From Streptomyces spinosus (lineage in GTDB: Bacteria > Actinomycetota > Actinomycetes > Streptomycetales > Streptomycetaceae), in contig NZ_JAINRC010000001.1 in the NCBI RefSeq assembly GCF_020400655.1, positions 558,001-622,000 on the forward strand: a DNA stretch of 64,000 nt, in the 5' to 3' direction. This document shows, one piece after another, positions 1-64,000 of the stretch (its first letter is position 1; each line of letters begins with the position of its first letter). The translations under genes and the position numbers were made by a program. Below the pieces are notes generated by a model, which was given only the letters and a program-made list of their open reading frames with translations, searched no databases and was not told where the DNA came from.

Positions 1-1239
1 GCGGGCGGCCTCGATGATCAGCTCGCTGGTGACGCCGGGGATCGGGTCCTCGCGGGCCGGGTAGATGTCGAGGACCAGCGAGGCGTCGGCGAGGGCCAGC
101 GCCTGCCCCATCTCCTTGCCCAGCTCCTGGGTGCGGGAGAAGAGGTGCGGCTGGAAGACGACGAGGATGCGGGCGTCACCGGCGGCGGCGCGCATGGCCT
201 CCAGGTCGGCGGTCATCTCGGTCGGGTGGTGGGCGTAGGAGTCGATCACCTGGACGCCGGCCGCCTCGCCCTTGAGCTGGAGGCGCCGCTTGACGCCGGT
301 GTAGGCGGCGAGCGCGGGCGCGAGCCGGGCGGCCGGGATGCCGAGGGCGGCGCCGGCGGCGAGCGCGGCGACCGCGTTCAGGGCGTAGTGCCGGCCCGGC
401 ACGGACACGCCGAAGGTCAGCTCCTGCCCGTCCAGCACCACGGTGACCTGGCTCTTCAGCCCCTGCGGGACGATCGACAGCACGCGTACGTCCGCGTCGG
501 CGGCCTCGCCGTAGGTCACGATCCGCACGTCACGGTCCCGCACGCGCCGGGTCAGCTCGCGGGCGCCGTCGTGGTCGGCGGAGACGACCAGGGTGCCGCC
601 CGCGGTGATCCGGTCCACGAACGCCTCGAAGGACTCGTGGATCTCGTCGATCGAGGCGTAGTTGGCGTGGTGGTCCAGCTCGACGTTGAGGACGATGGCG
701 ACCTCGGGCGCGTACTTGTGGAAGCTGCGGTCCGACTCGTCGGCCTCGGCGACGAAGATGTCGCCGTCGCCGTGCAGCGCGTTGGAGCCCGGCGCGTCCA
801 GGTCGCCGCCGATGGCGTACGACGGCTCCAGGCCCAGCTCGGTGAGCGAGACCGCGAGCATGGAGGTGGTGGTGGTCTTGCCGTGGGTACCGGCCACGGC
901 GATCGGCCGCAGCCCCTCCATCAGGGCGGCCAGCGCGTCGGAGCGGTGCACCACCGGAATGCCCAGCTCGGCGGCGCGGGCCAGCTCGGGGTTGTCCTGC
1001 CGGATCGCCGACGACACGACGACGCAGCTGGCGTCGTCGGCCAGGTGCTCGGCGGCGTGCCCGATGTGCACGGTCGCGCCCAGCGCCCGCAGCGCCTCGG
1101 CGGTCGCCGACTCCTTGGCGTCGCTGCCGGCGACCTCGGCCCCGCGCTGGGCGAGGATCTTGGCGATCCCCGACATCCCGGCGCCGCCGATGCCGATGAA
1201 GTGCGGTCGGTCCATGGCGTCAGGAAGGCCGGGTGCCAT
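1..1239 (-). CDS. murC: UDP-N-acetylmuramate--L-alanine ligase (partial, C-terminus beyond left edge)
   Basis: Cytoplasmic Mur ligase that adds L-alanine to UDP-MurNAc with ATP hydrolysis, the first peptide step of peptidoglycan precursor synthesis. Reading leftward from the ATG at 1239, the N-terminus has the MurC Rossmann-like signature IGIGGAGMSGIA at about residues 15-26, then the ATP-binding Mur motif AGTHGKTTTTS near residue 115, and EADESD and NVELDHH further on, as expected for the central ligase domain. The start gives a short leader before the glycine-rich motif; no strong Shine-Dalgarno sequence is visible. The gene is cut by the window edge, so the C-terminal domain cannot be judged. 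The next gene on this strand lies 170 bases upstream behind its own terminator, so murC is probably transcribed separately. Confidence 0.96.
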   Translation of the reverse strand, partial: MAPGLPDAMDRPHFIGIGGAGMSGIAKILAQRGAEVAGSDAKESATAEALRALGATVHIGHAAEHLADDASCVVVSSAIRQDNPELARAAELGIPVVHRSDALAALMEGLRPIAVAGTHGKTTTTSMLAVSLTELGLEPSYAIGGDLDAPGSNALHGDGDIFVAEADESDRSFHKYAPEVAIVLNVELDHHANYASIDEIHESFEAFVDRITAGGTLVVSADHDGARELTRRVRDRDVRIVTYGEAADADVRVLSIVPQGLKSQVTVVLDGQELTFGVSVPGRHYALNAVAALAAGAALGIPAARLAPALAAYTGVKRRLQLKGEAAGVQVIDSYAHHPTEMTADLEAMRAAAGDARILVVFQPHLFSRTQELGKEMGQALALADASLVLDIYPAREDPIPGVTSELIIEAAR

Positions 1240-1368
1240 GCGTTTCTCCCCTGAGACGGTACGAGCTGGAGCGGGCCTAGCCTATGCGCTCGGGCACCGG
1301 GCGCCTCGCACGCACCCGCCCCGCCGCCGCGCCGCGGCCCGGACGGCGACCGGGGACGGCACACCCAA

Positions 1369-1412
1369 GGTCTTTTGTTCGGATCCTGCCGGGCTGATCC
1401 GAACGCAAGACC
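1369..1412 (-). terminator. Rho-independent-like hairpin after the 1413-1886 gene
   Basis: The stem has an outer arm GGTCTT (1369-1374) with AAGACC (1407-1412) and an inner perfect 9-bp arm GTTCGGATC (1377-1385) with GATCCGAAC (1396-1404), separated by a 10-base loop and a 2x2 internal mismatch. It abuts the stop codon of the upstream gene. The sequence resembles a second element beside dxs at 39457-39503. Confidence 0.75.
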
Positions 1413-1886
1413 CTAGGCCTTGCTGTGCGAGAACAGCTTCAGCACCGGCACCCCCACCTTGTGCCGGGCCCGGGAGGCCCAGTCCCGGTGGAAGAACTCC
1501 TCCACGTAGTGCGGGTCCGTCAGCACGATCACCTCGTCGGCGCCGACCTCGGCGACCAGCGACTTCAGCGCGTCCAACGGGTGCTCCTCGACCAGCCGCC
1601 CCTCCGCCCGGCTCCCCGCGGCGCGCAGCGCCTGGAGCGACACGCCGAGGGCCTGCTGCCCCACGCTCCGGGCCTCCTGCCCCTCCGGGGTCTCGCCTTC
1701 CCGCACCGCCTCGTCGAGTTCGCCGAGCGCGATGTCGTCGATGGCCCGCAGCAGCCGGTCCGCCTGCTCACCGCGCGGCTGGAGCAGCACGTGGAACGAG
1801 ACGGGCTCGTCCCCGTGCAGGGTGGTGACGAACTCCACGTCGGCGGCCGTCAGGGCCTTCTCGATCATCAGAACGCTTGTGAACAC
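1413..1886 (-). CDS. Conserved hypothetical protein with USP-like C-terminal half
   Basis: A 157-residue soluble protein of unknown role. Residues 1-60 hold a beta-strand-rich start (ADVEFVTTLHGDEP), the middle is charged and helical, and the last 50 residues (EVIVLTDPHYVEEFF, then VGVPVLKLFSH) have the strand-helix-strand pattern of a nucleotide-binding or universal-stress-like fold. Homologues in Streptomyces are, as far as I recall, sometimes labelled indole-3-glycerol phosphate synthase, but I see no TrpC motif and do not support that name. GTG at 1886 is chosen because GAGAGAGG lies 6 bases upstream. It is followed directly by a hairpin terminator, so it looks monocistronic. Confidence 0.8.
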   Translation of the reverse strand: MFTSVLMIEKALTAADVEFVTTLHGDEPVSFHVLLQPRGEQADRLLRAIDDIALGELDEAVREGETPEGQEARSVGQQALGVSLQALRAAGSRAEGRLVEEHPLDALKSLVAEVGADEVIVLTDPHYVEEFFHRDWASRARHKVGVPVLKLFSHSKA

Positions 1887-2049
1887 CAGGCGCCTCTCTC
1901 CTCGGAGGGCCCGGCAGGGCCCGTGCGGAAACCATCCTTCCCCGTGATCGCACGGGTACTGCCGGACCAGGCTGCTCGCCGGAAGCGGACCGTGACGGCC
2001 GATTCCGCCGGCATCGGGACCGACAGTGACGTCAGCACCAACGGTGACG

Positions 2050-2904
2050 TCAGGTCCGACAGTAACGACCGAACAGAAATCCGTCCTGCTCCAGCAGGGA
2101 CGCGAGTTCGAACCGGTGCGGTACGGCCACCGACGGTCCCCCGGCGATCCGCTGCGCGTTCCCCGCGGTGAGCGTCGGCGAGACGGTCAGGCACAGCTCG
2201 TCCAGTACGTCCGCGGCGATCAGCTGGCCGAGCAGCCGGGGTCCGCCCTCGGTGAGCAGCCGGGTGTGGCCGAGGCCGGCCAGGACCTGGACCGCGCGGG
2301 CGGGCTCCACCCCCATGCCCTCGCCGGCGATCACCACCTGGGCGCCGGCCCGCTCGGCGGCGGCGATCCGGTCGGGGGCGGCCGCGGCGCCGGTGAGGAC
2401 CAGCGTGGGCACCAGGGGCGAGGTGAACAGCGGCAGCGTGAAGTCCAGCTCCACGCTCGCGGTGACGATCGCGATCGCCGGGACCGGGGTCTGCCCGGCG
2501 GCCGCGCGGGCCGCGGCGAACTCGTCCCGGACACGGGTGGGCCGGTACCCCTCCTGCCGCACCGTCTCCGCACCGACCACGACGACGTCCGCGAGCGCCC
2601 GCAGCGTGCCGAAGATCCGCATGTCGGTGGCGCTGGAGATGGGCTGCGAGCGGCCCTCGTGCTGGGCGGCGCCGTCGAGCGAGGAGACCATGTTGGCCCG
2701 CAGCCACGGCCGCGGGGCACCCGGCGAGGGCTCCGGGTAGGCGTACGCGGCGGCCAGCTCGGCGAGGCTCCACTCCCGGTCCACGGCCGAACCGTCCCGG
2801 CCCGCCGGGCTCACCTCCCCCTCCGGACCGCGCCCGGAGGTGCGGGCACCCCCTGCGGGGGCCTGGGCTGCTGTTTCTTCGGTCACAGGGAACAGGCGTC
2901 GCAT
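2050..2904 (-). CDS. RibD C-terminal-domain pyrimidine reductase family protein
   Basis: A 284-residue protein of the dihydrofolate-reductase-like RibD C-terminal family, which uses NADPH to reduce the ribosyl side chain of a riboflavin precursor. The family motif stretch LRANMVSSLDGA (about residues 70-81), DMRIFGTLRALADVVVVGAETV, and the late LLTEGGPRLLGQLIAADVLDEL (the TEGG motif of RibD reductases) are all present. There is no deaminase domain and no other rib gene nearby, so it may supply the reductase alone or act on another substrate. A proline/glycine-rich leader of about 45 residues precedes the domain. ATG at 2904 is chosen because it is the only start that leaves a usable spacer to the divergent gene at 2942; longer upstream reading would run through that gene. 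Confidence 0.87.
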   Translation of the reverse strand: MRRLFPVTEETAAQAPAGGARTSGRGPEGEVSPAGRDGSAVDREWSLAELAAAYAYPEPSPGAPRPWLRANMVSSLDGAAQHEGRSQPISSATDMRIFGTLRALADVVVVGAETVRQEGYRPTRVRDEFAAARAAAGQTPVPAIAIVTASVELDFTLPLFTSPLVPTLVLTGAAAAPDRIAAAERAGAQVVIAGEGMGVEPARAVQVLAGLGHTRLLTEGGPRLLGQLIAADVLDELCLTVSPTLTAGNAQRIAGGPSVAVPHRFELASLLEQDGFLFGRYCRT

Positions 2905-2941
2905 GCCGTGCAGTGTGACACGGCGCTTAGCATGGACAACT
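2905..2941. promoter_or_regulatory. Divergent promoter region between reductase and zapE
   Basis: Only 37 bases separate the two divergent starts. Rightward, TAGCAT (2928-2933) is a good -10 box ending 8 bases before the zapE GTG, with no Shine-Dalgarno sequence. Leftward, a -35-like TTGTCC lies on the minus strand at 2939-2934, but no convincing -10 follows. The two promoters must overlap, so the genes are likely expressed in competition or together. Confidence 0.45.
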
Positions 2942-4045
2942 GTGTCGTCCTCCACCGCCGCCCCCGGTTCCAGCCCGCTGCCGGAAGCCGGCCCCCTGTC
3001 CCTGTGCGCCCGCGAGCCGCACGTGCCCGCGGAGCGGCTGGTCGCCGAGATGGTGCCGCCGCCGCGCTTCGACTCGGTCCGCTTCGCCACGTACATCCCG
3101 GACCCGAACCAGCCCAGCCAGAGCGAGGCCGTCCGGGTCCTGGAGGACTTCGCGGCCGGACTCGGCGGGGCGCACGCCTCCGGCGCCGGCCGGCGCGGCC
3201 TCTTCGGCTTCGGCCGGGCCAAGGCGCCCAAGGCCCCGGCCGGCCCGCGCGGGGTGTACCTGGACGGCGGATACGGCGTCGGCAAGACCCACCTGCTCGC
3301 CTCCCTGTGGCACGCCACCCCGGCCGAGCCGTCCCGCAAGGCGTTCGGCACCTTCGTGGAGCTGACCAACCTGGTCGGCGCGCTCGGCTTCCAGCAGACG
3401 GTGCGGACGCTCTCCGAGCACCGGCTGCTGTGCATCGACGAGTTCGAGCTGGACGACCCCGGCGACACGGTCCTGGTCTCGACGCTGCTCGGCAAGCTGG
3501 TCGAGGCGGGTGTGGCGCTCGCCGCCACCTCCAACACGCTGCCCGGCAAGCTGGGCGAGGGCCGGTTCGCCGCCGCCGACTTCCTGCGGGAGATCCAGGG
3601 CCTGTCGGCACACTTCCGTACCCTGCGCATCGACGGCGAGGACTACCGGCACCGCGGCCTGCCCGAGGCCCCGGCTCCCTTCTCGGACGAGGAGGTCATG
3701 AAGACGGCGTTCGCCACCGAGGGTGCCTCCCTGGACGACTTCGGGCATCTGCTGGAGCACCTGGCGAAGGTGCACCCGAGCCGGTACGGCGCCCTGACCG
3801 ACGGGCTCCGGGCGGTGTGCCTGACCGGTGTGAAGCCGGTGCCGGACCAGTCGACGGCGCTGCGCCTGGTGGTGCTCGCGGACCGGCTCTACGACCGCGA
3901 GGTCCCGGTGCTGGCCTCGGGGCTGCCGTTCGACCGGCTGTTCAGCGAGGAGATGCTGAACGGCGGCTACCGCAAGAAGTACTTCCGCGCGATATCCCGG
4001 CTCACCGCGCTGGCACGGGACGCGAAGGGCCTGGTCGGCGCCTAG
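2942..4045 (+). CDS. zapE: ZapE/AFG1-like P-loop ATPase
   Basis: A 367-residue AFG1-family AAA-type ATPase. In Gram-negative bacteria ZapE acts at the division ring and mitochondrial Afg1 acts in membrane-protein quality control; the streptomycete role is not established. Visible motifs are RGVYLDGGYGVGKTHLLAS (Walker A, about residues 103-121), the family stretch AFGTFVELTNLVGALGF, Walker B LLCIDEFELDDP, the sensor-like AATSNTLPGKLGEGRF, and the C-terminal GLPFDRLFSEEMLNGGYRKKY. GTG at 2942 is chosen because the next upstream starts enter the divergent gene, and TAGCAT at 2928-2933 would place transcription start on this codon, so the message is probably leaderless. Confidence 0.88.
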   Translation: MSSSTAAPGSSPLPEAGPLSLCAREPHVPAERLVAEMVPPPRFDSVRFATYIPDPNQPSQSEAVRVLEDFAAGLGGAHASGAGRRGLFGFGRAKAPKAPAGPRGVYLDGGYGVGKTHLLASLWHATPAEPSRKAFGTFVELTNLVGALGFQQTVRTLSEHRLLCIDEFELDDPGDTVLVSTLLGKLVEAGVALAATSNTLPGKLGEGRFAAADFLREIQGLSAHFRTLRIDGEDYRHRGLPEAPAPFSDEEVMKTAFATEGASLDDFGHLLEHLAKVHPSRYGALTDGLRAVCLTGVKPVPDQSTALRLVVLADRLYDREVPVLASGLPFDRLFSEEMLNGGYRKKYFRAISRLTALARDAKGLVGA

Positions 4046-4200
4046 GGCCGCTCCGGTCGTCCAATAGTCGATCAAGCTCTGCGGGTCAAGGGCGGGTTCA
4101 CGCCACCCGACCCGCACTTTTCACGCTCTCTTGCGCGCTTAACGCGTAGTTAACCCTGCAAAGGACTTCGCAGGGCTACCGTGTTTCTTGACCATCCATT

Positions 4201-4222
4201 GACCAACCCTTGGTCTGGACAC
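4201..4222. promoter_or_regulatory. Inverted repeat and DasR-like half site before the secreted protein gene
   Basis: GACCAA (4201-4206) and TTGGTC (4210-4215) form a perfect 6-bp inverted repeat with a 3-base centre, and TTGACC occurs twice just before (4188-4193 and 4199-4204). TGGTCTGGAC at 4211-4220 resembles the left part of the DasR operator consensus AsTGGTCTAGACCAsT, but the right half is poor. It is an operator candidate only. Confidence 0.35.
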
Positions 4223-4250
4223 GAAACGCGAACGCGGCGGAGGGGGGCTC

Positions 4251-4649
4251 ATGTTCCGAGGTACGACCGTCCGGACGCTGCTCACCCTCCTCGGCGTGAC
4301 GCTCCTCGCCTTCCAGCTCTTCACTCCCGCGGGATCCTTCGCACCCGCGCACACATTCGGTCAGGCGCTGGCCAAGGCCGAGACCGGAACCACCCCCTCC
4401 GCACTGCCGGCGCGCGAAGGGGCCACGGACAAGGTCCGCGCCCCCGGCTGCCCAGGTGACCCCGTGGGCATCCCGCATGTCCGCGACCGGCAGCGCGGCC
4501 CGGCCTCCGGCTGCGCGCAGGAGCGCGCCCTCATATCCGGCCGACTGGCCGAAACGGGCCCGTCGGAGTCCTCCGGCGGACCGCACCACCCCACCCCGAG
4601 AGCCTCCAGAGCCCACACCCCGGCGGCGCTCCAGGTCTTCCGCTGCTGA
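4251..4649 (+). CDS. Small secreted protein of unknown function
   Basis: A 132-residue protein with a clear signal peptide: basic start MFRGTTVR, hydrophobic core LLTLLGVTLLAFQLF, and a likely signal peptidase I site after AHTFGQALA near residue 42. The mature part is polar, rich in proline, arginine and serine, with three cysteines (PGCPGD, SGCAQ and the terminal C). No domain was recognised. A strong GGAGGGGGG lies 6 bases before the ATG. It precedes the carbonic anhydrase gene by 81 bases in the same direction, so co-transcription is possible. The gene call rests on the good ribosome site and signal peptide; the polar tail could also be weakly selected sequence. Confidence 0.6.
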   Translation: MFRGTTVRTLLTLLGVTLLAFQLFTPAGSFAPAHTFGQALAKAETGTTPSALPAREGATDKVRAPGCPGDPVGIPHVRDRQRGPASGCAQERALISGRLAETGPSESSGGPHHPTPRASRAHTPAALQVFRC

Positions 4650-4730
4650 CGGACGGGCAGCTCTCTCCCCCCCACAACCGTCGTGCACATCCGACGCGCC
4701 GGGCAGGCGCGCCAGGAGGAACCCACACAC

Positions 4731-5309
4731 ATGCAGCCCCTCATCGACAACGCCCGCACCTTCGGACAGCGCCCTGAGGAGTTCGCCAAACTCGCCGAAG
4801 GCCAGTCCCCGCAGGTGCTGTTCATCACCTGCTCCGACTCCCGGGTCGTCCCGGCCCTGATCACGGGCGCCCGCCCCGGCGAGCTGTTCGAGCTGCGCAC
4901 CGCGGGCAACATCGTCCCGCCCCACGCCTCCGAGCACCCCACCAGCGAGGCGGCCACCATCGAGTACGCCGTGGAGGTGCTCGGCGTCCGCGACATCGTG
5001 GTCTGCGGCCACTCGCACTGCGGCGCCGTCGGCGCGCTGGTGCGCGGTGACGACCTGACCGCCGTACCGGCCGTGCGCGACTGGCTGGCCTCCGCCACCC
5101 CGCGCCCGGCCGGCGCGGCCGAGGACCCGGAGGTCGCCGAGGGCGTGCAGAGCCACGTCCTGACGCAGCTCCTGCGACTGCGCTCGTACCCCTGCGTCGA
5201 GCGCAGGCTGAAGGAGGGTCAGCTGGCCCTGCACGCCTGGTACTACGAGGTGCACACCGGCGCCGTACGGACGCACCGCCCGCAGACCGACACCTTCGAG
5301 GCCCTGTGA
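4731..5309 (+). CDS. Beta-class carbonic anhydrase
   Basis: A 192-residue zinc enzyme that interconverts CO2 and bicarbonate in the cytoplasm. The zinc-ligand motifs are complete: CSDSR with C34 and D36 (D36/R38 being the usual Asp-Arg dyad) and CGHSHCGAV with H94 and C97. RTAGNIVPP and EYAVEVLGV between them are typical of the family. ATG at 4731 is chosen for the AGGAGGA at 4714-4720; the longer reading frame to 4683 adds a non-conserved leader. Its stop overlaps the GTG of the SulP transporter gene (GTGA), so the two are translationally coupled, which points to a bicarbonate-supply or pH role. Confidence 0.95.
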   Translation: MQPLIDNARTFGQRPEEFAKLAEGQSPQVLFITCSDSRVVPALITGARPGELFELRTAGNIVPPHASEHPTSEAATIEYAVEVLGVRDIVVCGHSHCGAVGALVRGDDLTAVPAVRDWLASATPRPAGAAEDPEVAEGVQSHVLTQLLRLRSYPCVERRLKEGQLALHAWYYEVHTGAVRTHRPQTDTFEAL

Positions 5310-6796
5310 GCGCGCCGATGACCGACAACCGCACCCTCATATCCCGCTTCCCCCACCTCAGGCAGGACTTCGCCGCCTCGCTGGTGGTCTTCCTGGTCGC
5401 GCTGCCGCTGTGCGTGGGCGTGGCCGTCGCCTCCGGGGTGCCGGCCGAACTCGGCCTGGTCACCGGCATCGTGGGCGGCATCCTCACCGGGCTGATGCGC
5501 GGCAGCAGCCTCCAGGTGTCGGGACCGGCGGCCGGCATGACCGTGCTCGTCTTCGAGGCGGTCAAGGAGTTCGGGCTGCCGGTGCTCGGCGTGATCGTGC
5601 TCGTGGCCGGCGCCCTCCAGGTGGCCATGGGCCTGCTGCGGCTGGGCCGCTACTTCCGCGCCATCTCCGTCTCCGTCGTCGAGGGGATGCTGGCCGGAAT
5701 CGGCCTGGTGATCATCGCCGGGCAGCTGTACCCGGCGCTGGCGGCGAAGGCCCCCGACTCCGGCCTGGGCAAGATCGCCGGGGTGCCCGGCGCGTTCCTG
5801 GACGCCCTCGGCGACACCGGCGCCCTGGCCTCTCTCGCGGTGGCCGCGGGCACGATCGCGGTGCTGCTGCTGTGGAAGCACACCCCGGCCAGGGTGCGGG
5901 CGGTGCCCGGCCCGCTCGCCGCGGTCGGGCTCGCCACACTGGCCGCGTTCGCGCTGGACCTGCCGGTGGCCACCGTGGAGGTGCGGGGACTGCTCGGCTC
6001 GGTCCAGCCCCCGCCGCTGAGCGCCTTCGGCGAGCTGGCCGGCGTCGGGCTGCTGGGCACGGTCGTCGCCTTCACCCTGATCGCCTCCGCCGAGTCGCTG
6101 TTCAGCGCGGCGGCCGTGGACCGGCTGCACTCCGGTCCGCGCACCCAGTACAACAAGGAGCTCGTCGCCCAGGGCGCGGGCAACATGGTGTGCGGGGTGC
6201 TCGGCGCGCTGCCGATGACCGCGGTGATCGTGCGCAGCGCGGCCAACGTGCAGGCCGGTGCCCGCACGAAGGCCTCCCGGGTCATGCACGGCGTCTGGCT
6301 GCTGCTGTTCGCGGCGCTGCTGCCCGGCGTGCTGGCGTACATCCCGGTCCCGGCCCTCGCGGGCATCCTGATCCACGCGGGCGCCAAGCTGGTCCCGCTG
6401 CGGTCCCTGACCGTGCTGTGGCGCGAGCACCGCGGGGAGGCGCTGGTCCTCGCCGTCACGGCCGTCTCCATCGTGGCGGTCAGCATGTTCGAGGGCGTGC
6501 TCATCGGCCTGGCGCTGGCGGTGGTGAAGACCGCCTGGGAGGCCTCGCACGTCAGGCTGGAGATCGTGGACAAGGGCGCGGGACCGGTCGAGGCGCACCT
6601 GTCCGGGAACGCGACCTTCCTGCGGCTGCCGAAGATCCTCGACAGCCTGGAGTCGCTCCCCCAGGACCGCCCGGTCCGGCTCGACCTGTCCGGGCTGCAC
6701 CACCTGGACCACGCCTGCCGTACGGCCCTGGAGAACTGGGCCGCGCGGCACAGCGCGGCGGGCACGGAGCCGGTGCAGCTGCTCACGGCCGCCTGA
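5306..6796 (+). CDS. SulP-family anion (bicarbonate/sulfate) transporter with STAS domain
   Basis: A 496-residue membrane protein of the SLC26/SulP family. Roughly ten to twelve hydrophobic segments fill residues 20-400, beginning FAASLVVFLVALPLCVGVA, with the SulP signature area SSLQVSGPAAGMTVLVFEAV near residue 72. A C-terminal STAS-like part (about residues 405-496) ends with PVRLDLSGLHHLDHACRTALENW. Direct coupling to carbonic anhydrase, as in many SulP-CA pairs, favours bicarbonate over sulfate, but substrate cannot be read from the sequence. The GTG start at 5306 overlaps the preceding stop by one reading-frame shift, and a 15-bp hairpin follows the stop, closing the operon. Confidence 0.92.
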   Translation: MSAPMTDNRTLISRFPHLRQDFAASLVVFLVALPLCVGVAVASGVPAELGLVTGIVGGILTGLMRGSSLQVSGPAAGMTVLVFEAVKEFGLPVLGVIVLVAGALQVAMGLLRLGRYFRAISVSVVEGMLAGIGLVIIAGQLYPALAAKAPDSGLGKIAGVPGAFLDALGDTGALASLAVAAGTIAVLLLWKHTPARVRAVPGPLAAVGLATLAAFALDLPVATVEVRGLLGSVQPPPLSAFGELAGVGLLGTVVAFTLIASAESLFSAAAVDRLHSGPRTQYNKELVAQGAGNMVCGVLGALPMTAVIVRSAANVQAGARTKASRVMHGVWLLLFAALLPGVLAYIPVPALAGILIHAGAKLVPLRSLTVLWREHRGEALVLAVTAVSIVAVSMFEGVLIGLALAVVKTAWEASHVRLEIVDKGAGPVEAHLSGNATFLRLPKILDSLESLPQDRPVRLDLSGLHHLDHACRTALENWAARHSAAGTEPVQLLTAA

Positions 6797-6802
6797 CGGC
6801 CC

Positions 6803-6852
6803 GCCCGTGGGGCCGGGGAGCCGGGGCCACTCGGCATCCCGGCCCCACGGGC
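6803..6852 (+). terminator. Strong hairpin terminator after the CA-SulP operon
   Basis: GCCCGTGGGGCCGGG (6803-6817) pairs perfectly over 15 bp with CCCGGCCCCACGGGC (6838-6852), loop 20 bases. It begins 6 bases after the SulP stop codon. There is no U-tract, as is usual in streptomycetes. Confidence 0.8.
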
Positions 6853-6900
6853 CTATCGTGGCAACAGCAGACAAACCGGCCTCTGGATGAGGAGGTCACC

Positions 6901-7734
6901 ATGGTCGAGGACCTTCTGGTGACCCTGGCGGCGGTGGGCTCCGCCGGTGTGGTGTACCTGGCGACCGCGGCGCGGGTGGTCAAGCAGTACGAGCGCGGTG
7001 TGCTGTTCCGGCTCGGCCGGGTGGCGGGGGACGTACGGCCGCCGGGCCTGACCCTGATCATCCCCTTCGTGGACCGGCTGCAGAAGGTCAACATGCAGAT
7101 CGTGACCCTGCCGATCCCGGCCCAGGAGGGCATCACACGCGACAACGTCACCGTCCGGGTGGACGCGGTGGTCTACTTCCGGGTGGTCGACGCGACGAGC
7201 GCCCTGATCAAGGTCGAGGACTACAAGTTCGCGGTGTCGCAGATGGCGCAGACGTCCCTGCGGTCGATCATCGGCAAGAGCGACCTGGACGACCTGCTGT
7301 CCAACCGCGAGAAGCTCAACCAGGGCCTGGAGCTGATGATCGACAGTCCGGCGGTGGGCTGGGGCATCCAGGTCGACCGGGTCGAGATCAAGGACGTGTC
7401 CCTGCCGGACACGATGAAGCGGTCGATGGCCCGCCAGGCCGAGGCGGACCGCGAGCGCCGGGCCCGGATCATCAACGCCGACGCCGAACTCCAGGCCTCC
7501 AGGAAGCTCGCCGAGGCCGCCCAGCAGATGGCGGGGACACCGGCCGCGCTCCAGCTGCGGCTGCTGCAGACGGTGATGGCGGTGTCGGCCGAGAAGAACT
7601 CGACGCTGGTGCTGCCCATCCCGGTGGAGCTGCTGCACTTCCTGGAGCGGGGTGCCCAGTCCTCCCTGCCGGGGCAGGAGGGCCAGGACCGGGAGCCCGC
7701 GGCGCACACCGACGGCGGACCGCCTCCCGGCTGA
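6901..7734 (+). CDS. SPFH/Band 7 (stomatin-like) membrane protein
   Basis: A 277-residue protein of the prohibitin/stomatin superfamily, which forms oligomeric scaffolds at membranes. One N-terminal hydrophobic segment (LLVTLAAVGSAGVVYLATAA, residues 5-24) is followed by the stomatin core: QYERGVLFRLGRV, RPPGLTLIIPFVDRL, DNVTVRVDAVVYFRV and VEIKDVSLPDTMKRSMARQAEADRE's first part, then an alpha-helical QAEADRERRARII oligomerisation segment. ATG at 6901 has GGATGAGGAGG just upstream. No NfeD partner gene is adjacent. It lies behind a terminator and ahead of the PPK2 gene by 40 bases in the same direction, so these two may share a transcript. Confidence 0.9.
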   Translation: MVEDLLVTLAAVGSAGVVYLATAARVVKQYERGVLFRLGRVAGDVRPPGLTLIIPFVDRLQKVNMQIVTLPIPAQEGITRDNVTVRVDAVVYFRVVDATSALIKVEDYKFAVSQMAQTSLRSIIGKSDLDDLLSNREKLNQGLELMIDSPAVGWGIQVDRVEIKDVSLPDTMKRSMARQAEADRERRARIINADAELQASRKLAEAAQQMAGTPAALQLRLLQTVMAVSAEKNSTLVLPIPVELLHFLERGAQSSLPGQEGQDREPAAHTDGGPPPG

Positions 7735-7774
7735 CGGGCGCCTGCGACACGCGAACCGGACGGAAGGAGCACGT

Positions 7775-8632
7775 GTGCGGAACACGCCGGCCAGGAAGCT
7801 CCCGGAACTGCTGCGGCTGCCACCGGGCGAGCGAGTGGATTTGTCCCGGTACGACGCCCGGGCCACCCCCGGCGCCCCGGACGGCAGGCGGGCGGCGGAG
7901 GCGGAAGCGGACCGCATGGGCAGACAGCTGGCCCGGCTCCAGGAGCGGCTGTGGGCGGCGGCCACCGCGGGCGACCACCGCCGGGTGCTGCTGGTCCTCC
8001 AGGGCATGGACACCAGTGGCAAGGGCGGCACGGTCAAGCACGTGATCGGCCAGCTGAACCCGTCGGGGTGCCGGATCACGGCGTTCAAGGCGCCGAGCGA
8101 GGAGGAGCGGGGGCACGACTTCCTGTGGCGGGTGCGGCGGGCGCTGCCGGAGCCGGGCGAGATCGGCATCTTCGACCGCTCGCACTACGAGGACGTGCTC
8201 ATCGCCCGGGTCCGGCACCTCGCCCGGCCGGCCGAGATCGGCAGCCGCTACGGCCTGATCAACGACTTCGAGCGCTCCCTCGCCGAGGACGGCGTCACCC
8301 TCGTCAAGTGCTTCCTGCACCTCTCCTACGACGAGCAGCGGCGCCGTCTGCTGCGCCGGCTGGACCGCCCCGACAAGCGGTGGAAGTTCACCCCCGGCGA
8401 CATCGACGAACGCGCCCTGTGGCCCGACTACCAGAAGGCGTACGAGCTGGCCCTGGAGCGCTGCGCGGCGCCGTACGCGCCGTGGTACCTGGTCCCGGCC
8501 GACCGCAGGTGGTACCGCAACTGGGCCATCAGCCGGCTCCTGCTGGAACGGCTGCGGGAGCTGGACCCGCGCTACCCGGAGGCGGACTTCGACGTGGCGG
8601 ACTGCCGGGAACGACTGCTGAAGGAGACGTGA
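7775..8632 (+). CDS. Polyphosphate kinase 2 family protein (class III-like)
   Basis: A 285-residue PPK2 enzyme that transfers phosphate between polyphosphate and nucleotides. Walker A GMDTSGKGG lies at residues 77-85, the lid-type motif FDRSHYEDVLIARV at 133-146, and LDRPDKRWKFTPGDIDER plus WYLVPADRRWYRNWAIS follow in the expected places. The RSHYEDVL form is the one I associate with class III PPK2 enzymes, which phosphorylate both AMP and ADP; this is inference. GTG at 7775 is chosen because GGAAGGAG lies 5 bases upstream. A possible GTG start overlaps the stop codon and opens a repeat-coding frame (see the repeat tract that follows). Confidence 0.93.
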   Translation: MRNTPARKLPELLRLPPGERVDLSRYDARATPGAPDGRRAAEAEADRMGRQLARLQERLWAAATAGDHRRVLLVLQGMDTSGKGGTVKHVIGQLNPSGCRITAFKAPSEEERGHDFLWRVRRALPEPGEIGIFDRSHYEDVLIARVRHLARPAEIGSRYGLINDFERSLAEDGVTLVKCFLHLSYDEQRRRLLRRLDRPDKRWKFTPGDIDERALWPDYQKAYELALERCAAPYAPWYLVPADRRWYRNWAISRLLLERLRELDPRYPEADFDVADCRERLLKET

Positions 8633-9590
8633 GCGAAGGCGGTACCGACGCGAACGGATGCCCGGCGGGGCGGGACCGCGATGCGGACGCATGCCCGGCG
8701 GGGCGAGATCACGGCGCGAACGGATGCCCGGCCGGGGAGGGTTGCGGCGTGGACGGACCACCAGGCGGGGCGGGCTCCAGCGTGGGCCGGTGTCAGTCGG
8801 GCCGGATCTTTACGCAGGCGGTGGGGCCGCCTGGCGGTGGCGGGGGCGCCTGGGCGGTCGCGGCGGCGGGGGCGGACGAGCACCGAGGCCCGGTTCAAGC
8901 GGGGCTGATGTCAGCCGGGCCGGAGCCCGGGCGGAGGGCGCACGGCGGCGCGAGGCGGGGGCGACGGCGGAGGCGAAGGCGGACGTGAGCCGGGGCGTGG
9001 TTCCGGCCCTGGACGATGTCAGCCGGGCCCGGTGCAGGCATGCGCCGAAGTCAGCCGGGCCCGACTCGGGCGCACGGCAGGGCGAGCCGGGCGGCGTCGA
9101 CATGAACCGACTGCGGCGTGGGCCCAGGTCGGCCGGGTTCAAGACCGGCGCGGGCGCACGGCAGCGCGAGCCGGGCCGGGCCGGGCTGCGTCGACGTGAA
9201 CCGACTCCGGCGTGGGCGCACGGCGGCGCCAGGCGGACGTGGATGTCCGCCGGGTGAGGTTCCGACCCCGGCAGGTCGGCCGGGCCTGGTTCCGGCGTCG
9301 GCCCAAGCCGTCCGGGTTCAAGACCGGCGCGGGCGCACGGCAGGGCGAGCCGGGCCGGGCCGGGCCGGGCCGGGCTGCGGAAGCCGACGTGAGCGGTGAC
9401 GGGCTGCCCAGCCGGTGGCGGCCGCCTCAGGACCCCCGGCCGCTCGCCCACGACCGTCGGTGACGGACTCGGCCGTCCGGCACGACGCGGGCCGGTACCG
9501 GCGGGTGTCAGCCGGGCCGACGGCCGGTGCCGGGGGCGCCCGGGCGGGTGACGCGGACGTGTGTCGGGGCGGGCGGGGTACCCGGCGGGC
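8633..9590. repeat. Repeat-filled tract between PPK2 and the FAD/Rieske gene
   Basis: About 960 bases without a convincing gene. At 8650, 8683 and 8716 the same 33-base unit starts (core gcccggcggggc), with two more degenerate units to about 8815. From about 8785 onward a second family built on gtcagccgggcc recurs at roughly 8790, 8910, 9017 and 9050. A third element beginning ccgggttcaagaccggcg occurs at 9133 and 9312 with about 54 bases near-identical, and gtcgac(a/g)tgaaccgact at 9096 and 9190. CCGGG runs (gccgggccgggc) are locally tandem at 9351-9375. All six frames are open for long stretches because stops are depleted, so long open frames here carry little weight. Confidence 0.8.
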
Positions 9591-11159
9591 ATGCACGAGC
9601 AGCGGAAGGTCACCGATTCGTACTGGCTGCGGACCGCCCCGGGGCCGTCCCACCCCGCCCTGGACGGGGATCTCGACGTGGACGTGGCCGTCGTCGGCGC
9701 GGGCATCGCCGGGCTGAGCACCGCCTACGAGCTGGTCCGGGCCGGGCGGCGGGTGGCGGTGCTGGAGGCCGGGCGGGTCGCGGCCGGCGTCACCGGCTTC
9801 ACCACCGCCAAGCTGACCGCCCAGCACACCCTGGTCTACGACCGGCTCCGGCGCACCCGGGGGGTGGAAGGGGCGCGGCTGTACGCCCGGTCGCAGTCGG
9901 AGGCGATCGAGCACGCGGCGGCGCTGGCGGCGGAGCTGGGCATCGACTGCGAGTGGGAGACCCGGGACGCCTACACCTACGTCCGGGACCGGTCCCGGGT
10001 GGCCGAGGTGCGCGCGGAGGCGGACGCCGCCCGGGAGGCGGGTCTGCCGGCGGTGTTCACCACGGAGACCGGGCTGCCCTTCCCGGTGGCGGGCGCGGTC
10101 CGGGTGACCGGGCAGGCGCAGTTCCACCCGGTCAAGTACCTGCGGGCGCTCACCGCCGATCTGCTCGCGCGCGGTGGCGAGGTGTACGAGCAAACGCGGG
10201 TCACCGGGCTGACGGAGGGCGAGCCGTGCCGGCTGACGACTCAGGCGGGCGCCACGGTGACGGCACGGGACGTCGTGGTCGCCACGCACTACCCGGTGTT
10301 CGACCGCGCCCTGCTGTTCACCCGGCTCTCCCCGCGCCGGGAACTGGTCGTCGCCGGGCCGCTGGGCGACGGGCCGGACCCCCACGGCATGTACATCACG
10401 CCGGACGAGAACACCCGCTCGGTGCGCACGGCGCCGTACGGCCCGGACGGGCAGCGGCTGCTGGTCGTCACCGGTGAGCACTTCACGCCCGGCACCGGTG
10501 ATCCGCGGGCGGGCTTCGAACGGCTCGCCGGCTGGGCCGAGGTGCACTTCCCCGGGGTGAGGCTGGACCACGCCTGGGCCACGCAGGACAACGAGTCCAC
10601 CGACACCGTCCCGCTGGTCGGCCCCCTGCATCCCGGCGCCCGGCACACCTACGTCGCCACCGGCTTCGGCGGCTGGGGCCTGAGCGGCGGCATCATGGCC
10701 GGGCTGCTGCTGAGCGCGCTGGTCACCGGCCGGGACAGCGCCTGGCAGGAGCTGTACGACCCGCGCCGGCTGAAGTCGGTGGTGCGTCAGGCCCCGTCGC
10801 TGCTGAAGACCCAGGCCGAGGTGGCCCGGCACTTCGTCGGCGACCGGCTCAAACCGACGGTCGCGGTGGACGACCTGGAGCCCGGGGACGGCGCGCTGGT
10901 CCGGTCCGGCGCCGAACGGCTGGCGGTCCACCGCGACGAGGAGGGCGCCCTGCACGCCGTGTCGGCGCGCTGCACCCACCTCGGCTGCCTGGTCGCGTTC
11001 AACCGCGCCGAGCGCACCTGGGAGTGCCCCTGCCACGGCTCGCGCTTCGCCGTCGACGGCACGGTACTGCAGGGACCGGCGGTCGAACCGCTGGAACGAC
11101 GGGAGCTGGACCGGTCCCCGACCGGGCGTGGCGGCGAGCAGTCACCGCCGCGCGGGTGA
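9591..11159 (+). CDS. FAD-dependent oxidoreductase with C-terminal Rieske domain
   Basis: A 522-residue fusion. Residues 25-390 form a DAO/glycine-oxidase-like FAD domain, with the dinucleotide motif VAVVGAGIAGLSTAYELV at about residues 24-41 and a late substrate-side stretch ATGFGGWGLSGGIMAG. The last 90 residues are a Rieske [2Fe-2S] domain with ligand motifs CTHLGC (C461, H463) and CPCHGS (C480, H483). Such fusions pass electrons from a ferredoxin-like centre to or from flavin; the substrate is unknown. ATG at 9591 is chosen because it sits just before the conserved TDSYWLRT start, although the ribosome site is weak; an in-frame GTG at 9561 is an alternative. The repeat tract directly precedes it. 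Confidence 0.88.
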   Translation: MHEQRKVTDSYWLRTAPGPSHPALDGDLDVDVAVVGAGIAGLSTAYELVRAGRRVAVLEAGRVAAGVTGFTTAKLTAQHTLVYDRLRRTRGVEGARLYARSQSEAIEHAAALAAELGIDCEWETRDAYTYVRDRSRVAEVRAEADAAREAGLPAVFTTETGLPFPVAGAVRVTGQAQFHPVKYLRALTADLLARGGEVYEQTRVTGLTEGEPCRLTTQAGATVTARDVVVATHYPVFDRALLFTRLSPRRELVVAGPLGDGPDPHGMYITPDENTRSVRTAPYGPDGQRLLVVTGEHFTPGTGDPRAGFERLAGWAEVHFPGVRLDHAWATQDNESTDTVPLVGPLHPGARHTYVATGFGGWGLSGGIMAGLLLSALVTGRDSAWQELYDPRRLKSVVRQAPSLLKTQAEVARHFVGDRLKPTVAVDDLEPGDGALVRSGAERLAVHRDEEGALHAVSARCTHLGCLVAFNRAERTWECPCHGSRFAVDGTVLQGPAVEPLERRELDRSPTGRGGEQSPPRG

Positions 11160-11210
11160 CGGTTCCGCCGCGCCGCGGAACATATCACCATACAAACGCA
11201 CCATCAGTCC

Positions 11211-11225
11211 TACGTTCGTACGGTG
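11211..11225 (+). promoter_or_regulatory. Probable leaderless promoter of the CE4 lipoprotein gene
   Basis: TACGTT at 11211-11216 ends 6 bases before the GTG at 11223 and no Shine-Dalgarno sequence is present. It sits in a locally AT-richer stretch (11181-11220). The -35 region is not convincing. Confidence 0.45.
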
Positions 11226-12068
11226 ATCCCACGAGCACGTCATCTCCTCGCCGTCTGCCTCCTGGGCGCGGCGCTCACCGCCTGCGGCGCCGCGGGCGGT
11301 GAGCGGCCCGCCCCGGCCGCCTCCCGTGTCTCCGCGCCCCCCTCCCCCGCCCGTCCGCCCGTGCTCGCGCCCGGCCCCGGCGGGCTGACCCCGGTCTTCG
11401 AACACGGCCCGCGCACCCGGGGCAAGACCGTCGCGCTCACCTTCGACGCCGACATGACCGCCGACGAGGGACCCCGCGCGGCCTCCGGCGAACACTTCGA
11501 CAACCCGGGCCTGATCGCCGCCCTGCGCACGCTGAAGGTGCCGGCGACCGTCTTCATGACCGGCCGCTGGGCCGACGAGTACCCGGCCGAGGCCAGCGCC
11601 CTGGGCCACGACCCGCAGTTCGAGGTGGCCAACCACTCCTGGAGCCACTACGCCTTCACCGCCGACTGCTACGGACTGCCGACCGTCGACGCCGACGGAA
11701 TGCGGGCGGACGTGCAGCGCGCGTACGAATCCCTGCGCGCGGCCGGCGTGCCCCACGCGATGCCGTACTTCCGCTTCCCCGGCGGCTGCTACGACCAGCG
11801 GGCGCTGCGCGCGCTGAGCGGGCTCGGGGTGACCGCGGTGCAGTGGGACGTGGTCAGCGGCGACGCGTTCGCCACGGACGCCGACGCGGTGGTCAAGCAG
11901 GTGCTCGACGGGGTGAAGCCGGGCTCCGTGGTCGTCATGCACTGCACCCGCAGCGCGGCGCCGACGACCGAGCGGGTCGTCCGCACGGTCGTGCCGGAGC
12001 TGCGCGAGCGCGGCTACCGGTTCGTGAAGGTCTCCGAGCTGATCGGTCAGGCGGGCAACGGCCGCTGA
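11223..12068 (+). CDS. Polysaccharide deacetylase (CE4) lipoprotein
   Basis: A 281-residue predicted lipoprotein that would de-N-acetylate cell-wall or extracellular polysaccharide. The signal peptide ends in the lipobox LTAC with C21. NodB homology motifs are visible: TFDAD (motif 1, the metal-binding Asp pair), HSWSH (motif 2, two metal-binding His), RFPGGCYD (motif 3) and VVMHC near the end (motif 5 His). GTG at 11223 is the only start that gives a complete signal peptide. The following small zinc-ribbon gene begins 17 bases after the stop, so they may be cotranscribed, although that gene has its own -10-like box. Confidence 0.93.
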   Translation: MIPRARHLLAVCLLGAALTACGAAGGERPAPAASRVSAPPSPARPPVLAPGPGGLTPVFEHGPRTRGKTVALTFDADMTADEGPRAASGEHFDNPGLIAALRTLKVPATVFMTGRWADEYPAEASALGHDPQFEVANHSWSHYAFTADCYGLPTVDADGMRADVQRAYESLRAAGVPHAMPYFRFPGGCYDQRALRALSGLGVTAVQWDVVSGDAFATDADAVVKQVLDGVKPGSVVVMHCTRSAAPTTERVVRTVVPELRERGYRFVKVSELIGQAGNGR

Positions 12069-12085
12069 CGTCCTACGCTGAAGGC

Positions 12086-12268
12086 ATGAGCGACGAGGAC
12101 TACTGCACGATCGCCGAGACGGTGAAGCCGGCGAAGGCCGACGGACCGCCGTACGCGGAGTGCGTGCTGTGCCGGGAGCCGACGGAGTACCCGGAGTCGT
12201 ACAAGGGCCTCACGCTGTGCCCCGTCTGCGAGTGGCAGGAGGCGCAGCGCACCGCCTGCTCAGGGTGA
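12086..12268 (+). CDS. Small zinc-ribbon-like protein
   Basis: A 60-residue acidic protein with two CxxC pairs, AECVLC near residue 31 and LCPVC near residue 46, spaced as in a single zinc ribbon. Function unknown. ATG at 12086; TACGCT at 12073-12078 would give a near-leaderless message. Its last 9 bases overlap the end of the convergent permease gene, which is unusual but both frames are well supported. Confidence 0.7.
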   Translation: MSDEDYCTIAETVKPAKADGPPYAECVLCREPTEYPESYKGLTLCPVCEWQEAQRTACSG

Positions 12269-12931
12269 GCGGCGCGCGACGAGCCGGCCGGCCGCGGCGA
12301 AGGCGGCCGCCGTGAGCAGGACCGCCCCCGCCGGCGGCAGCAGCGGCACCGGTGCCCGGCCGGTCCGCGATCCGGTGACCAGAGCGCTGACCGCGGCCTG
12401 CGCCGGGGAACCGGCCGACACCACCGCCAGCAGCGCGCCGAGCAGCAGCGCCGGGACCGCACGCCCCCTGGACCGCAGCACCGGCCGGCTGGTGAGCGCG
12501 CCGACGGCCGTGCCGAGCAGGGCGCAGACGAGGGCGGCCGGCAGTCCCGCGGCGGCGGCGCGGAGCCGGGGCACCGGGACCCGGTGGCCGTCGCTCATCG
12601 GGTCGCTGATCAGCGTCACCACCACGGTGGCCACCAGCCCGAGCAGCACGGCCACGAGCAGCGCGGTGAGCAGGCAGGCGAGGTGTGCCCGGGCGGGGCC
12701 GCGGGCGGCGGCGACGCAGGCCCGGGCCGCGGGCGGCTCCGCGGTGACACAGATCCGCACCAGCCAGGCGGCCACCGGCAGCAGACCGGCGGCCGTGTAG
12801 CCGAGCGAGCCCAGCACCGGCTGGCCGCTCTGCACGCCGACGCCCAGGAACGCGGCGTACAGGATCACCGGGGGCAGCCAGCGCTGGGAGCGCAGCAGCA
12901 GGTCGGCCTGGTAGCGAAGGGGCGCGGTCAT
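12260..12931 (-). CDS. ABC transporter permease
   Basis: A 223-residue integral membrane protein with about six hydrophobic segments, for example WLPPVILYAAFLGVGV near the start, LACLLTALLVAVLLGLVATVVVTLI in the middle and AVLLTAAAFAAAGRLVA at the end. It has no recognisable substrate signature. Its ATG overlaps the stop of the ATPase gene (ATGA at 12928-12931), so the two proteins form one transporter. It belongs to the small bacterial exporter type (ABC-2-like by size and partner) rather than an importer, since no binding protein is present. Confidence 0.85.
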   Translation of the reverse strand: MTAPLRYQADLLLRSQRWLPPVILYAAFLGVGVQSGQPVLGSLGYTAAGLLPVAAWLVRICVTAEPPAARACVAAARGPARAHLACLLTALLVAVLLGLVATVVVTLISDPMSDGHRVPVPRLRAAAAGLPAALVCALLGTAVGALTSRPVLRSRGRAVPALLLGALLAVVSAGSPAQAAVSALVTGSRTGRAPVPLLPPAGAVLLTAAAFAAAGRLVARRSP

Positions 12932-13809
12932 GGGCGGCTTCCGGGGTCGGGGTGCTGGGGGTCGTGGGACGGTGGCTCGACGCTGACCACGTGCCAGGGC
13001 GGACGGGCCGTGAGCAGGGCGCGCAGCACGGTGTCGGAGTGGGAGGCGGGTACGGCGAGCCGGCGCCGGCCGGGGGCGGTCTCCTCGGCGGACACCGCGA
13101 TCCGCACCGCGTCCGGCGGCAGCCGGCCGCCCGGCGCGGCCCGTACGGTCACGACCGTGACCGGTCCGGACGGCGCACCCGGCGGGTCGGTACGGCGTCG
13201 CAGGCCCCCGTCGGTCACCGTGTAGACCGCGTCCGGCGTACCGGCGAGGCGGCACGGGTCGTGGTCCACGAAGACCACCGCACCCCCGGCGGCCGTCCGC
13301 TCGGCCACCGCCCGCTCCAGTTCGGTCCGCGCCGCCGCGTCGAGGCCGGTCCAGGCCTCGTCCAGCACCAGCAGCTCCGGGTCGGCCAGCAGGGCCTGCG
13401 CGACGGTGACCTTCTGGCTGCTGCCCTTGGACAGCCGCGCCATCGGCGTACCGGCGTACGCGCCCGCCCCGAGGCGCTCCAGCCAGGTGTCCGCGGCGCG
13501 TGCGGCGGCCTCCCGGCCGAGGCCGTGGACGGTGCCGAGGTGGGTCAGACAGCCGGCGGCCGTGAAGGGCAGGGCCGACGGGAACCGCTCCGGCACGTAC
13601 GCCGTGCGCGGCCGGCCGCTGATCCGGCCCTCGCTGGGCGCGTCGAGCCGGGCGAGCAGCCGGAGCAGGGTGGACTTCCCGCTGCCGTTCGTCCCTTCGA
13701 TCCGGGTGAGGGTGCCGGGCGCGACGACGAGGTCGACGCCACGCAGCACCCAGGGGCCGCGGATGCCGTAGCGACGGCCCACGGCGGTCAGGCGCAGGTC
13801 ACGGTCCAT
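12928..13809 (-). CDS. ABC transporter ATP-binding protein
   Basis: A 293-residue ATPase. Walker A is EGTNGSGKSTLLRLL (about residues 38-52), the signature region ARLSKGSSQKVTVAQALL is a variant of LSGGQ (LSKGSSQK), and Walker B LLVLDEAWTGLD with the switch VVFVDHD follow. The variant signature is typical of exporters of the CcmA/antibiotic-resistance group. About 100 residues after the core form an extra C-terminal part rich in charged and proline residues. Coupled by ATGA overlap to the permease. A small ORF of 67 codons with a strong ribosome site lies 55 bases upstream on the same strand and may be the first gene of the operon. Confidence 0.93.
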   Translation of the reverse strand: MDRDLRLTAVGRRYGIRGPWVLRGVDLVVAPGTLTRIEGTNGSGKSTLLRLLARLDAPSEGRISGRPRTAYVPERFPSALPFTAAGCLTHLGTVHGLGREAAARAADTWLERLGAGAYAGTPMARLSKGSSQKVTVAQALLADPELLVLDEAWTGLDAAARTELERAVAERTAAGGAVVFVDHDPCRLAGTPDAVYTVTDGGLRRRTDPPGAPSGPVTVVTVRAAPGGRLPPDAVRIAVSAEETAPGRRRLAVPASHSDTVLRALLTARPPWHVVSVEPPSHDPQHPDPGSRP

Positions 13810-13864
13810 GGAAGGCCCCTCTGTTGCGGGGGAACCCGTGCGGGAGGCCGTACCGGTACGGCGC

Positions 13865-14068
13865 TCACCGCGCAGGACGTGTGCTCAGCGGGCCGTGGCC
13901 CGCGGACGTGCTCGGCGGGCCGTGGCCCGGCTCGGCCCGGCCGCTCCCGCCCGCACCGCCGCGGCCCGGGCTCCCCTCGAAGGCCTCCACCTGCCGCAGG
14001 AGGCGCCGGGCGGCCCCGTGGGACGGATTCCACGGCGTCTCGTCCCCGATGCCGAAGTACGGACTCAT
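13865..14068 (-). CDS. Candidate small peptide upstream of the ABC exporter
   Basis: A 67-residue ORF starting MSPYFGIGDETPWNPSHG at the ATG at 14068, with GGAGGGGGAG immediately upstream in good position. The first 34 residues are compositionally normal; the C-terminal half is a low-complexity Gly/Pro/Ser tail containing two copies of a 9-residue unit (GHGPPSTSA, GHGPLSTRP), encoded by a 27-base direct repeat at 13881 and 13908. No cysteine, so a lanthipeptide-type precursor is unlikely. Placed ahead of an ATPase-permease pair it could be the exported peptide or merely a leader ORF. Not recognised. Confidence 0.45.
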   Translation of the reverse strand: MSPYFGIGDETPWNPSHGAARRLLRQVEAFEGSPGRGGAGGSGRAEPGHGPPSTSAGHGPLSTRPAR

Positions 14069-14204
14069 GGCACTCCCCCTCCAGTCCCTCCGATCGATCA
14101 AGAGGGGTGAGGGCGGCCGGCCGGTTCACCGGTGTCCCCGGAAATCTCCCGCGGGCGCACCGCGCGTTGATCGGTCCGCCCGGGGCTTCGTAGGCTGGGC
14201 TCCC

Positions 14205-14924
14205 GTGAGCCACGTTCCCGCCCCCACCGCCGACAGCCCCGCCCGGCCCGCGCCCGATCCGCGCGACGAGGCGCCCCAGTTCGTCCTGCCGCTCGTGGTA
14301 CGGATCGAACGGGGCACACCACCGGCCCGTACCGACGCCCTGGAGACCGCCGCCCGGGCCGTGCTGACCCTGCTCGGCGACGAGCGGGCGCACGGTGACG
14401 GCGAGTGGGCTGAGGCGGTGCGCGGCTGGGAGGACGCCCGGATCCGGAAGGTGGTCCGGCGGGCCCGGGGCGCGGAGTGGCGGCGCGCCGAGGCGCTGCC
14501 CGGGATCACGGTGACGGGCGCCTCCGCGGAGGTCCGGGTCTTCCCGCCGGTCCCGCTGGACGGCTGGCCGAAGGACCTGGCGAGGCTCCAGGTGTCGGGC
14601 ACCGAGCTGGACGACCCGGAACCGCCGGCCCCCGCCGACCCGGCCGGCCGGGTCGTGCTCTGGCTGAACCCGGACCTGGAGATGTCGGCCGGCAAGGCGA
14701 TGGCCCAGGCCGGCCACGGCGCCCAGCTCGCCTGGTGGGCCCTGCCGGACACCGCCCGCGCCGCCTGGCGCGACGCCGGATTCCCCCTCGCCGTCCGCAC
14801 CGCCGCCCCGGCCGACTGGCCCCGCCTGACCACCAGCGGCCTGCCCGTGGTCCGCGACGCCGGCTTCACGGAGATCGCCCCCGGCTCCTGCACGGTGGTG
14901 GCGGACCACCCGGGCCTGCGCTGA
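14205..14924 (+). CDS. Peptidyl-tRNA hydrolase, PTH2-type
   Basis: A 239-residue protein whose C-terminal half matches the PTH2 fold, the archaeal/eukaryal type of enzyme that recycles peptidyl-tRNA. Seen directly: [26 protein letters not shown] (split here as [15 protein letters not shown], residues about 162-176, the PTH2 K-x-x-A-Q-x-x-H core) and [19 protein letters not shown] near the end (PTH2 D-A-G-x-T-x-I-x-P-G-x-x-T-V signature). The N-terminal 130 residues are specific to actinobacteria. GTG at 14205 is preceded by TAGGCT at 14191-14196 and no Shine-Dalgarno sequence, so leaderless expression is likely. It is divergent from the small peptide and ABC exporter. Confidence 0.85.
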
Positions 14925-15057
14925 CCGGGGAGCGCCCCGCCGTCCCGCAACCTCAAATGTTGCTCTGAAGGCGTCACCCGGAAGGTTCGGGGGCGGTCGC
15001 CGGGGCCATATCCCCGTCACTCGACGCAGCAGCACGGGCCGAGGAGGGGGAAGCACC

Positions 15058-16383
15058 ATGCGGCGACTGGGGACCGGGATCGGGTGGCGGCCGGAGATCG
15101 CGGACGCCGTGGAGCGCATGCCCGGCATCGACTGGGTGGAGGTCGTGGCGGAGAACGTCTGCCCCGGCCACCTGCCCCCGTCGCTGCTGCGGCTGCGCGA
15201 GCGCGGGGTGACGGTGGTCCCGCACGGCGTCTCCCTCGGTCTCGGGGGCGCGGACCGGCCCGACGAGGGGCGGCTGACGGCGCTCGCCGAGCGGGCGGAG
15301 GCGCTCGGCTCACCGCTGGTCACCGAGCACATCGCCTTCGTCCGGGCGGGCGGCGCGCTCACCGCCTCCCCGCGCCTGGAGGCCGGTCATCTGCTGCCGG
15401 TGCCGCGCACCCGGGACGCGCTGGACGTGCTGTGCGAGAACGTCCGCATCGCGCAGGACGCGCTGCCGGTGCCGCTGGCCCTGGAGAACATCGCCGCGCT
15501 GTTCTCCTGGCCGGGCGAGGAGCTGACCGAGGGGGAGTTCCTGTCCGAGCTGGTCGAGCGGACCGGCGTACGGCTGCTGATCGACGTGGCCAACCTGCAC
15601 ACCAACCACGTCAACCGGGGCGAGGACCCCGCGGGGGCGCTGGCCGCGCTGCCCCTCGAGGCGATCGCCTACGTCCATGTCGCGGGCGGCTTCGAGCGGG
15701 ACGGCGTCTGGCACGACAGCCATGCGCACCCCGTGCCGCGTCCGGTCCTCGACATCCTGACCTCCCTCGCCGCCCGGGCCGAGCCGCCGGGGGTGCTGCT
15801 GGAGCGGGACGAGAACTTCCCGGCACCGGCGGAGCTGGAGCGGGAGCTGGACACGATCCGGGAAGCGGTGACGGTCGGGCGCGCGGCGGGAAGCACGGCA
15901 GGGGGCACGACCGGGGCGCCGGCCGTCGGGGGTGCGCGGACCGGGGGTGTCGGTGTCCTGGCGAGGCCGGTGGCGGCGCCCCCGGCGGACGTGCGTGAGC
16001 GGGTCGGGGTCGCGCAGACCGCCGTGCTGTCGTCGCTGGTGGCGGGCACGCCGGTGCCGGAGGGGTTCGACCGGGTGCGGATGGGGGTGCAGGCGCGGGC
16101 GCTCGCGGCGAAGCGGGCGGGGGTCGTGGCGAAGGTGGCGCCCGAGCTGCCGGTGATCCTGGGGGCGGGGTACCGGGAGGCGTTCCTGGAGTACGCCCGG
16201 CAGCGGCCGATGCGCGGGGGCTACCGGCTGGACGCGCTGGACTTCGCCGGCCACCTGCTGAAGCTGGGGCGGCCGGACGGCGCGGGGGCGCGGCGCGAAC
16301 TGCGGGACTGGTGGCTGGACCGCTCGGGCCCGGCACCGCGCAAGCGGGGGCCCGTGGAGCGGGTTCTGCGGCGCCGGGTCTGA
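15058..16383 (+). CDS. Multinuclear non-heme iron oxidase (MNIO/DUF692) fused to a partner-like domain
   Basis: A 441-residue protein. Residues 1-285 are a DUF692 TIM-barrel: [56 protein letters not shown] and LLERDENFP carry the expected Glu/Asn/His/Asp iron ligands. This family (MbnB, TglH and relatives) oxidises cysteines or other residues in ribosomal peptides using iron and O2. After a Gly/Ala linker (about 286-320) the last 110 residues ([49 protein letters not shown]) look like the DUF2063/HvfC-type partner domain that is a separate protein in Gram-negative systems. Strong GAGGGGGAAG before the ATG. Downstream DUF4142 and TIGR04222 genes follow in the same direction. Confidence 0.9.
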
Positions 16384-16567
16384 CGCGTGGCCCCGCGCCG
16401 CCCGGACCGGGCCGCGCCGGCCGGCACCGGCCAGGTGCCGCCGCGCCGGGTCGCCGTGCGGGCCTCATCCCCCCGGCGGCAGCGCGGAGCGCCGCCCCGG
16501 CCCCCAAGTAGTATGCCAACCCCGCACCCATCCCCAGCACACCCCGGCGTGCGGCGCAGGAGGCATC

Positions 16568-17422
16568 ATGCGACCGCGACCGCGACCCCCGGTCAACGGC
16601 CGAGGCATATTCAGCGGCACCGGGCTCATCGTCACCGGCCTGGCGGCGACGGTTGTCGCGCTGCTCGTCCCGCTGTGGTCGTACGCCGAGCGGCAGGACG
16701 ACCCGGCGAGCGCGAGCGTGCTCAGCGCGCAGACGGTGACGACCCCGTACGGCCCGCTGTCCGCGCAGGACCGGGACTTCGTCACCAAGGTGCGGCTGGC
16801 CGGGCTGTGGGAGCTGCCCGCCGGACAGCTGGCGCAGAGCAAGGGGACCACGCCCGCCGTCCGCACGGCCGGCCGGCACCTCGTCGACGGCCACACCTCC
16901 CTCGACGCGCACGTCCGGACGGTCGCCACCCAGCTCGGCATCGCGCTGCCCAACGAGCCGAACGAGCAGCAGAAGCAGTGGCTCGCCACCCTGGACAGGG
17001 CCCAGGGCCAGGACTTCGACCGCCAGTTCGCCGGCATCCTGCGGCTCGCGCACGGCCGGGTGTTCTCGCTGGTCGCGCAGATCCGGGCCGGGACCCAGAA
17101 CTCCCTGGTCCGCGATCTCGCCGACGACGCCAACGCGACCGTCCTGGACCACATCAGGGTCCTGGAGGCGACCGGGTACGTCGACTTCGGCGCACTGGCC
17201 AGGGATCTGGCGGCCTCCGCCTCCCCGGTGCCGACCCCGTCGGAGGTGGACCCCGGCGCGGCCGTACCGGTCGAGCCGTCAGCGGCCGATCCGTCAGCGG
17301 CCGATCCGTCAGCGGCCGATCCGTCAGCGGGCCAGGCGTCACAAACCCAGACGTCGCCCGGCGAGACCGTGCCGCTGCCGCCGGCCACCAGCGGCCCGCC
17401 GCCGGCCACGAGCAGCCCCTGA
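16568..17422 (+). CDS. DUF4142 protein with N-terminal membrane anchor
   Basis: A 284-residue envelope protein. An N-terminal hydrophobic segment (GLIVTGLAATVVALLVPLW, residues 19-37) probably anchors or exports it. Residues 60-215 are the helical DUF4142 ferritin-like domain (QDRDFVTKVRLAGLWEL, GRHLVDGHTSLDAHVRTVA). The tail from residue 220 is Pro/Ala/Ser-rich and contains SAADP repeats encoded by a 15-base unit (gtcagcggccgatcc) in tandem at about 17278-17325. AGGAGG is well placed before the ATG. It lies between the MNIO and TIGR04222 genes, so a role in an oxidised or metal-bound envelope product is possible but unproven. Confidence 0.87.
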   Translation: MRPRPRPPVNGRGIFSGTGLIVTGLAATVVALLVPLWSYAERQDDPASASVLSAQTVTTPYGPLSAQDRDFVTKVRLAGLWELPAGQLAQSKGTTPAVRTAGRHLVDGHTSLDAHVRTVATQLGIALPNEPNEQQKQWLATLDRAQGQDFDRQFAGILRLAHGRVFSLVAQIRAGTQNSLVRDLADDANATVLDHIRVLEATGYVDFGALARDLAASASPVPTPSEVDPGAAVPVEPSAADPSAADPSAADPSAGQASQTQTSPGETVPLPPATSGPPPATSSP

Positions 17423-17519
17423 CCAGCCCGGAAAGCGGAACGTCACAGACCGGCAACACTGCGTCCGGATCGTGGAAAGGGCATGGCGTCCGCCCAGTCC
17501 CCTGGCATAGAAACACGTC

Positions 17520-18299
17520 ATGTTCTGGGTCCTTCTCCTGCTCCTGGCCTGGTCTTTCGCCGGTACGGCCTGCGCCCGGCTGTGCCTTGCTGCCGTCCGT
17601 TCGGCAGCCGCGGACGCGCGTGACGCACCGGCGGACGGGGAGCGTGATCTGACGCTGTACGAGGCGGCCTTCCTCTCCGGCGGCCCCGCGCGGGTCGCCG
17701 ACGTGACCCTGGTCTCCATGGCCCGCCAGCGCCGGCTGCTGCTCGCGCACACGGGCTGGGCGACGGTCGTGGACCCGCGGGGGCGGGACGAGATGGAGCA
17801 GTCCGTCATAGGGGCCATAGGGCCGGAGGGCCAGTCGCGGATCGCTCCGGTACGGGCCCGGGCGGCCGGCGCCGAGGCGGTGCGCCGGCTGGCAGACGGG
17901 CTGGTCCGCGCGGGTCTCGCGGTGCCCGAGGGCACGGGGACCACCGTGGGGGCCGCCGTCCGCCAGGTGCGGGCCTCGGTGTTCGTCGTGGCCGCGCTGG
18001 GCGTGACCGCGCTGCTGCTGCCCGTCCGGACCGGGACGCCCCGGCTGCTGGTGGGCCTGTGGTTCGCCCTGCCCCTCGCCCTGGCGCTGAGCTGCCTGGC
18101 CATCGCCCGGTTCGAGGTGCATCCGTACTCGCGCTGGGCGTCCCCGGCCGGACAGCGGCTGCTGAGCGCGCTGGCCGGCAGGCCGGCCGGGGACGAGCGC
18201 TCGTTCCTCACCTCGGTGGCCGTACGCGGCGTCCGGGCGATAGGCGAACCGGAGTTGCGCGCGGCCTTCACCCACCGCGACCAGCCCTGGCGGGAGTGA
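17520..18299 (+). CDS. TIGR04222-domain membrane protein without Cys/Gly tail
   Basis: A 259-residue membrane protein. It begins with a transmembrane segment (MFWVLLLLLAWSFAGTACA), then a soluble part with the TIGR04222-type stretch LYEAAFLSGGPARVADVTLV (split, residues 45-64) and two later hydrophobic segments (VFVVAALGVTALLLPV; LLVGLWFALPLALALSCLAIA). Many members of this family end in a low-complexity Gly/Cys tail; here the protein stops at HRDQPWRE with no such tail. Co-localisation with MNIO enzymes is known to me from actinobacteria, and suggests it is a substrate, carrier or membrane partner. The ribosome site is weak. It is 97 bases behind the DUF4142 gene. Confidence 0.82.
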   Translation: MFWVLLLLLAWSFAGTACARLCLAAVRSAAADARDAPADGERDLTLYEAAFLSGGPARVADVTLVSMARQRRLLLAHTGWATVVDPRGRDEMEQSVIGAIGPEGQSRIAPVRARAAGAEAVRRLADGLVRAGLAVPEGTGTTVGAAVRQVRASVFVVAALGVTALLLPVRTGTPRLLVGLWFALPLALALSCLAIARFEVHPYSRWASPAGQRLLSALAGRPAGDERSFLTSVAVRGVRAIGEPELRAAFTHRDQPWRE

Positions 18300-18476
18300 C
18301 GACGCGCAGGACGGCCCGGCGGGGCCGGGGGCGGCTTCCGGGGGCGCACAGGGGGCATTGCGGCCGACACCGGCCCGGCGGTGCTTGCCTTCCCTCACGG
18401 ACGACCGAAATATCCCTTCTGTCGTCGTGGGCCGTGGCAGCCGTGCCATCGCCGCCGCGCACCGAAGGGATACGCG

Positions 18477-20135
18477 ATGAAAGCTGCCGCCCTCTACTCG
18501 GCCGCCGGTTCCTTGCTCCTGACCACCCTGGCCGCGGCCCCGGCGGGCGGCACACCCGGTAGCCCCGGCACGGCGGGCGCCCCCGGCGCGGCCGAGCTGC
18601 GCGGCACGGCGGTGGCCGTGGCCCGCGCCCGGGCGGCCGGGATCGACTTCGGTCCGTGCTCCGCCGCCGACGTGCCGGAGGCACCGGCCGGCGTGCGCTG
18701 CGGCACGGTGAGCGTCCCGCTGGACTACGCCCACCCGAACGGCAAGCGGATCCGGCTGACCGTCAGCCGCGCCGAGGCCACCCACAAGGACCCGCGCAAC
18801 AGCAAGCGGAGGGTCCCCCGGCAGGGCGCCCTGGTCTTCAACCCGGGCGGCCCCGGCGCCTCCGGCATGTACTTCCCGCTCATCGGCGCGATCCCGGCGT
18901 GGCAGCGGGTCGCCGCCGCCTACGACCTCGTCGGCTACGCCCCGCGCGGCGTCGGCCGGTCGGCGCCGCTGTCCTGCGAGGACCCGAAGCACTTCTTCAA
19001 GGCGCCCACCGCGGCACCGTCGCACCCCTCGGAGGCGTACAAGCGGCAGCGCGTCGCGCAGGCGAAGGCGTACGCGCGCGGCTGTGCCCGGCGGTCGGGG
19101 AGCGGGCTGCGGTTCTACAACTCGCTCAACAACGCCCGCGACCTCGACGTCCTGCGGGCCGCGCTGGGCGAGGACCGGCTGACCTTCATGGGGGCGTCGT
19201 ACGGCACCTACTTCGGGGCGCTGTACGCGACGATGTTCCCCTCCCACGTGCGGCGCATGGTGCTGGACTCGGCGGTGAACCCGGACCCGCAGAAGATCTG
19301 GTACCGCAGCAACCTGGACCAGTCGGCGGCGTTCGAGGAGCGCTGGGCGGACTTCCGTGAGTGGATCGCCCGGCACGACGACGTGTACCGGCTCGGCGCC
19401 ACGCCCGCGCGGGTGCAGCGCAGCTACGACACCGCGCGCGAACGGCTGGCCGTCAAGGCGGCGGGCGGGACGGTCGGTCCGGGCCAGTTGCAGAACGTCC
19501 TGCTGACGGCCGGGTACTACGACGACTTCTGGCCGAGCCGCGCGGCGGCGCTCTCGGCGTATCTGCACGGCGACCCGAAGCCGCTCGTCCGGCTGGCCAC
19601 GCCGAGCCCGGAGTCCGCCACCGAGGCGGAGAACGGCAACGCGGTGTACACGGCCGTGGAGTGCAACGACGCGCCCTGGCCGACGGACTGGGCGGTGTGG
19701 GACCGGGACAACACGCGGCTCGCCCGGGTGGCACCCTTCGAGACCTGGGACAACGCCTGGATGAACCTGCCGTGCGCCTACTGGCCGGCGCCCCGGCAAC
19801 GGCCGCTGGACGTGCGCACCGGGGTCGGCGAGCTGCCGCCGGTGCTGGTCCTGGCGGCCGAGCGGGACGCCGCCGCGCCGTACACGGGCGCGCTGGAGAT
19901 GAACCGGCGGCTGGCGGGCTCGGTGCTGGTGACCGAGCGGGACGCGGGCACGCACGGCGTCGGCGGCGGACCCAACAGGTGCGTCAACGGGTACCTGGAG
20001 GCGTACCTGCTGGAGGGCCGCGTCCCGGCACGGCACGCGTCGTGCGCGCCGCGCCCCGAACCGGTCGCCTCCGGCGGTCCGGCCGACAAGGGGGTTCGGC
20101 GGGATGCCCTCAAGGGCAAGGGCATCCGGCGTTAG
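18477..20135 (+). CDS. Secreted alpha/beta-hydrolase, tripeptidyl-aminopeptidase-like
   Basis: A 552-residue secreted serine peptidase of the Streptomyces Tap/SlpD type, which clips short peptides from the N-terminus of proteins outside the cell. A signal peptide (MKAAALYSAAGSLLLTTLAAAPAGG) is followed by GTVSVPLDYAHPNGKRI, the oxyanion region VFNPGGPGASGM, DLVGYAPRGVGRSAPLSC, the nucleophile elbow MGASYGTYFG, and late Asp and His candidates in LAAERDAAAPYTGA and DAGTHGVGG. The C-terminal TAP-like domain is complete. GAAGGGAT lies 7 bases upstream of the ATG. The opposite-strand hemQ gene converges on it. Confidence 0.93.
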   Translation: MKAAALYSAAGSLLLTTLAAAPAGGTPGSPGTAGAPGAAELRGTAVAVARARAAGIDFGPCSAADVPEAPAGVRCGTVSVPLDYAHPNGKRIRLTVSRAEATHKDPRNSKRRVPRQGALVFNPGGPGASGMYFPLIGAIPAWQRVAAAYDLVGYAPRGVGRSAPLSCEDPKHFFKAPTAAPSHPSEAYKRQRVAQAKAYARGCARRSGSGLRFYNSLNNARDLDVLRAALGEDRLTFMGASYGTYFGALYATMFPSHVRRMVLDSAVNPDPQKIWYRSNLDQSAAFEERWADFREWIARHDDVYRLGATPARVQRSYDTARERLAVKAAGGTVGPGQLQNVLLTAGYYDDFWPSRAAALSAYLHGDPKPLVRLATPSPESATEAENGNAVYTAVECNDAPWPTDWAVWDRDNTRLARVAPFETWDNAWMNLPCAYWPAPRQRPLDVRTGVGELPPVLVLAAERDAAAPYTGALEMNRRLAGSVLVTERDAGTHGVGGGPNRCVNGYLEAYLLEGRVPARHASCAPRPEPVASGGPADKGVRRDALKGKGIRR

Positions 20136-20209
20136 GCGCGACTACCAGGGTTCCCGATCGGGGCGCCGGCCGGCCGCGGGTTCCCCGTGCCCGGTCGCGC
20201 CGTTCCCCC

Positions 20210-20227
20210 GCGCCCCTTCGGGGGCGC
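20210..20227. terminator. UUCG-loop hairpin between convergent genes
   Basis: GCGCCCC (20210-20216), TTCG, GGGGCGC (20221-20227): a perfect 7-bp stem capped by a stable UUCG tetraloop, adjoining the hemQ stop. It can serve either the peptidase or hemQ transcript. Confidence 0.6.
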
Positions 20228-20228
20228 T

Positions 20229-20960
20229 TCAGGCGAGGCCCGCCACCAGTTCGCCGATGTCCTTGCGGCGGCCCGTGAAGAACGGGACCTCCTCGCGGAC
20301 GTGCATGCGGGCCTCGGAGGCGCGCAGGTGACGCATGAGGTCGACGATGCGGTAGAGCTCGTCGGCCTCGAAGGCCAGGATCCACTCGTAGTCGCCGAGG
20401 GAGAACGAGGCGACCGTGTTGGCGCGCACGTCCGGGTAGCCACGGGCCATCTTGCCGTGGTCGGCGAGCATCCGGCGCCGGTCCTCGTCGGGCAGCAGGT
20501 ACCAGTCGTAGGAGCGGACGAAGGGGTAGACGCTCACGTAGTTGCGGGGCGTCTCGTCGGCGAGGAACGCCGGGATGTGCGAGCGGTTGAACTCGGCGGG
20601 GCGGTGCAGCGCCATGTTCGACCACACCGGCTCCAGCGCGCGGCCGAGCCTCGTGCGGCGGAAGAGGTTGTACGCCTCCTGGAGCTGGTCGCTGGTCTCG
20701 GCGTGCCACCAGATCATGAGGTCGGCGTCGGCGCGCAGGCCGGAGACGTCGTAGGTGCCGCGGATCGTCACGTCCTTCGCGGCGAGCTGGTCGAACAGCT
20801 CCTGGACCTCGTCGGCGTAGCCCGCGCGGTCCTCCGGCAGGACGTCCTTCAGCCTGAAGACGGACCAGAGGGTGTAGCGGATGACCTCGTTGAGGTCCTT
20901 GGCCAGCTTGCCCTTGTTCGGGATCCTGCCGGACTCGGTGGTGGGGGCGTCGTCACTCAT
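20229..20960 (-). CDS. hemQ: Coproheme decarboxylase (chlorite dismutase-like)
   Basis: A 243-residue heme-binding protein that performs the last step of the coproporphyrin-dependent heme pathway, oxidative decarboxylation of coproheme to heme b. Typical features seen: [11 protein letters not shown] near the start, [24 protein letters not shown] (shown as [16 protein letters not shown]), [33 protein letters not shown] (RRRMLxxHG is the family motif) and [12 protein letters not shown] at 20960 lies 5 bases after the hemY stop, so the pair is one operon. Longer upstream frames read antisense hemY codons and are rejected. Confidence 0.95.
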
Positions 20961-20965
20961 GGTCC

Positions 20966-22435
20966 CTATTCTCCCGCTCCGCCGTGCAGGCTCTGCACCG
21001 GGTTGGCCGTCAGCTCCCGGACCCCGGCGAGGTCGCCGCCGAGCTGGTCCACCGCCGCGTACGCGCTCGCGATGCAGGCCGGGACGCCGACGCCGTCGTA
21101 CTGGGCGCCGCACACCGCGAGCCCCGGCAGCCTGGCGATCCGCTCGCGGACGCGGGCCACGCGCGCGTGGTGCCCGACGGGGTACTGCGGCAGGCCGTCG
21201 GTCCAGCGGGTGACCCGGGTCCGCAGCGGTACCGCGTCCAGGCCCGTGGCCTCCCGCAGGTCGTGCCGGGAGACCGCCACCAGGCCGGCGTCGTCCCGGC
21301 CGAGGATCTCGCTCTCGCCGTAGCGGCCCACGGACGTGCGCAGGACGACCACGTCCGGGTCCTCCTCGGCGATCCAGCCCCACTTCCGGGAGGCGAAGGT
21401 GGCGGCCTTGATGGTCCGGCCGTCGACGGGCGGCACCAGGAAGCCGCTGCCCTCGGGCAGGCGCAGGTCGGCACGCCGGTAGGCGAGGGTGACGAGGGCC
21501 ATCGAGGCGTACTCGACGGCGGCCAGCTCGGCGGCGGCGGCCGGGGACTCGGCGCGCAGCAGGGCGGCGGCGGCCGGGGCGGGTACGGCGACGATCACGG
21601 CGTCGGCGTGCAGCACGCGTTCCCCGGCGGTGATCCGCCAGCCGCCGGACGCGTCCCGGCGCAGTTCCCGCGCGGGCGTGCCGGTCAGGATCTCGCCGCC
21701 CCGCGCCCGCACCGAGTCGGCGACCGCCGACGGCAGCCGCCCGACCCCGCCGGCGATGCCCATGAAGACCGGCCCGGTCTGCTGCTGGGCGGCGGCCTTC
21801 GCCTGGATCTCGCGGACGCCCCGCGTGAGGGAGACGTGGGTGCGGGCGGCCTGGAAGAGCTGCGGGACGGCGGAACGCATGGAGATGCGGTAGGCGTCGC
21901 CCGCGTACACCCCGCCGAGCAGGGGTTCGACGAGCCGGTCGACGACCTCGCGGCCGAGCCGGGCCGCCACGTACTCCCCCACGGCCACGTCGTCGCCGGT
22001 CTCGGTGCGGGGCAGGTCGGCGTCGCGCTCGACGCGGGCCAGGCCCTCGTCCGAGAGGACGCCGGTCAGGGCGGCGGCGGTGCCGGGCACGCCCATCACA
22101 TGGCCCTTGGGCATGGGCCGCAGGGCACCGCGGGTCCAGATCGAGGCGGTCGCGGTGGCGGGCGGCTGGAGCTGCTCGCCCAGTCCGGCCTCGCGCGCGA
22201 GGGCCACCGCCTCGGGGCGGCGGGCGAGCAGGGACTCGGCGCCCAGGTCGACCCGCACGCCGGCGATCTCGCCGGGCAGCAGCTTGCCGCCGACCCGGTC
22301 TGCGGCCTCCAGCACCGTCACCCGCGCTCCGCGCCCCAGCAGCCGGTGCGCGGCGGCCAGTCCGGCGATGCCGGCCCCGATGACGACGACGTGCCCCGGG
22401 CTCCCACCCGGCGCGCTGCTACCCCTTGCGCTCAT
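20966..22435 (-). CDS. hemY: Coproporphyrinogen III oxidase (protoporphyrinogen oxidase HemY/CgoX type)
   Basis: A 489-residue FAD enzyme. The FAD motif [21 protein letters not shown] is at residues 16-36 and is followed by [19 protein letters not shown]'s start ([10 protein letters not shown]). A central [29 protein letters not shown] (seen as [19 protein letters not shown]) is the PPO family hallmark, and the C-terminal [21 protein letters not shown] closes the FAD site. In actinobacteria this enzyme oxidises coproporphyrinogen III to coproporphyrin III, consistent with its partner hemQ. hemE lies 3.9 kb away on the same strand, with four unrelated genes between. Confidence 0.95.
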
Positions 22436-22592
22436 GCCCCCACTCTCTCAGACCCCGCCGGCGCTCCCGCCGTGAGGCGGTGTCCGGGACGAGTCCGGAC
22501 CGTGACCGCATCGGAACCGGCGCCGCCGATCGTTCCCGCGCGCCGCGCCGTCGAAGGACCGTCCCAGCCCACAAGCCCCGGGGGGTACGCCC

Positions 22593-23567
22593 ATGCGCAC
22601 ACCACACACCGCACGCCGCCGCCGGATTCCGGCCGGGGTCCTGCTCGCCGCCTGTCTCGCGCTCGCCGGGTGCGGCGGCGCCGGCGACCTGGGCGGCTCC
22701 TCCAAGGCCGCCTCGGACGGCAGGGCCGAGGCGGCCGGCGCCCGCGGCGGCACGGGCGGCGACGGCACGGCGGGGGGCGGCAGGGCCGTGCGCGGGACGC
22801 CGAGGCCCGCCCCGGACGCGATCATCCGCACCGCGTCCCTCACCGTCGAGGTCCACGACGTGTCCAGGGCCCTGGAGGCGGCCCGGACGGCCGCCGAGGA
22901 CGCGGGCGGTTACGTCGGCAACGAGACGACGAGCCGCGACGAGGACGGGCACGAGCAGACCCGGGCCGTCCTGCGCGTGCCGACCGAGCGGTACGACGAG
23001 GTCCTCGCCGGCCTCCAGGGGGCGGGCCGGGTGGTCGAACGTACGGCCAAGGCGGTCGACGTCACCGACCAGGTCGTGGACGTGGACAGCCGGGTGGCGT
23101 CGCAGCGGGCCAGCGTGGCCCGGATCCGGGCGCTGATGGAGAAGGCCGCCAAGCTGAGCGACGTGGTCGCCCTGGAGGGGGAACTGAGCAGCCGCCAGGC
23201 CGATCTGGAGGCGCTGCTGGCCCGGCAGGCGTCCCTGAAGGACCGCACCGGCCTGGCCACCATCACCCTGTCGCTGTCCGAGCCCCCGGTGCGGCGGGCG
23301 GACGGCTCGCCGGGCTTCTCGGACGCGCTGTCGGGCGGCTGGCACGCGTTCGCCGGGGGGCTGCGCTGGGTCGCGCTGGCGCTCGGCGCGGCCCTGCCGT
23401 TCGTGGCCCTCGCCGCGCTGCTGGTGGTGCTGTGGCTGCGGGTCGTACGGCCCCGGCTGCCGCGCAGCGCCGGGCCCGCGAAGGCGACGGCCGCGCCCGG
23501 CCCGCTGCCGTCGGCCCGCCCGGCACCCGAGTCCGCCGAGCCGGCCGGGCGGGGCGCGGCGGACTGA
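22593..23567 (+). CDS. DUF4349 lipoprotein
   Basis: A 324-residue predicted lipoprotein. The signal peptide ends in lipobox LAGC with C27. A disordered Gly/Ala stretch (30-70) leads to the DUF4349 domain (DAIIRTASLTVEVHDVSRAL, GGYVGNETTS, VPTERYDEVLAGL), with a coiled-coil middle (SRVASQRASVARIRALMEKA; LSSRQADLEALLARQASL) and one C-terminal transmembrane segment (LPFVALAALLVVLWLRVV). Function is unknown; the paired lipid anchor and transmembrane helix resemble cell-envelope scaffolds. Divergent from hemY. Confidence 0.88.
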   Translation: MRTPHTARRRRIPAGVLLAACLALAGCGGAGDLGGSSKAASDGRAEAAGARGGTGGDGTAGGGRAVRGTPRPAPDAIIRTASLTVEVHDVSRALEAARTAAEDAGGYVGNETTSRDEDGHEQTRAVLRVPTERYDEVLAGLQGAGRVVERTAKAVDVTDQVVDVDSRVASQRASVARIRALMEKAAKLSDVVALEGELSSRQADLEALLARQASLKDRTGLATITLSLSEPPVRRADGSPGFSDALSGGWHAFAGGLRWVALALGAALPFVALAALLVVLWLRVVRPRLPRSAGPAKATAAPGPLPSARPAPESAEPAGRGAAD

Positions 23568-23628
23568 GCCGGCCGGAGCCCGGGAGGGCGGCCGGGACGG
23601 AAGGAACCGCGCCCCGTAGCGTGTTCCC

Positions 23629-25029
23629 ATGAGGATGAGCGGTGGGCGGGGCAGCGACGGCAGGGAACGGCTGGTCGTGATCGGCGGCGACGCCGCGGGC
23701 ATGTCCGCGGCGTCGCAGGCGCGGCGGCTGAAGGGCCCCGGGGAGCTGGAGATCGTGGCCTTCGAGCGCGGCCACTTCACCTCCTTCTCGGCGTGCGGCA
23801 TCCCGTACTGGGTGGGCGGCGAGGTCCCCGAGCGGGACCGTCTCATCGCCCGGACGCCCGAGGAGCACCAGGCGCGCGGGATCGATCTGCGGCTGCGCAC
23901 CGAGGTCACGGAGATCGACGTGCCGGGACGGCGGGTGCGCGCGCGGGACGTCGATTCCGGCGCGGAGTCCTGGACGCCGTACGACCGGCTCGTCATCGCC
24001 ACCGGCGCCCGCCCGGTCCGTCCGGACCTGCCCGGCGTGGACGCCCCCGGCGTGCACGGCGTGCAGACCCTGGACGACGGGCAGGCCCTGCTGGACACGC
24101 TGGCCGGCACGCCCGGCCGCAGGGCGGTGGTCGTCGGGGCCGGCTACATCGGCGTCGAGATGGCCGAGGCGCTGATCAACCGGGGCTTCGAGGTGACGGT
24201 CGTCAACCGCGGCAAGGAGCCCATGTCGACGCTCGACCCGGACATGGGCCGGATGGTGCACCGGGCCATGCAGGGCCTCGGCATCACCATGGTGAACGAC
24301 GCGGAGGTCACCAAGGTCCTCACCGGGGACGACGGCCGGGTGCGCGCGGTGGCCACGGAGCACGCCGAGTACCCGGCGGATCTGGTGGTCCTGGGCATCG
24401 GCGTCCGCCCGGAGACCTCCCTGGCCCGCGCGGCCGGCCTCCCGCTCGGCGCCCACGGCGGGCTGCTCACCGACCTCGCGATGCGGGTGCGCGGGCACGA
24501 GGACATCTGGGCGGGCGGGGACTGCGTGGAGGTGCTGAACCTGGTCTCCGGACAGGAGCAGTACGTCCCGCTCGGCACCCACGCCAACAAGCACGGCCAG
24601 GTCATCGGCACCAACGCCGGCGGCGGCTACGCCACCTTCCCCGGTGTCGTCGGCACGGCGGTCAGCAAGGTCTGCGACCTGGAGATCGCCCGCACCGGGC
24701 TGCGGGAGAAGGACGCCCGCCGGGTGGGCCTGCGCTTCGAGACGGTCACCATCGAGTCGACCAGCCGCGCCGGCTACTACCCCGGCGCCGCCCCCATGAC
24801 GGTCAAGATGCTCGCCGAGTCCCGCACGGGCCGGCTGCTGGGCGTGCAGATCGTCGGCAGGGAGGGGGCGGCGAAGCGGGTCGACATCGCGGCGGTGGCG
24901 CTGACCGCGCGGATGACGGTGGAGCAGATGACGGCCCTGGACCTGGGCTACGCCCCGCCGTTCTCGCCGGTGTGGGACCCGATCCTGGTGGCGGCGAGGA
25001 AGGCCGCCGCGAAGGTGCGGGCGAGCTGA
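23629..25029 (+). CDS. FAD-dependent pyridine nucleotide-disulfide oxidoreductase (CoA-disulfide reductase-like)
   Basis: A 466-residue flavoenzyme. FAD-binding VVIGGDAAGMSAASQARR at residues 15-32 is followed by SFSACGIPYWVGG with the single active cysteine of the CoA-disulfide reductase/NADH oxidase group; NAD binding VVVGAGYIGVEMAEALINRG and the FAD-closing WAGGDCVEV are in order. A C-terminal dimerisation domain is complete. Substrate (CoA disulfide, persulfide or O2) cannot be decided from sequence. ATG at 23629 is preceded by TAGCGT at 23617-23622 and no Shine-Dalgarno sequence; an ATG two codons later is equally possible. Confidence 0.9.
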   Translation: MRMSGGRGSDGRERLVVIGGDAAGMSAASQARRLKGPGELEIVAFERGHFTSFSACGIPYWVGGEVPERDRLIARTPEEHQARGIDLRLRTEVTEIDVPGRRVRARDVDSGAESWTPYDRLVIATGARPVRPDLPGVDAPGVHGVQTLDDGQALLDTLAGTPGRRAVVVGAGYIGVEMAEALINRGFEVTVVNRGKEPMSTLDPDMGRMVHRAMQGLGITMVNDAEVTKVLTGDDGRVRAVATEHAEYPADLVVLGIGVRPETSLARAAGLPLGAHGGLLTDLAMRVRGHEDIWAGGDCVEVLNLVSGQEQYVPLGTHANKHGQVIGTNAGGGYATFPGVVGTAVSKVCDLEIARTGLREKDARRVGLRFETVTIESTSRAGYYPGAAPMTVKMLAESRTGRLLGVQIVGREGAAKRVDIAAVALTARMTVEQMTALDLGYAPPFSPVWDPILVAARKAAAKVRAS

Positions 25030-25087
25030 CCGGCGCAAGGGGCGCGGGCATCGACCGGCCCCGGCGGCGCCGTACCCCGCGGCGCGT

Positions 25088-25357
25088 CTATGCCGTACCG
25101 GTGATCCGCGGCAGGGCCGAGACCGCCGCCGGCTGCTCCCCGGAGGGCTTCGCGTGGGACGCCGGCGGCCGGCTGGACCGCAGCCGGTAGCTGACCGCCT
25201 CGTCCAGGGTCACGGGCCGCTGCATCTGCGTGGCGAGCCGGCCCGCCTCCTGGCCGAGCCGCGCGACGTCCTCCCAGGGGAGCCGTACGACCAGAGAGAT
25301 CTCCGCCTCACCGTCGGGCAGAGCGTGCATCGCCGAAACCTGCGGAGCGTTCGTCAT
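25088..25357 (-). CDS. Small conserved hypothetical protein
   Basis: An 89-residue protein starting MTNAPQVSAMHALPDGEAEI at the ATG at 25357, with GAGGAAC upstream. The centre reads as two strands and a helix (EISLVVRLPWEDVARLG, AGRLATQMQRPVTLDEAV), ending in a polar Pro/Ala tail. No family recognised. It lies between a flavoenzyme and a rhomboid gene on the opposite strand. Confidence 0.65.
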   Translation of the reverse strand: MTNAPQVSAMHALPDGEAEISLVVRLPWEDVARLGQEAGRLATQMQRPVTLDEAVSYRLRSSRPPASHAKPSGEQPAAVSALPRITGTA

Positions 25358-25449
25358 CGCCTGTTCCTCACGTCGGTTGTGAAGGGATACGCACACGCGC
25401 CCGGTGGCGTTCACCGGTTCGTACGCCGGATCGCGGGCACTACTCCTGT

Positions 25450-26274
25450 GTGGTCATCCCCGTTCATGACGTGAACCCGGTGCGCCGCACCCCCTGGGTG
25501 ACGTACGCCCTCATCGCCGCCAACGTGCTCGTGTTCATCACCACGCCCGGCATAGCCGGTTCCGTGGCGGGCAGCAGCGAGCTGGCGCAGCTGTGCCATC
25601 TGCAGGCCTTCATGGACCACTACGCGGCGGTCCCCCGGGAACTGATCCACCATCAGATGCCCCGGATCGTGCCGACCGGGGACGTCGGCCTGGGCCCCGG
25701 CGGCCCCGGCTGCGTCGTCGGGCCGCCCCGCTACGACAAGTCCCCGGCGCTGTCCGTCTTCACGGCGATGTTCCTGCACGGCGGCTGGCTGCACCTGCTG
25801 GGCAACATGCTCTTCCTGCTGATCTTCGGCAACAACGTCGAGGACCGGATGGGGCACATCCGCTACTTCCTCTTCTACGTCGTCTGCGGCTACGCGGCCG
25901 GCTACGGCTTCGCGCTGCTCAACGACACCTCCTCGGACCCCCTGATCGGCGCGTCCGGCGCGATCGCCGGCGTCCTCGGCGCCTATCTGGTCCTCTACCC
26001 GAAGGCCAGGGTGTGGGTCCTGGTGCCGTTCCTGGTCTTCCTGCCGCTGAGGCTGCCCGCCTGGCTGGTGCTGGGCTTCTGGTTCGGGCTCCAGGCGGTG
26101 TACTCGTCCGGGCACGGAGTGTCCGGCGCCGGCACGGTGGCGTACGCGGCGCACGTGGTCGGCTTCGTGGCCGGGATGCTGCTGGCCTGGCCGCTCAAGC
26201 CCGGCACACCGCCCCCGCCGGAGCCGCCCGGCCTGCTGTTCGGCAGGCGCGCGCGGCCCCACTACTCCTGGTGA
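25450..26274 (+). CDS. Rhomboid-family intramembrane serine protease
   Basis: A 274-residue membrane protease. Six or so hydrophobic segments are present; the catalytic Ser is in DPLIGASGAIAGVLGAY (GxSG) and the catalytic His in AYAAHVVGFVAG. FLHGGWLHLLGNMLFLLIFG is the conserved HxxxHxxxN-type segment near helix 2. The long first extracellular loop (about 25-95) contains two cysteines (QLCHL, GGPGCVV) that might pair. GTG at 25450 starts the MVIPVHDVNPVRRTPW N-terminus. Substrates are unknown. A short hairpin (GAGCCG/CGGCTC at 26273-26288) covers its stop codon and that of the convergent hemE gene. Confidence 0.92.
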   Translation: MVIPVHDVNPVRRTPWVTYALIAANVLVFITTPGIAGSVAGSSELAQLCHLQAFMDHYAAVPRELIHHQMPRIVPTGDVGLGPGGPGCVVGPPRYDKSPALSVFTAMFLHGGWLHLLGNMLFLLIFGNNVEDRMGHIRYFLFYVVCGYAAGYGFALLNDTSSDPLIGASGAIAGVLGAYLVLYPKARVWVLVPFLVFLPLRLPAWLVLGFWFGLQAVYSSGHGVSGAGTVAYAAHVVGFVAGMLLAWPLKPGTPPPPEPPGLLFGRRARPHYSW

Positions 26275-26286
26275 GCCGGCGGCGGC

Positions 26287-27345
26287 TCAGCGCGCGGTGG
26301 CGGTGTGGACGTACTCCACGAGCCGGGTCAGCGCGTCCGGGTCGGTGTTCGGCATGACGCCGTGGCCGAGGTTGAAGACGTGGCCCTCCAGGCCGGCGGC
26401 GGCGTCGAGCACCTCACGGGCCTTGGCGGCGACGGTGTCCTTGTCGGTGAACAGGACGGTCGGGTCCAGGTTGCCCTGGAGCGCCTTGCCGGGGCCGACA
26501 CGGCGGGCGGCCTCGTCGAGCGGGACGCGCCAGTCGGCGCCGACGACGTCCGCGCCGGCCTCGCCCATGAGCCCCAGCAGCTCACCGGTGCCGACGCCGA
26601 AGTGGATGCGCGGGACGCCGTACCCGGCGACCGCGTCGAAGACCTTCGCGGAGGCCGGCATGACCGACGTGCGGTAGTCGGCGGGGGCCAGGGCACCGGC
26701 CCAGGAGTCGAAGAGCTGGACGGCGCTCGCGCCGGCCTCGATCTGGACCTTCAGGAAGGCGGCCGTGATGTCGGCGAGCCGGTCCAGCAGGTCGGCCCAC
26801 AGCTCGGGGTCGCCGTACATCATCGCCTTGGCGTTCTCGTACGTGCGCGAGGGGCCGCCCTCGACCAGGTAGCTCGCGAGGGTGAAAGGCGCGCCCGCGA
26901 AGCCGATCAGCGGGGTGGCGCCCAGCTCACGGGTGAGCATGCCGATGGCCTCGGTGACGTAGGGGACGTCCTCGGGGGTGAGGTCGCGCAGCCGCGCCAG
27001 GTCGGCGCGGGTGCGGACCGGCTGCTCGACGACCGGGCCGACGCCGGGCTTGATGTCGAGGTCGAGGCCGATGGCCTTCAGCGGGACGACGATGTCGCTG
27101 AAGAAGATCGCCGCGTCCACGTCGTGCCGGCGCACCGGCTGGAGCGTGATCTCGGTGACCAGCTCGGGCCGCATGCAGGACTCCAGCATGGGGACGCCTT
27201 CGCGCACCTTGCGGTACTCCGGCAGGGAGCGGCCGGCCTGGCGCATGAACCACACAGGCGTGTGCGGCACGGGTTCGCGCCTGCACGCCTTGAGGAAGGC
27301 GCTGTCGTACGTCGCTGTCGGCTGCGGGGTGTCAATGGCGGTCAC
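26287..27345 (-). CDS. hemE: Uroporphyrinogen decarboxylase
   Basis: A 352-residue cytoplasmic enzyme that decarboxylates uroporphyrinogen III to coproporphyrinogen III, the substrate of the hemY product encoded nearby. The conserved substrate-binding start [16 protein letters not shown] (about residues 30-45), [45 protein letters not shown] and late [13 protein letters not shown] are all present. Length is normal. GTG at 27345. It is divergent from the DUF3000 gene, with 127 bases between. Confidence 0.97.
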
Positions 27346-27472
27346 GAGGCAAGTTTCGCACGGCCGCCGGGCGGGGACCGGGCGGGTGTCCCCGCCGGCC
27401 GGGCGCAGGCGCGTAGGTCACAGGGGGTGTCTTGCCCTGCACGGCGCCCCGGTTCCCCTTACTCTTCCCCGC

Positions 27473-28150
27473 ATGGCTGCGGCTCACGGACGAATGTCGG
27501 ACAGCGCTGACGGAACGGACGACGTGAAGGACACCGAGGAGGCGGACGGGCACCCGGGTGCCTCGGGTCCGCCGGCTTTCCGCACCGCGGTCGAGGCCCT
27601 GCGCGCCGGCCGGCTGCGGCCGCAGGTGGAGGTGGAGCCGACGCCGGCCCCGCAGCGGCTCGCCCCCTACGCGTACGCGGTGGAGGCGGTGGTGGTGGAC
27701 GGTGAGCAGGAGCTGGCCGACGGCCGGCTGGTGCTGCTGCACGACCCGGCCGGGCACGACGCCTGGCGGGGCACGTTCCGGCTGGTGACGCTGGTGCGCG
27801 CGGAGCTGGAGCCGGAGATGGCGGCCGATCCGCTGCTGCCGGAGGTGTGCTGGTCCTGGCTGACCGGGGCGCTGGCGGCGCGCGGGCTGGGCTACGGCGA
27901 GCCGAGCGGCACGATCACGCGTGCCAGCTCGCACTACTTCGGCGGGCTGGCCGAGCGGCCGGCCGCCTCGCAGATCGAGATCCGGGCCTCCTGGACGCCC
28001 CGCGAGGGCCTGGGCGGAGTGCCGGACACGGCCGCCCACCTGGCCTCCTGGTGCGATCTGCTGGCCCAGGTCGCGGGCCTGCCGCCGGCCGGGCCCGGGG
28101 ACGCGTCGGTGGTGACCCTGCCGCAGCGCAGGGGTCCGCAGTCCCGGTGA
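27473..28150 (+). CDS. DUF3000 family protein
   Basis: A 225-residue actinobacteria-specific soluble protein. Core features are PPAFRTAVEALRAGRLRPQV, RLAPYAYAVEAVV, LVLLHDPAGHDAWRGTFRLV, PEVCWSWLTGAL and SHYFGGLAERPAASQIEIRA-type stretches. Function is unknown; position between hemE and whiI is the usual streptomycete order. ATG at 27473 follows TACTCT (27460-27465) by 7 bases without a Shine-Dalgarno sequence, fitting leaderless transcription; a second ATG at 27494 is the alternative. Confidence 0.88.
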   Translation: MAAAHGRMSDSADGTDDVKDTEEADGHPGASGPPAFRTAVEALRAGRLRPQVEVEPTPAPQRLAPYAYAVEAVVVDGEQELADGRLVLLHDPAGHDAWRGTFRLVTLVRAELEPEMAADPLLPEVCWSWLTGALAARGLGYGEPSGTITRASSHYFGGLAERPAASQIEIRASWTPREGLGGVPDTAAHLASWCDLLAQVAGLPPAGPGDASVVTLPQRRGPQSR

Positions 28151-28304
28151 CCGGTCGGCACCCGACCCTTCATTGACCGTCTCTTTGTCGATACGGCCAT
28201 TTTCCGTACTCGAATCGCACCCGCTCGAACCGACTTGATCTTCGCATGATCGATCGCGTGTCCGAATTGCACAGATTGTTACTCACTAGATCGTGATCAT
28301 TCTC

Positions 28305-28332
28305 TAAAGGCGGACGAGTTTGCTGCCGAAGA
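28305..28332 (+). promoter_or_regulatory. Sigma-WhiG-type promoter of whiI
   Basis: TAAA (28305-28308), 16-base spacer, GCCGAAGA (28325-28332). This matches the sigma-WhiG consensus TAAA-N15/16-GCCGATAA with two changes in the last four bases. It is 78 bases upstream of the whiI start. whiI is an established sigma-WhiG target, so this site links the gene to the aerial-hypha sporulation programme. Confidence 0.8.
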
Positions 28333-28410
28333 CGACTGTGACCTTGAAAGCACGGTTCGTCCCGGCTTCATCCCCACAAGCCGGCCCCGTCCCCCCACCC
28401 AGGAGGCCTG

Positions 28411-29070
28411 GTGTCCGTTCTCCTCGAGCAACCCGCAAGCCTGGTCGCCTACCGCCCGAACAAGCCGACCGCCATGGTGGTCGTGGCCGACCCCCGCGTC
28501 CGCTCCACCGTCACCCGCCACCTGTGGGCGCTCGGCGTGCGCGACGTCATCGAGGCCTCGTCCATCGCGGAGGCTCGTCCCCGCATCGGCAACCCGCGCG
28601 ACATCTGCGTCGCCGACGTCCACCTGCCCGACGGCTCCGGCCTCACCCTGCTGTCCGAGACCCGCGCCGCGGGCTGGCCCAACGGACTCGCCCTGTCCGC
28701 CGCCGACGACATCGGCGCCGTCCGCAACGCGCTGGCCGGCGGTGTCAAGGGCTACGTCGTCACCGGCACCCGCACCAACATCGGGCTCCCCGCCCGGCCC
28801 GGCGCCGCTCCCCTCGGCGGCGCCGCCCGCATGCACCGCCGTCCCCCGGGTGCCCCGAGCCACCCGGGCGGCTACCGGGAACTGTCGGGACGCGAGGTCG
28901 AGGTGCTGCGGCTGGTCGCGGAGGGCCAGTCGAACAAGGCGATCGGCGTCTCCATGGGCCTGTCCGCCCTGACCGTCAAGAGCCACCTCGCCCGTATCGC
29001 CCGCAAGCTGGGGACCGGGGACCGCGCCGGCATGGTGGCCGTGGCCCTGCGCACCGGGATCATCCACTGA
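28411..29070 (+). CDS. whiI: Atypical response regulator controlling sporulation
   Basis: A 219-residue LuxR/NarL-type regulator. Residues 20-120 are a receiver domain: D27 stands where a pair of acidic residues is usual (VVVADPRV has only one), D69 in VADVHLPDGSG is the phospho-acceptor position, S96 and K113 are present. So the acidic pocket is incomplete, as known for WhiI, which works as a BldM partner rather than in a kinase pair. Residues 155-219 are the HTH (LSGREVEVLRLVAEGQSNK, LTVKSHLARIARKLG). AGGAGG precedes the GTG. No sensor kinase is adjacent. Synteny (DUF3000 before, rnd after) supports the name. Confidence 0.93.
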   Translation: MSVLLEQPASLVAYRPNKPTAMVVVADPRVRSTVTRHLWALGVRDVIEASSIAEARPRIGNPRDICVADVHLPDGSGLTLLSETRAAGWPNGLALSAADDIGAVRNALAGGVKGYVVTGTRTNIGLPARPGAAPLGGAARMHRRPPGAPSHPGGYRELSGREVEVLRLVAEGQSNKAIGVSMGLSALTVKSHLARIARKLGTGDRAGMVAVALRTGIIH

Positions 29071-29156
29071 GCCGGCCGGACGCCCCCCTTCGGCGGACCC
29101 GGCCTTCACTCGTGTGAACCAGCCCTTTCCCCGAGCTGACTGGTTTACGCCCCTCT

Positions 29157-29192
29157 CGCGCCCGTCGACGGAACGTTCCGTCGACGGGCGCG
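29157..29192. terminator. 36-bp perfect palindrome between whiI and rnd
   Basis: Bases 29157-29192 are perfectly self-complementary (left arm CGCGCCCGTCGACGGAAC, centre at 29174/29175). Transcribed, it would form a long hairpin ending the whiI message. As DNA it also covers the expected -35 region of the rnd promoter (-10 TACCCT at 29206-29211), so an operator role is possible. Confidence 0.65.
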
Positions 29193-29217
29193 GTCCACAC
29201 ACGGATACCCTTGACAG

Positions 29218-30504
29218 GTGACCGACGCCCAAGACACCGCAGCAGACAGTTCCCTGCGCATCACCGGGGGCACCCCTCCGGACGACGCAGGTTCTTCTGT
29301 GACGGGGGCGCCGACTCCTTTGCTGGAACCGCGCGAGGGCATCCCGCCCGTGATCGCCGACGAGGCGGCCCTCGACCGGGTGGTCGCCGCCTTCGCCGCC
29401 GGCACCGGCCCGGTCGCCGTGGACGCCGAGCGTGCCTCCGGCTACCGCTACGGGCAGCGCGCCTACCTGGTGCAGCTGCGCCGTGAGGGCGCCGGGACCG
29501 CGCTGATCGACCCCGTCGCCTGCCCCGACCTGTCCGCCCTCGGCGAGGCCCTGTCCGGCGTGGAGTGGGTGCTGCACGCGGCCACCCAGGACCTGCCCTG
29601 TCTGCGCGAGATAGGCATGGTCCCGAGCCGCCTGTTCGACACCGAGCTGGCCGGCCGGCTCGCGGGCTTCCCCCGGGTCGGTCTCGGCGCCATGGTGGAG
29701 GGCGTCCTCGGCTTCGTCCTGGAGAAGGGCCACTCGGCCGTCGACTGGTCGACCCGTCCGCTGCCCGAGCCCTGGCTGCGCTACGCCGCGCTCGACGTCG
29801 AGCTCCTCGTCGACCTGCGGGACGCCCTGGAGAAGGAGCTGGACCGGCAGGGCAAGCTGGAGTGGGCCCTGCAGGAGTTCGACGCGATCGCGTCCGCGCC
29901 CCCGGCCGAGCCGCGCAAGGATCCCTGGCGCCGCACGTCCGGGATGCACAAGGTGCGCCGGCGCCGGCAGCTCGCGGTCGTGCGCGAGCTGTGGCAGACG
30001 CGGGACCGGATCGCGCAGCGGCGGGACGTGTCGCCGGGGAAGGTGCTGAGCGACACGGCCATCGTGGAGGCGGCGCTGGCCCTGCCGGGCAATGTGCACG
30101 TCCTCGCCGGGCTGACCGGGTTCGGGCACCGGATGGGCCGGCGGCAGCTGGAGCAGTGGCAGGCCGCCGTGGACCGCGCCAAGGCCCTTCCCGACAGCGC
30201 GCTGCCGCAGCCGGGGCAGCCGGTGACGGGTCCCCCGCCGCCGCGTGCCTGGGCCGACAAGGACCCGGCCGCGGCCGCTCGGCTGTCCGCCGCCCGGGCG
30301 GGGGTGACCGCCCTGGCCGAACGGCTCGCCATGCCCCAGGAGAACGTGATCTCCCCGGACACGGTGCGGCGGATCTGCTGGGAGCCGCCGGCGTCCGTCG
30401 ACGAGGCCTCCGTGAGTGCCGCGCTGGCCGGGTACGGCGCGCGGCCCTGGCAGACCGAGCTGGTCACGCCGGTACTGGTCGACGCCCTGTCGGCCCGGGA
30501 CTGA
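29218..30504 (+). CDS. rnd: Ribonuclease D
   Basis: A 428-residue 3'-5' exoribonuclease used in tRNA 3'-end maturation. The DEDD exonuclease residues are seen as VAVDAERASG (motif I, D and E), HAATQDLPCL (motif II D) and YAALDVELLVDL (motif III, YxxxD). A HRDC-type helical domain follows (WQTRDRIAQRRDVSPGKVLSD), then a C-terminal region specific to actinobacteria. GTG at 29218 sits 6 bases after a TACCCT -10 box and lacks a ribosome site, so it is probably leaderless. Confidence 0.93.
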   Translation: MTDAQDTAADSSLRITGGTPPDDAGSSVTGAPTPLLEPREGIPPVIADEAALDRVVAAFAAGTGPVAVDAERASGYRYGQRAYLVQLRREGAGTALIDPVACPDLSALGEALSGVEWVLHAATQDLPCLREIGMVPSRLFDTELAGRLAGFPRVGLGAMVEGVLGFVLEKGHSAVDWSTRPLPEPWLRYAALDVELLVDLRDALEKELDRQGKLEWALQEFDAIASAPPAEPRKDPWRRTSGMHKVRRRRQLAVVRELWQTRDRIAQRRDVSPGKVLSDTAIVEAALALPGNVHVLAGLTGFGHRMGRRQLEQWQAAVDRAKALPDSALPQPGQPVTGPPPPRAWADKDPAAAARLSAARAGVTALAERLAMPQENVISPDTVRRICWEPPASVDEASVSAALAGYGARPWQTELVTPVLVDALSARD

Positions 30505-30746
30505 GAAGCGCGGCGCCGGTGGCCGCTCCCCTGCTCCCGCTTCTCGCACGCGGGGCGCCTCAGGGGGCCGCCGAAGCGGTGAAGGGACGTCGAGATCACG
30601 CCAAGATCCCGGGGCGGCGGGCACACGAAGAAGACGCGGAAGCCGCCGTGGAGTGTCGTCCCCCGGTCCCAAAGGCGGCCGGCGGGAACAGGGCCGCCGC
30701 GGATGTGACCTTCACCGCTCCGGCCTCCCGGACTGTGCAGCTACGT

Positions 30747-30783
30747 TACTGATAAGTAGCATGGGTTCTGAGCGCGCGCTCAG
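30747..30783. promoter_or_regulatory. Two palindromes in the fadAB promoter region
   Basis: TACT-GATA-AGTA (30747-30758) is a perfect 4-bp-arm inverted repeat, and CTGAGCGCGCGCTCAG (30768-30783) is a perfect 16-bp palindrome 10 bases further on, 42 bases before the fadA start. TetR-family regulators of fatty-acid degradation bind such short palindromes; the regulator is not in this window. The rest of 30505-30746 shows no gene. Confidence 0.5.
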
Positions 30784-30824
30784 CGCAACGCAGCAGTGCC
30801 ATCCCGCACAGGAGGAGAGCCATC

Positions 30825-32042
30825 GTGCCTCGTACCGTCAGGGACGTCGTCTTCGTCGACGGCGTCCGTACCCCGTTCGGCAAGGCGGGCCCGAAGGGCA
30901 TCTACCACGAGACCCGCGCCGACGACCTCGTCGTGAAGGCGATCCGGGAGCTGCTGCGCCGCAACCCCGGTCTGGACCCGAAGAAGATCGACGAGGTCGC
31001 CATCGCGGCGACCACGCAGATCGGTGACCAGGGTCTGACCCTCGGCCGTACCGCCGGCATCCTCGCGGGTCTGCCGCAGTCCGTGCCCGGTTACTCCATC
31101 GACCGGATGTGCGCCGGCGCGCTGACCGCCGTGACGACCACCGCCGGTTCCATCGCCTTCGGCGCCTACGACGCCGTCATCGCCGGTGGCGTCGAGCACA
31201 TGGGCCGCCACCCGATGGGCGAGGGCGTCGACCCGAACCCGCGCTTCGTGAGCGAGAAGCTGGTGGACGAGTCGGCCCTGTTCATGGGCATGACCGCGGA
31301 GAACCTGCACGACCGCTACCCGCACATCACCAAGCTGCGGGCCGACGAGTACGCGGTGCGCTCGCAGGAGAAGGCCGCCAAGGCCTACGCCAACGGCAAG
31401 ATCCAGGCCGACCTGGTGCCCATCTCGGTGCGCCGGACCAGCCCGGAGGGCGGGGAGACCGGCTGGGGCCTGGTCACCGCCGACGAACCGATGCGCCCGG
31501 GGACCACCCTGGAGAACCTGGCGAACCTCAAGACGCCGTTCCGTGTGCACGGCCGGGTCACCGCCGGCAACGCGGCCGGCCTGAACGACGGCGCCACCGC
31601 GTCGATCATCGCGAGCGAGGACTTCGCCCGCGAGAACGGCCTGCCGGTCAAGATGCGCCTGGTGTCGTACGCCTTCGCGGGCGTGGAGCCAGAGGTCATG
31701 GGCTACGGCCCGATCCCGGCCACGGAGAAGGCCCTCGCCAAGGCGGGCCTGTCCATCTCCGACATCGGCCTGTTCGAGATCAACGAGGCCTTCGCCGTGC
31801 AGGTGCTGGCCTTCCTCGACCACTACGGCATCGCCGACGACGACGAGCGCGTCAACCAGTACGGCGGCGCCATCGCCTTCGGTCACCCGCTGGCCTCCTC
31901 CGGCGTCCGCCTGATGACGCAGCTGGCCCGCCAGTTCGAGGAGCAGCCGCACGTCCGCTACGGCCTGACCACCATGTGCGTCGGCTTCGGCATGGGCGCG
32001 ACGGTCGTCTGGGAGAACCCGCACTTCGAGGGGGACAAGTGA
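30825..32042 (+). CDS. fadA: Acetyl-CoA C-acyltransferase (thiolase)
   Basis: A 405-residue beta-ketothiolase for the last step of fatty-acid beta-oxidation. N-terminal VVFVDGVRTPFGKAG, catalytic cysteine in SIDRMCAGALTAV, catalytic His in GGAIAFGHPLASSG and the second Cys in TTMCVGFGMGATV are all at normal spacing. AGGAGGAGAG precedes the GTG. The stop overlaps the fadB start in GTGA at 32039-32042, giving translational coupling and a two-gene trifunctional complex. Confidence 0.97.
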   Translation: MPRTVRDVVFVDGVRTPFGKAGPKGIYHETRADDLVVKAIRELLRRNPGLDPKKIDEVAIAATTQIGDQGLTLGRTAGILAGLPQSVPGYSIDRMCAGALTAVTTTAGSIAFGAYDAVIAGGVEHMGRHPMGEGVDPNPRFVSEKLVDESALFMGMTAENLHDRYPHITKLRADEYAVRSQEKAAKAYANGKIQADLVPISVRRTSPEGGETGWGLVTADEPMRPGTTLENLANLKTPFRVHGRVTAGNAAGLNDGATASIIASEDFARENGLPVKMRLVSYAFAGVEPEVMGYGPIPATEKALAKAGLSISDIGLFEINEAFAVQVLAFLDHYGIADDDERVNQYGGAIAFGHPLASSGVRLMTQLARQFEEQPHVRYGLTTMCVGFGMGATVVWENPHFEGDK

Positions 32043-34168
32043 GCACCACCGCCGAGCTTCTGAAGCAGGCCTCGGACCTGTTCCCCGACGAGGTCGTCAC
32101 CAGCGCGCACGTGCGCCACTTCGACCTTCCCTCCGGCGCCGGCCGCTTCGCGCTGATCACGCTGGACAACGGCCTGGACCACACCAAGCCGACCACCTTC
32201 GGCCCCGCCTCGCTCGCGAACCTGAACACCGCGATCGACCAGGTCGAGAAGGAGGCCGCGGACGGCGAGATCGTCGGCGTCGGCATCACCGGCAAGCCGT
32301 TCATCTTCGCGGTCGGCGCCGACCTCAAGGGCGTCGAGCTGCTCAAGGAGCACGAGCACGCGCTCGCCATCGGCAAGGGCGGCCACGAGGTCTTCAAGCG
32401 CCTGGCGAAGCTGGCCGTCCCGACCTTCGCCTACTACAACGGCGCGGCGATGGGCGGCGGCGTCGAGGTCGGCCTGCACTGCACCTACCGCACCGTCTCC
32501 AAGGCGATCCCGGCGTTCTCGCTGCCCGAGGTCTTCCTCGGCCTGGTGCCCGGCTGGGGCGGCTGCACGCTGCTGCCGAACCTCATCGGCCCCGAGAAGG
32601 CCGTCTCGGTCGTCATAGAGAACTCGCTCAACCAGAACAAGCAGCTCAAGGGCCAGCAGGTCTTCGACCTCGGGATCGCGGACGCGCTCTTCGAGGGCGC
32701 CGACTTCCTGGAGCAGTCGCTGATCTGGACCGCCCAGGTGCTCAAGGGCGACATCAAGGTCGAGCGCCCGGTGATCGACCGCGGCGAGGCCTGGGACCAG
32801 GCCGTCGCCAAGGGCCGCTTCATCGCGGACTCCAAGGTGCACGGCGCGGCCCCGGCCGCCTACCGCGCCCTCGACATCATCGCCGCCGCGAAGAACGAGG
32901 ACCTCCAGCAGGGCTTCGACGCGGAGGACCAGGCCCTCGCCGACCTGATCATGGGCGGTGAACTGCGCGCCGGCATCTACGCGTTCAACCTGGTGCAGAA
33001 GCGCGGCAAGCGTCCCGCCGGCGCCCCGGACAAGAACCTGGCGCGCCCGGTCACCAAGGTGGGCGTGGTCGGCGCGGGCCTCATGGCCTCCCAGCTGGCG
33101 CTCCTCTTCCTGCGCCGCCTGGAGGTGCCGGTCGTGCTGACCGACATCGACCAGGAGCGGGTCGACAAGGGTGTGGGCTACGTCCACGCCGAGATCGACA
33201 AGCTGCTCGGCAAGGGCCGGATCAACCAGGACAAGGCCAACCGCCTCAAGGCGCTGGTGACCGGTGTCCTGGACAAGGCGGAGGGCTTCTCCGACGCGGA
33301 CTTCGTCATCGAGGCCGTGTTCGAGGAGATCGGTGTCAAGCAGCAGGTGTTCGCGGAGGTCGAGGCGGTCGCCCCGGCGCACGCGATCCTCGCCACCAAC
33401 ACCTCGTCCCTGTCGGTGACGGAGATGGCGTCGAAGCTCAAGCACCCGGAGCGGGTCGTGGGCTTCCACTTCTTCAACCCGGTGGCCGTCCTGCCGCTGC
33501 TGGAGATCGTCCGCGGCGAGAAGACGGACGACGCGTCCCTCGCGACCGCGTTCGCCGTCGCCAAGAAGCTGAAGAAGACCGCGGTGCTGGTCAAGGACGC
33601 CCCGGCGTTCGTCGTGAACCGCATCCTGACCCGCTTCATGGGCGAGATCCAGAACGTCATCGACGAGGGCACCCCGGTCGAGGTCGCCGAGAAGGCCGTC
33701 GAGCCGCTCGGTCTGCCGATGTCCCCGCTGGTGCTGCTGGAGCTGGTCGGCCCCGCGATCGGTCTGCACGTCTCCGAGACGCTGCACGGCGCGTTCCCGG
33801 ACCGCTTCACGGTCTCCCCGAACCTCAAGGCGGTCGTGGAGGCGGGCAAGCGCGGCTTCTACGTCTACGACAGCGGCAAGCCGGAGCTGGACCCGGAGGT
33901 CGCCGCGCTGCTCAAGCAGGGCGACGTCGTGCTGACCGAGGAGCAGGTCCGGGCGCGGGTGCTGGACGCGGTGGCGCAGGAGATCGGGCTCATGCTCGAC
34001 GAGGGCGTCGTCGCCGAGGCCCAGGACATCGACCTGTGCCTGATCACGGGCGCCGGCTGGCCCTTCCACCTGGGCGGCATCACGCCGTACCTGGACCGTG
34101 AGGGCGTCAGCGAGCGCGTCAACGGCAAGCGGTTCCTGGCGCCGGGCGTGGCGAGCGTCCCGGCGTGA
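32039..34168 (+). CDS. fadB: Fatty oxidation protein: enoyl-CoA hydratase / 3-hydroxyacyl-CoA dehydrogenase
   Basis: A 709-residue two-domain enzyme. Residues 1-300 are a crotonase fold: FIFAVGADLKGVELL (oxyanion-hole region), AYYNGAAMGGGVEVGLHC and SLPEVFLGLVPGWGGCTLLP, the last two carrying the catalytic Glu positions. Residues 335-700 are the NAD dehydrogenase: VGVVGAGLMASQLALLFL (Rossmann), VIEAVFEEIGVKQQ, ATNTSSLSVTEMA, VVGFHFFNPVAVLPLLEIV. It performs hydration and oxidation before the FadA thiolase. GTG at 32039 overlaps the fadA stop; longer upstream reading is antisense-free but internal to fadA and rejected. Confidence 0.97.
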   Translation: MSTTAELLKQASDLFPDEVVTSAHVRHFDLPSGAGRFALITLDNGLDHTKPTTFGPASLANLNTAIDQVEKEAADGEIVGVGITGKPFIFAVGADLKGVELLKEHEHALAIGKGGHEVFKRLAKLAVPTFAYYNGAAMGGGVEVGLHCTYRTVSKAIPAFSLPEVFLGLVPGWGGCTLLPNLIGPEKAVSVVIENSLNQNKQLKGQQVFDLGIADALFEGADFLEQSLIWTAQVLKGDIKVERPVIDRGEAWDQAVAKGRFIADSKVHGAAPAAYRALDIIAAAKNEDLQQGFDAEDQALADLIMGGELRAGIYAFNLVQKRGKRPAGAPDKNLARPVTKVGVVGAGLMASQLALLFLRRLEVPVVLTDIDQERVDKGVGYVHAEIDKLLGKGRINQDKANRLKALVTGVLDKAEGFSDADFVIEAVFEEIGVKQQVFAEVEAVAPAHAILATNTSSLSVTEMASKLKHPERVVGFHFFNPVAVLPLLEIVRGEKTDDASLATAFAVAKKLKKTAVLVKDAPAFVVNRILTRFMGEIQNVIDEGTPVEVAEKAVEPLGLPMSPLVLLELVGPAIGLHVSETLHGAFPDRFTVSPNLKAVVEAGKRGFYVYDSGKPELDPEVAALLKQGDVVLTEEQVRARVLDAVAQEIGLMLDEGVVAEAQDIDLCLITGAGWPFHLGGITPYLDREGVSERVNGKRFLAPGVASVPA

Positions 34169-34190
34169 CGCTCCACCGGTGAACGCCGGG

Positions 34191-34218
34191 TGCCCGCACT
34201 CCGCCCGGGGTGCGGGCA
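34191..34218. terminator. Hairpin between fadB and the convergent hypothetical gene
   Basis: TGCCCGCAC (34191-34199) pairs with GTGCGGGCA (34210-34218), 9-bp stem and 10-base loop, 22 bases after the fadB stop and 28 before the end of the opposite-strand gene. Confidence 0.65.
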
Positions 34219-34245
34219 GCCGACGTTTCCGGGTCCGGCCGGGGC

Positions 34246-34638
34246 TCAGACCCCGGCGGAACGGCCGTCGTCGACGTGGACGACGTGGAGCTCCCTGCCG
34301 TCCCGGTCGCGGCGGGAACGCCCGAGGATGCCCACGGCCAGGTGGGAGGGGTCCTCCGACTCCTCCAGGGCGACGAAGGTGACGACGTCCGGGTGGTGGC
34401 CCGTCACCAGCCAGCCCTCGCCGTTGTCCAGTTCGAGCACCCGGAAGTCGCCCGCCGGACCGCCCACGCTCACGGGGCCGTACTCGCGCAGGATCGCGGT
34501 GGCCCGGTCGGCGGGCACTCCCCCCGGCTCCTCCAGCACCACGCACGTGCCGTGCTCGAACAGCACCCACGGTTTCCCGGATCCGGCGAGGAGACGCCGC
34601 CAGGCGTCGATCAGTGTCTCGGTGTCCACGACGCCCAT
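34246..34638 (-). CDS. Conserved hypothetical protein
   Basis: A 130-residue soluble protein of unknown function. It begins with a helix (TETLIDAWRRLLAGSG) followed by alternating strands (PWVLFEHGTCVVLEEP, FRVLELDNGEGWLVTGHHPDVVTFVALEE), a plausible small alpha/beta fold. ATG at 34638 has only a weak ribosome site; the preceding gene on the same strand ends 15 bases upstream, so the two are likely one transcript. Confidence 0.72.
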   Translation of the reverse strand: MGVVDTETLIDAWRRLLAGSGKPWVLFEHGTCVVLEEPGGVPADRATAILREYGPVSVGGPAGDFRVLELDNGEGWLVTGHHPDVVTFVALEESEDPSHLAVGILGRSRRDRDGRELHVVHVDDGRSAGV

Positions 34639-34653
34639 CCCATCACGGCGCGC

Positions 34654-35670
34654 TCAGACCTCCCGCCACGCCTCCAGCGCCAGCCCCGGCTCGTCCTTGC
34701 GCCGGGTCAGCAGCAGCCGTCCGGCCGACGGGGACAACGTTGCCGCCACCACCCGGTCCTCCTCGTCCGTCGTGAGGGACACCAGCGCGTCCAGCGGGAG
34801 TTCGGGACCCGACTCGGTCCACCAGGCGCCCGCCGACTCCTGTTCGGTCGGGTACGCGGCGAAGGCGACGCGGCGGCTCTCGGTCCGCTGGACCAGCAGG
34901 GTGCAGTCGTGGCCGTCCAGGTCGCAGCGGACCGCCGACACCGGCCCCGGGCCGGCCGCGGGCAGCAGGGTGACCGGCTCGCCGCCCGGCCGCCAGGCGC
35001 ACAGGTCGCCGGAGGTGCCGGTGTAGAAGACGGTCGTGCGCCCGGGGGAGGTGGCCAGGGCGCGCAGGGTGCCCGGGCGGACCGGTGCCTTCAGCGCCTC
35101 CTGGAGCACGGGCTGGGCGCCCGGCTCGTCCTGACGCCAGTACAGCAGCCCCTGCGGTACGGCCGCGTACAGCTCGACGCGGCCGGACTCCCCCGTGACC
35201 GCCGCGAGTCCGTCGTGGACCTCCTTGCCCTTCAGGTCCCGCCAGGGGTCCCAGCCGCCCTTCTCCTTCTGGGCGAGCATGCTGACTGAGCCGCTCTTGT
35301 TGCGGACGAAGACGTGGGCGCGGCCCTGGGCGTCCACCGCGACGGCGGGCGTGCCGGTGCGGTCGCCCTTCTTGTCCGGGTGGCCGATCGGGTGCCAGTC
35401 CAGGGCCGCCAGGTGCGGGCGGAAGTGCGTGGAGTGCACGAGCCCGGACTCGCCCTTGGCGGTGGGCCGCCAGGAGACGAGGTGAGCGTAGCTGTCGGAG
35501 CCCTGACCGACCGCCAGGACGGTGTGCAGTCTCTGCTCGCCACCGACCTTGCGCGGGGCGGACCAGGGGCCGTGGGGGCCGCGCTCCGCCCGGCACAGGA
35601 CGGCGTCGCCCGACAGCTGGTAGACACTGAGCCGGCCGTCTCGGCCGCGGAGGAGCCAGTCGCCGTTCAC
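34654..35670 (-). CDS. Conserved hypothetical protein, beta-propeller-like
   Basis: A 338-residue protein without signal peptide. It is made of short repeated strands with Trp/Gly turn patterns (DWLLRGRDGRLSVYQL, GPWSAPRKVGGEQRL, YAHLVSWRPTAKG, AHVFVRNKSGSVSML, GWDPWRDLKGKE), which suggests a five- to seven-bladed propeller of the lectin/PLL kind. No catalytic motif is visible. GTG at 35670 lies 9 bases after a TTAAAGT -10-like box without a Shine-Dalgarno sequence. Confidence 0.75.
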   Translation of the reverse strand: MNGDWLLRGRDGRLSVYQLSGDAVLCRAERGPHGPWSAPRKVGGEQRLHTVLAVGQGSDSYAHLVSWRPTAKGESGLVHSTHFRPHLAALDWHPIGHPDKKGDRTGTPAVAVDAQGRAHVFVRNKSGSVSMLAQKEKGGWDPWRDLKGKEVHDGLAAVTGESGRVELYAAVPQGLLYWRQDEPGAQPVLQEALKAPVRPGTLRALATSPGRTTVFYTGTSGDLCAWRPGGEPVTLLPAAGPGPVSAVRCDLDGHDCTLLVQRTESRRVAFAAYPTEQESAGAWWTESGPELPLDALVSLTTDEEDRVVAATLSPSAGRLLLTRRKDEPGLALEAWREV

Positions 35671-35750
35671 CGGTTCACTTTAAGCCGCCCGGTACCGGCC
35701 CCGGGGCCCGGCCCCGGCCGTGAGCCGTGGGCCGTGGCACCCTGGGATCC

Positions 35751-36146
35751 ATGACCGGCCCGCTGGACCCCGCCGCCCCTCCCCCCGCCCCTCTGCTCGT
35801 CGTGGTGGACGGCGCGAACGTCGTCGGGTCGCGGCCGGACGGCTGGTGGCGGGACCGCAAGGGGGCGGCCGAGCGGCTGCGGGACCGGCTGGCGGGCGAG
35901 GGCCTGCCCGGGCACCCGGGTCCCGTGGAGATCGTGCTCGTGGTCGAGGGCGCGGCCCGGGGCGTGGCGTCCGTACCGGGCGTGCGGGTGGAGTCGGCGC
36001 CGGGCAGCGGGGACGACCGGATCGTGGAGCTGACCGCCGAGCACGCCGGCCGGCCCCGCCTGGTGGTGAGCGCCGACCGCGAACTGCGCCGCCGCGTGAC
36101 GGCCCTGGGCGCCGAGGTGACGGGCCCCCGCACGGTCCTGCCCTGA
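35751..36146 (+). CDS. NYN/PIN-like domain protein
   Basis: A 131-residue protein. After a proline-rich leader, VVVDGANVVGS (about residues 17-27) and later GSGDDRIVEL and VVSADRELRRRV give the acidic residue positions of NYN/PIN nuclease domains (D, DD, D). Family members cut or bind RNA. Streptomyces homologues are, I believe, often labelled NTP pyrophosphohydrolase, which the sequence does not support. ATG at 35751; an in-frame ATG at 35727 is the alternative. Divergent from the propeller-like gene. Confidence 0.75.
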   Translation: MTGPLDPAAPPPAPLLVVVDGANVVGSRPDGWWRDRKGAAERLRDRLAGEGLPGHPGPVEIVLVVEGAARGVASVPGVRVESAPGSGDDRIVELTAEHAGRPRLVVSADRELRRRVTALGAEVTGPRTVLP

Positions 36147-36196
36147 GCGGCACTACCCGTTCACGGGACCGGGGAGCCCTGCCGGCACCCGCCCTC

Positions 36197-36268
36197 GGCA
36201 CCCGCGAGGCCCCCGTCGTCAGCCCTGCGGCACCCGCGAGGCCCCCGTCGTCAGCCCTGCGGCACCCG
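36197..36268. repeat. 32-bp tandem duplication at the 3' end of the glycosyltransferase gene
   Basis: Two full copies of a 32-base unit starting ggcacccgcgaggcc lie at 36197-36228 and 36229-36260, with a partial third (ggcaccc, 36261-36267). The unit contains the last codons and the stop of the glycosyltransferase gene, so a copy of its end is repeated just after the stop. Confidence 0.85.
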
Positions 36269-37705
36269 GGCGTACAGGACCGCGCCGTCCACCCTGGCCA
36301 CCTCCGTGTAACCCGCCGTCAGCAGGCGGTGCAGGGTGGGGAGGCGGGCGGGGGCGTACGGCTTGCCGCGGGAGTCGTCGACGACCAGGGCGGGGGCGTG
36401 CGCGGTCATCTCGCGCCGGAAGACCGGCCAGGCACCGGCGACGGCGTACTTCTCGCCGACCTGGGGGCCGTCCCGGCCGCCGCTGTAGTTGGTGAGCAGG
36501 CCCGCGGTGAGGTAGCGGGTGGCGGGGGTGCGGCCGGCCAGCCAGTACGTCTCCGGGTGTATCCCCCAGACGAGGACCCGGTCGGCGGGTGCCGTGCGGT
36601 GCGCCAGGGCCGCCGCCAGCCGTTCGGCGTGCGCGAGTTCCGGGCGGGGGGCGAGCAGGCCCCAGGCGACGAAGAGGGCGCAGCAGCAGGCCGAGGTGAG
36701 CAGGGCGGCCGGGTGCCCGTCCCGGGGCAGGACGCGCAGCGCGGCGGTGGCCAGCAGGGCGAGCGGCGGGATGAGTTGCAGGTAGTAGTGGCCGAAGAAG
36801 TGGCAGCCGAGGGCCACGGCGACCGCCGAGGAGGCCAGCCACAGCCACAGCCACGCCTCGGCGGCTTCGGCGCGGGCGCCCCGCAGGGCCCGTACGACCG
36901 GTGGGAGCAGCCCCGCCGACGCCACCGCCAGGATCGCGGTGTTGGACAGCGCGCGGGCCAGGACGTGGAGTTCGGAGCCGGTGACGGAGGCGTAGGCGGT
37001 GGAGCCGGTCACCGTCCAGAACAGGAAGCCGGCCGGGTCCGTCGCCAGGGCCGCGCCGAGCACGGGTGCGGCGCAGCCGGCCACCAGCCGCGGCAGGCCC
37101 GCGCGGGTGCCGCCCCGCTGGTGCAGCAGCCAGGCCACCGGCAGCAGCACCGCGCCGCCGGTCTGCTTGGTGAGGAACGCGGCGGCGACGGCGGCCCCGG
37201 CGGTGCCCCAGCGCCCCCGGTCGGCGCACCACAGGGCGGCGGCCGTCCAGGGCAGTATGAACAGCTCGAAGGTGGCGGCCTGCGCGTCCTCGGGGTTGAG
37301 CCCGACGGAGACCAGCAGGTACAGCACCCCGGCGGTGCGGCCGGAGCGCTCGCCCCAGCGGCGGCGGGCCAGGGAGGCCAGCAGGGCGGCGGTGAGCAGC
37401 TGGGCGAGGACGGCGAGCACCCGCAGCGGGGTCAGGGAGCCGGAGCCGCAGAGCGCGAACGCGGCCTGGTAGAGCCAGGGCAGCAGCGGCGGTTTGCGGT
37501 CCACGACGGTGTCGTACAGCTCCCCGCCCTGGGCGAGCAGCCGCGCCTGTACGGCGAGGAAGCCCTCGTCCGGGTTCCACAGCGGCCGGCGGAAGGAGGG
37601 GAGCCGGGTGACGCAGGCCAGGGTCGCCAGGAGGGGCAGCAGCCGCGCCCAGTACGCCGTCCGGGGGAGCGTGGTCCGTGCGGGGGCGAGCGGGGCGGCG
37701 AGCAT
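36251..37705 (-). CDS. Polytopic membrane glycosyltransferase (GT39/ArnT-like)
   Basis: A 484-residue protein with about ten transmembrane segments. The first loop carries SFRRPLWNPDEGFLAVQARL (the DE-containing loop typical of GT-C enzymes, about residues 36-55) followed by YDTVVDRKPPLLPWLYQAAF. GT-C enzymes of this kind use polyprenyl-phosphate sugars to glycosylate envelope molecules. The C-terminal 110 residues form a soluble external part (DRVLVWGIHPETYWLAGR). The acceptor cannot be inferred and no genes for a polymer pathway are adjacent. Confidence 0.83.
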   Translation of the reverse strand: MLAAPLAPARTTLPRTAYWARLLPLLATLACVTRLPSFRRPLWNPDEGFLAVQARLLAQGGELYDTVVDRKPPLLPWLYQAAFALCGSGSLTPLRVLAVLAQLLTAALLASLARRRWGERSGRTAGVLYLLVSVGLNPEDAQAATFELFILPWTAAALWCADRGRWGTAGAAVAAAFLTKQTGGAVLLPVAWLLHQRGGTRAGLPRLVAGCAAPVLGAALATDPAGFLFWTVTGSTAYASVTGSELHVLARALSNTAILAVASAGLLPPVVRALRGARAEAAEAWLWLWLASSAVAVALGCHFFGHYYLQLIPPLALLATAALRVLPRDGHPAALLTSACCCALFVAWGLLAPRPELAHAERLAAALAHRTAPADRVLVWGIHPETYWLAGRTPATRYLTAGLLTNYSGGRDGPQVGEKYAVAGAWPVFRREMTAHAPALVVDDSRGKPYAPARLPTLHRLLTAGYTEVARVDGAVLYARVPQG

Positions 37706-37776
37706 GAGCGCACGCTATCCGGCCCCGCCGTCCCGGTCGAAGCGGGACATACGGGGCCGGCCCTCGAGTGTGCGGG

Positions 37777-39297
37777 TCAGCCGGTCGTCTCCGGCGGGCG
37801 CGCGGCCTCGCCGGCCGGGGCCTGCTCGCGCCGGGCGAGACGGCTGTGCGTACGGCCGTAGAAGAAGTAGACGAAGAAGCCGATGACCATCCAGATGGCG
37901 AACCGGATCCAGGTCTCGGCGGGCAGGTTGAGCATCAGCCACAGCGAGGCGCACACGGACAGGACCGGCACGAGGGGGACCCACGGGGTGCGGAAGGCGC
38001 GGTGCAGGTCCGGACGGGACCTGCGCAGGATGATGACGCTCACGGCGACGACGATGAACGCGAACAGCGTGCCGATGTTCACCAGTTCGGCGAGTTCGCT
38101 GAGGCTGGTGAAGCCCGCGACGATCGCGATGACGCCGCCGAGCAGGATGGTGGACCGGTACGGGGTGCGGAACCGCGGGTGGGTGTGCGAGAAGAAGCGG
38201 GGCAGCAGCCCGTCGCGGCTCATGGCGAAGAAGACCCGGGACTGGCCGAGCAGCAGGATCATGCACACCGTGGTCAGGCCGACGGCGGCGCCGAAGCTGA
38301 TCAGGCCCGAGTACCAGGGGTGCCCGGTGGCCTTGAACGCGTCGGCGAGGGGCGCCTTCACGGACAGCGCGCTGTACTTCTGCATGCCGGTGACGACGAT
38401 CGACACGGCGACGTACAGGGTGGTGCAGATGATCAGGGAGCCCAGGATGCCGCGCGGGACGTCGCGCTGCGGATTGCGGGTCTCCTCGGCGGCGGTGGCG
38501 ACGACGTCGAAGCCGATGAACGCGAAGAAGACCACGGAGGCCGCGGTGAAGATGCCCATGACGCCGAAGTGCGAGGGCACCCAGCCGAACATGAGCTGGA
38601 TGAGGGGGGCCTTGAGGTTCCCGGCCGCCTCGGCGGACTGCGCCTTCGGGATGAAGGGGTCGTAGTTGCCGCCCTTCACGAAGAAGGCACCCGCGATGAT
38701 CACGACGAGGACGACGGCCACCTTGACGGCGACGACCACGGAGGTGACCCGCGCGGACAGCTTCATCCCGATGACGAGGATGGCGGTGAGCACCAGGACC
38801 AGGGCCGCGGCGAGGATGTCGAAGCCGAAGCCGGTGGCACCGTCCCGGCCGGAGAGGGCCTCGGGCAGGTGCCAGCCCGCGTTGTCGAGCAGCGAGGCTA
38901 TGTACCCGGACCAGCCGACCGCGACCACGGCCGTGCCGAGCGCCAGTTCGAGGACGAGGTCCCAGCCGATGATCCAGGCGGGGAGTTCGCCGAGCGAGGC
39001 GTAGGAGAAGGTGTAGGCGGAGCCCGCCACGGGGACGGTGGAGGCGAACTCCGCGTAGCACAGGGCGGCGAGCGCGCAGACGACACCGGCCACGACGAAG
39101 GACAGCGACACGGCGGGGCCGGCGGTGTTCCTCGCCGCCGTGCCGGTGAGGACGAAGATTCCGGTGCCGATGATGACACCGACGCCGAACACGGTCAGGT
39201 CGAGGGCGGTCAGCGACTTCCTGAGCGAGTGTTCGGGTTCCTCGGTGTCCTGGATGGACTGCTCGACGTTCTTCGTCCGGAACAGCGCGTTGCTCAC
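37777..39297 (-). CDS. APC-family amino acid permease
   Basis: A 506-residue transporter with twelve to fourteen hydrophobic segments and APC-superfamily signatures: GVGVIIGTGIFVLTGTAA (residues about 37-54), LCYAEFASTVPVAGSAYTFSY and FFAFIGFDVVATAAEETRNPQRDVPRGI in pieces, which resemble the cationic amino acid transporter (CAT/YfnA) group. GTG at 39297 has GGGAGGTAGG just upstream. It lies downstream of dxs behind two hairpins, so it should be expressed from its own promoter. Confidence 0.92.
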   Translation of the reverse strand: MSNALFRTKNVEQSIQDTEEPEHSLRKSLTALDLTVFGVGVIIGTGIFVLTGTAARNTAGPAVSLSFVVAGVVCALAALCYAEFASTVPVAGSAYTFSYASLGELPAWIIGWDLVLELALGTAVVAVGWSGYIASLLDNAGWHLPEALSGRDGATGFGFDILAAALVLVLTAILVIGMKLSARVTSVVVAVKVAVVLVVIIAGAFFVKGGNYDPFIPKAQSAEAAGNLKAPLIQLMFGWVPSHFGVMGIFTAASVVFFAFIGFDVVATAAEETRNPQRDVPRGILGSLIICTTLYVAVSIVVTGMQKYSALSVKAPLADAFKATGHPWYSGLISFGAAVGLTTVCMILLLGQSRVFFAMSRDGLLPRFFSHTHPRFRTPYRSTILLGGVIAIVAGFTSLSELAELVNIGTLFAFIVVAVSVIILRRSRPDLHRAFRTPWVPLVPVLSVCASLWLMLNLPAETWIRFAIWMVIGFFVYFFYGRTHSRLARREQAPAGEAARPPETTG

Positions 39298-39391
39298 GTA
39301 CCTACCTCCCACGCTTGTGAGACCTCGATATGGCTCAACATGATCGAGAGGGCCTGGGAGCGTATTCCCCGGCACAGGCAGGTTCACGCAA

Positions 39392-39435
39392 ACGGGCCGG
39401 TTCCGCCACCGGGGAAAGGAGCGGAACCGGCCCGT
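39392..39435 (-). terminator. 15-bp hairpin terminator downstream of dxs
   Basis: ACGGGCCGGTTCCGC (39392-39406) pairs perfectly with GCGGAACCGGCCCGT (39421-39435), loop 14 bases. It lies 74 bases after the dxs stop and 95 bases before the permease start. Confidence 0.8.
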
Positions 39436-39456
39436 GGGGGCGTGTCCTGGGGCCTG

Positions 39457-39503
39457 CCGTTCGGATCGTGCCGGGCTCGCGGGGTCCGGCCTGATCCAGA
39501 CGG
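39457..39503 (-). terminator. First hairpin after dxs, resembling the 1369-1412 element
   Basis: CCGTTCGGATC (39457-39467) and GATCCAGACGG (39493-39503) pair over 11 bp with two central mismatches, and an inner CCGG/CCGG stem. The element runs into aagaccctag at the dxs stop, the same junction seen at the other copy. Confidence 0.6.
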
Positions 39504-39509
39504 AAGACC

Positions 39510-41438
39510 CTAGTCGCGCGCGGGCTCCACGGAGTCCACGGCACCCGCCGTACGGTCGAACCGCCCGTCCAGCTTGGAGACGAGCCCGGTGACCTGGCGG
39601 GCGATGTCGGGCGCGGTCAGCCCGATCTCGGCCATGACCTCGGCGCGGGAGGCGTGGTCGAGGAAGCGCGGCGGGATGCCGAAGTCGCGCAGCGGCACGT
39701 CCACGCCCGCGTCCCTGAGGGCCTGGGCGACGGCGGAGCCGACACCGCCGACGCGGCTGTTGTCCTCGACGGTGACGACGACCCGGTGCCGTTCGGCCAG
39801 CGGGGCCATGGCCTCGTCGACGGGCTTGACCCAGCGGGGGTCGACCACGGTGGTGGAGATGCCCTGCTTGTTCAGCAGCTCCGCGATCTCCAGGCACATC
39901 GGGGCGAGCGCGCCGACGGAGACCAGCAGCACGTCCGGCCGGTCGGTGCCCGGCTCCCGGAGCACGTCCATGCCCCCGATCCGGCCCACGGCGGGTACGG
40001 CGGGGCCGACGGCGCCCTTGGAGAAGCGCACCACGGTCGGCGCGTCCTCGACGGCGACGGCCTCGCGCAGCTGGGCCCGCACCTGGTCGGCGTCGCGCGG
40101 CGCGGCGAGCCGCAGCCCCGGCACCACCTGGAGGATCGACATGTCCCACATGCCGTTGTGCGAGGCGCCGTCGGTGCCGGTGACCCCGGCCCGGTCGAGC
40201 ACGAAGGTGACGCCGCACTTGTGCAGGGCCACGTCCATGAGGACCTGGTCGAAGGCGCGGTTGAGGAAGGTGGCGTACACGGCGAAGACCGGGTGGAGCC
40301 CGGCGTAGGCGAGGCCGGCGGCGGAGACGGCGCCGTGCTGCTCGGCGATTCCGACGTCGTAGACCCGCTCGGGGAAGCGCTTGGCGAACTTGTCGAGACC
40401 CACGGGCTGGAGCATGGCCGCCGTGATGGCGACGACGTCCTCGCGCTCCTCGCCGAGCCTGACCATCTCCTCGCCGAAGACGGAGGTCCAGTCGGCGCCG
40501 GAGGAGGCGATCGGCAGCCCGGTGTCGGGGTGGATCTTGCCGACGGCGTGGAACCGGTCGGCCTCGTCCTGGAGGGCGGGCTGGTAGCCGCGGCCCTTCT
40601 CGGTCAGGCAGTGCACGATCACCGGCCCGCCGAACCGCTTGGCGCGGGCCAGCGCCGACTCCAGCGCCTCGATGTCGTGGCCGTCGATCGGGCCGACGTA
40701 CTTCAGGCCGAGGTCCTCGAACATGCCCTGCGGGGCGATGAAGTCCTTCAGCCCCTTCTTGGCGCCGTGCAGGGTCTCGTACAGCGGTTTGCCGACGACC
40801 GGGGTGCGGTCGAGGATGTCCTTCGTCCGTGCCAGGAAGCGCTCGTAGCCGTCGGTGGTGCGCAGCGTCGCCAGGTGGTTGGCGAGCCCGCCAATGGTGG
40901 GGGCGTACGACCGCTCGTTGTCGTTGACGACGATGACCAGCGGCCGGTCCTTGGCCTCGGCGATGTTGTTGAGCGCCTCCCAGGCCATGCCGCCTGTCAG
41001 GGCCCCGTCACCGATGACGGCGACGACGTGGCTGTCGCGCCGGCGCAGCTGGTTGGCCTTGGCGATGCCGTCGGCCCAGCCGAGCACGGTGGAGGCGTGG
41101 CTGTTCTCGATGACGTCGTGCTCGGACTCGGCCTGCGAGGGGTAGCCCGAGAGGCCGCCCTTCATCTTCAGCCTGGAGAAGTCCTGCCGGCCGGTGAGCA
41201 GCTTGTGCACGTAGGACTGGTGGCCGGTGTCCCACAGCACCTTGTCCTTCGGGGACTCGAACACCCGGTGCAGGGCGATGGTCAGCTCCACGACACCGAG
41301 GTTGGGGCCCAGGTGCCCGCCGGTCTTGGAGACCTCCTGGACGAGGAAGGTCCGGATCTCCTCCGCCAGCTGGTCCAGCTCCTCCAGGCTGAGCCGGTCC
41401 AGATCGCGCGGTCCCCTGATGCGGGTCAGCAGCGGCAC
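39510..41438 (-). CDS. dxs: 1-deoxy-D-xylulose-5-phosphate synthase
   Basis: A 642-residue thiamine-diphosphate enzyme, first step of the MEP isoprenoid pathway (pyruvate plus glyceraldehyde 3-phosphate). Visible: [20 protein letters not shown] with the catalytic His (about residues 41-60), TPP motif [15 protein letters not shown] ending [32 protein letters not shown] with the catalytic Glu, and C-terminal transketolase domain [19 protein letters not shown] at 41438 is chosen because AAGGAGG lies 5 bases upstream. Longer frames read through the xylH terminator and are rejected. Sole dxs copy in this window. Confidence 0.98.
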
Positions 41439-41572
41439 CCGTGCCTCCTTGCAGTAGAGCTGATCGAGCTGTTGCCGGGCTTGGACGAGTCTAATGTTCC
41501 GATCTCGCGCCCGACGGCCGGGCGGGGGGTCATGACTCACGCGAACGGCTGTACCCGTGCGGCCGGTCCCGA

Positions 41573-41617
41573 CACGCCGTTGCCCGGCACCGTGGGACGG
41601 TGCCGGGCAACGGCGTG
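41573..41617 (-). terminator. 21-bp hairpin terminator of the xylFGH operon
   Basis: ACGCCGTTGCCCGGCACCGT (41574-41593) pairs perfectly with the arm at 41597-41616 across a GGG loop; C41573 with G41617 extends it to 21 bp. It begins 16 bases after the xylH stop. This is the strongest terminator in the window. Confidence 0.9.
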
Positions 41618-41632
41618 GTGCGTCGGGCAGGC

Positions 41633-42913
41633 TCAGGCGCGGCCGGCCGACTTCTGGGTCTTGCGGGTGATCGAGTCGATGACGACCGTGGCGAGGAGCA
41701 CGCCACCGGTGATCATGTACTGGATCGGGGTGGCGATGCCCTGCAGGGCGAGGCCGTACTGGATCGACGTGATCACGAGCACACCGAGCAGCGCGTTCCA
41801 GGTGCGGCCCCGGCCGCCGAAGAGGCTGGTGCCGCCGATGACGGCCGCGGCGATGACGTTCATCAGCAGGTCGCCGGAGCCGGCGCTCTGGTTGGCGGCG
41901 GCGATCTTGGAGGCCCAGAACAGACCGCCGACCGAGGCGAAGAAGCCCGCGATGGCGAAGACCGAGACGCGCACCAGGGTGACGTTGATACCGGCGCGGC
42001 GGGACGCCTCGACGCTGCCGCCGAGCGCGAAGACCTTGCGGCCGTACGCGGTGCGGCGCAGCACGAAGTCGCTGCCGACCAGGACGACCACGAAGAGCAG
42101 CACCGCGAGCGGCAGGCCCTTGTACTGGTTGAACATGACCGCGACGCCGAACGCGGCGACCGCGAGCAGCGCGGTGCGCAGCACGATGTCGCTGAGCGGG
42201 CGGGACGGGATGCCCGCGAGCGCGCGGCGGCGGTTGCCGAGGAAGGCCGAGAGGAAGTACCCGGCGACCGCGACGAAGGCCAGCAGGTAGGCGGCGGCCA
42301 CGTCCGAGAAGTAGTACGTGGTGAGCTTGCCGACCACGCCGTCGCCGTCGATGTTGATCGTGCCGTTCGAGCCCAGGATCTGGAGCATGAAGCCGTTCCA
42401 GAACAGCAGGCCGGCCAGGGTGACGGCGAACGCGGGCGCGCCGATCCGGGCGAAGAAGAAGCCGTGCAGGGCACCGATGACGGCGCCGGCCGCGAGGGCG
42501 GCGAGGACGGCGAGCCACTCGTTGACGCCGTGCGTGACGCTCATCACGGCGGTGATCGCCGAGGAGACACCGGAGACGGAGCCGACGGAGAGGTCGATCT
42601 CGCCGAGCAGCAGCACGAAGATGATGCCGACCGACATCATGCCGGTGGCCACCATGGCGACGAAGATGTTGTTGAGGTTCTCCGCCCCGAGGAAGGCGGA
42701 GTTCAGGCTCTGGAAGATCGCGCAGATGGCGATGAGGCCGACCACGACCGGCAGGGCGCCGAGGTCGCCGGCGCGCATCTTCCGCTTGAACTCGGTGACG
42801 TAGCCGGCGAAGCCCTGTTCGCGCACGAGCAGGCGGGGGTCGACGGCGGGGGCGGCGTCGGCCGCGACGGCGGGCGCGTCGACGGGCTCGGCCTGGGTCT
42901 TGTCGATGCTCAC
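41633..42913 (-). CDS. xylH: Xylose-type sugar ABC transporter permease
   Basis: A 426-residue permease of the CUT2 monosaccharide class with about ten transmembrane segments, including [20 protein letters not shown] (the conserved EIDLSVG motif), [23 protein letters not shown] in pieces (the cytoplasmic EAA-like loop) and [17 protein letters not shown]. Its GTG overlaps the xylG stop (GTGA), so both are coupled. With XylF and XylG it imports pentose, most likely xylose by synteny with the Streptomyces xylFGH operon. Confidence 0.92.
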
Positions 42914-43701
42914 TTCTGAGCCTCCGCGGTGGTGCGCGCCGCACGACGGGTCACGGCGTTGTCCGTGGCGCCGGTGATGGCGGAGATGATCTCTTCCTGC
43001 GAGGTGGTCTTGACCTCGAACACGCCGTTGTTGCGACCGAGCCGCAGGACGGCGACCTTGTCGGCGACGGCCTTCACGTCGGCCATGTTGTGGCTGATCA
43101 GGATGACCGCGAGGCCGCGCTCGCGCAGCCGCTCGACGAGGTCGAGGACCTGGGCGGTCTGCTCGACGCCGAGGGCGGCGGTCGGCTCGTCGAGGATGAC
43201 CAGCTTGGGCTCGCCGAGCATGGAGCGGGCGATGGCGACGACCTGGCGCTGACCGCCGGAGAGCGACGCGATCGGGATGCGCACGCTGGGGATGCGGATG
43301 GACAGCGTCTGGAGCAGCTCGCGCGAGCGGCGCTCCATCTCGACCTCGTCCAGGACACCGCGGCGCTTGATCTCACGGCCGAGGAACAGGTTGCCGACGA
43401 CGTCGATGTTGTCGCACAGGGCGAGGTCCTGGTAGACCGTCGCGATGCCCAGGTTCTGGGCGTCGTGCGGCCGGTTGACCGTGACGGGGCGGCCCTCCCA
43501 CTCGATGACACCGTCATCGATGGGGTGCACACCCGCGATCGTCTTGACAAGGGTGGACTTGCCGGCGCCGTTGTCGCCGACGAGGGCAACCACCTCTCCG
43601 GCGTGGACCTCAAGCTCTACGTCGGTGAGCGCCTGAACGGCACCGAATCGCTTGGAGACCCCGCGCAACGCCAGCACAGGCGTAGCGGACACGTGAACCA
43701 T
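42910..43701 (-). CDS. xylG: Xylose-type sugar ABC transporter ATP-binding protein (single domain)
   Basis: A 263-residue ATPase. Walker [20 protein letters not shown] (about residues 40-58), Q-loop [17 protein letters not shown], signature [18 protein letters not shown], Walker [13 protein letters not shown] and switch His in [10 protein letters not shown] are complete. CUT2 ATPases such as RbsA or E. coli XylG have two tandem domains and about 500 residues; this one has a single domain and would work as a homodimer. ATG at 43701. It is separated from xylF by 198 bases containing a strong hairpin. Confidence 0.92.
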
Positions 43702-43762
43702 CTCCTTCGCCGCCCGAGCCTGACCCCGGCGGGAGGTTGAACATGAAGAGTGAGGGGCGTTC

Positions 43763-43816
43763 CGTCCGGCGCCCCGCCGTTGTGCTGCGGGGCTGTCGGC
43801 GGCGGGGCGCCGGACG
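43763..43816 (-). other. 17-bp intercistronic hairpin between xylF and xylG
   Basis: CGTCCGGCGCCCCGCCG (43763-43779) pairs perfectly with CGGCGGGGCGCCGGACG (43800-43816). Lying after the binding-protein gene and inside the operon, it probably acts as a partial terminator or RNA-end stabiliser that keeps XylF in excess over XylGH. I see no gene in the rest of 43702-43899. Confidence 0.7.
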
Positions 43817-43899
43817 TGCCGGCACGGGGCGCGCGGACAGTGGGCGCGCGCCTTTCGTGCAGGCCGGCGGGACCGCCGCCTGGGCGGCCCCGGGGGGTG

Positions 43900-45021
43900 T
43901 TACTTCAGGCCGATCTTGTCGCAGGCGGCCTTGTACTTGGCCGTGCAGATCTCGTTGGCCGTGTAGTAACCCTGCTTGATGACCGTGTCCTTGATGTTGT
44001 CCTTCGTCAGCGAGACGACCGGGACGATGACGGACGGGATGCCCTTCTCGGTGCCGCTGTCGACGGTGCTGGCACCGAGCGAGCTGTCGACCTTGCCGGT
44101 CTTGGCGATCGAGACGGCCATCTTGGCGACGGTCTCGGCCTCCTGCGGGTAGGACTTGAAGACGCTCATGTACTGCTCGTTCGCCACGATGCGCTGCACG
44201 CCCGCCAGCTCGGCGTCCTGGCCGGTGACCGGGGGAAGCGTCTTGAGGCCCGCGCCCTTGAGCGCGGTGATGATGCCGCCCGCCATGCCGTCGTTCGCGG
44301 AGTAGACGCCGACGATCTTGTCCTTGCCGAGGGCGGTGATGGCGCCCTCCATGTTGGCGTTGGCGTTCTCCGGCTTCCACTCCTTGGTGTCGTACTCCTT
44401 GCCGATGTTCACCTTGCCGTCGAGCACCTCGTGGGCGCCCTTCTTGAACTGCGCGGCGTTCGGGTCGGTCACGGAGCCGTTCATCATGACGATCTTGCCG
44501 GACTTGGCCTTGCCGCCCAGCGCCTTCAGCAGCGCCTCGCCCTGCGTCTTGCCGACCTCGACGTTGTCGAACGAGGTGTACGCGGAGATGGGGCCCTCGG
44601 CGAGGCGGTCGTAGGCGACGACCGGGATGCCCGCGTCCTTGGCCTTCTTCACGCCCTGGGCGACCGCCTTGTAGTCGACCGCGTCGAGGATCAGCACGTC
44701 GACCTTCTTGGTGATCATCGTGTCGATCTGCTGCGACTGCAGGGTCGCGTCCTGCTTGGCGTTGAGGTACTCGACCTTGCCCTTGCCGTTCGTCAGATCC
44801 TTGATCTGCTTCTCGATGATGGGCTTGTCGAACTTCTCGTAGCGGGCGGTCTGGTTCTCCGGCAGGAGCAGACCGACGGTGATGTCATCACCCTTGTGGG
44901 TGGTCGTCTTCCCGCTGTCGCCGTTGCCGCCGGACTCCTTCGCGCTGCCGCAGGCGGCCAGCGAGACGGTCATTGCGGTGGCACAGAAAGCAAAGGCAGC
45001 ACGACGCATGCGCTTGTTCAC
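43900..45021 (-). CDS. xylF: Xylose-type sugar ABC transporter substrate-binding lipoprotein
   Basis: A 373-residue periplasmic-binding-protein-like lipoprotein. The lipobox is LAAC with C24. The mature part follows the LacI/RbsB fold: ITVGLLLPENQTARYEKFDK, QIDTMITKKVDVLILDAVD, IPVVAYDRLAEGP, NANMEGAITAL and VYSANDGMAGGIITALKG, with the typical Asp/Asn/Arg ligand positions of sugar binders. GTG at 45021 has GGGAGG 8 bases upstream. Upstream (45022-45142) there is a TTGACG -35-like box on this strand and a 7-bp inverted repeat GATGGCA/TGCCATC. The ROK regulator gene directly precedes it. Confidence 0.93.
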   Translation of the reverse strand: MNKRMRRAAFAFCATAMTVSLAACGSAKESGGNGDSGKTTTHKGDDITVGLLLPENQTARYEKFDKPIIEKQIKDLTNGKGKVEYLNAKQDATLQSQQIDTMITKKVDVLILDAVDYKAVAQGVKKAKDAGIPVVAYDRLAEGPISAYTSFDNVEVGKTQGEALLKALGGKAKSGKIVMMNGSVTDPNAAQFKKGAHEVLDGKVNIGKEYDTKEWKPENANANMEGAITALGKDKIVGVYSANDGMAGGIITALKGAGLKTLPPVTGQDAELAGVQRIVANEQYMSVFKSYPQEAETVAKMAVSIAKTGKVDSSLGASTVDSGTEKGIPSVIVPVVSLTKDNIKDTVIKQGYYTANEICTAKYKAACDKIGLK

Positions 45022-45142
45022 TCTTCAAACCTCCCTGACGAGGCCGCGTCGTTGCGGCCGAGGTGGCTGGAAGTCAACTCGGCCACACGTGCGACGTCAA
45101 GAAGTAAATCCTTAACGAGATGGCAACGGTGCCATCCGTTCT

Positions 45143-46342
45143 CTAAGTGAAGGCAGGAGCCGCCACCGGCAGTGCACCCTCCAAAAGGGTCGAATCGCCC
45201 ATCTCGCTGAGCGCGAGGGCGAGCGCTCCGAGCACCTCCGCACGGCCGCCAAGTGCCCCGGGGAGAACGGACAGTTGGCGCGCCGCGCTGGGAATGGCGT
45301 AGCGGCCGACGGACTCCCTGATCGGCCCGAGCACCAGCTCACCGGCCTCGGCGAGATCACCGCCGAGGACCACCCGGCTCGGGTTCAGCAGGTTGCAGAG
45401 ATTGGCCACCCCGCTTCCGATGTGGCGGCCGACGTCGGCGATCACCCGACGGCAGCCCGGGTCACCGTCCCTGGCCAGCCGCACGACGCCTTCCAGCGTC
45501 AGGCTGGAGCCGTGACTGGGCTGGAGCAGCGGGAGCACATAGCGGGCCGCCGCGAACGTCTCCAGGCAGCCGCGGTTTCCGCAGCGGCAGACCGGGCCGG
45601 ATTCGTCGAGTGTAATATGCCCGATTTCTCCAGCTGTGCCGCCCGGGCCGCGATAGATCTTCCCGTCGATCACCAGACCGGCGCCGACACCGCTCGCGAC
45701 CTTGATGTACGCCAGGTCCCGGACGCCCTTGCCGCTGCCCCAGACCAGCTCGCCCAGGGCGCCGAGGTTGGCGTCGTTGTCCACGTGCACCGGCACGCCG
45801 AGCCGTTCGCGCAGTTCCTCGGCGGGCTTGGTGCCGCCCCAGCCGGGCAGGATCGCGGTCGAGCCGAGCGTGCCCGACTCGACGTCGATCGGGCCCGGCA
45901 CCCCGAGCCCCACGCCGGCCACCTTGGCCCGGTCCACGCCCGTCGCCGCGATCAGCCGGTTGACCAGCTGTTCCGCCCGGTCGAACCCCTGGTCGGCGGA
46001 GGCGTCGACGTCCAGCGGCTCGGCCTCCTCGGCCAGCACCTGATGGGCGAGGTTCCCGACCGCGACCCGGAGGTGGGTGTGCCCGAAGTCGACCCCGATC
46101 ACGATGCCGGCGTCCCCGCTCAGGCTGACGCTGCGGGCCCGCCGCCCGCCTGCCGACGTGGGCGTGACCTCGACGGTTCCGCCGTCCTTCAGCTCCCGCA
46201 CGATGTTCGAGACGGTCGCGGCGGACAGCCCGGTCGTCCGCGCGATCTCCGCCTGCGTGAGGGATCCGGCCAGGCGTACGGCCCGGACCACCCGCTCCAG
46301 GTTGGCTCGGTGCAGTGACGACTGCGACCCTGGAGTCTCCAC
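45143..46342 (-). CDS. rok7B7: ROK-family transcriptional regulator (Rok7B7-like)
   Basis: A 399-residue regulator. Residues 8-65 are a winged HTH (LHRANLERVVRAVRLAGS, LTQAEIARTTGLSAATVSNI), then a sugar-kinase-like ROK domain: IGVDFGHTHLRVAVGN (phosphate loop), VDNDANLGALGELVWG and the zinc motif GPVCRCGNRGCLETFAA (CxCGxxGCxE). In S. coelicolor the protein at this position, Rok7B7, controls the neighbouring xylFGH and influences carbon repression and antibiotics. GTG at 46342 is chosen for AGGAGG 5 bases upstream; the longer frame to 46393 is not needed. Located between xylFGH and ngcEFG on the same strand. Confidence 0.93.
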   Translation of the reverse strand: METPGSQSSLHRANLERVVRAVRLAGSLTQAEIARTTGLSAATVSNIVRELKDGGTVEVTPTSAGGRRARSVSLSGDAGIVIGVDFGHTHLRVAVGNLAHQVLAEEAEPLDVDASADQGFDRAEQLVNRLIAATGVDRAKVAGVGLGVPGPIDVESGTLGSTAILPGWGGTKPAEELRERLGVPVHVDNDANLGALGELVWGSGKGVRDLAYIKVASGVGAGLVIDGKIYRGPGGTAGEIGHITLDESGPVCRCGNRGCLETFAAARYVLPLLQPSHGSSLTLEGVVRLARDGDPGCRRVIADVGRHIGSGVANLCNLLNPSRVVLGGDLAEAGELVLGPIRESVGRYAIPSAARQLSVLPGALGGRAEVLGALALALSEMGDSTLLEGALPVAAPAFT

Positions 46343-46470
46343 GACGACCTCCTGAGCGCGGGGCCGCTTCGGCGAGGCCCCGTGTATGTCCAACTAGTGA
46401 ACTCTAAGCTGAGCCGTTCGGGGCGACTCCCGTCAAGAGGTTGAACCATTTCCGGGTACATGGACACGCC

Positions 46471-46507
46471 GACGCACACCTCCCCCGGGGAGGGGACGGT
46501 GTGCGTC
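46471..46507 (-). terminator. Hairpin terminator of the ngcEFG operon
   Basis: GACGCACACC (46471-46480) pairs perfectly with GGTGTGCGTC (46498-46507); the 17-base loop contains an alternative CCTCCCC/GGGGAGG stem. It starts 40 bases after the ngcG stop. Confidence 0.8.
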
Positions 46508-46547
46508 CTGGAATGATCCCGGGGCCTGCCCGCGCCGGGTCGAGCCC

Positions 46548-47474
46548 CTATTTGAGCGCCCCCGCGGTCAGCCCCTGCACCACCTGGCGCTGGAAGACGA
46601 TGTACGCCGCGAGCACCGGCAGCATCGCCATGACCAGGCCCGCGAAGAGCCCCGACCAGTCGCCCTTGTAGCCCTGGCTGGCCGCCAGCTGGACCAGTCC
46701 CTGGGTGAGGACCTTCTTGTCGGGGTCGGTGTTGAGCACCGTGGGCAGCATGTACTGGTTCCACTGGCCCAGGAAGTTGAAGATGCCGACGCTGATCAGA
46801 CCCGGCTTCGCCATGGGCAGCATGATCTGGAAGAACGTACGCGAGTGCGAGGCACCGTCGACGAAGGCCGCCTCCGCCACCGAGGTGGGCAGCGTGCGGA
46901 AGAACGCCGTGAGGAAGAAGACCGTGAACGGCAGCGAATAGGCGATGTAGACCAGGATCAGGCCGTGGATCGTGTTCAGCAGCCCCATGTTGTTGACCAC
47001 GTAGAACAGCGGGACCAGCGCGAGCATGATCGGGAAGCTCATGCCGCCGACGAACAGGTAGTAGACGAAGCGGTTGCCCGGGAAGTCGAAGCGGGCCAGC
47101 ACGTACGCCGCCATGGAGCCGAGCACCAGGGTGCCGACCAGTGAGCCGCCGACCACCAGGACGGTGTTCAGGAAGTAGTCGCTCATGTTGGCGTCGGTCC
47201 ACGCCCGCGCCCAGTTGTCGAAGTGCAGCGTGTCGGGCAGGGACCAGGGCGAACCGAAGATGGAGCTGTCGTCCTTGAAGGACGTCATCACGGCCCACAC
47301 CAGCGGCAGGACCACCATGACGGCCCAGATGACCAGGATGCCGTGGGAGAAGACGTTGAGGACGCCGCCCTCCCTCTTCCGCCCGGGGGACGGCACGGCC
47401 GGCGGCACGTCCACCTTGGTCACGCCGGCGCCGGACTCGGCCGGCAGCGGTGCGGGGGTCTCGGTCGTCTTCAT
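46548..47474 (-). CDS. ngcG: Carbohydrate ABC transporter permease
   Basis: A 308-residue CUT1 inner-membrane permease with six transmembrane segments. The EAA loop EAAFVDGASHSRTFFQIMLPM (seen as EAAFVDGASHSRTF) sits after the fourth segment, and MVVLPLVWAVMTSFKDDSS is the typical first segment. A 35-residue polar N-terminus precedes it. It starts 4 bases after the ngcF stop. By synteny it is part of the NgcEFG importer for N-acetylglucosamine and chitobiose; no ATPase gene is present, so it should use the shared MsiK ATPase encoded elsewhere. Confidence 0.92.
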   Translation of the reverse strand: MKTTETPAPLPAESGAGVTKVDVPPAVPSPGRKREGGVLNVFSHGILVIWAVMVVLPLVWAVMTSFKDDSSIFGSPWSLPDTLHFDNWARAWTDANMSDYFLNTVLVVGGSLVGTLVLGSMAAYVLARFDFPGNRFVYYLFVGGMSFPIMLALVPLFYVVNNMGLLNTIHGLILVYIAYSLPFTVFFLTAFFRTLPTSVAEAAFVDGASHSRTFFQIMLPMAKPGLISVGIFNFLGQWNQYMLPTVLNTDPDKKVLTQGLVQLAASQGYKGDWSGLFAGLVMAMLPVLAAYIVFQRQVVQGLTAGALK

Positions 47475-47478
47475 CGCT

Positions 47479-48405
47479 TCAGTACTCCAGCCGCTCGCGG
47501 CGGCCCAGCCTCATCACGATCGCCGCGAACGCGAGCGTGACGACGAGCAGGGCGACGCCGATGGTGGTGGCGTAGGCGGCCTGACCGTCCCGGAACGCCT
47601 TCTGGTACACGTACAGGACCATCACCGTGGTCGAGTAGTCGGGACCGCCCGGTCCGGTCGTCATGATCTGTACGACCGCGAACGACTCGGCGCCGAGGGC
47701 GAGGATGCCCATGTACACCCAGCCGGACTGCACGGTGTCCCACAGCAGCGGCAGGGTGACGCGGAAGAAGGTGGTGAAGCGGCTGGCGCCGTCCAGCAGC
47801 GCCGCCTCGTACAGCTCGGCCGGGATCGAGGCCATGCCCGCGGAGAACAGCACCACGAAGAAGCCGACCGTGGACCACACGAGCACCGCCATCACGCACC
47901 ACAGGGCGAGGCTCGGATCGCCCAGCCACAGCGGCTGCACGCCGTCGAGGCCGATGCCGCGCAGCAGCGAGTTGATCGCACCGCTGTCCGGGTTGTAGGC
48001 GAAAGCGAACAGCAGCGCGACGATCGCGATCGACAGCACCTGCGGGAAGAAGTAGACGATCTTGTAGAAGGACGAGCCCCGGACCCCGGAGATCACGGGG
48101 CCGCCCCTTCTGCGCCGTCCGCCCACGTTGATCATGAAAGCGAGGAACAGCGCGAGACCGATCGTCACCACCGGCAGCACCAGAGCGAACAGCAGACTGT
48201 GCTGTAGCGACTTCCAGAAGATGTCGTCGTCGAGCATCCTCTTGTAGTTGTCGAAGCCGACCATTTTGAATTCGGGGCTGAGGCCCGTCCAGTCCGTGAA
48301 CGAGTAGTAGATGGACTGGATGAACGGCCACACCACGAAGAGCGCGTACAGTCCGAGGGGCAGTGCCAGAAACCCCACGATGAACCGGTACTTGCCGTGC
48401 TGCAT
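47479..48405 (-). CDS. ngcF: Carbohydrate ABC transporter permease
   Basis: A 308-residue CUT1 permease. Segments include FIVGFLALPLGLYALFVVWPFIQ (start), the conserved EAALLDGASRFTTFFRVTLP loop and a final VALLVVTLAFAAIVMRLG. A basic RRRRGG cluster near residue 98 lies in a cytoplasmic loop. ATG at 48405 is chosen because GGAG lies 5 bases upstream; an in-frame GTG two codons earlier has no room for a ribosome site. The NgcE gene ends 29 bases upstream. Confidence 0.92.
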   Translation of the reverse strand: MQHGKYRFIVGFLALPLGLYALFVVWPFIQSIYYSFTDWTGLSPEFKMVGFDNYKRMLDDDIFWKSLQHSLLFALVLPVVTIGLALFLAFMINVGGRRRRGGPVISGVRGSSFYKIVYFFPQVLSIAIVALLFAFAYNPDSGAINSLLRGIGLDGVQPLWLGDPSLALWCVMAVLVWSTVGFFVVLFSAGMASIPAELYEAALLDGASRFTTFFRVTLPLLWDTVQSGWVYMGILALGAESFAVVQIMTTGPGGPDYSTTVMVLYVYQKAFRDGQAAYATTIGVALLVVTLAFAAIVMRLGRRERLEY

Positions 48406-48434
48406 CGCCACTCCGGTGCTGTCAGGGTGCTGGA

Positions 48435-49880
48435 TTACTGGTGCTTGTAGTGCTTGATCGAGGTGTCCTTGGCCGCTTCGTCGGCAAAGCCCTGGATCTT
48501 CTTGACGGCCTCGGCCGGGGTGAGCCGTCCGGCCATCATCTCGCCGAGACCGGCCACGCCGATCTTCTCCTTCTGCAACTGCACGTACCAGTCCTGCAGC
48601 CGCGGATTCACCACGTTGGACCCGGCCTTGTCCAGCGCCGCCACGCCCGACTTCAGACCCGGTGTGAGGCTGATGCCGCTGGTGCCCCCGTTGTACGCGG
48701 TCAGCGACTTCACCTTGGCGGTGAAGTTCTTCGAGGACGCCTCGGAGAGCATGATGCGCAGCTGTTCCATGCCGCCCTCGGCGTTCTTCGCCTTGGCCGG
48801 CACGATGAAGGGCTCACCGCCGGAGGCCCAGATGGTGCCGAACGGCAGCTTGTCGGAGGAGTCGATGCCGGTGGGCGCGGACACCGCGAGGTCGAAGTCG
48901 GCCGGGATGACGTTGGCCGACTCGTTCTCCACCCAGGAGCCGTTCGGGATGAACAGCGCCTCGCCCTTGGCCCAGGCGGTCTGGGACTGGATGTGGTCCA
49001 GGCCCGGGGTGCCCTTGAGCACGTAGCCCTTCTTGTACAGCTCGTAGTAGGCCTCGAAGCAGGCCTTGACCGCGGGGTGCTTCCAGGCGTTCGGCTCCAG
49101 GTTGTCGATGGCGTCGAGGACCTCGCGGCCGCCCACCTTGCCGATCATCGGGTAGAGCGAGAAGGGGATGTAGTACGGGTACTTGCCCGCGTACGTCCAG
49201 CCCGCCATGCCCTTCTTCTTGGCCTTCTCGCAGACGGCCAGCATCTGGTCCCAGGTCTGCGGGTACTCCGCGTCCAGCGAGTCGAGGGCCTTCTGCGAGT
49301 ACCAGACGCCGTAGACCGTGTAGGCGTAGTACAGGATCCAGACCGGCTTGCCGTCGAACTGGCCCATCTCCACGATGCCGGGGCGCAGTGTGTCGCGGAC
49401 CTTCTTGGCCGGGTCGTCGTACGACGGCGCGTCCAGCAGCGGGGTGAGGTCCGCGAGCTGGTTCTTGCCGACGAGCACCCCCATGTCCATCTGCTCGGCC
49501 CCGGAGTTGTCGATGAGGTCCGGCGGGTTGCCCTGGTTGAAGCGGGGCTGCAGGGTGGACTGGATCTTCTGGGTGGCGGCGAACTTCACCTTGGCCTTGG
49601 GGAAGTCCTTCTCGTAGACCTTCACGGCGTCCTCGGCGTATTCCTTGCCGAAGCCGCCGTCGAAGAGGACGAACTCCATGCCCGCGGTGTCGTTGACGCC
49701 GAGGGGGTTCTTCGCGGTCTTCTTGCCCGCCTTCGCCTTGTCCTGTCCGTCACCGCCGCCGCTGGCGCAGGCGGACAACAGGCCCATTCCCGGTGCCGCG
49801 ACCAGGCCGAGCGCCGCGGACCGCTTGATCAGATCACGACGGCCTACACCTTCGACGCCGTGGTGCACAGTGGATCCCAT
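48435..49880 (-). CDS. ngcE: GlcNAc/chitobiose-type ABC transporter substrate-binding lipoprotein
   Basis: A 481-residue binding protein. The leader has a twin-arginine motif RRDLIKR (R14, R15) and a lipobox LSAC with C38, so Tat export of a lipoprotein is likely. The mature part is a CUT1 extracellular solute-binding fold (FVLFDGGFGKEYAEDAVKVY, PPDLIDNSGAEQMDMG, GWTYAGKYPYYIPFSLYPMI, PNGSWVENESANVIP with aromatic sugar-stacking residues). ATG at 49880 with GCGAGGAC 6 bases upstream. A DasR-like operator overlaps its promoter. The name rests on the conserved ngcEFG-rok7B7-xylFGH order. Confidence 0.92.
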   Translation of the reverse strand: MGSTVHHGVEGVGRRDLIKRSAALGLVAAPGMGLLSACASGGGDGQDKAKAGKKTAKNPLGVNDTAGMEFVLFDGGFGKEYAEDAVKVYEKDFPKAKVKFAATQKIQSTLQPRFNQGNPPDLIDNSGAEQMDMGVLVGKNQLADLTPLLDAPSYDDPAKKVRDTLRPGIVEMGQFDGKPVWILYYAYTVYGVWYSQKALDSLDAEYPQTWDQMLAVCEKAKKKGMAGWTYAGKYPYYIPFSLYPMIGKVGGREVLDAIDNLEPNAWKHPAVKACFEAYYELYKKGYVLKGTPGLDHIQSQTAWAKGEALFIPNGSWVENESANVIPADFDLAVSAPTGIDSSDKLPFGTIWASGGEPFIVPAKAKNAEGGMEQLRIMLSEASSKNFTAKVKSLTAYNGGTSGISLTPGLKSGVAALDKAGSNVVNPRLQDWYVQLQKEKIGVAGLGEMMAGRLTPAEAVKKIQGFADEAAKDTSIKHYKHQ

Positions 49881-49973
49881 GCTCAAGTCCTCGCCTTCTC
49901 CAGGACTCAGGCGGTGAACCGGATCCTCCCCGGCACCGCTGTCGGGTAGTGCTGGGTCGTGCTGGAAACGCCG

Positions 49974-50006
49974 ACAGGTATAGTCCACTTCCCGCCAACT
50001 GAGCAA
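49974..50006 (-). promoter_or_regulatory. ngcE promoter with overlapping DasR-like operator
   Basis: On the minus strand -35 TTGCTC (50006-50001), 18-base spacer, -10 TATACC (49982-49977). AGTGGACTATACCTGT (49989-49974) covers the -10 box and matches 13 of 16 positions of the DasR consensus AsTGGTCTAGACCAsT. DasR represses GlcNAc and chitin uptake genes until amino sugars are present, in keeping with the NgcE function. Confidence 0.65.
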
Positions 50007-50178
50007 GATCGAATGCAGGGTTCGCGTTGGGTCTTTTCCGAGTTGAGACCTCGCGGAAATATGAAGGCCCACGGAAGGGCCTGCCGGAAAAAGTCGCGAC
50101 ATAAGTCCCTGAATGCCACAGCCAACACCCTTGACATCACGGGCCACTTGACCACCTACTGGTTCCTGCGCCCTGTAG

Positions 50179-50192
50179 TTGACAACGTTGTC
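50179..50192 (+). promoter_or_regulatory. Palindromic operator upstream of the first GH92 gene
   Basis: GACAACGTTGTC (50181-50192) is a perfect 12-bp palindrome with a central CG, 31 bases before the start; TTGACA (50179-50184) overlaps its left end. The shape fits a LacI-family operator. The same motif with one change recurs twice upstream of the second GH92 gene. I see no gene in the rest of 49881-50222. Confidence 0.65.
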
Positions 50193-50222
50193 CGGAGGGG
50201 GCGCAGGAGGGGAAATCGGTAG

Positions 50223-53200
50223 ATGCAGCGCAGAACGCGGCACAGATGGGGCCCGGCGGTCGTCCTCACGGCCGCCTTTGTCATGGCCGTCGGCGCGCAG
50301 GGCGCGGCGGTCGCCCTGCCCGCCAAGGCCCAGGCGCCCGACCGGGAGTTCGCATCCTCGTTCGAGGCGGGCGACCCGGCGCCGGACTGGCTGAACACCG
50401 TCGACACCGGGCGGGACGGGACCAAGCGCGCCTCGGGCGTCGACGGCGGCTACAGCACGGGCATCCCGGGCAATGTCACCGACCATGTCACCGAGGTCCG
50501 CGCCAGCGGCGAGAACGCGGGTGCCGGCGAGGTCAAGGAGAACCTCGTCGACGGCGAGCCCGGCACCAAGTGGCTGACCTTCGAACCCACCGGCTGGGTG
50601 GAGTTCGACCTGGACAAGCCCGTGAAGATAACGACGTACGCGCTCACCTCGGCCAATGACTTCGACGAGCGCGACCCCGCGGACTGGACCCTGAAGGGCT
50701 CCTCCGACGGCAAGGACTGGAAGACGGTCGACACCCGCTCGGGGGAGGACTTCGCCGAGCGCTTCCAGACGAAGTCGTACGACCTCGCCGAGCCGGCCGA
50801 GTACCAGCACTTCCGGCTGGAGGTGACGAAGAACGCCGGCGCCGCGGACATCCTCCAGCTCGCCGATGTGCAGTTCTCCACCGGCAGCGGCGGCGGCAGC
50901 CCGGTGCCGCAGGACATGCTGACCCTGGTCGACAAGGGCCCGAGCGGCTCCCCGACCGCCAAGGCGCGGGCCGGGTTCACCGGGAAGCGTGCCCTGCGCT
51001 ACGCCGGCCGGCACACGGCGGCCGGCCGGGCCTACTCGTACAACAAGATCTTCGACGTGAACGTGAAGGTGGGCGGTAACACCCAGCTGTCGTACCGCGT
51101 CTTCCCGTCGATGGCCGACGGTGACCGCGACTACGACGCCACCAACGTCTCCGTCGACCTGGCCTTCACCGACGGCACCTATCTGAGCGGCCTGGGCGCC
51201 CTGGACCAGCACGGGTTCCCGCTCACCCCGCGCGGGCAGGGCGCGTCGAAGGCCCTGTACGTCAACCAGTGGAACAACGTGTCCGCGCGGATCGGCTCGG
51301 TCGCGGCCGGCAAGACCGTCGACCGGATCCTGGTGGCGTACGACTCCCCCGACGGCCCGGCGAAGTTCCGCGGCTGGCTGGACGACGTGGCCCTGAAGCC
51401 GGTGGCGCCCGAGAAGCCGAAGGCGCACCTGTCGGACTACGCGCTGACCACCCGCGGCACCAACTCCAGCGGCAGCTTCTCGCGCGGCAACAACTTCCCG
51501 GCGACGGCCCTGCCGCACGGCTTCAACTTCTGGACCCCGGTGACCAACGCGTCCTCGCTGAGCTGGCTGTACGAGTACGCGCGGGCGAACAACGCGGACA
51601 ACCTGCCGACGATCCAGGCGTTCAGCGCGAGCCATGAGCCGAGCCCCTGGATGGGCGACCGGCAGACCTTCCAGCTGATGCCCTCGGCCGCGTCCGGCAC
51701 CCCGGACACCGGCCGCGAGGCGCGGGAACTGCCCTTCCGGCACGAGAACGAGACGGCTCGGCCGTACTACTACGGCGTCCGGTTCGAGAACGGCCTGAAG
51801 GCCGAGATGGCCCCGACCGACCACGCGGCCGCCCTCCGCTTCACCTATCCCGGTGACGACGCGAGCGTGCTGTTCGACAACGTCACCGAGCAGGCCGGGC
51901 TCACACTGGACAAGGAGCACGGCACCGTCACCGGCTACTCCGACGTGAAGTCGGGCCTGTCGACGGGCGCGACCCGGCTGTTCGTGTACGGCGAGTTCGA
52001 CAAGCCGGTCACCGACGGCGGCTCCAGCGGGGTGAAGGGCTTCCTGCGCTTCGACGCGGGCGCCGACCGCACCGTCACCCTGCGCCTGGCGACCTCGCTC
52101 ATCAGCGTCGACCAGGCGAAGGACAACCTGCGCCAGGAGATCCCGGACGGCACCTCCTTCGACACGGTCAAGGACCACGCCCAGCGGGTCTGGGACAAGC
52201 TGCTCGGCAAGGTCGAGGTGGAGGGCGCGACCCCGGACCAGCTCACCACGCTGTACTCCGGCATGTACCGGCTGTACCTGTACCCCAACTCGGGCTTCGA
52301 GCGGGTCGACGGCAAGGACCGGTACGCCTCGCCGTTCTCCGCGATGCCGGGCCCGGACACCCCGACGCACACCGGCGCGAAGATCGTCGACGGCAAGGTG
52401 TACGTCAACAACGGCTTCTGGGACACCTACCGGACCACCTGGCCGGCGTACTCGTTCCTGACGCCGTCCCAGGCGGGCGAGATGGTCGACGGGTTCGTGC
52501 AGCAGTACAAGGACGGCGGCTGGACCTCCCGGTGGTCCTCCCCCGGCTACGCCGACCTGATGACCGGCACGTCCTCGGACGTGGCCTTCGCCGACGCCTA
52601 CGTCAAGGGCGTGAAGTTCGACGCGAAGGCGGCGTACGACGCGGCCGTGAAGAACGCGACCGTCGTCCCGCCGATGTCGGGCGTGGGCCGCAAGGGCATG
52701 GCGACCTCGCCCTTCCTCGGCTACACCCCGACCGACACCCACGAGGGCCTGTCGTGGGCGATGGAGGGCTACGTCAACGACTACGGCATCGCGAAGATGG
52801 GCGAGGCGCTCTACGAGAAGACCGGCGAGAAGCGCTACCGGGAGGAGTCGGAGTACTTCCTGAACCGGGCCCGCGACTACGTGAACCTGTTCGACGCCAA
52901 GGCCGGCTTCTTCCAGGGCCGCGACGCCAAGGGCGACTGGCGCGTGGACTCCGCGAAGTACGACCCGCGCGTGTGGGGCTACGACTACACCGAGACCAAC
53001 GGCTGGGGCTACGCCTTCACCGCCCCGCAGGACAGCCGCGGCCTGGCCAACCTGTACGGCGGCCGGCAGGGCCTGGCCGACAAGCTGGACGAGTACTTCG
53101 CCACCCCGGAGACGGCCTCCCCCGACCTCGTCGGCTCCTACGGCGGTGTCATCCACGAGATGACCGAGGCGCGGGACGTCCGGATGGGCATGTACGGCCA

Positions 53201-54029
53201 CTCCAACCAGGTCGCGCACCACGTCATCTACATGTACGACGCGGCCGGCCAGCCGTGGAAGGCGCAGGCGTACGTGCGCGAGGCGCTGTCCCGGCTGTAC
53301 ACCGGCAGTGAGATCGGGCAGGGCTACCACGGCGACGAGGACAACGGCGAGCAGTCGGCCTGGTACCTCTTCTCCGCGCTCGGCTTCTACCCGCTGGTGA
53401 TGGGCAGCGGCGAGTACTCCATCGGCTCCCCGCTGTTCAAGAAGGTCACCGTGCACCTGGAGAACGGCCGGGACCTGGTGGTGCGGGCGCCGGGCAACAG
53501 CGCGAAGAACGTCTACGTCCAGGGCGTCATGGTCAACGGCCGCCCCTGGAAGTCGACGTCGCTCCCGCACTCGCTGCTGTCCAAGGGCGGGGTGCTGGAC
53601 TTCTTCATGGGCTCCAAGCCGTCGGCGTGGGGCTCCGGGAAGGACGCGGCGCCGGTCTCGGTCACCCGGGACGACAAGGTGCCGACGCCCCGCGCGGACG
53701 TGCTGAAGGGTGACGGCCCGCTCTTCGACGACACCTCGGCGACGAGCGCGACGCTCACCTCGGCGGACCTCCCGGCCAAGGCCGGTGCACGGCCGGTCCA
53801 GTACACGCTGACCTCGGGAGCCGACCACACGAAGGCACCGACCGGCTGGACCCTGGAGGGCTCCACCGACGGCACGACCTGGCGGACCCTGGACCACCGC
53901 TCCGGCGAGTCGTTCACCTGGGACCGCCAGACCCGCGCCTTCACCATCGCCGCACCGGGCACCTACACGAAGTACCGCCTGGTCCTGGACGGCGAGTCGA
54001 CCCTGGCGGAGGTGGAACTGCTGGGCTGA
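50223..54029 (+). CDS. Secreted GH92 alpha-mannosidase with two F5/8C (CBM32-like) domains
   Basis: A 1268-residue secreted hydrolase. Signal peptide MQRRTRHRWGPAVVLTAAF to about residue 38; a discoidin-type carbohydrate-binding domain at about 80-225 (WVEFDLDKPVKITTYALTSA; EYQHFRLEVTKNAGA); the GH92 N-terminal sandwich from about 400 (ALPHGFNFWTPVTNA) and (alpha/alpha)6 catalytic domain with NGFWDTYRTTWPAYSFLTP near 729 and GDEDNGEQSAWYLFSALGFY near 1035; a second discoidin domain at about 1165-1268. GH92 enzymes are calcium-dependent exo-alpha-mannosidases acting on N-glycans or yeast mannan. AGGAGG is well placed. A 13-bp-stem terminator follows. Confidence 0.94.
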   Translation: MQRRTRHRWGPAVVLTAAFVMAVGAQGAAVALPAKAQAPDREFASSFEAGDPAPDWLNTVDTGRDGTKRASGVDGGYSTGIPGNVTDHVTEVRASGENAGAGEVKENLVDGEPGTKWLTFEPTGWVEFDLDKPVKITTYALTSANDFDERDPADWTLKGSSDGKDWKTVDTRSGEDFAERFQTKSYDLAEPAEYQHFRLEVTKNAGAADILQLADVQFSTGSGGGSPVPQDMLTLVDKGPSGSPTAKARAGFTGKRALRYAGRHTAAGRAYSYNKIFDVNVKVGGNTQLSYRVFPSMADGDRDYDATNVSVDLAFTDGTYLSGLGALDQHGFPLTPRGQGASKALYVNQWNNVSARIGSVAAGKTVDRILVAYDSPDGPAKFRGWLDDVALKPVAPEKPKAHLSDYALTTRGTNSSGSFSRGNNFPATALPHGFNFWTPVTNASSLSWLYEYARANNADNLPTIQAFSASHEPSPWMGDRQTFQLMPSAASGTPDTGREARELPFRHENETARPYYYGVRFENGLKAEMAPTDHAAALRFTYPGDDASVLFDNVTEQAGLTLDKEHGTVTGYSDVKSGLSTGATRLFVYGEFDKPVTDGGSSGVKGFLRFDAGADRTVTLRLATSLISVDQAKDNLRQEIPDGTSFDTVKDHAQRVWDKLLGKVEVEGATPDQLTTLYSGMYRLYLYPNSGFERVDGKDRYASPFSAMPGPDTPTHTGAKIVDGKVYVNNGFWDTYRTTWPAYSFLTPSQAGEMVDGFVQQYKDGGWTSRWSSPGYADLMTGTSSDVAFADAYVKGVKFDAKAAYDAAVKNATVVPPMSGVGRKGMATSPFLGYTPTDTHEGLSWAMEGYVNDYGIAKMGEALYEKTGEKRYREESEYFLNRARDYVNLFDAKAGFFQGRDAKGDWRVDSAKYDPRVWGYDYTETNGWGYAFTAPQDSRGLANLYGGRQGLADKLDEYFATPETASPDLVGSYGGVIHEMTEARDVRMGMYGHSNQVAHHVIYMYDAAGQPWKAQAYVREALSRLYTGSEIGQGYHGDEDNGEQSAWYLFSALGFYPLVMGSGEYSIGSPLFKKVTVHLENGRDLVVRAPGNSAKNVYVQGVMVNGRPWKSTSLPHSLLSKGGVLDFFMGSKPSAWGSGKDAAPVSVTRDDKVPTPRADVLKGDGPLFDDTSATSATLTSADLPAKAGARPVQYTLTSGADHTKAPTGWTLEGSTDGTTWRTLDHRSGESFTWDRQTRAFTIAAPGTYTKYRLVLDGESTLAEVELLG

Positions 54030-54053
54030 CCAGCGGCTCGTCCGCGTTGACAT

Positions 54054-54098
54054 GAGGCCCCGGGGGCCCGCCGAACCCAAGGCGTCCCCCGGGGCCTC
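54054..54098 (+). terminator. Hairpin terminator after the first GH92 gene
   Basis: GAGGCCCCGGGGG (54054-54066) pairs perfectly with CCCCCGGGGCCTC (54086-54098), loop 19 bases, 24 bases after the stop. It separates the mannosidase from the STAND gene. Confidence 0.82.
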
Positions 54099-54241
54099 GT
54101 CAGGTTCGGTGGCCGGCTGCCGGCGTACCCGGGACGTGCCCGCACGCCAGGGTGATCCGGTCGGCTCCGCCCCCCTCTGTCGGTGCCCCGAGGCAGAATC
54201 GACTCCTGTCACGCACCGCGTACGACGAGGGGGGTCCACCG

Positions 54242-57200
54242 ATGCACGCTCCCGTGGACATCGGTGAGCTGGTGCGCTTCGCGCTGCACACGATGGGCGA
54301 GCGCAACGCGCACCACGAATTCGAGCGGCTCTGCCTGGAGGTCGCCCGCCGGCGTCTGGTCAGCAACCTGCTGATGGCCACCGGACCGGTGAGCAGCGGG
54401 GGCGACCAGGGGCGGGACGGCGAAAGCTTCTGGACGGCCCTGGTCCACCCGCCGCACCCCCCGGCCTCGCAGTTCGCCGCTCTCGCGTCGCCACAGCGGG
54501 TCGTCCTGGCCTGCACCATCCAGAGGACCAACGTCGCGGCCAAGGTCAGGAAGGATCTGGCGGCGATCAGCGGACAGGGCGGCGCCGTGGACCGTGTCCT
54601 GTACTTCACCGTCGCCCCCGTGCCGGTGGCCACACGGCACGCACTGCAACGTGAGGCACGGGAGGTCCACGACGTCGAGCTGGACGTCTTCGACGCGGTC
54701 GCCCTCACCGACTTCCTCACCACGCCGGACCTGATCCACCTGGCCCAGCGGCACCTGGGGCTGCCCTCGCTGCCGGGCATGGGCGGTGAGCGCGCGGGAG
54801 ACCTGTCGGTCGCAGTGCCCGAGGACGCGATCGAACACCACATCCGTGGCCGGGACGCGCTGCTGGCCGAGCTGGCGGAGCAGATGACGCGTGGCGGCGA
54901 CCGTGTGGTGCTGTGCGGGGCCGGCGGCTGCGGCAAGAGCACGGTGGCACTGGCGCTCGCCCGCCGGGGCCGCGCCGCCGGGTTGCGGGTGTGGTGGGTC
55001 GACGCCGCGACCCGCAGCACCTTCGAGGAGGGGTTGCGCGAGGTCGCCGTGCAGGCGGGTGTGTCCCGCGAGGAGGCCCGCGAGGTGTGGACGCGGCGGG
55101 AGGCGGCCCGGGACGTGCTGTGGCGCGCGCTGGACGACCCGCGTACGGGGCGGTGGCTGCTGGTCGTCGACAACGCCGACGACCCGTCGGCGGTACGCGG
55201 CTGGATCAGGGCACCCCGGCCGGGGAGCACGGTGCTGGTCACCAGCCGGGAGCAGCGGCCCGCCGCCTGGTGGAGGCAGGCGGCCCTGCACGCCGTCGAC
55301 CCGATCGGCGAGACGCACGGCGCCGAGATGCTCCGGGAACTCGCTCCGCGGGCCGGGACGGAGGAAGAGGCGCGGAGCCTGTCCCGGCGGCTCGGCGGAC
55401 TACCGCTCGCCCTGTTGCTGGTGGGCAGGTACCTCGCCATGACCAGCGACGACCCGGTGCTTCCGGAGTCAAGTACGCCGCGCTCGTTCGCCGCGTACCG
55501 GGCGGCGCTCGACCGGGAGTTCCCCGAAACCGTCTCGGCCCTGTCGCACGACCCGTCCGGCCCGCTCACGCGGACCTGGGAGATGTCCCTGGATCTGCTG
55601 GAGGCGAAAGGGGCAGCCGTCGCACGGCCGCTGTTCCGGCTCATCTCCTTCTTCGCACCCGACCCCCTGCCGGTCGTGCTGCTCATCGGCAGTGTGCTGG
55701 CGCGGGCGAGCGTGTTCGCCGGGCTGTCGGCGACCGGCCTGGAGGAGGCCGTGCGCGGTCTCCTCGGCTGCGGGCTGCTGAACCGCCGCCGGATCGAGGC
55801 GGACGGTTCGACGGTGGACACCCTGGTCGTCCACCCGCTCGTCCGTGAGATCACGCGCATGCAGCCGGACGCCGTCGCGGGCGCGCCCGAGTACACGACC
55901 CTGTCCGTCGCGCTGCTGGCGAAGGTGGCCGGAGGGCTGCCGAGCGACGACACGTCGACGTGGCTGCTGTGGCGTCTGCTCGCACCGCACTGCACGTGGG
56001 TCGCGTCCGACACCTCCCACGCGGCCGGGGAGGAGTGGATGCTCCGCGGTGATCTCGCCGCGCTGACCGCCTCGTACGCGCACTCGGCCGGTGTGTGGGC
56101 GCTGGCGGAGGAGCAGCTCCGCCACGCGTTGGATGCCCTCGGGCACTGCCTTCCCGCGGACGCGCCGCGCATCGTGGCGACTCGGCACAACCTGGCCTAC
56201 CTCCGGCACGATCAGGGGCGTTACGACGAGGCCGAGGCGGAGCTCGCCCGCGTCCTGGCATCGGCGCTGAAGAGTCTCGGCCCGGATCACCGGACCACCC
56301 TGGCGGCACGCCATGAACTGGCCAGGCTCCGTCTGGAGCGCGGGGACGTCGCCTACGCCCATGCCGAGCTGTCCGTCGTCGTCTCCCGCACGGCGGAGAC
56401 ACTGGGGCCCGACCACCCGGTCACCTTGGCGGCCCGGCACGAGCTCGGCCGCACCCTGCGCGCCCGAGGTGACCTCGCCGGGGCCCGGTCCCTGTTCGAG
56501 CAGGTGGTCGGCGCCAAGACGGACTCCCTGGGCGAGGCGGCACTGCCGACGCTCGTGACCCGTCATGAACTCGCTGACCTGCTCCTCGAACTCGGCGAGG
56601 TGGAACAGGCCCATGCCGCCTTCACGGAGATCCTGGCCCTGGAAGACCGGGCTCAGGGGCGCGACCACCCCAGCACCCTGGTGACCAGGAACAACCTCAG
56701 CCGCGCCCTCGTGGAACTCGGACGGCTCGACGAGGCCGAGGGGGAGCTGCGCGAGACGCTCGCCGCGTGGGACCGGATCGGTGAAGGGGCCCATCCCATG
56801 GCACTCGTCACGCGCGGAGCCCTCGGTGGTCTGCTCGCCACGACCGGCCGGGCGGCCGAGGGGGAGAAAATGCTGCGGACAGCGGCCCACGCGCTGGAGC
56901 GGATCTTCGGCGCCGGCCATCGCGAGACCGTCGACGCCCAACTCAACCATGCGGAGTCCCTGCACCGGTTGAACCGGCACGCGGACGCGGAAGTCCTGCT
57001 CCGTGCCGTCGTGGGAGCCTTGGTGGATACGGCCGGCGGCGAGGGGCCCCGCGTCCTCGCGGCTCGCCGGAAACTGGCCGACATCTGCTTCGAGCTGGGC
57101 CGGGACGCCGAGGCGGAGGACGAACTACGCCGGATCGTCGCCGCGAAGAGCCGGGACCTGGGGGCGGACCACGCGGAGACGCTCCGGGATCGCCAGGCTC

Positions 57201-57469
57201 TGGCGGCAGTCGTGCTGCGCCAGGGACACACGGCCATCGCCGCCAGACAACTCGTCTCGCTCGTCGATCCGTTGGACGCCGCCCTGGGCCGCGACCACCG
57301 GGACTCCCTGATCGCGCGGTCGAATCTGGCCTTCGCCCAGTCACAGCTCGGCGCCGACGCGGCGGCCAGACGACAGCTTCGACGCGTCGTGGCGGTGTAC
57401 GAGGAGGACGGACTCGTGCCGGACGAGTTGCTCGCCACCGTGCGGGAACTGCTCCACCAACTTGGGTGA
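54242..57469 (+). CDS. STAND NTPase: nuclease-like N-terminus, NB-ARC ATPase, TPR sensor (Avs-like)
   Basis: A 1075-residue cytoplasmic protein in three parts. Residues 1-150: a PD-(D/E)xK/Mrr-like fold (EFERLCLEVARRR, GGDQGRDGES at 53-62 with D55/D59, and strand VVLACTIQ at 87-94); the usual catalytic Lys after the second strand is not obvious. Residues 205-535: STAND ATPase with GRDALLAELAE, Walker A GAGGCGKST (225-233), Walker B LLVVDNADD (306-314), VTSREQ (333-338), GLPLALLLV (386-394) and HPLVREI (531-537). Residues 600-1060: about ten 42-residue TPRs of the kinesin-light-chain type (ARHELARLRLERGD, LGPDHPVTLAARHEL). Such proteins sense a ligand through repeats, oligomerise and fire the effector. 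GAGGGGGG precedes the ATG at 54242. It is alone, between two GH92 genes. Confidence 0.9.
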   Translation: MHAPVDIGELVRFALHTMGERNAHHEFERLCLEVARRRLVSNLLMATGPVSSGGDQGRDGESFWTALVHPPHPPASQFAALASPQRVVLACTIQRTNVAAKVRKDLAAISGQGGAVDRVLYFTVAPVPVATRHALQREAREVHDVELDVFDAVALTDFLTTPDLIHLAQRHLGLPSLPGMGGERAGDLSVAVPEDAIEHHIRGRDALLAELAEQMTRGGDRVVLCGAGGCGKSTVALALARRGRAAGLRVWWVDAATRSTFEEGLREVAVQAGVSREEAREVWTRREAARDVLWRALDDPRTGRWLLVVDNADDPSAVRGWIRAPRPGSTVLVTSREQRPAAWWRQAALHAVDPIGETHGAEMLRELAPRAGTEEEARSLSRRLGGLPLALLLVGRYLAMTSDDPVLPESSTPRSFAAYRAALDREFPETVSALSHDPSGPLTRTWEMSLDLLEAKGAAVARPLFRLISFFAPDPLPVVLLIGSVLARASVFAGLSATGLEEAVRGLLGCGLLNRRRIEADGSTVDTLVVHPLVREITRMQPDAVAGAPEYTTLSVALLAKVAGGLPSDDTSTWLLWRLLAPHCTWVASDTSHAAGEEWMLRGDLAALTASYAHSAGVWALAEEQLRHALDALGHCLPADAPRIVATRHNLAYLRHDQGRYDEAEAELARVLASALKSLGPDHRTTLAARHELARLRLERGDVAYAHAELSVVVSRTAETLGPDHPVTLAARHELGRTLRARGDLAGARSLFEQVVGAKTDSLGEAALPTLVTRHELADLLLELGEVEQAHAAFTEILALEDRAQGRDHPSTLVTRNNLSRALVELGRLDEAEGELRETLAAWDRIGEGAHPMALVTRGALGGLLATTGRAAEGEKMLRTAAHALERIFGAGHRETVDAQLNHAESLHRLNRHADAEVLLRAVVGALVDTAGGEGPRVLAARRKLADICFELGRDAEAEDELRRIVAAKSRDLGADHAETLRDRQALAAVVLRQGHTAIAARQLVSLVDPLDAALGRDHRDSLIARSNLAFAQSQLGADAAARRQLRRVVAVYEEDGLVPDELLATVRELLHQLG

Positions 57470-57504
57470 GGCGATCCGCCGGCCAGGGCCGGGACGAAGG
57501 CGCA

Positions 57505-57555
57505 CCGGCACGGTGCGGAGCGCGGAGTCCGTGTGGACGCGCCCCGCACCGCCGG
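57505..57555. terminator. Imperfect hairpin between convergent STAND and GH92 genes
   Basis: CGGTGCGG (57511-57518) pairs with CCGCACCG (57544-57551), extended outward by ACCGG/CCGGT (57504-57508 and 57552-57556) with a one- to two-base bulge. It lies in the 88-base space between the two stop codons and can serve both strands. Confidence 0.55.
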
Positions 57556-57557
57556 TG

Positions 57558-60500
57558 TCAGCGCACCGCGAGGGCGAAGACGTGCAGGTCCGTGTTGCGT
57601 GGGAGCGTGACGCTCTTGATCTGTTTGCCGGCCGGGGCCTGGTACGGCTCGGTGGCGAAGACGTACGTCGCCACCGGGTCCTTGTCCGCGCCGGCGACGT
57701 TGCGGTACGCGGTCTTCGCGACGACCTCGTTGCCGTACTGGACGGAGCCGCCACCACCGCCCACGGTCCAGTCGGTGAAGGACAGGTCGACGGTGCCGGT
57801 GGTGCCGTCGGTGTAGGTGACGGTCGCCTTGGTCTGCTGGTTGCCGTTGACGGCGCTGCCGACGAAGGACAGGGCGCCCGCCGGGCTGTTCAGCACGATG
57901 GTCTGGCCGGACGCCGAGGCGTTGTCGGGGCGGCCGGCGGGTGAGGCGGGCCAGGTGAACGCGAGACCGCCGACCGTGGCCTGCTTGCCCGGGGTGAGGC
58001 CGGCCGCCGCGAGGGCCTGCCGGGAGTAGCTCCAGCCGCCGCCGTCGAAGTCGGCCTCGTCGTGGTCGCCGTCGTCGTCGGAGACGCCGGTGCTGTTGTA
58101 GGCCGCGAGCAGGGTGCCCGGGGCCGCCACGGTGAGCGCCACCGGCTGCTCGTAGGAGGAGTCGCCCGAGGTCACGGTGGTCAGGACGTCGGCGAAGCCC
58201 TGCTCGGCGTCCCGGGCCGCCGTGAGCGTGATCTCCTGGGCGCCGTCGGTGACCCTGCCCTCGGCGGGCGTGGCCGTCACCCCGGCCGGGGTCCGCACCC
58301 GGAAGCGGACCTCGGGACCGGTGCCGCCGGTCAGCGACAGCGCACGGATGCCGATCTTCGTGCTGTCACCGGGGGCGAGGGTGGCCGTGGTGGGCCCGAC
58401 GCCGATCTGGTACGGCTGCTCGCCCTGCCGGAAGGACGGCGGCGGGCTGCCGGCGCCCCAGTCGCGGTCCGGGGTGGCGCCCAGCGTGTAGTCGAGCCGG
58501 CCGCCGTCGCGGACGAAGGACGCGGGCAGCCACGGCCGGTCGCTGCTGCGGCCGTTCACTTTCAGGGACCGGACGTACGGCGCGTCGGCCGCCGCTCCCG
58601 TGGCGCGGACGGAGATGTCGTTGCCGTGCGGCCGGTCGATCTCGATCCGCTCGAACAGCGGTGAGGCGAGGACCAGTTCGGCGCGGGAGGGCACCTGCGG
58701 GTACATGCCGAGGGCCGAGAAGACGTACCAGGCGGACATCGCGCCGAGGTCGTCGTTGCCCGGGATGCCGCCGGGCTCGGTGGACCACAGCTGCCGCATC
58801 GCCGCGCGGACGGTCTGCTGCGTCTTGTAAGGGGCGCCGGCGTAGTCGTACAGGTAGGGGACGTTGATCGACGGCTCGTTGTCCAGTTCGGACTTGGTGC
58901 CGCCGTTGCCGGTGAAGGCCCAGCCGCCGTCGGCGTCGTGGAAGAAGTCGTCCAGCCGGGCGAGCGCCGCCTCCCGGCCGCCCAGCGCGGCGAAGAGGCC
59001 CGCCGGGTCGTGCGGGACCATCCAGGTGTACTGGGCGGCCGTGCCCTCGACGAAGCCGTTGCCGGTGTCCGGGGTGAAGCCGGTGACCCAGCTGCCGTCG
59101 GCCTTGCGGTTGGCGATGTACCCGCCGTCCGGCGCGGCGGCGACGTTGAAGTTGTTCTGCCACCACTGGGCGCGGCGGGCGAAGGTGTCGGCCGTGCCCT
59201 TCTCCCCCGCGGCGCGGGCGAGTTGGGAGATCGCGAAGTCCGCGGTGGACATCTCCAGGGTCTCGGCGGCCCCGCCCCAGGCGTTGGACACGCTCGGCAT
59301 GTAGTGCAGCTTCAGGTACTTGTCCAGGGAGGGGCGCTGGCCCGCCGACAGCACGGGCTTGCCGGCCGGGGACAGGTCCTGCGGGGTCGGGACGGTGGCC
59401 GCCCGGACGAGGGACTTCAGGGCTCCGTCGAGGTCGAAGTCGGTGCCGCCGAAGGCGCGGATGCCGGCCAGCGCGGTCGGCGCGGGGTCGCCGTTCATGA
59501 CGTGGGTGCCGCTCGCGCCGTGCAGCCAGCGGTCCCAGACGCCGCCGTTCTGCCGGGCCAGCTCGTACAGGGACTGCGCGATGTCCGACCCCGTCCGCGG
59601 GTCGAGCAGTGTCAGCAACTGGACCTGGTCGCGGTAGACGTCCCAGCCGGAGAAGGTGCCGTACTGGGCGTGCCGGCGACGGTCGACCCTGTGCACGCGG
59701 CCGTCTGCGCCCCGGTACCTGCCGTCGGCGTCGCTGATGACGTTCGGGTGCAGCAGCGCGTGGTAGAGCGCGGTGTAGAAGGTGGTGCGGTCGGCGTCCG
59801 TGCCGCCGCCGACCCGGATGGCTCCGAGCCGCTCCCGCCAGGCCCGCCGGGCCGCCTGGCGGACCGCGTCGAAGGACCGGCCGGGCGGGTTCTCGGCTGC
59901 GAGGTTGGCGGCGGCGGCCTCCCGGCTGACGTAGGAGATGCCGACCTTGACGTTGACCGGGCCGTCGCCGGGCGCGAACTCCACGTAGCCGCCCGCGCCC
60001 TTCCCGGCGACCGGCCGCCCGCCGTGCGAGAAGCCGCCGGTGCCGCCGGAGGCCTCGCGGGACCCGGGGTCGAGCCGGTCGTCGTGCCAGGTGCCGGTGG
60101 CCTTGAAGGAGCGGTCGAAGCGGGCCGTGAAGTAGAGGGTGTAGTAGGAGCGTTGGCCCTCGGGGTCGAGGTAGCCGCAGAAGTTGCCGGAGGTGACCGA
60201 GCCGGAGATGGTCCGGGTGTCCGGGTCGATCGTGACCGTCGAGTCCTGCGAGCCGACCTCGGAGTTGGCGGTGCGCACGAGCAGGGAGGCGGGCTTGCCC
60301 GCCGGGTAGGTGAAGCGGGCCGAGCCGGTGCGCGCGGTGGCGGTGAGGTCGGCGGTGACGCCGGAGGCCAGGCCGACCTCGTAGTGGCCGGGCTCGGCGG
60401 TCTCGTCGGTGTGGCGGAAGTCGGAGGCGTAGACGGCGTCCTTGGTGTCGCTCGCCGGGGAGGAGGTGACCTCGCCGGCGTACGGGAAGAACGGGATGTC

Positions 60501-60827
60501 CCCGCTGCCGCCGGCGCAGCCGGTGCCGGACATGTGGGTGAGGCTGAAGCCCCGGATGCGGGTGGCGTCGTACTGGTAGCCGCCCGGCGCGGCGGTTCTC
60601 GTGGCGTCGCCGCGCGTGTTCTCCGGGCTCCAGGAGAGCATGCCGAACGGCACGACGGCGCCCGGGAAGACGTCGCCGCCGTTCCTGGTGCCGATCAGCG
60701 GATCGACGTACGGGGTCGGGTCCTTGACGAGGCCGGGGGGCGCGGTGGTCGCCGCCAGGGCGTGGGTCGCCGTGCCGGCGGTCGCGAGGAGCGCGGACAG
60801 CAGCAGGGAAGCAGGTCTGAAACGCAT
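57558..60827 (-). CDS. Secreted GH92 alpha-mannosidase with NEW3-like C-terminal modules
   Basis: A 1089-residue secreted hydrolase, only distantly similar to the first GH92 protein in this window. Signal peptide MRFRPASLLLSALLATAGTA to about residue 25. The GH92 N-domain starts at VDPLIGTRNGGDVFPGAVVP (41-60), with FSLTHMSGTGCAGGSGD; the catalytic domain has FSGWDVYRDQVQLL near 392, NGFVEGTAAQYTWMVPHD and GNDDLGAMSAWYVFSALGMY near 690. Residues from about 790 form an alpha-galactosidase NEW3-like domain (ALSLTGGTGPEVRFRV) and a final beta-sandwich (WSYSRQALAAAGL). It lacks discoidin domains. ATG at 60827 with AGGAGGAAGG 9 bases upstream. Confidence 0.93.
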   Translation of the reverse strand: MRFRPASLLLSALLATAGTATHALAATTAPPGLVKDPTPYVDPLIGTRNGGDVFPGAVVPFGMLSWSPENTRGDATRTAAPGGYQYDATRIRGFSLTHMSGTGCAGGSGDIPFFPYAGEVTSSPASDTKDAVYASDFRHTDETAEPGHYEVGLASGVTADLTATARTGSARFTYPAGKPASLLVRTANSEVGSQDSTVTIDPDTRTISGSVTSGNFCGYLDPEGQRSYYTLYFTARFDRSFKATGTWHDDRLDPGSREASGGTGGFSHGGRPVAGKGAGGYVEFAPGDGPVNVKVGISYVSREAAAANLAAENPPGRSFDAVRQAARRAWRERLGAIRVGGGTDADRTTFYTALYHALLHPNVISDADGRYRGADGRVHRVDRRRHAQYGTFSGWDVYRDQVQLLTLLDPRTGSDIAQSLYELARQNGGVWDRWLHGASGTHVMNGDPAPTALAGIRAFGGTDFDLDGALKSLVRAATVPTPQDLSPAGKPVLSAGQRPSLDKYLKLHYMPSVSNAWGGAAETLEMSTADFAISQLARAAGEKGTADTFARRAQWWQNNFNVAAAPDGGYIANRKADGSWVTGFTPDTGNGFVEGTAAQYTWMVPHDPAGLFAALGGREAALARLDDFFHDADGGWAFTGNGGTKSELDNEPSINVPYLYDYAGAPYKTQQTVRAAMRQLWSTEPGGIPGNDDLGAMSAWYVFSALGMYPQVPSRAELVLASPLFERIEIDRPHGNDISVRATGAAADAPYVRSLKVNGRSSDRPWLPASFVRDGGRLDYTLGATPDRDWGAGSPPPSFRQGEQPYQIGVGPTTATLAPGDSTKIGIRALSLTGGTGPEVRFRVRTPAGVTATPAEGRVTDGAQEITLTAARDAEQGFADVLTTVTSGDSSYEQPVALTVAAPGTLLAAYNSTGVSDDDGDHDEADFDGGGWSYSRQALAAAGLTPGKQATVGGLAFTWPASPAGRPDNASASGQTIVLNSPAGALSFVGSAVNGNQQTKATVTYTDGTTGTVDLSFTDWTVGGGGGSVQYGNEVVAKTAYRNVAGADKDPVATYVFATEPYQAPAGKQIKSVTLPRNTDLHVFALAVR

Positions 60828-60977
60828 GACGCGGCCCTTCCTCCTAACGGACGGGTCGCGCACCACAGGTCGCACAAGCCGCAGGGACAGTAACGTGCGC
60901 CACCGGTACCACGGAAGACCGCGTGCGCGCCGGGAGGCGTACGCCCTCTTCACCCGGCCGGACCAGCCAAGTGGGTT

Positions 60978-61034
60978 GACATCGTTGTCGGTTGAGGCGG
61001 TAGAGTCATGTGCACGACGACTGACAACGATGTC
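60978..61034. promoter_or_regulatory. Paired operators and promoter upstream of the second GH92 gene
   Basis: GACATCGTTGTC (60978-60989) and GACAACGATGTC (61023-61034) are near-palindromes, 45 bases apart centre to centre, and each differs by one base from the perfect copy at 50181-50192. Leftward, TTGTCA (61025-61020 region) and a weak TCTACC could serve the GH92 gene; rightward, TTGACA (60976-60981) with TAGAGT (61001-61006) makes a 19-base-spaced promoter with no convincing gene after it. Two operators flanking a promoter suggest looping repression. Confidence 0.65.
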
Positions 61035-61637
61035 GCACGCCATCTCGCCGCACAAGCCACGCGGTTGCTGGTCATTTCCCTCCGGACAGGCAGCCCACCC
61101 CCCTCGCCTGCCCGGCTCGCGGACCCGGTGCGTACGTCACCGGGTCCGCCCAGAGCGCGCAGCGGTGTTCCCGGGGCCGGTGCAGCCCCGGTCCCCCTGG
61201 CGGCCGGGCTCGCGTGAGTCCTTCGCCGCCCGGCTCCGCTTCCCGGATCTCGTCGGTGACGCCCGGCGCACCCTCCCGCGACCGGACGGCCGCCTCGGCC
61301 GGAGCCGCGTGAACCGCGTCGGCGCGGAACGGCGCCTCACGACGGGCCGCGACCCGCGCCAGGACCTTCTCCGTGTCACGACCTCCTCCGTGTCACGCCC
61401 CCTCCGTGTCACCGGCCCGGCGTGCGCCTCACAGGGCTGGCGGAGCGGCCGGCGGCGGCCCGCCCGCCCTCCGGGCGAGTGGCGGCATCCGCGCGGAGGG
61501 GACTTCACAGCGCCGCGAAGTGGGTACCCGGCTGTTCTCGTCGGCCGCCGCCCGAGGAGGCCGGCGAGCCGCTCGGCCCCCCTGCGGCGGCCGAGGATGC
61601 CGGAGCGGCCGGCCCCGGCTCCGGCGGCAGGCCACCC
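61035..61637. other. Long intergenic stretch without a convincing gene
   Basis: About 600 bases between the GH92 operators and the dnaJ promoter. Several open frames exist (for example 61008-61217 on plus and 61137-61652 on minus) but they are Arg/Pro/Gly low-complexity, lack ribosome sites and overlap each other on both strands. I see no RNA gene or clear repeat. Confidence 0.5.
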
Positions 61638-61667
61638 TTGACATGGGTCCACTCAAGTTTTATCCCG
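61638..61667 (+). promoter_or_regulatory. HspR-type HAIR operator over a near-consensus promoter
   Basis: -35 TTGACA (61639-61644), 17-base spacer, -10 TATCCC (61662-61667). CTTGACA-N7-ACTCAAG (61638-61658) fits the HAIR consensus CTTGAGT-N7-ACTCAAG at 12 of 14 positions. HspR bound here would cover the -35 box, so this is a heat-shock promoter of the following J-protein/DnaK pair. Confidence 0.78.
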
Positions 61668-61728
61668 ATTGATAGGCAATTCGGTTCGGAACGCGCGGCT
61701 CGCGGTGGGTGAGGAGGTGACCCGCACG

Positions 61729-62085
61729 GTGGAGCCGGACCTGTACGCGGTGCTCGGTGTGGCGCCCTCCGCCACGGCCGAGGTGATCACCTCCGCCTTC
61801 CGCCGCAGGGCGTGGGAACTACGGCCGGACACCCGGGTGGACGCGGTCACCGCGGCCCGGTTCGCCGAGGTGCGTACGGCGTACGAGACGCTCCGGGACC
61901 CGGTACGGCGCGCGGCCTACGACCAGTACGGGCGGTCGTCCCGGCGGCGGCACCGCGCCCCGTCAGGCGCCGCCGCGACGAGCCCGCTGTCCCGCCTGCG
62001 GCACCTCCTGGTGCCGGGCGCCACGGCTCCCGAGCCGCCGCTGCGCGCCGGGCCGGTGCACTGGGAACCCGGTGAGCGGCCGTAG
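61729..62085 (+). CDS. J-domain protein with RPD in place of HPD
   Basis: A 118-residue co-chaperone-like protein: an N-terminal J-domain ([58 protein letters not shown]) and a 45-residue basic tail, without the Gly/Phe, zinc-finger or C-terminal domains of DnaJ. The invariant HPD tripeptide that triggers DnaK ATPase reads R32-P33-D34. GTG at 61729 is chosen because AGGAGGTGA (61712-61720), a perfect anti-16S match, lies 8 bases upstream; GTG 61717 sits inside that site. dnaK follows 35 bases later, in one operon. Confidence 0.83.
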
Positions 62086-62120
62086 GGCACACGGGCCGAC
62101 GAGGAAGAGGGAGCACGCAG

Positions 62121-64000
<1,880 letters not shown>

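Follow-up and report, generated by a model that had tools for sequence, protein, structure and literature searches.

The locus described here encodes an MNIO, a kind of iron enzyme that chemically modifies protein cysteines, in one chain with what is most likely its own partner domain, and on balance its lineage appears to have lost the client formerly encoded next door and to have kept the enzyme for an unlinked client. The locus lies in a 64,000-nt stretch of DNA (hereafter the window) from the soil bacterium Streptomyces spinosus (GCF_020400655.1, contig NZ_JAINRC010000001.1, positions 558,001 to 622,000, forward strand). In the proposed mechanism, the product of the ORF at 15058-16383 would be a single-chain maturase composed of an MNIO iron oxygenase and a C-terminal partner (substrate-docking) domain. 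In Actinomycetes the ancestral client would have been the product of a neighbouring gene, in most cases a TIGR04222 membrane protein, and more precisely its Cys-bearing Ser/Gly C-terminal tail; the partner domain would serve for docking of this client, and oxidation of the tail cysteines would take place at the iron centre. The lineage of the window would then have lost the TIGR04222 gene located between MNIO and DUF4142 (termed a), with MNIO, DUF4142 and a tail-less TIGR04222 (termed b) remaining, and selection would keep the enzyme for one or more further clients whose genes lie outside the locus.

The features of the locus are collected in Table 1. Domain matches (PF05114, PF13628, TIGR04222) confirm the original observation that MNIO, DUF4142 and TIGR04222 proteins are encoded together, and the gene order (PTH2 homologue, MNIO, DUF4142, TIGR04222) is that of the published adjamnio-II - MNIO - TIGR04222 clusters, for which TIGR04222 has been proposed as the MNIO client (Antoine et al., 2025; PMC12452194). 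These clusters share with the window a peptidyl-tRNA-hydrolase gene, an MNIO and a TIGR04222 in that order, whereas the window differs by its fused partner-like domain, by the DUF4142 gene in between and by having no Cys-tailed TIGR04222; the hydrolase is assigned there to PF01195, whereas the window's protein matches PF01981 (PTH2).

Table 1. Features of the MNIO locus and their positions in the window.
Feature	Position	Strand	Remarks
PTH2-type peptidyl-tRNA hydrolase homologue, 239 aa	14205..14924	+	PF01981 E 4.9e-9; GTG start inferred
Conserved upstream element CCTCAAATGTTGCTCTGA	14951..14968	+	11-nt direct repeat CTCAAAT/CTCTGAA
MNIO fused ORF, 441 aa	15058-16383	+	both parts in one frame
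MNIO catalytic barrel, residues 1-275	15058..15882	+	PF05114 E 1.1e-77; best PDB fold match 8hci chain B
Linker, about residues 283-305	15904..15972	+	low AlphaFold confidence; species-variable length
Fused partner-like domain, residues 306-438	15973..16371	+	106 homologues; six helices; PME-type-2-like
DUF4142 protein	16568..17422	+	PF13628 E 1.4e-23; N-terminal hydrophobic segment, Pro/Ser-rich tail, no Cys
TIGR04222 protein, tail-less b clade	17520..18299	+	147.4 bits (cut-off 43)

Comparisons are based on 113 MNIO loci, collected from 20 of 37 other genomes with a match in one search and from 90 of 94 genomes (the source genome included) in another; G335, G301, G070, G088 and further secondary or partial matches were left out, and the weak match L153 was included. 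In each genome, 7, 9 or 15 candidates were scored by the class and genus searches, and up to 63 by the TIGR04222 search of the clade genomes; absences are graded accordingly.

Residues 6-270 of the MNIO match PF05114 with 261.4 bits against a gathering score of 25. Nine polar residues (H56, H91, E143, D176, N179, H207, D220, H222, and E249), candidate metal-site residues by analogy with the iron-binding residues of known MNIOs, occupy His/Glu/Asp/Asn columns that are invariant in 77 MNIO sequences, the window's included, and all nine are kept in 25 of 25 MNIOs of the window's clade. The closest fold in the PDB is TglHI entry 8hci chain B (E 1.6e-18), and 8hi7 and 7dz9 are also among the best matches. 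Among NCBIfam models the BufB / HvfB bufferin-type maturases are nearest, yet the enzyme falls far below both cut-offs (177.5 of 310 bits for the bufferin maturase equivalog NF050167, 145.6 of 360 bits for NF003818) and has no DUF2063 match.

A probable ancestral substrate is present in many relatives. The a gene comes after MNIO in 24 of the 53 Streptomyces MNIO loci, and the 25 a proteins encoded there end in a Ser/Gly tail with 5-10 Cys. This label denotes position and tail, not a clade: a proteins split into three tree groups (19, 2 and 4 rows), and the presence of a switches at least 5 times among Streptomyces loci, a count blind to gain versus loss. Comparison of tails across relatives, as proposed in the original prediction, agrees with the claim that the window's TIGR04222 is devoid of the Cys/Gly-rich tail, since it ends 3 residues past the domain with no tail Cys; it lies within the b clade (32 rows, SH-aLRT 100). 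Both trees were built quickly and contain some long rows; trees and group counts include TIGR04222 matches of at least 150 residues. In another family, seven of the eight loci of one clade encode, between MNIO and the gene for the partner-like domain, a short protein that combines a hydrophobic segment with a Gly/Cys tail. Because a minimal anchor with a similar tail replaces TIGR04222 there, these sequences point to the tail rather than the TIGR04222 domain as the conserved target. The very small proteins encoded after MNIO genes that are termed adjamnio-V in PMC12452194 may be equivalent to these minimal tail proteins. The K/R distribution of the TIGR04222 proteins suggests that their C-terminus is cytoplasmic, in which case the tail would be modified in place, whereas a periplasmic C-terminus would fit what has been proposed in print.

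The tailed neighbour is missing throughout the window's MNIO clade (SH-aLRT 99), with a in none of the 25 loci (24 testable, L090 being truncated at the end of its contig). Within 4 kb of MNIO and on the strand of MNIO, neither the window nor any of the 25 clade loci has an ORF that combines a hydrophobic segment with a Cys/Gly/Ser tail; L090 is again truncated in this search, which precursors of other anatomy could escape. In line with the original statement that no precursor is visible near MNIO, inspection by eye of the two intergenic stretches aligned with the three nearest relatives, one before and one after MNIO, revealed no conserved short ORF. The fused MNIO is present in 25 of 25 loci of the clade; since the lineage has no Cys-rich neighbour target and yet an intact enzyme, the enzyme probably acts on another client. 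Two of the options raised originally thus apply at different levels: loss of the substrate fits the locus itself, from which the Cys-tailed a is missing here as in the whole clade, and a substrate lying elsewhere best explains why the enzyme is kept. A lineage of this kind amounts to a natural experiment in which the enzyme is separated from its neighbourhood, suggesting another client, and it shows that a locus without a nearby precursor is not necessarily dead.

The source genome itself encodes a candidate, another TIGR04222 protein on contig C11, unlinked to the locus at a distance of about 162 kb; its Gly-rich tail, which ends GGGCGGGGGSD, has one Cys. Further TIGR04222 proteins are found in 11 of the 25 clade genomes, 9 of the 11 with a tail of 1-3 Cys. 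That this paralogue is the client in the source genome is possible although rather unlikely: 14 of the 25 clade genomes keep MNIO and have no TIGR04222 besides b genome-wide (two of the 14 have none), and 2 of the 3 such paralogues inspected in genomes with a (L092-L094) are without tail Cys. Since it was not found in these 14 genomes, the second TIGR04222 can be one client and not the reason for retention across the clade.

It is unlikely that the client is the window's own b protein, in which MNIO would oxidise three b-specific Cys at the ends of membrane segments 1 and 3. These residues, C18, C22 and C192 (codons 17571-17573, 17583-17585, and 18093-18095), occur in 32/32, 28/32 and 30/32 b proteins versus 1/25, 0/25 and 0/25 a proteins and 0/44, 0/44 and 1/44 other TIGR04222 proteins. 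Of the 25 clade loci, 22 have a TIGR04222 gene, and among 180 genomes of the genus, 10 of which have no detectable MNIO of this type, TIGR04222 occurs in 151/170 with MNIO versus 5/10 without (Fisher p 0.004). However, these Cys are placed within or at the membrane, whereas the known targets of MNIOs are flexible, and the two genes are found apart. TIGR04222 was not found in five genomes with an intact MNIO, namely G013 and G162 of the clade and G645 and G620, all four with DUF4142 kept at the locus, and G023, where an intact MNIO::domain gene stands next to the hydrolase gene and both TIGR04222 and DUF4142 are missing. Conversely, G591 and G641 retain a b protein (by tree) with the first and third Cys, and MNIO was not found; being near relatives (94% identical b proteins), they count as one case. 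Given G023 without both neighbours, and b without MNIO in G591 and G641, neither b nor DUF4142 explains the retention of MNIO. Modification of the window's own TIGR04222, as the original prediction had suggested, is therefore conceivable but would leave this retention unexplained.

The MNIO C-terminus is a separate helical domain of ~130 residues, modelled with six helices (AlphaFold, domain alone, pLDDT 91.6) and preceded by a linker with confidence of 55-68 in blocks of residues 281-300; in fused Streptomyces loci its match begins +46 to +529 bases past the catalytic match. A profile of this domain retrieved 106 relatives among the 17,328 ORFs of the collected loci. In the 108 non-bufferin MNIO loci it is fused to MNIO in 60, encoded by a stand-alone gene beside MNIO in 45 and not found in 3 (L117, L123, and L153), and it is fused in 46 of the 53 Streptomyces loci. 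It is found in none of the five bufferin-type loci (our own label for loci with a DUF2063-like partner), which have the DUF2063-like protein instead. The top Foldseek match in 350,542 PDB chains is the MNIO partner MbnC (7dz9_C), with an E of 2.4 that is not significant alone and Z 5.6 over 82 residues versus 3.6 for the next chain. MbnB-MbnC (methanobactin) and TglH-TglI (3-thiaglutamate), whose substrates are small precursor peptides, have the catalytic fold in common with the window's enzyme, the C-terminal domain of which is nearest MbnC, but consist of two chains rather than one, and the window has no linked precursor. On the basis of gene order and of MbnC as best fold match, the domain is most likely a built-in partner of PME-type 2, with a predicted role in binding MNIO and precursor. 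In PMC12452194, PME-type 2 partners are short helical proteins encoded directly with MNIO, with Actinomycetota examples and no DUF2063 signature, a description that fits the window's domain; it differs in being fused to the enzyme and in having no RRE-type second domain apparent in the six-helix model.

That this domain is an unrelated helical appendage of an enzyme needing no partner is distinctly unlikely, although no significant sequence or fold match links it to any partner family. The C-terminal part gave zero Pfam or NCBIfam matches at E<=1, the DUF2063 signature PF09836 was not matched at E<=1 in the whole protein or the C-terminal part, the domain profile retrieved nothing relevant from PDB sequences, and neither NGO1945 (3dee) nor TglI is among the listed PDB fold matches. 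With hhalign, actinobacterial DUF2063-like proteins scored 24.5 and seven unrelated families at most 15.8; for DUF2063 the probability is about 7% and P 0.005, and 1 of 60 column-permuted controls scored higher than the DUF2063 profile. The expected DUF2063/HvfC type of partner thus does not emerge by sequence, alignment to partner profiles yielding a weak signal at most, and a partner fused to MNIO, the other half of that claim, is supported by gene order and moderately by fold. An unrelated appendage would not be expected to recur as a gene beside MNIO in many Actinomycetes, to be absent from the five loci with DUF2063-like partners and to find an MNIO partner as its best PDB match.

Many adjamnio-II - MNIO - TIGR04222 loci are said to have no partner gene, and how their MNIOs work without one is left open by Antoine et al.; no MNIO-partner fusion was found in the text of PMC12452194. 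The fused domain may explain this apparent lack: a partner-like domain was detected in 86 of the 87 TIGR04222-MNIO loci examined, 54 of these fused, which would answer how such enzymes work.

A vestigial MNIO, with its substrate lost and the enzyme on the way out, is very unlikely. The tailed gene is absent, MNIO is undetectable in 10 of 180 genomes of the genus, G139 shows a gap at its place, and the omega values of the closest pairs within the subclade of the window (0.279, 0.241, and 0.175) are above the clade median, so that some relaxed selection there is conceivable. Nevertheless, the fused gene is intact in 25 of 25 clade species with a conserved upstream element, and it evolves under purifying selection, with a median omega of 0.150 over 300 non-independent pairs (NG86 dN/dS) in the window's MNIO clade, compared with 0.164 for HemQ of the same clade and with 0.232 over the 190 pairs from loci that have a.

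Least probable of all is that the DUF4142 protein has taken over as client, an option of the original prediction favoured by its place directly 3' of MNIO, its hydrophobic N-terminal segment with a low-complexity tail (anchor-plus-tail anatomy) and its persistence in the four loci without TIGR04222, but disfavoured since there is no Cys in the window's protein nor in 27 of 33 DUF4142 rows (domain start onward), the SAADP repeat of the window's protein is not shared by its three nearest relatives, and the gene was not found at 8 of 25 clade loci (one of them truncated by the end of its contig) or on the stretch from G023.

More broadly, it is a tentative proposal that a one-chain MNIO-partner enzyme, uncoupled from a clustered precursor and near-core in this 25-species Streptomyces clade, modifies one or more unlinked proteins, perhaps with housekeeping roles; if true, this would represent post-translational oxidation outside any biosynthetic gene cluster.

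The PTH2 gene directly upstream of MNIO, missed in the original prediction, occupies the adjamnio-II position of Antoine et al. and recurs in 22 of the 25 loci that form the window's clade. G139 keeps it with MNIO absent between the PTH2 and hydrolase genes, and the PTH2 homologue is probably a syntenic neighbour rather than a component of the system. A rule that TIGR04222 never occurs without MNIO in the genus, drawn from G139, G284, and G335, fails, as TIGR04222 occurs in 5 of the 10 genomes without MNIO, and in two of these it is b by tree.

No sigma-70-type promoter or intrinsic terminator was found by simple consensus between 14.7 and 18.7 kb, other promoter types being outside that consensus. 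An RNA leader was considered for the conserved upstream element and rejected (no Rfam match at E<=1, no consensus fold). At up to 4 mismatches the element, CCTCAAATGTTGCTCTGA, precedes 47 of the 53 Streptomyces MNIO loci and none of the other 60, and it has a single site in the whole source genome at up to 3 mismatches (reversed control, 0); it may serve the fused gene as an operator or as part of a promoter.

Four plus-strand genes span 14.2–18.3 kb of the window, in a genome of 9.17 Mb distributed over 94 contigs and assigned to Streptomyces by its gene content. The locus is as originally described: an MNIO with an extra C-terminal part, a DUF4142 protein and a TIGR04222 protein are confirmed (PF05114, PF13628 and TIGR04222 matches in the table). 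The MNIO is the sole PF05114 match in this genome. The three downstream genes flank the locus in many related cases too; the labels HemQ and HemG, which would point to haem synthesis, are our own. A SAADP tandem repeat in the DUF4142 protein (17279–17323) is missing from the three nearest relatives.

Genes of the MNIO locus and its downstream flank (window positions)
Feature	Position	Strand	Match
PTH2-type peptidyl-tRNA-hydrolase homologue	14205–14924	+	PF01981, 4.9e-9
MNIO	15058–16383	+	PF05114, 1.1e-77
DUF4142 protein	16568–17422	+	PF13628, 1.4e-23
TIGR04222 protein	17520–18299	+	147.4 bits against a cut-off of 43
Alpha/beta hydrolase	downstream, in 18477–22435		PF08386/PF00561
Chlorite-dismutase-family protein (labelled HemQ)	downstream, in 18477–22435	- (opposite)	PF06778
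Flavin amine-oxidoreductase-family protein (labelled HemG)	downstream, in 18477–22435	- (opposite)	PF01593

The C-terminal helical domain of the MNIO (residues about 306–438) is most probably partner-like, of the PME-type 2 kind defined by Antoine et al. (PMC12452194). These residues gave no match in a Pfam and NCBIfam search. AlphaFold modelled the isolated domain with a pLDDT of 91.6 and the full protein with 94.3 and a pTM of 0.91, the linker being weak. Among 350,542 PDB chains searched with Foldseek the top match was 7dz9_C, the MbnC of the MbnABC complex, at an E-value of only 2.4; VIA-align gave Z 5.6 and an rmsd of 3.1 over 82 residues (next chain Z 3.6), a Z value which, by the tool's own warning, could taken alone reflect a common helical arrangement. 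The match is telling because the top-ranked chain is itself an MNIO partner. Alignment of the domain by hhalign with six actinobacterial DUF2063-like proteins scored 24.5 (P 0.005), seven unrelated families reaching at most 15.8 and one of 60 column-permuted controls exceeding 24.5; an hmmsearch of PDB sequences with the domain profile returned nothing relevant. The domain is therefore termed partner-like. The original prediction is partly supported: its reading of the C-terminus as a partner has moderate support from the fold, and hhalign gives the match to the DUF2063-like proteins a probability of about 7%.

A profile made from the domain matched 106 of the 17,328 ORFs of the fetched loci. 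The comparison covered 113 MNIO loci: one search matched 37 other genomes, of which 20 contributed loci, and another matched 94, of which 90 did. Five loci, here termed the bufferin type, have a DUF2063-like partner and lack the domain; in the remaining 108 it is fused (60), encoded by a separate gene adjoining the MNIO (45) or not found (L117, L123 and L153, the last a weak MNIO match). The corresponding figures are 54, 32 and 1 for the 87 MNIO loci with TIGR04222, and 46 fused and 7 separate for the 53 Streptomyces loci. With at least 10 changes of state on the MNIO tree, fusing and splitting of the domain seem recurrent.

A frequent gene order outside Streptomyces runs from TIGR04222 through MNIO to the domain gene. 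Streptomyces loci have the fused MNIO followed by a first TIGR04222 gene (a), an optional DUF4142 and a second TIGR04222 gene (b); upstream lie PTH2 and, in some cases, another DUF4142. This order is variable and any member can be absent. The 24 loci with a yield 25 a proteins, which end in Ser/Gly tails; the label is given by place and tail and covers three tree groups of 19, 2 and 4 rows. The b proteins form a single clade of 32 (SH-aLRT 100), which includes the window's protein. Comparison of tails in relatives, as proposed in the original prediction, gives 5–10 Cys in a and none in b, and bears out the absence of a Cys tail noted for the window's protein.

The window's MNIO belongs to a clade of 25 loci (SH-aLRT 99), none of which has a; at one of them, L090, the contig ends just past the MNIO and the genome has only a b. 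Genome-wide scans of the 25 clade genomes, with 82 candidates scored for the window's genome and up to 63 for every other, found no TIGR04222 in two (G013 and G162), a single one in 12 (among them G001, at 79% completeness) and additional copies in 11. Of these 11, nine have a tail of 1–3 Cys, one has no tail Cys and one is unclear. Thus no linked tailed gene was seen across the clade, and in 14 of the 25 genomes no other TIGR04222 was found. The second copy of the window's genome, about 162 kb away (contig C11:410267–410938; locus L003, 1486–2157), has one Cys in a Gly-rich tail ending GGGCGGGGGSD.

The enzyme has nevertheless been retained. The fused gene is kept at all 25 clade loci, together with nine His/Glu/Asp/Asn positions invariant among 77 sequences. 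For the catalytic domain, pairwise omega has a median of 0.150 in this clade (300 pairs) and of 0.232 in loci with a (190 pairs), the values for HemQ being 0.164 and 0.137, respectively; against this, the window's closest pairs give 0.279, 0.241 and 0.175.

Of the remaining neighbours, PTH2 and TIGR04222 were each found at 22 of the 25 clade loci and DUF4142 at 17. A survey of 180 genomes from the genus, with 9 or 15 candidates evaluated in each, found MNIO in 170; TIGR04222 was found in 151 of these and in 5 of the other 10 (Fisher p 0.004). Three b-specific Cys occur in 32, 28 and 30 of the 32 b proteins; the counts are 1, 0 and 0 among 25 a proteins and no more than 1 among 44 others. In the window's protein (17520–18299) they sit at the termini of membrane segments 1 and 3. 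Six loci were chosen as informative. The fused MNIO of G023 directly adjoins the hydrolase gene, in a stretch with neither TIGR04222 nor DUF4142; G645 and G620 have DUF4142 and no TIGR04222, and the TIGR04222 frames of G627 are broken. Catalytic residues are intact in all four enzymes. Conversely, G591 and G641, which are near relatives of each other, have a tree-confirmed b and no MNIO, and despite this keep the first and third b-specific Cys. Each neighbour gene is dispensable to the MNIO in at least one genome, so the simplest reading is that the enzyme is kept for a putative client encoded elsewhere.

Loci without TIGR04222 at the MNIO may show what the ancestral client looks like. In a clade of eight such loci from another family (f20), seven (L122, L125, L126, L135, L141, L143 and L144) have between MNIO and domain gene a short ORF that encodes one hydrophobic segment and a Gly/His/Cys tail; a similar short protein follows the domain gene of L148, outside this clade. 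The L144 protein had no match in Pfam. These small tailed anchors suggest that the conserved target is the tail and that the anchor can be exchanged. TIGR04222 proteins predicted to have three segments were compared for K/R on either side of the last one, by a simple hydropathy method whose windows differ in length. The 25 residues that follow this segment are richer in K/R than the loop before it in 22 of the 24 a proteins, in 32 of 34 that lack tail Cys and in 28 of 41 others (the remaining 13 show the opposite). By the positive-inside rule this excess suggests a cytoplasmic tail, within reach of a cytosolic enzyme, whereas Antoine et al. proposed a periplasmic one (PMC12452194).

The MNIO family and the cluster type are already known. 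The open-licence literature searched yielded no printed account of the fused partner-like domain or of an MNIO outliving its linked client, which would represent, as judged from sequence, a variant of that type with putative activity.

An element, AACCTCAAAT-N4-CTCTGAA, lies at 14951–14968, some 107 bases upstream of the MNIO start. With at most 4 mismatches it is present at 47 of the 53 MNIO loci from Streptomyces and at none of the 60 others, and at up to 3 mismatches the window's genome has a single site; the six Streptomyces loci without it (L049, L052, L059, L060, L067 and L082) are all unfused. The S. coelicolor counterpart of the window's MNIO may be SCO6045. This gene, annotated as "hypothetical protein," appears with a value of 1.59 in a table of genes controlled by HbpS-SenS-SenR under oxidative stress (PMC4991794).
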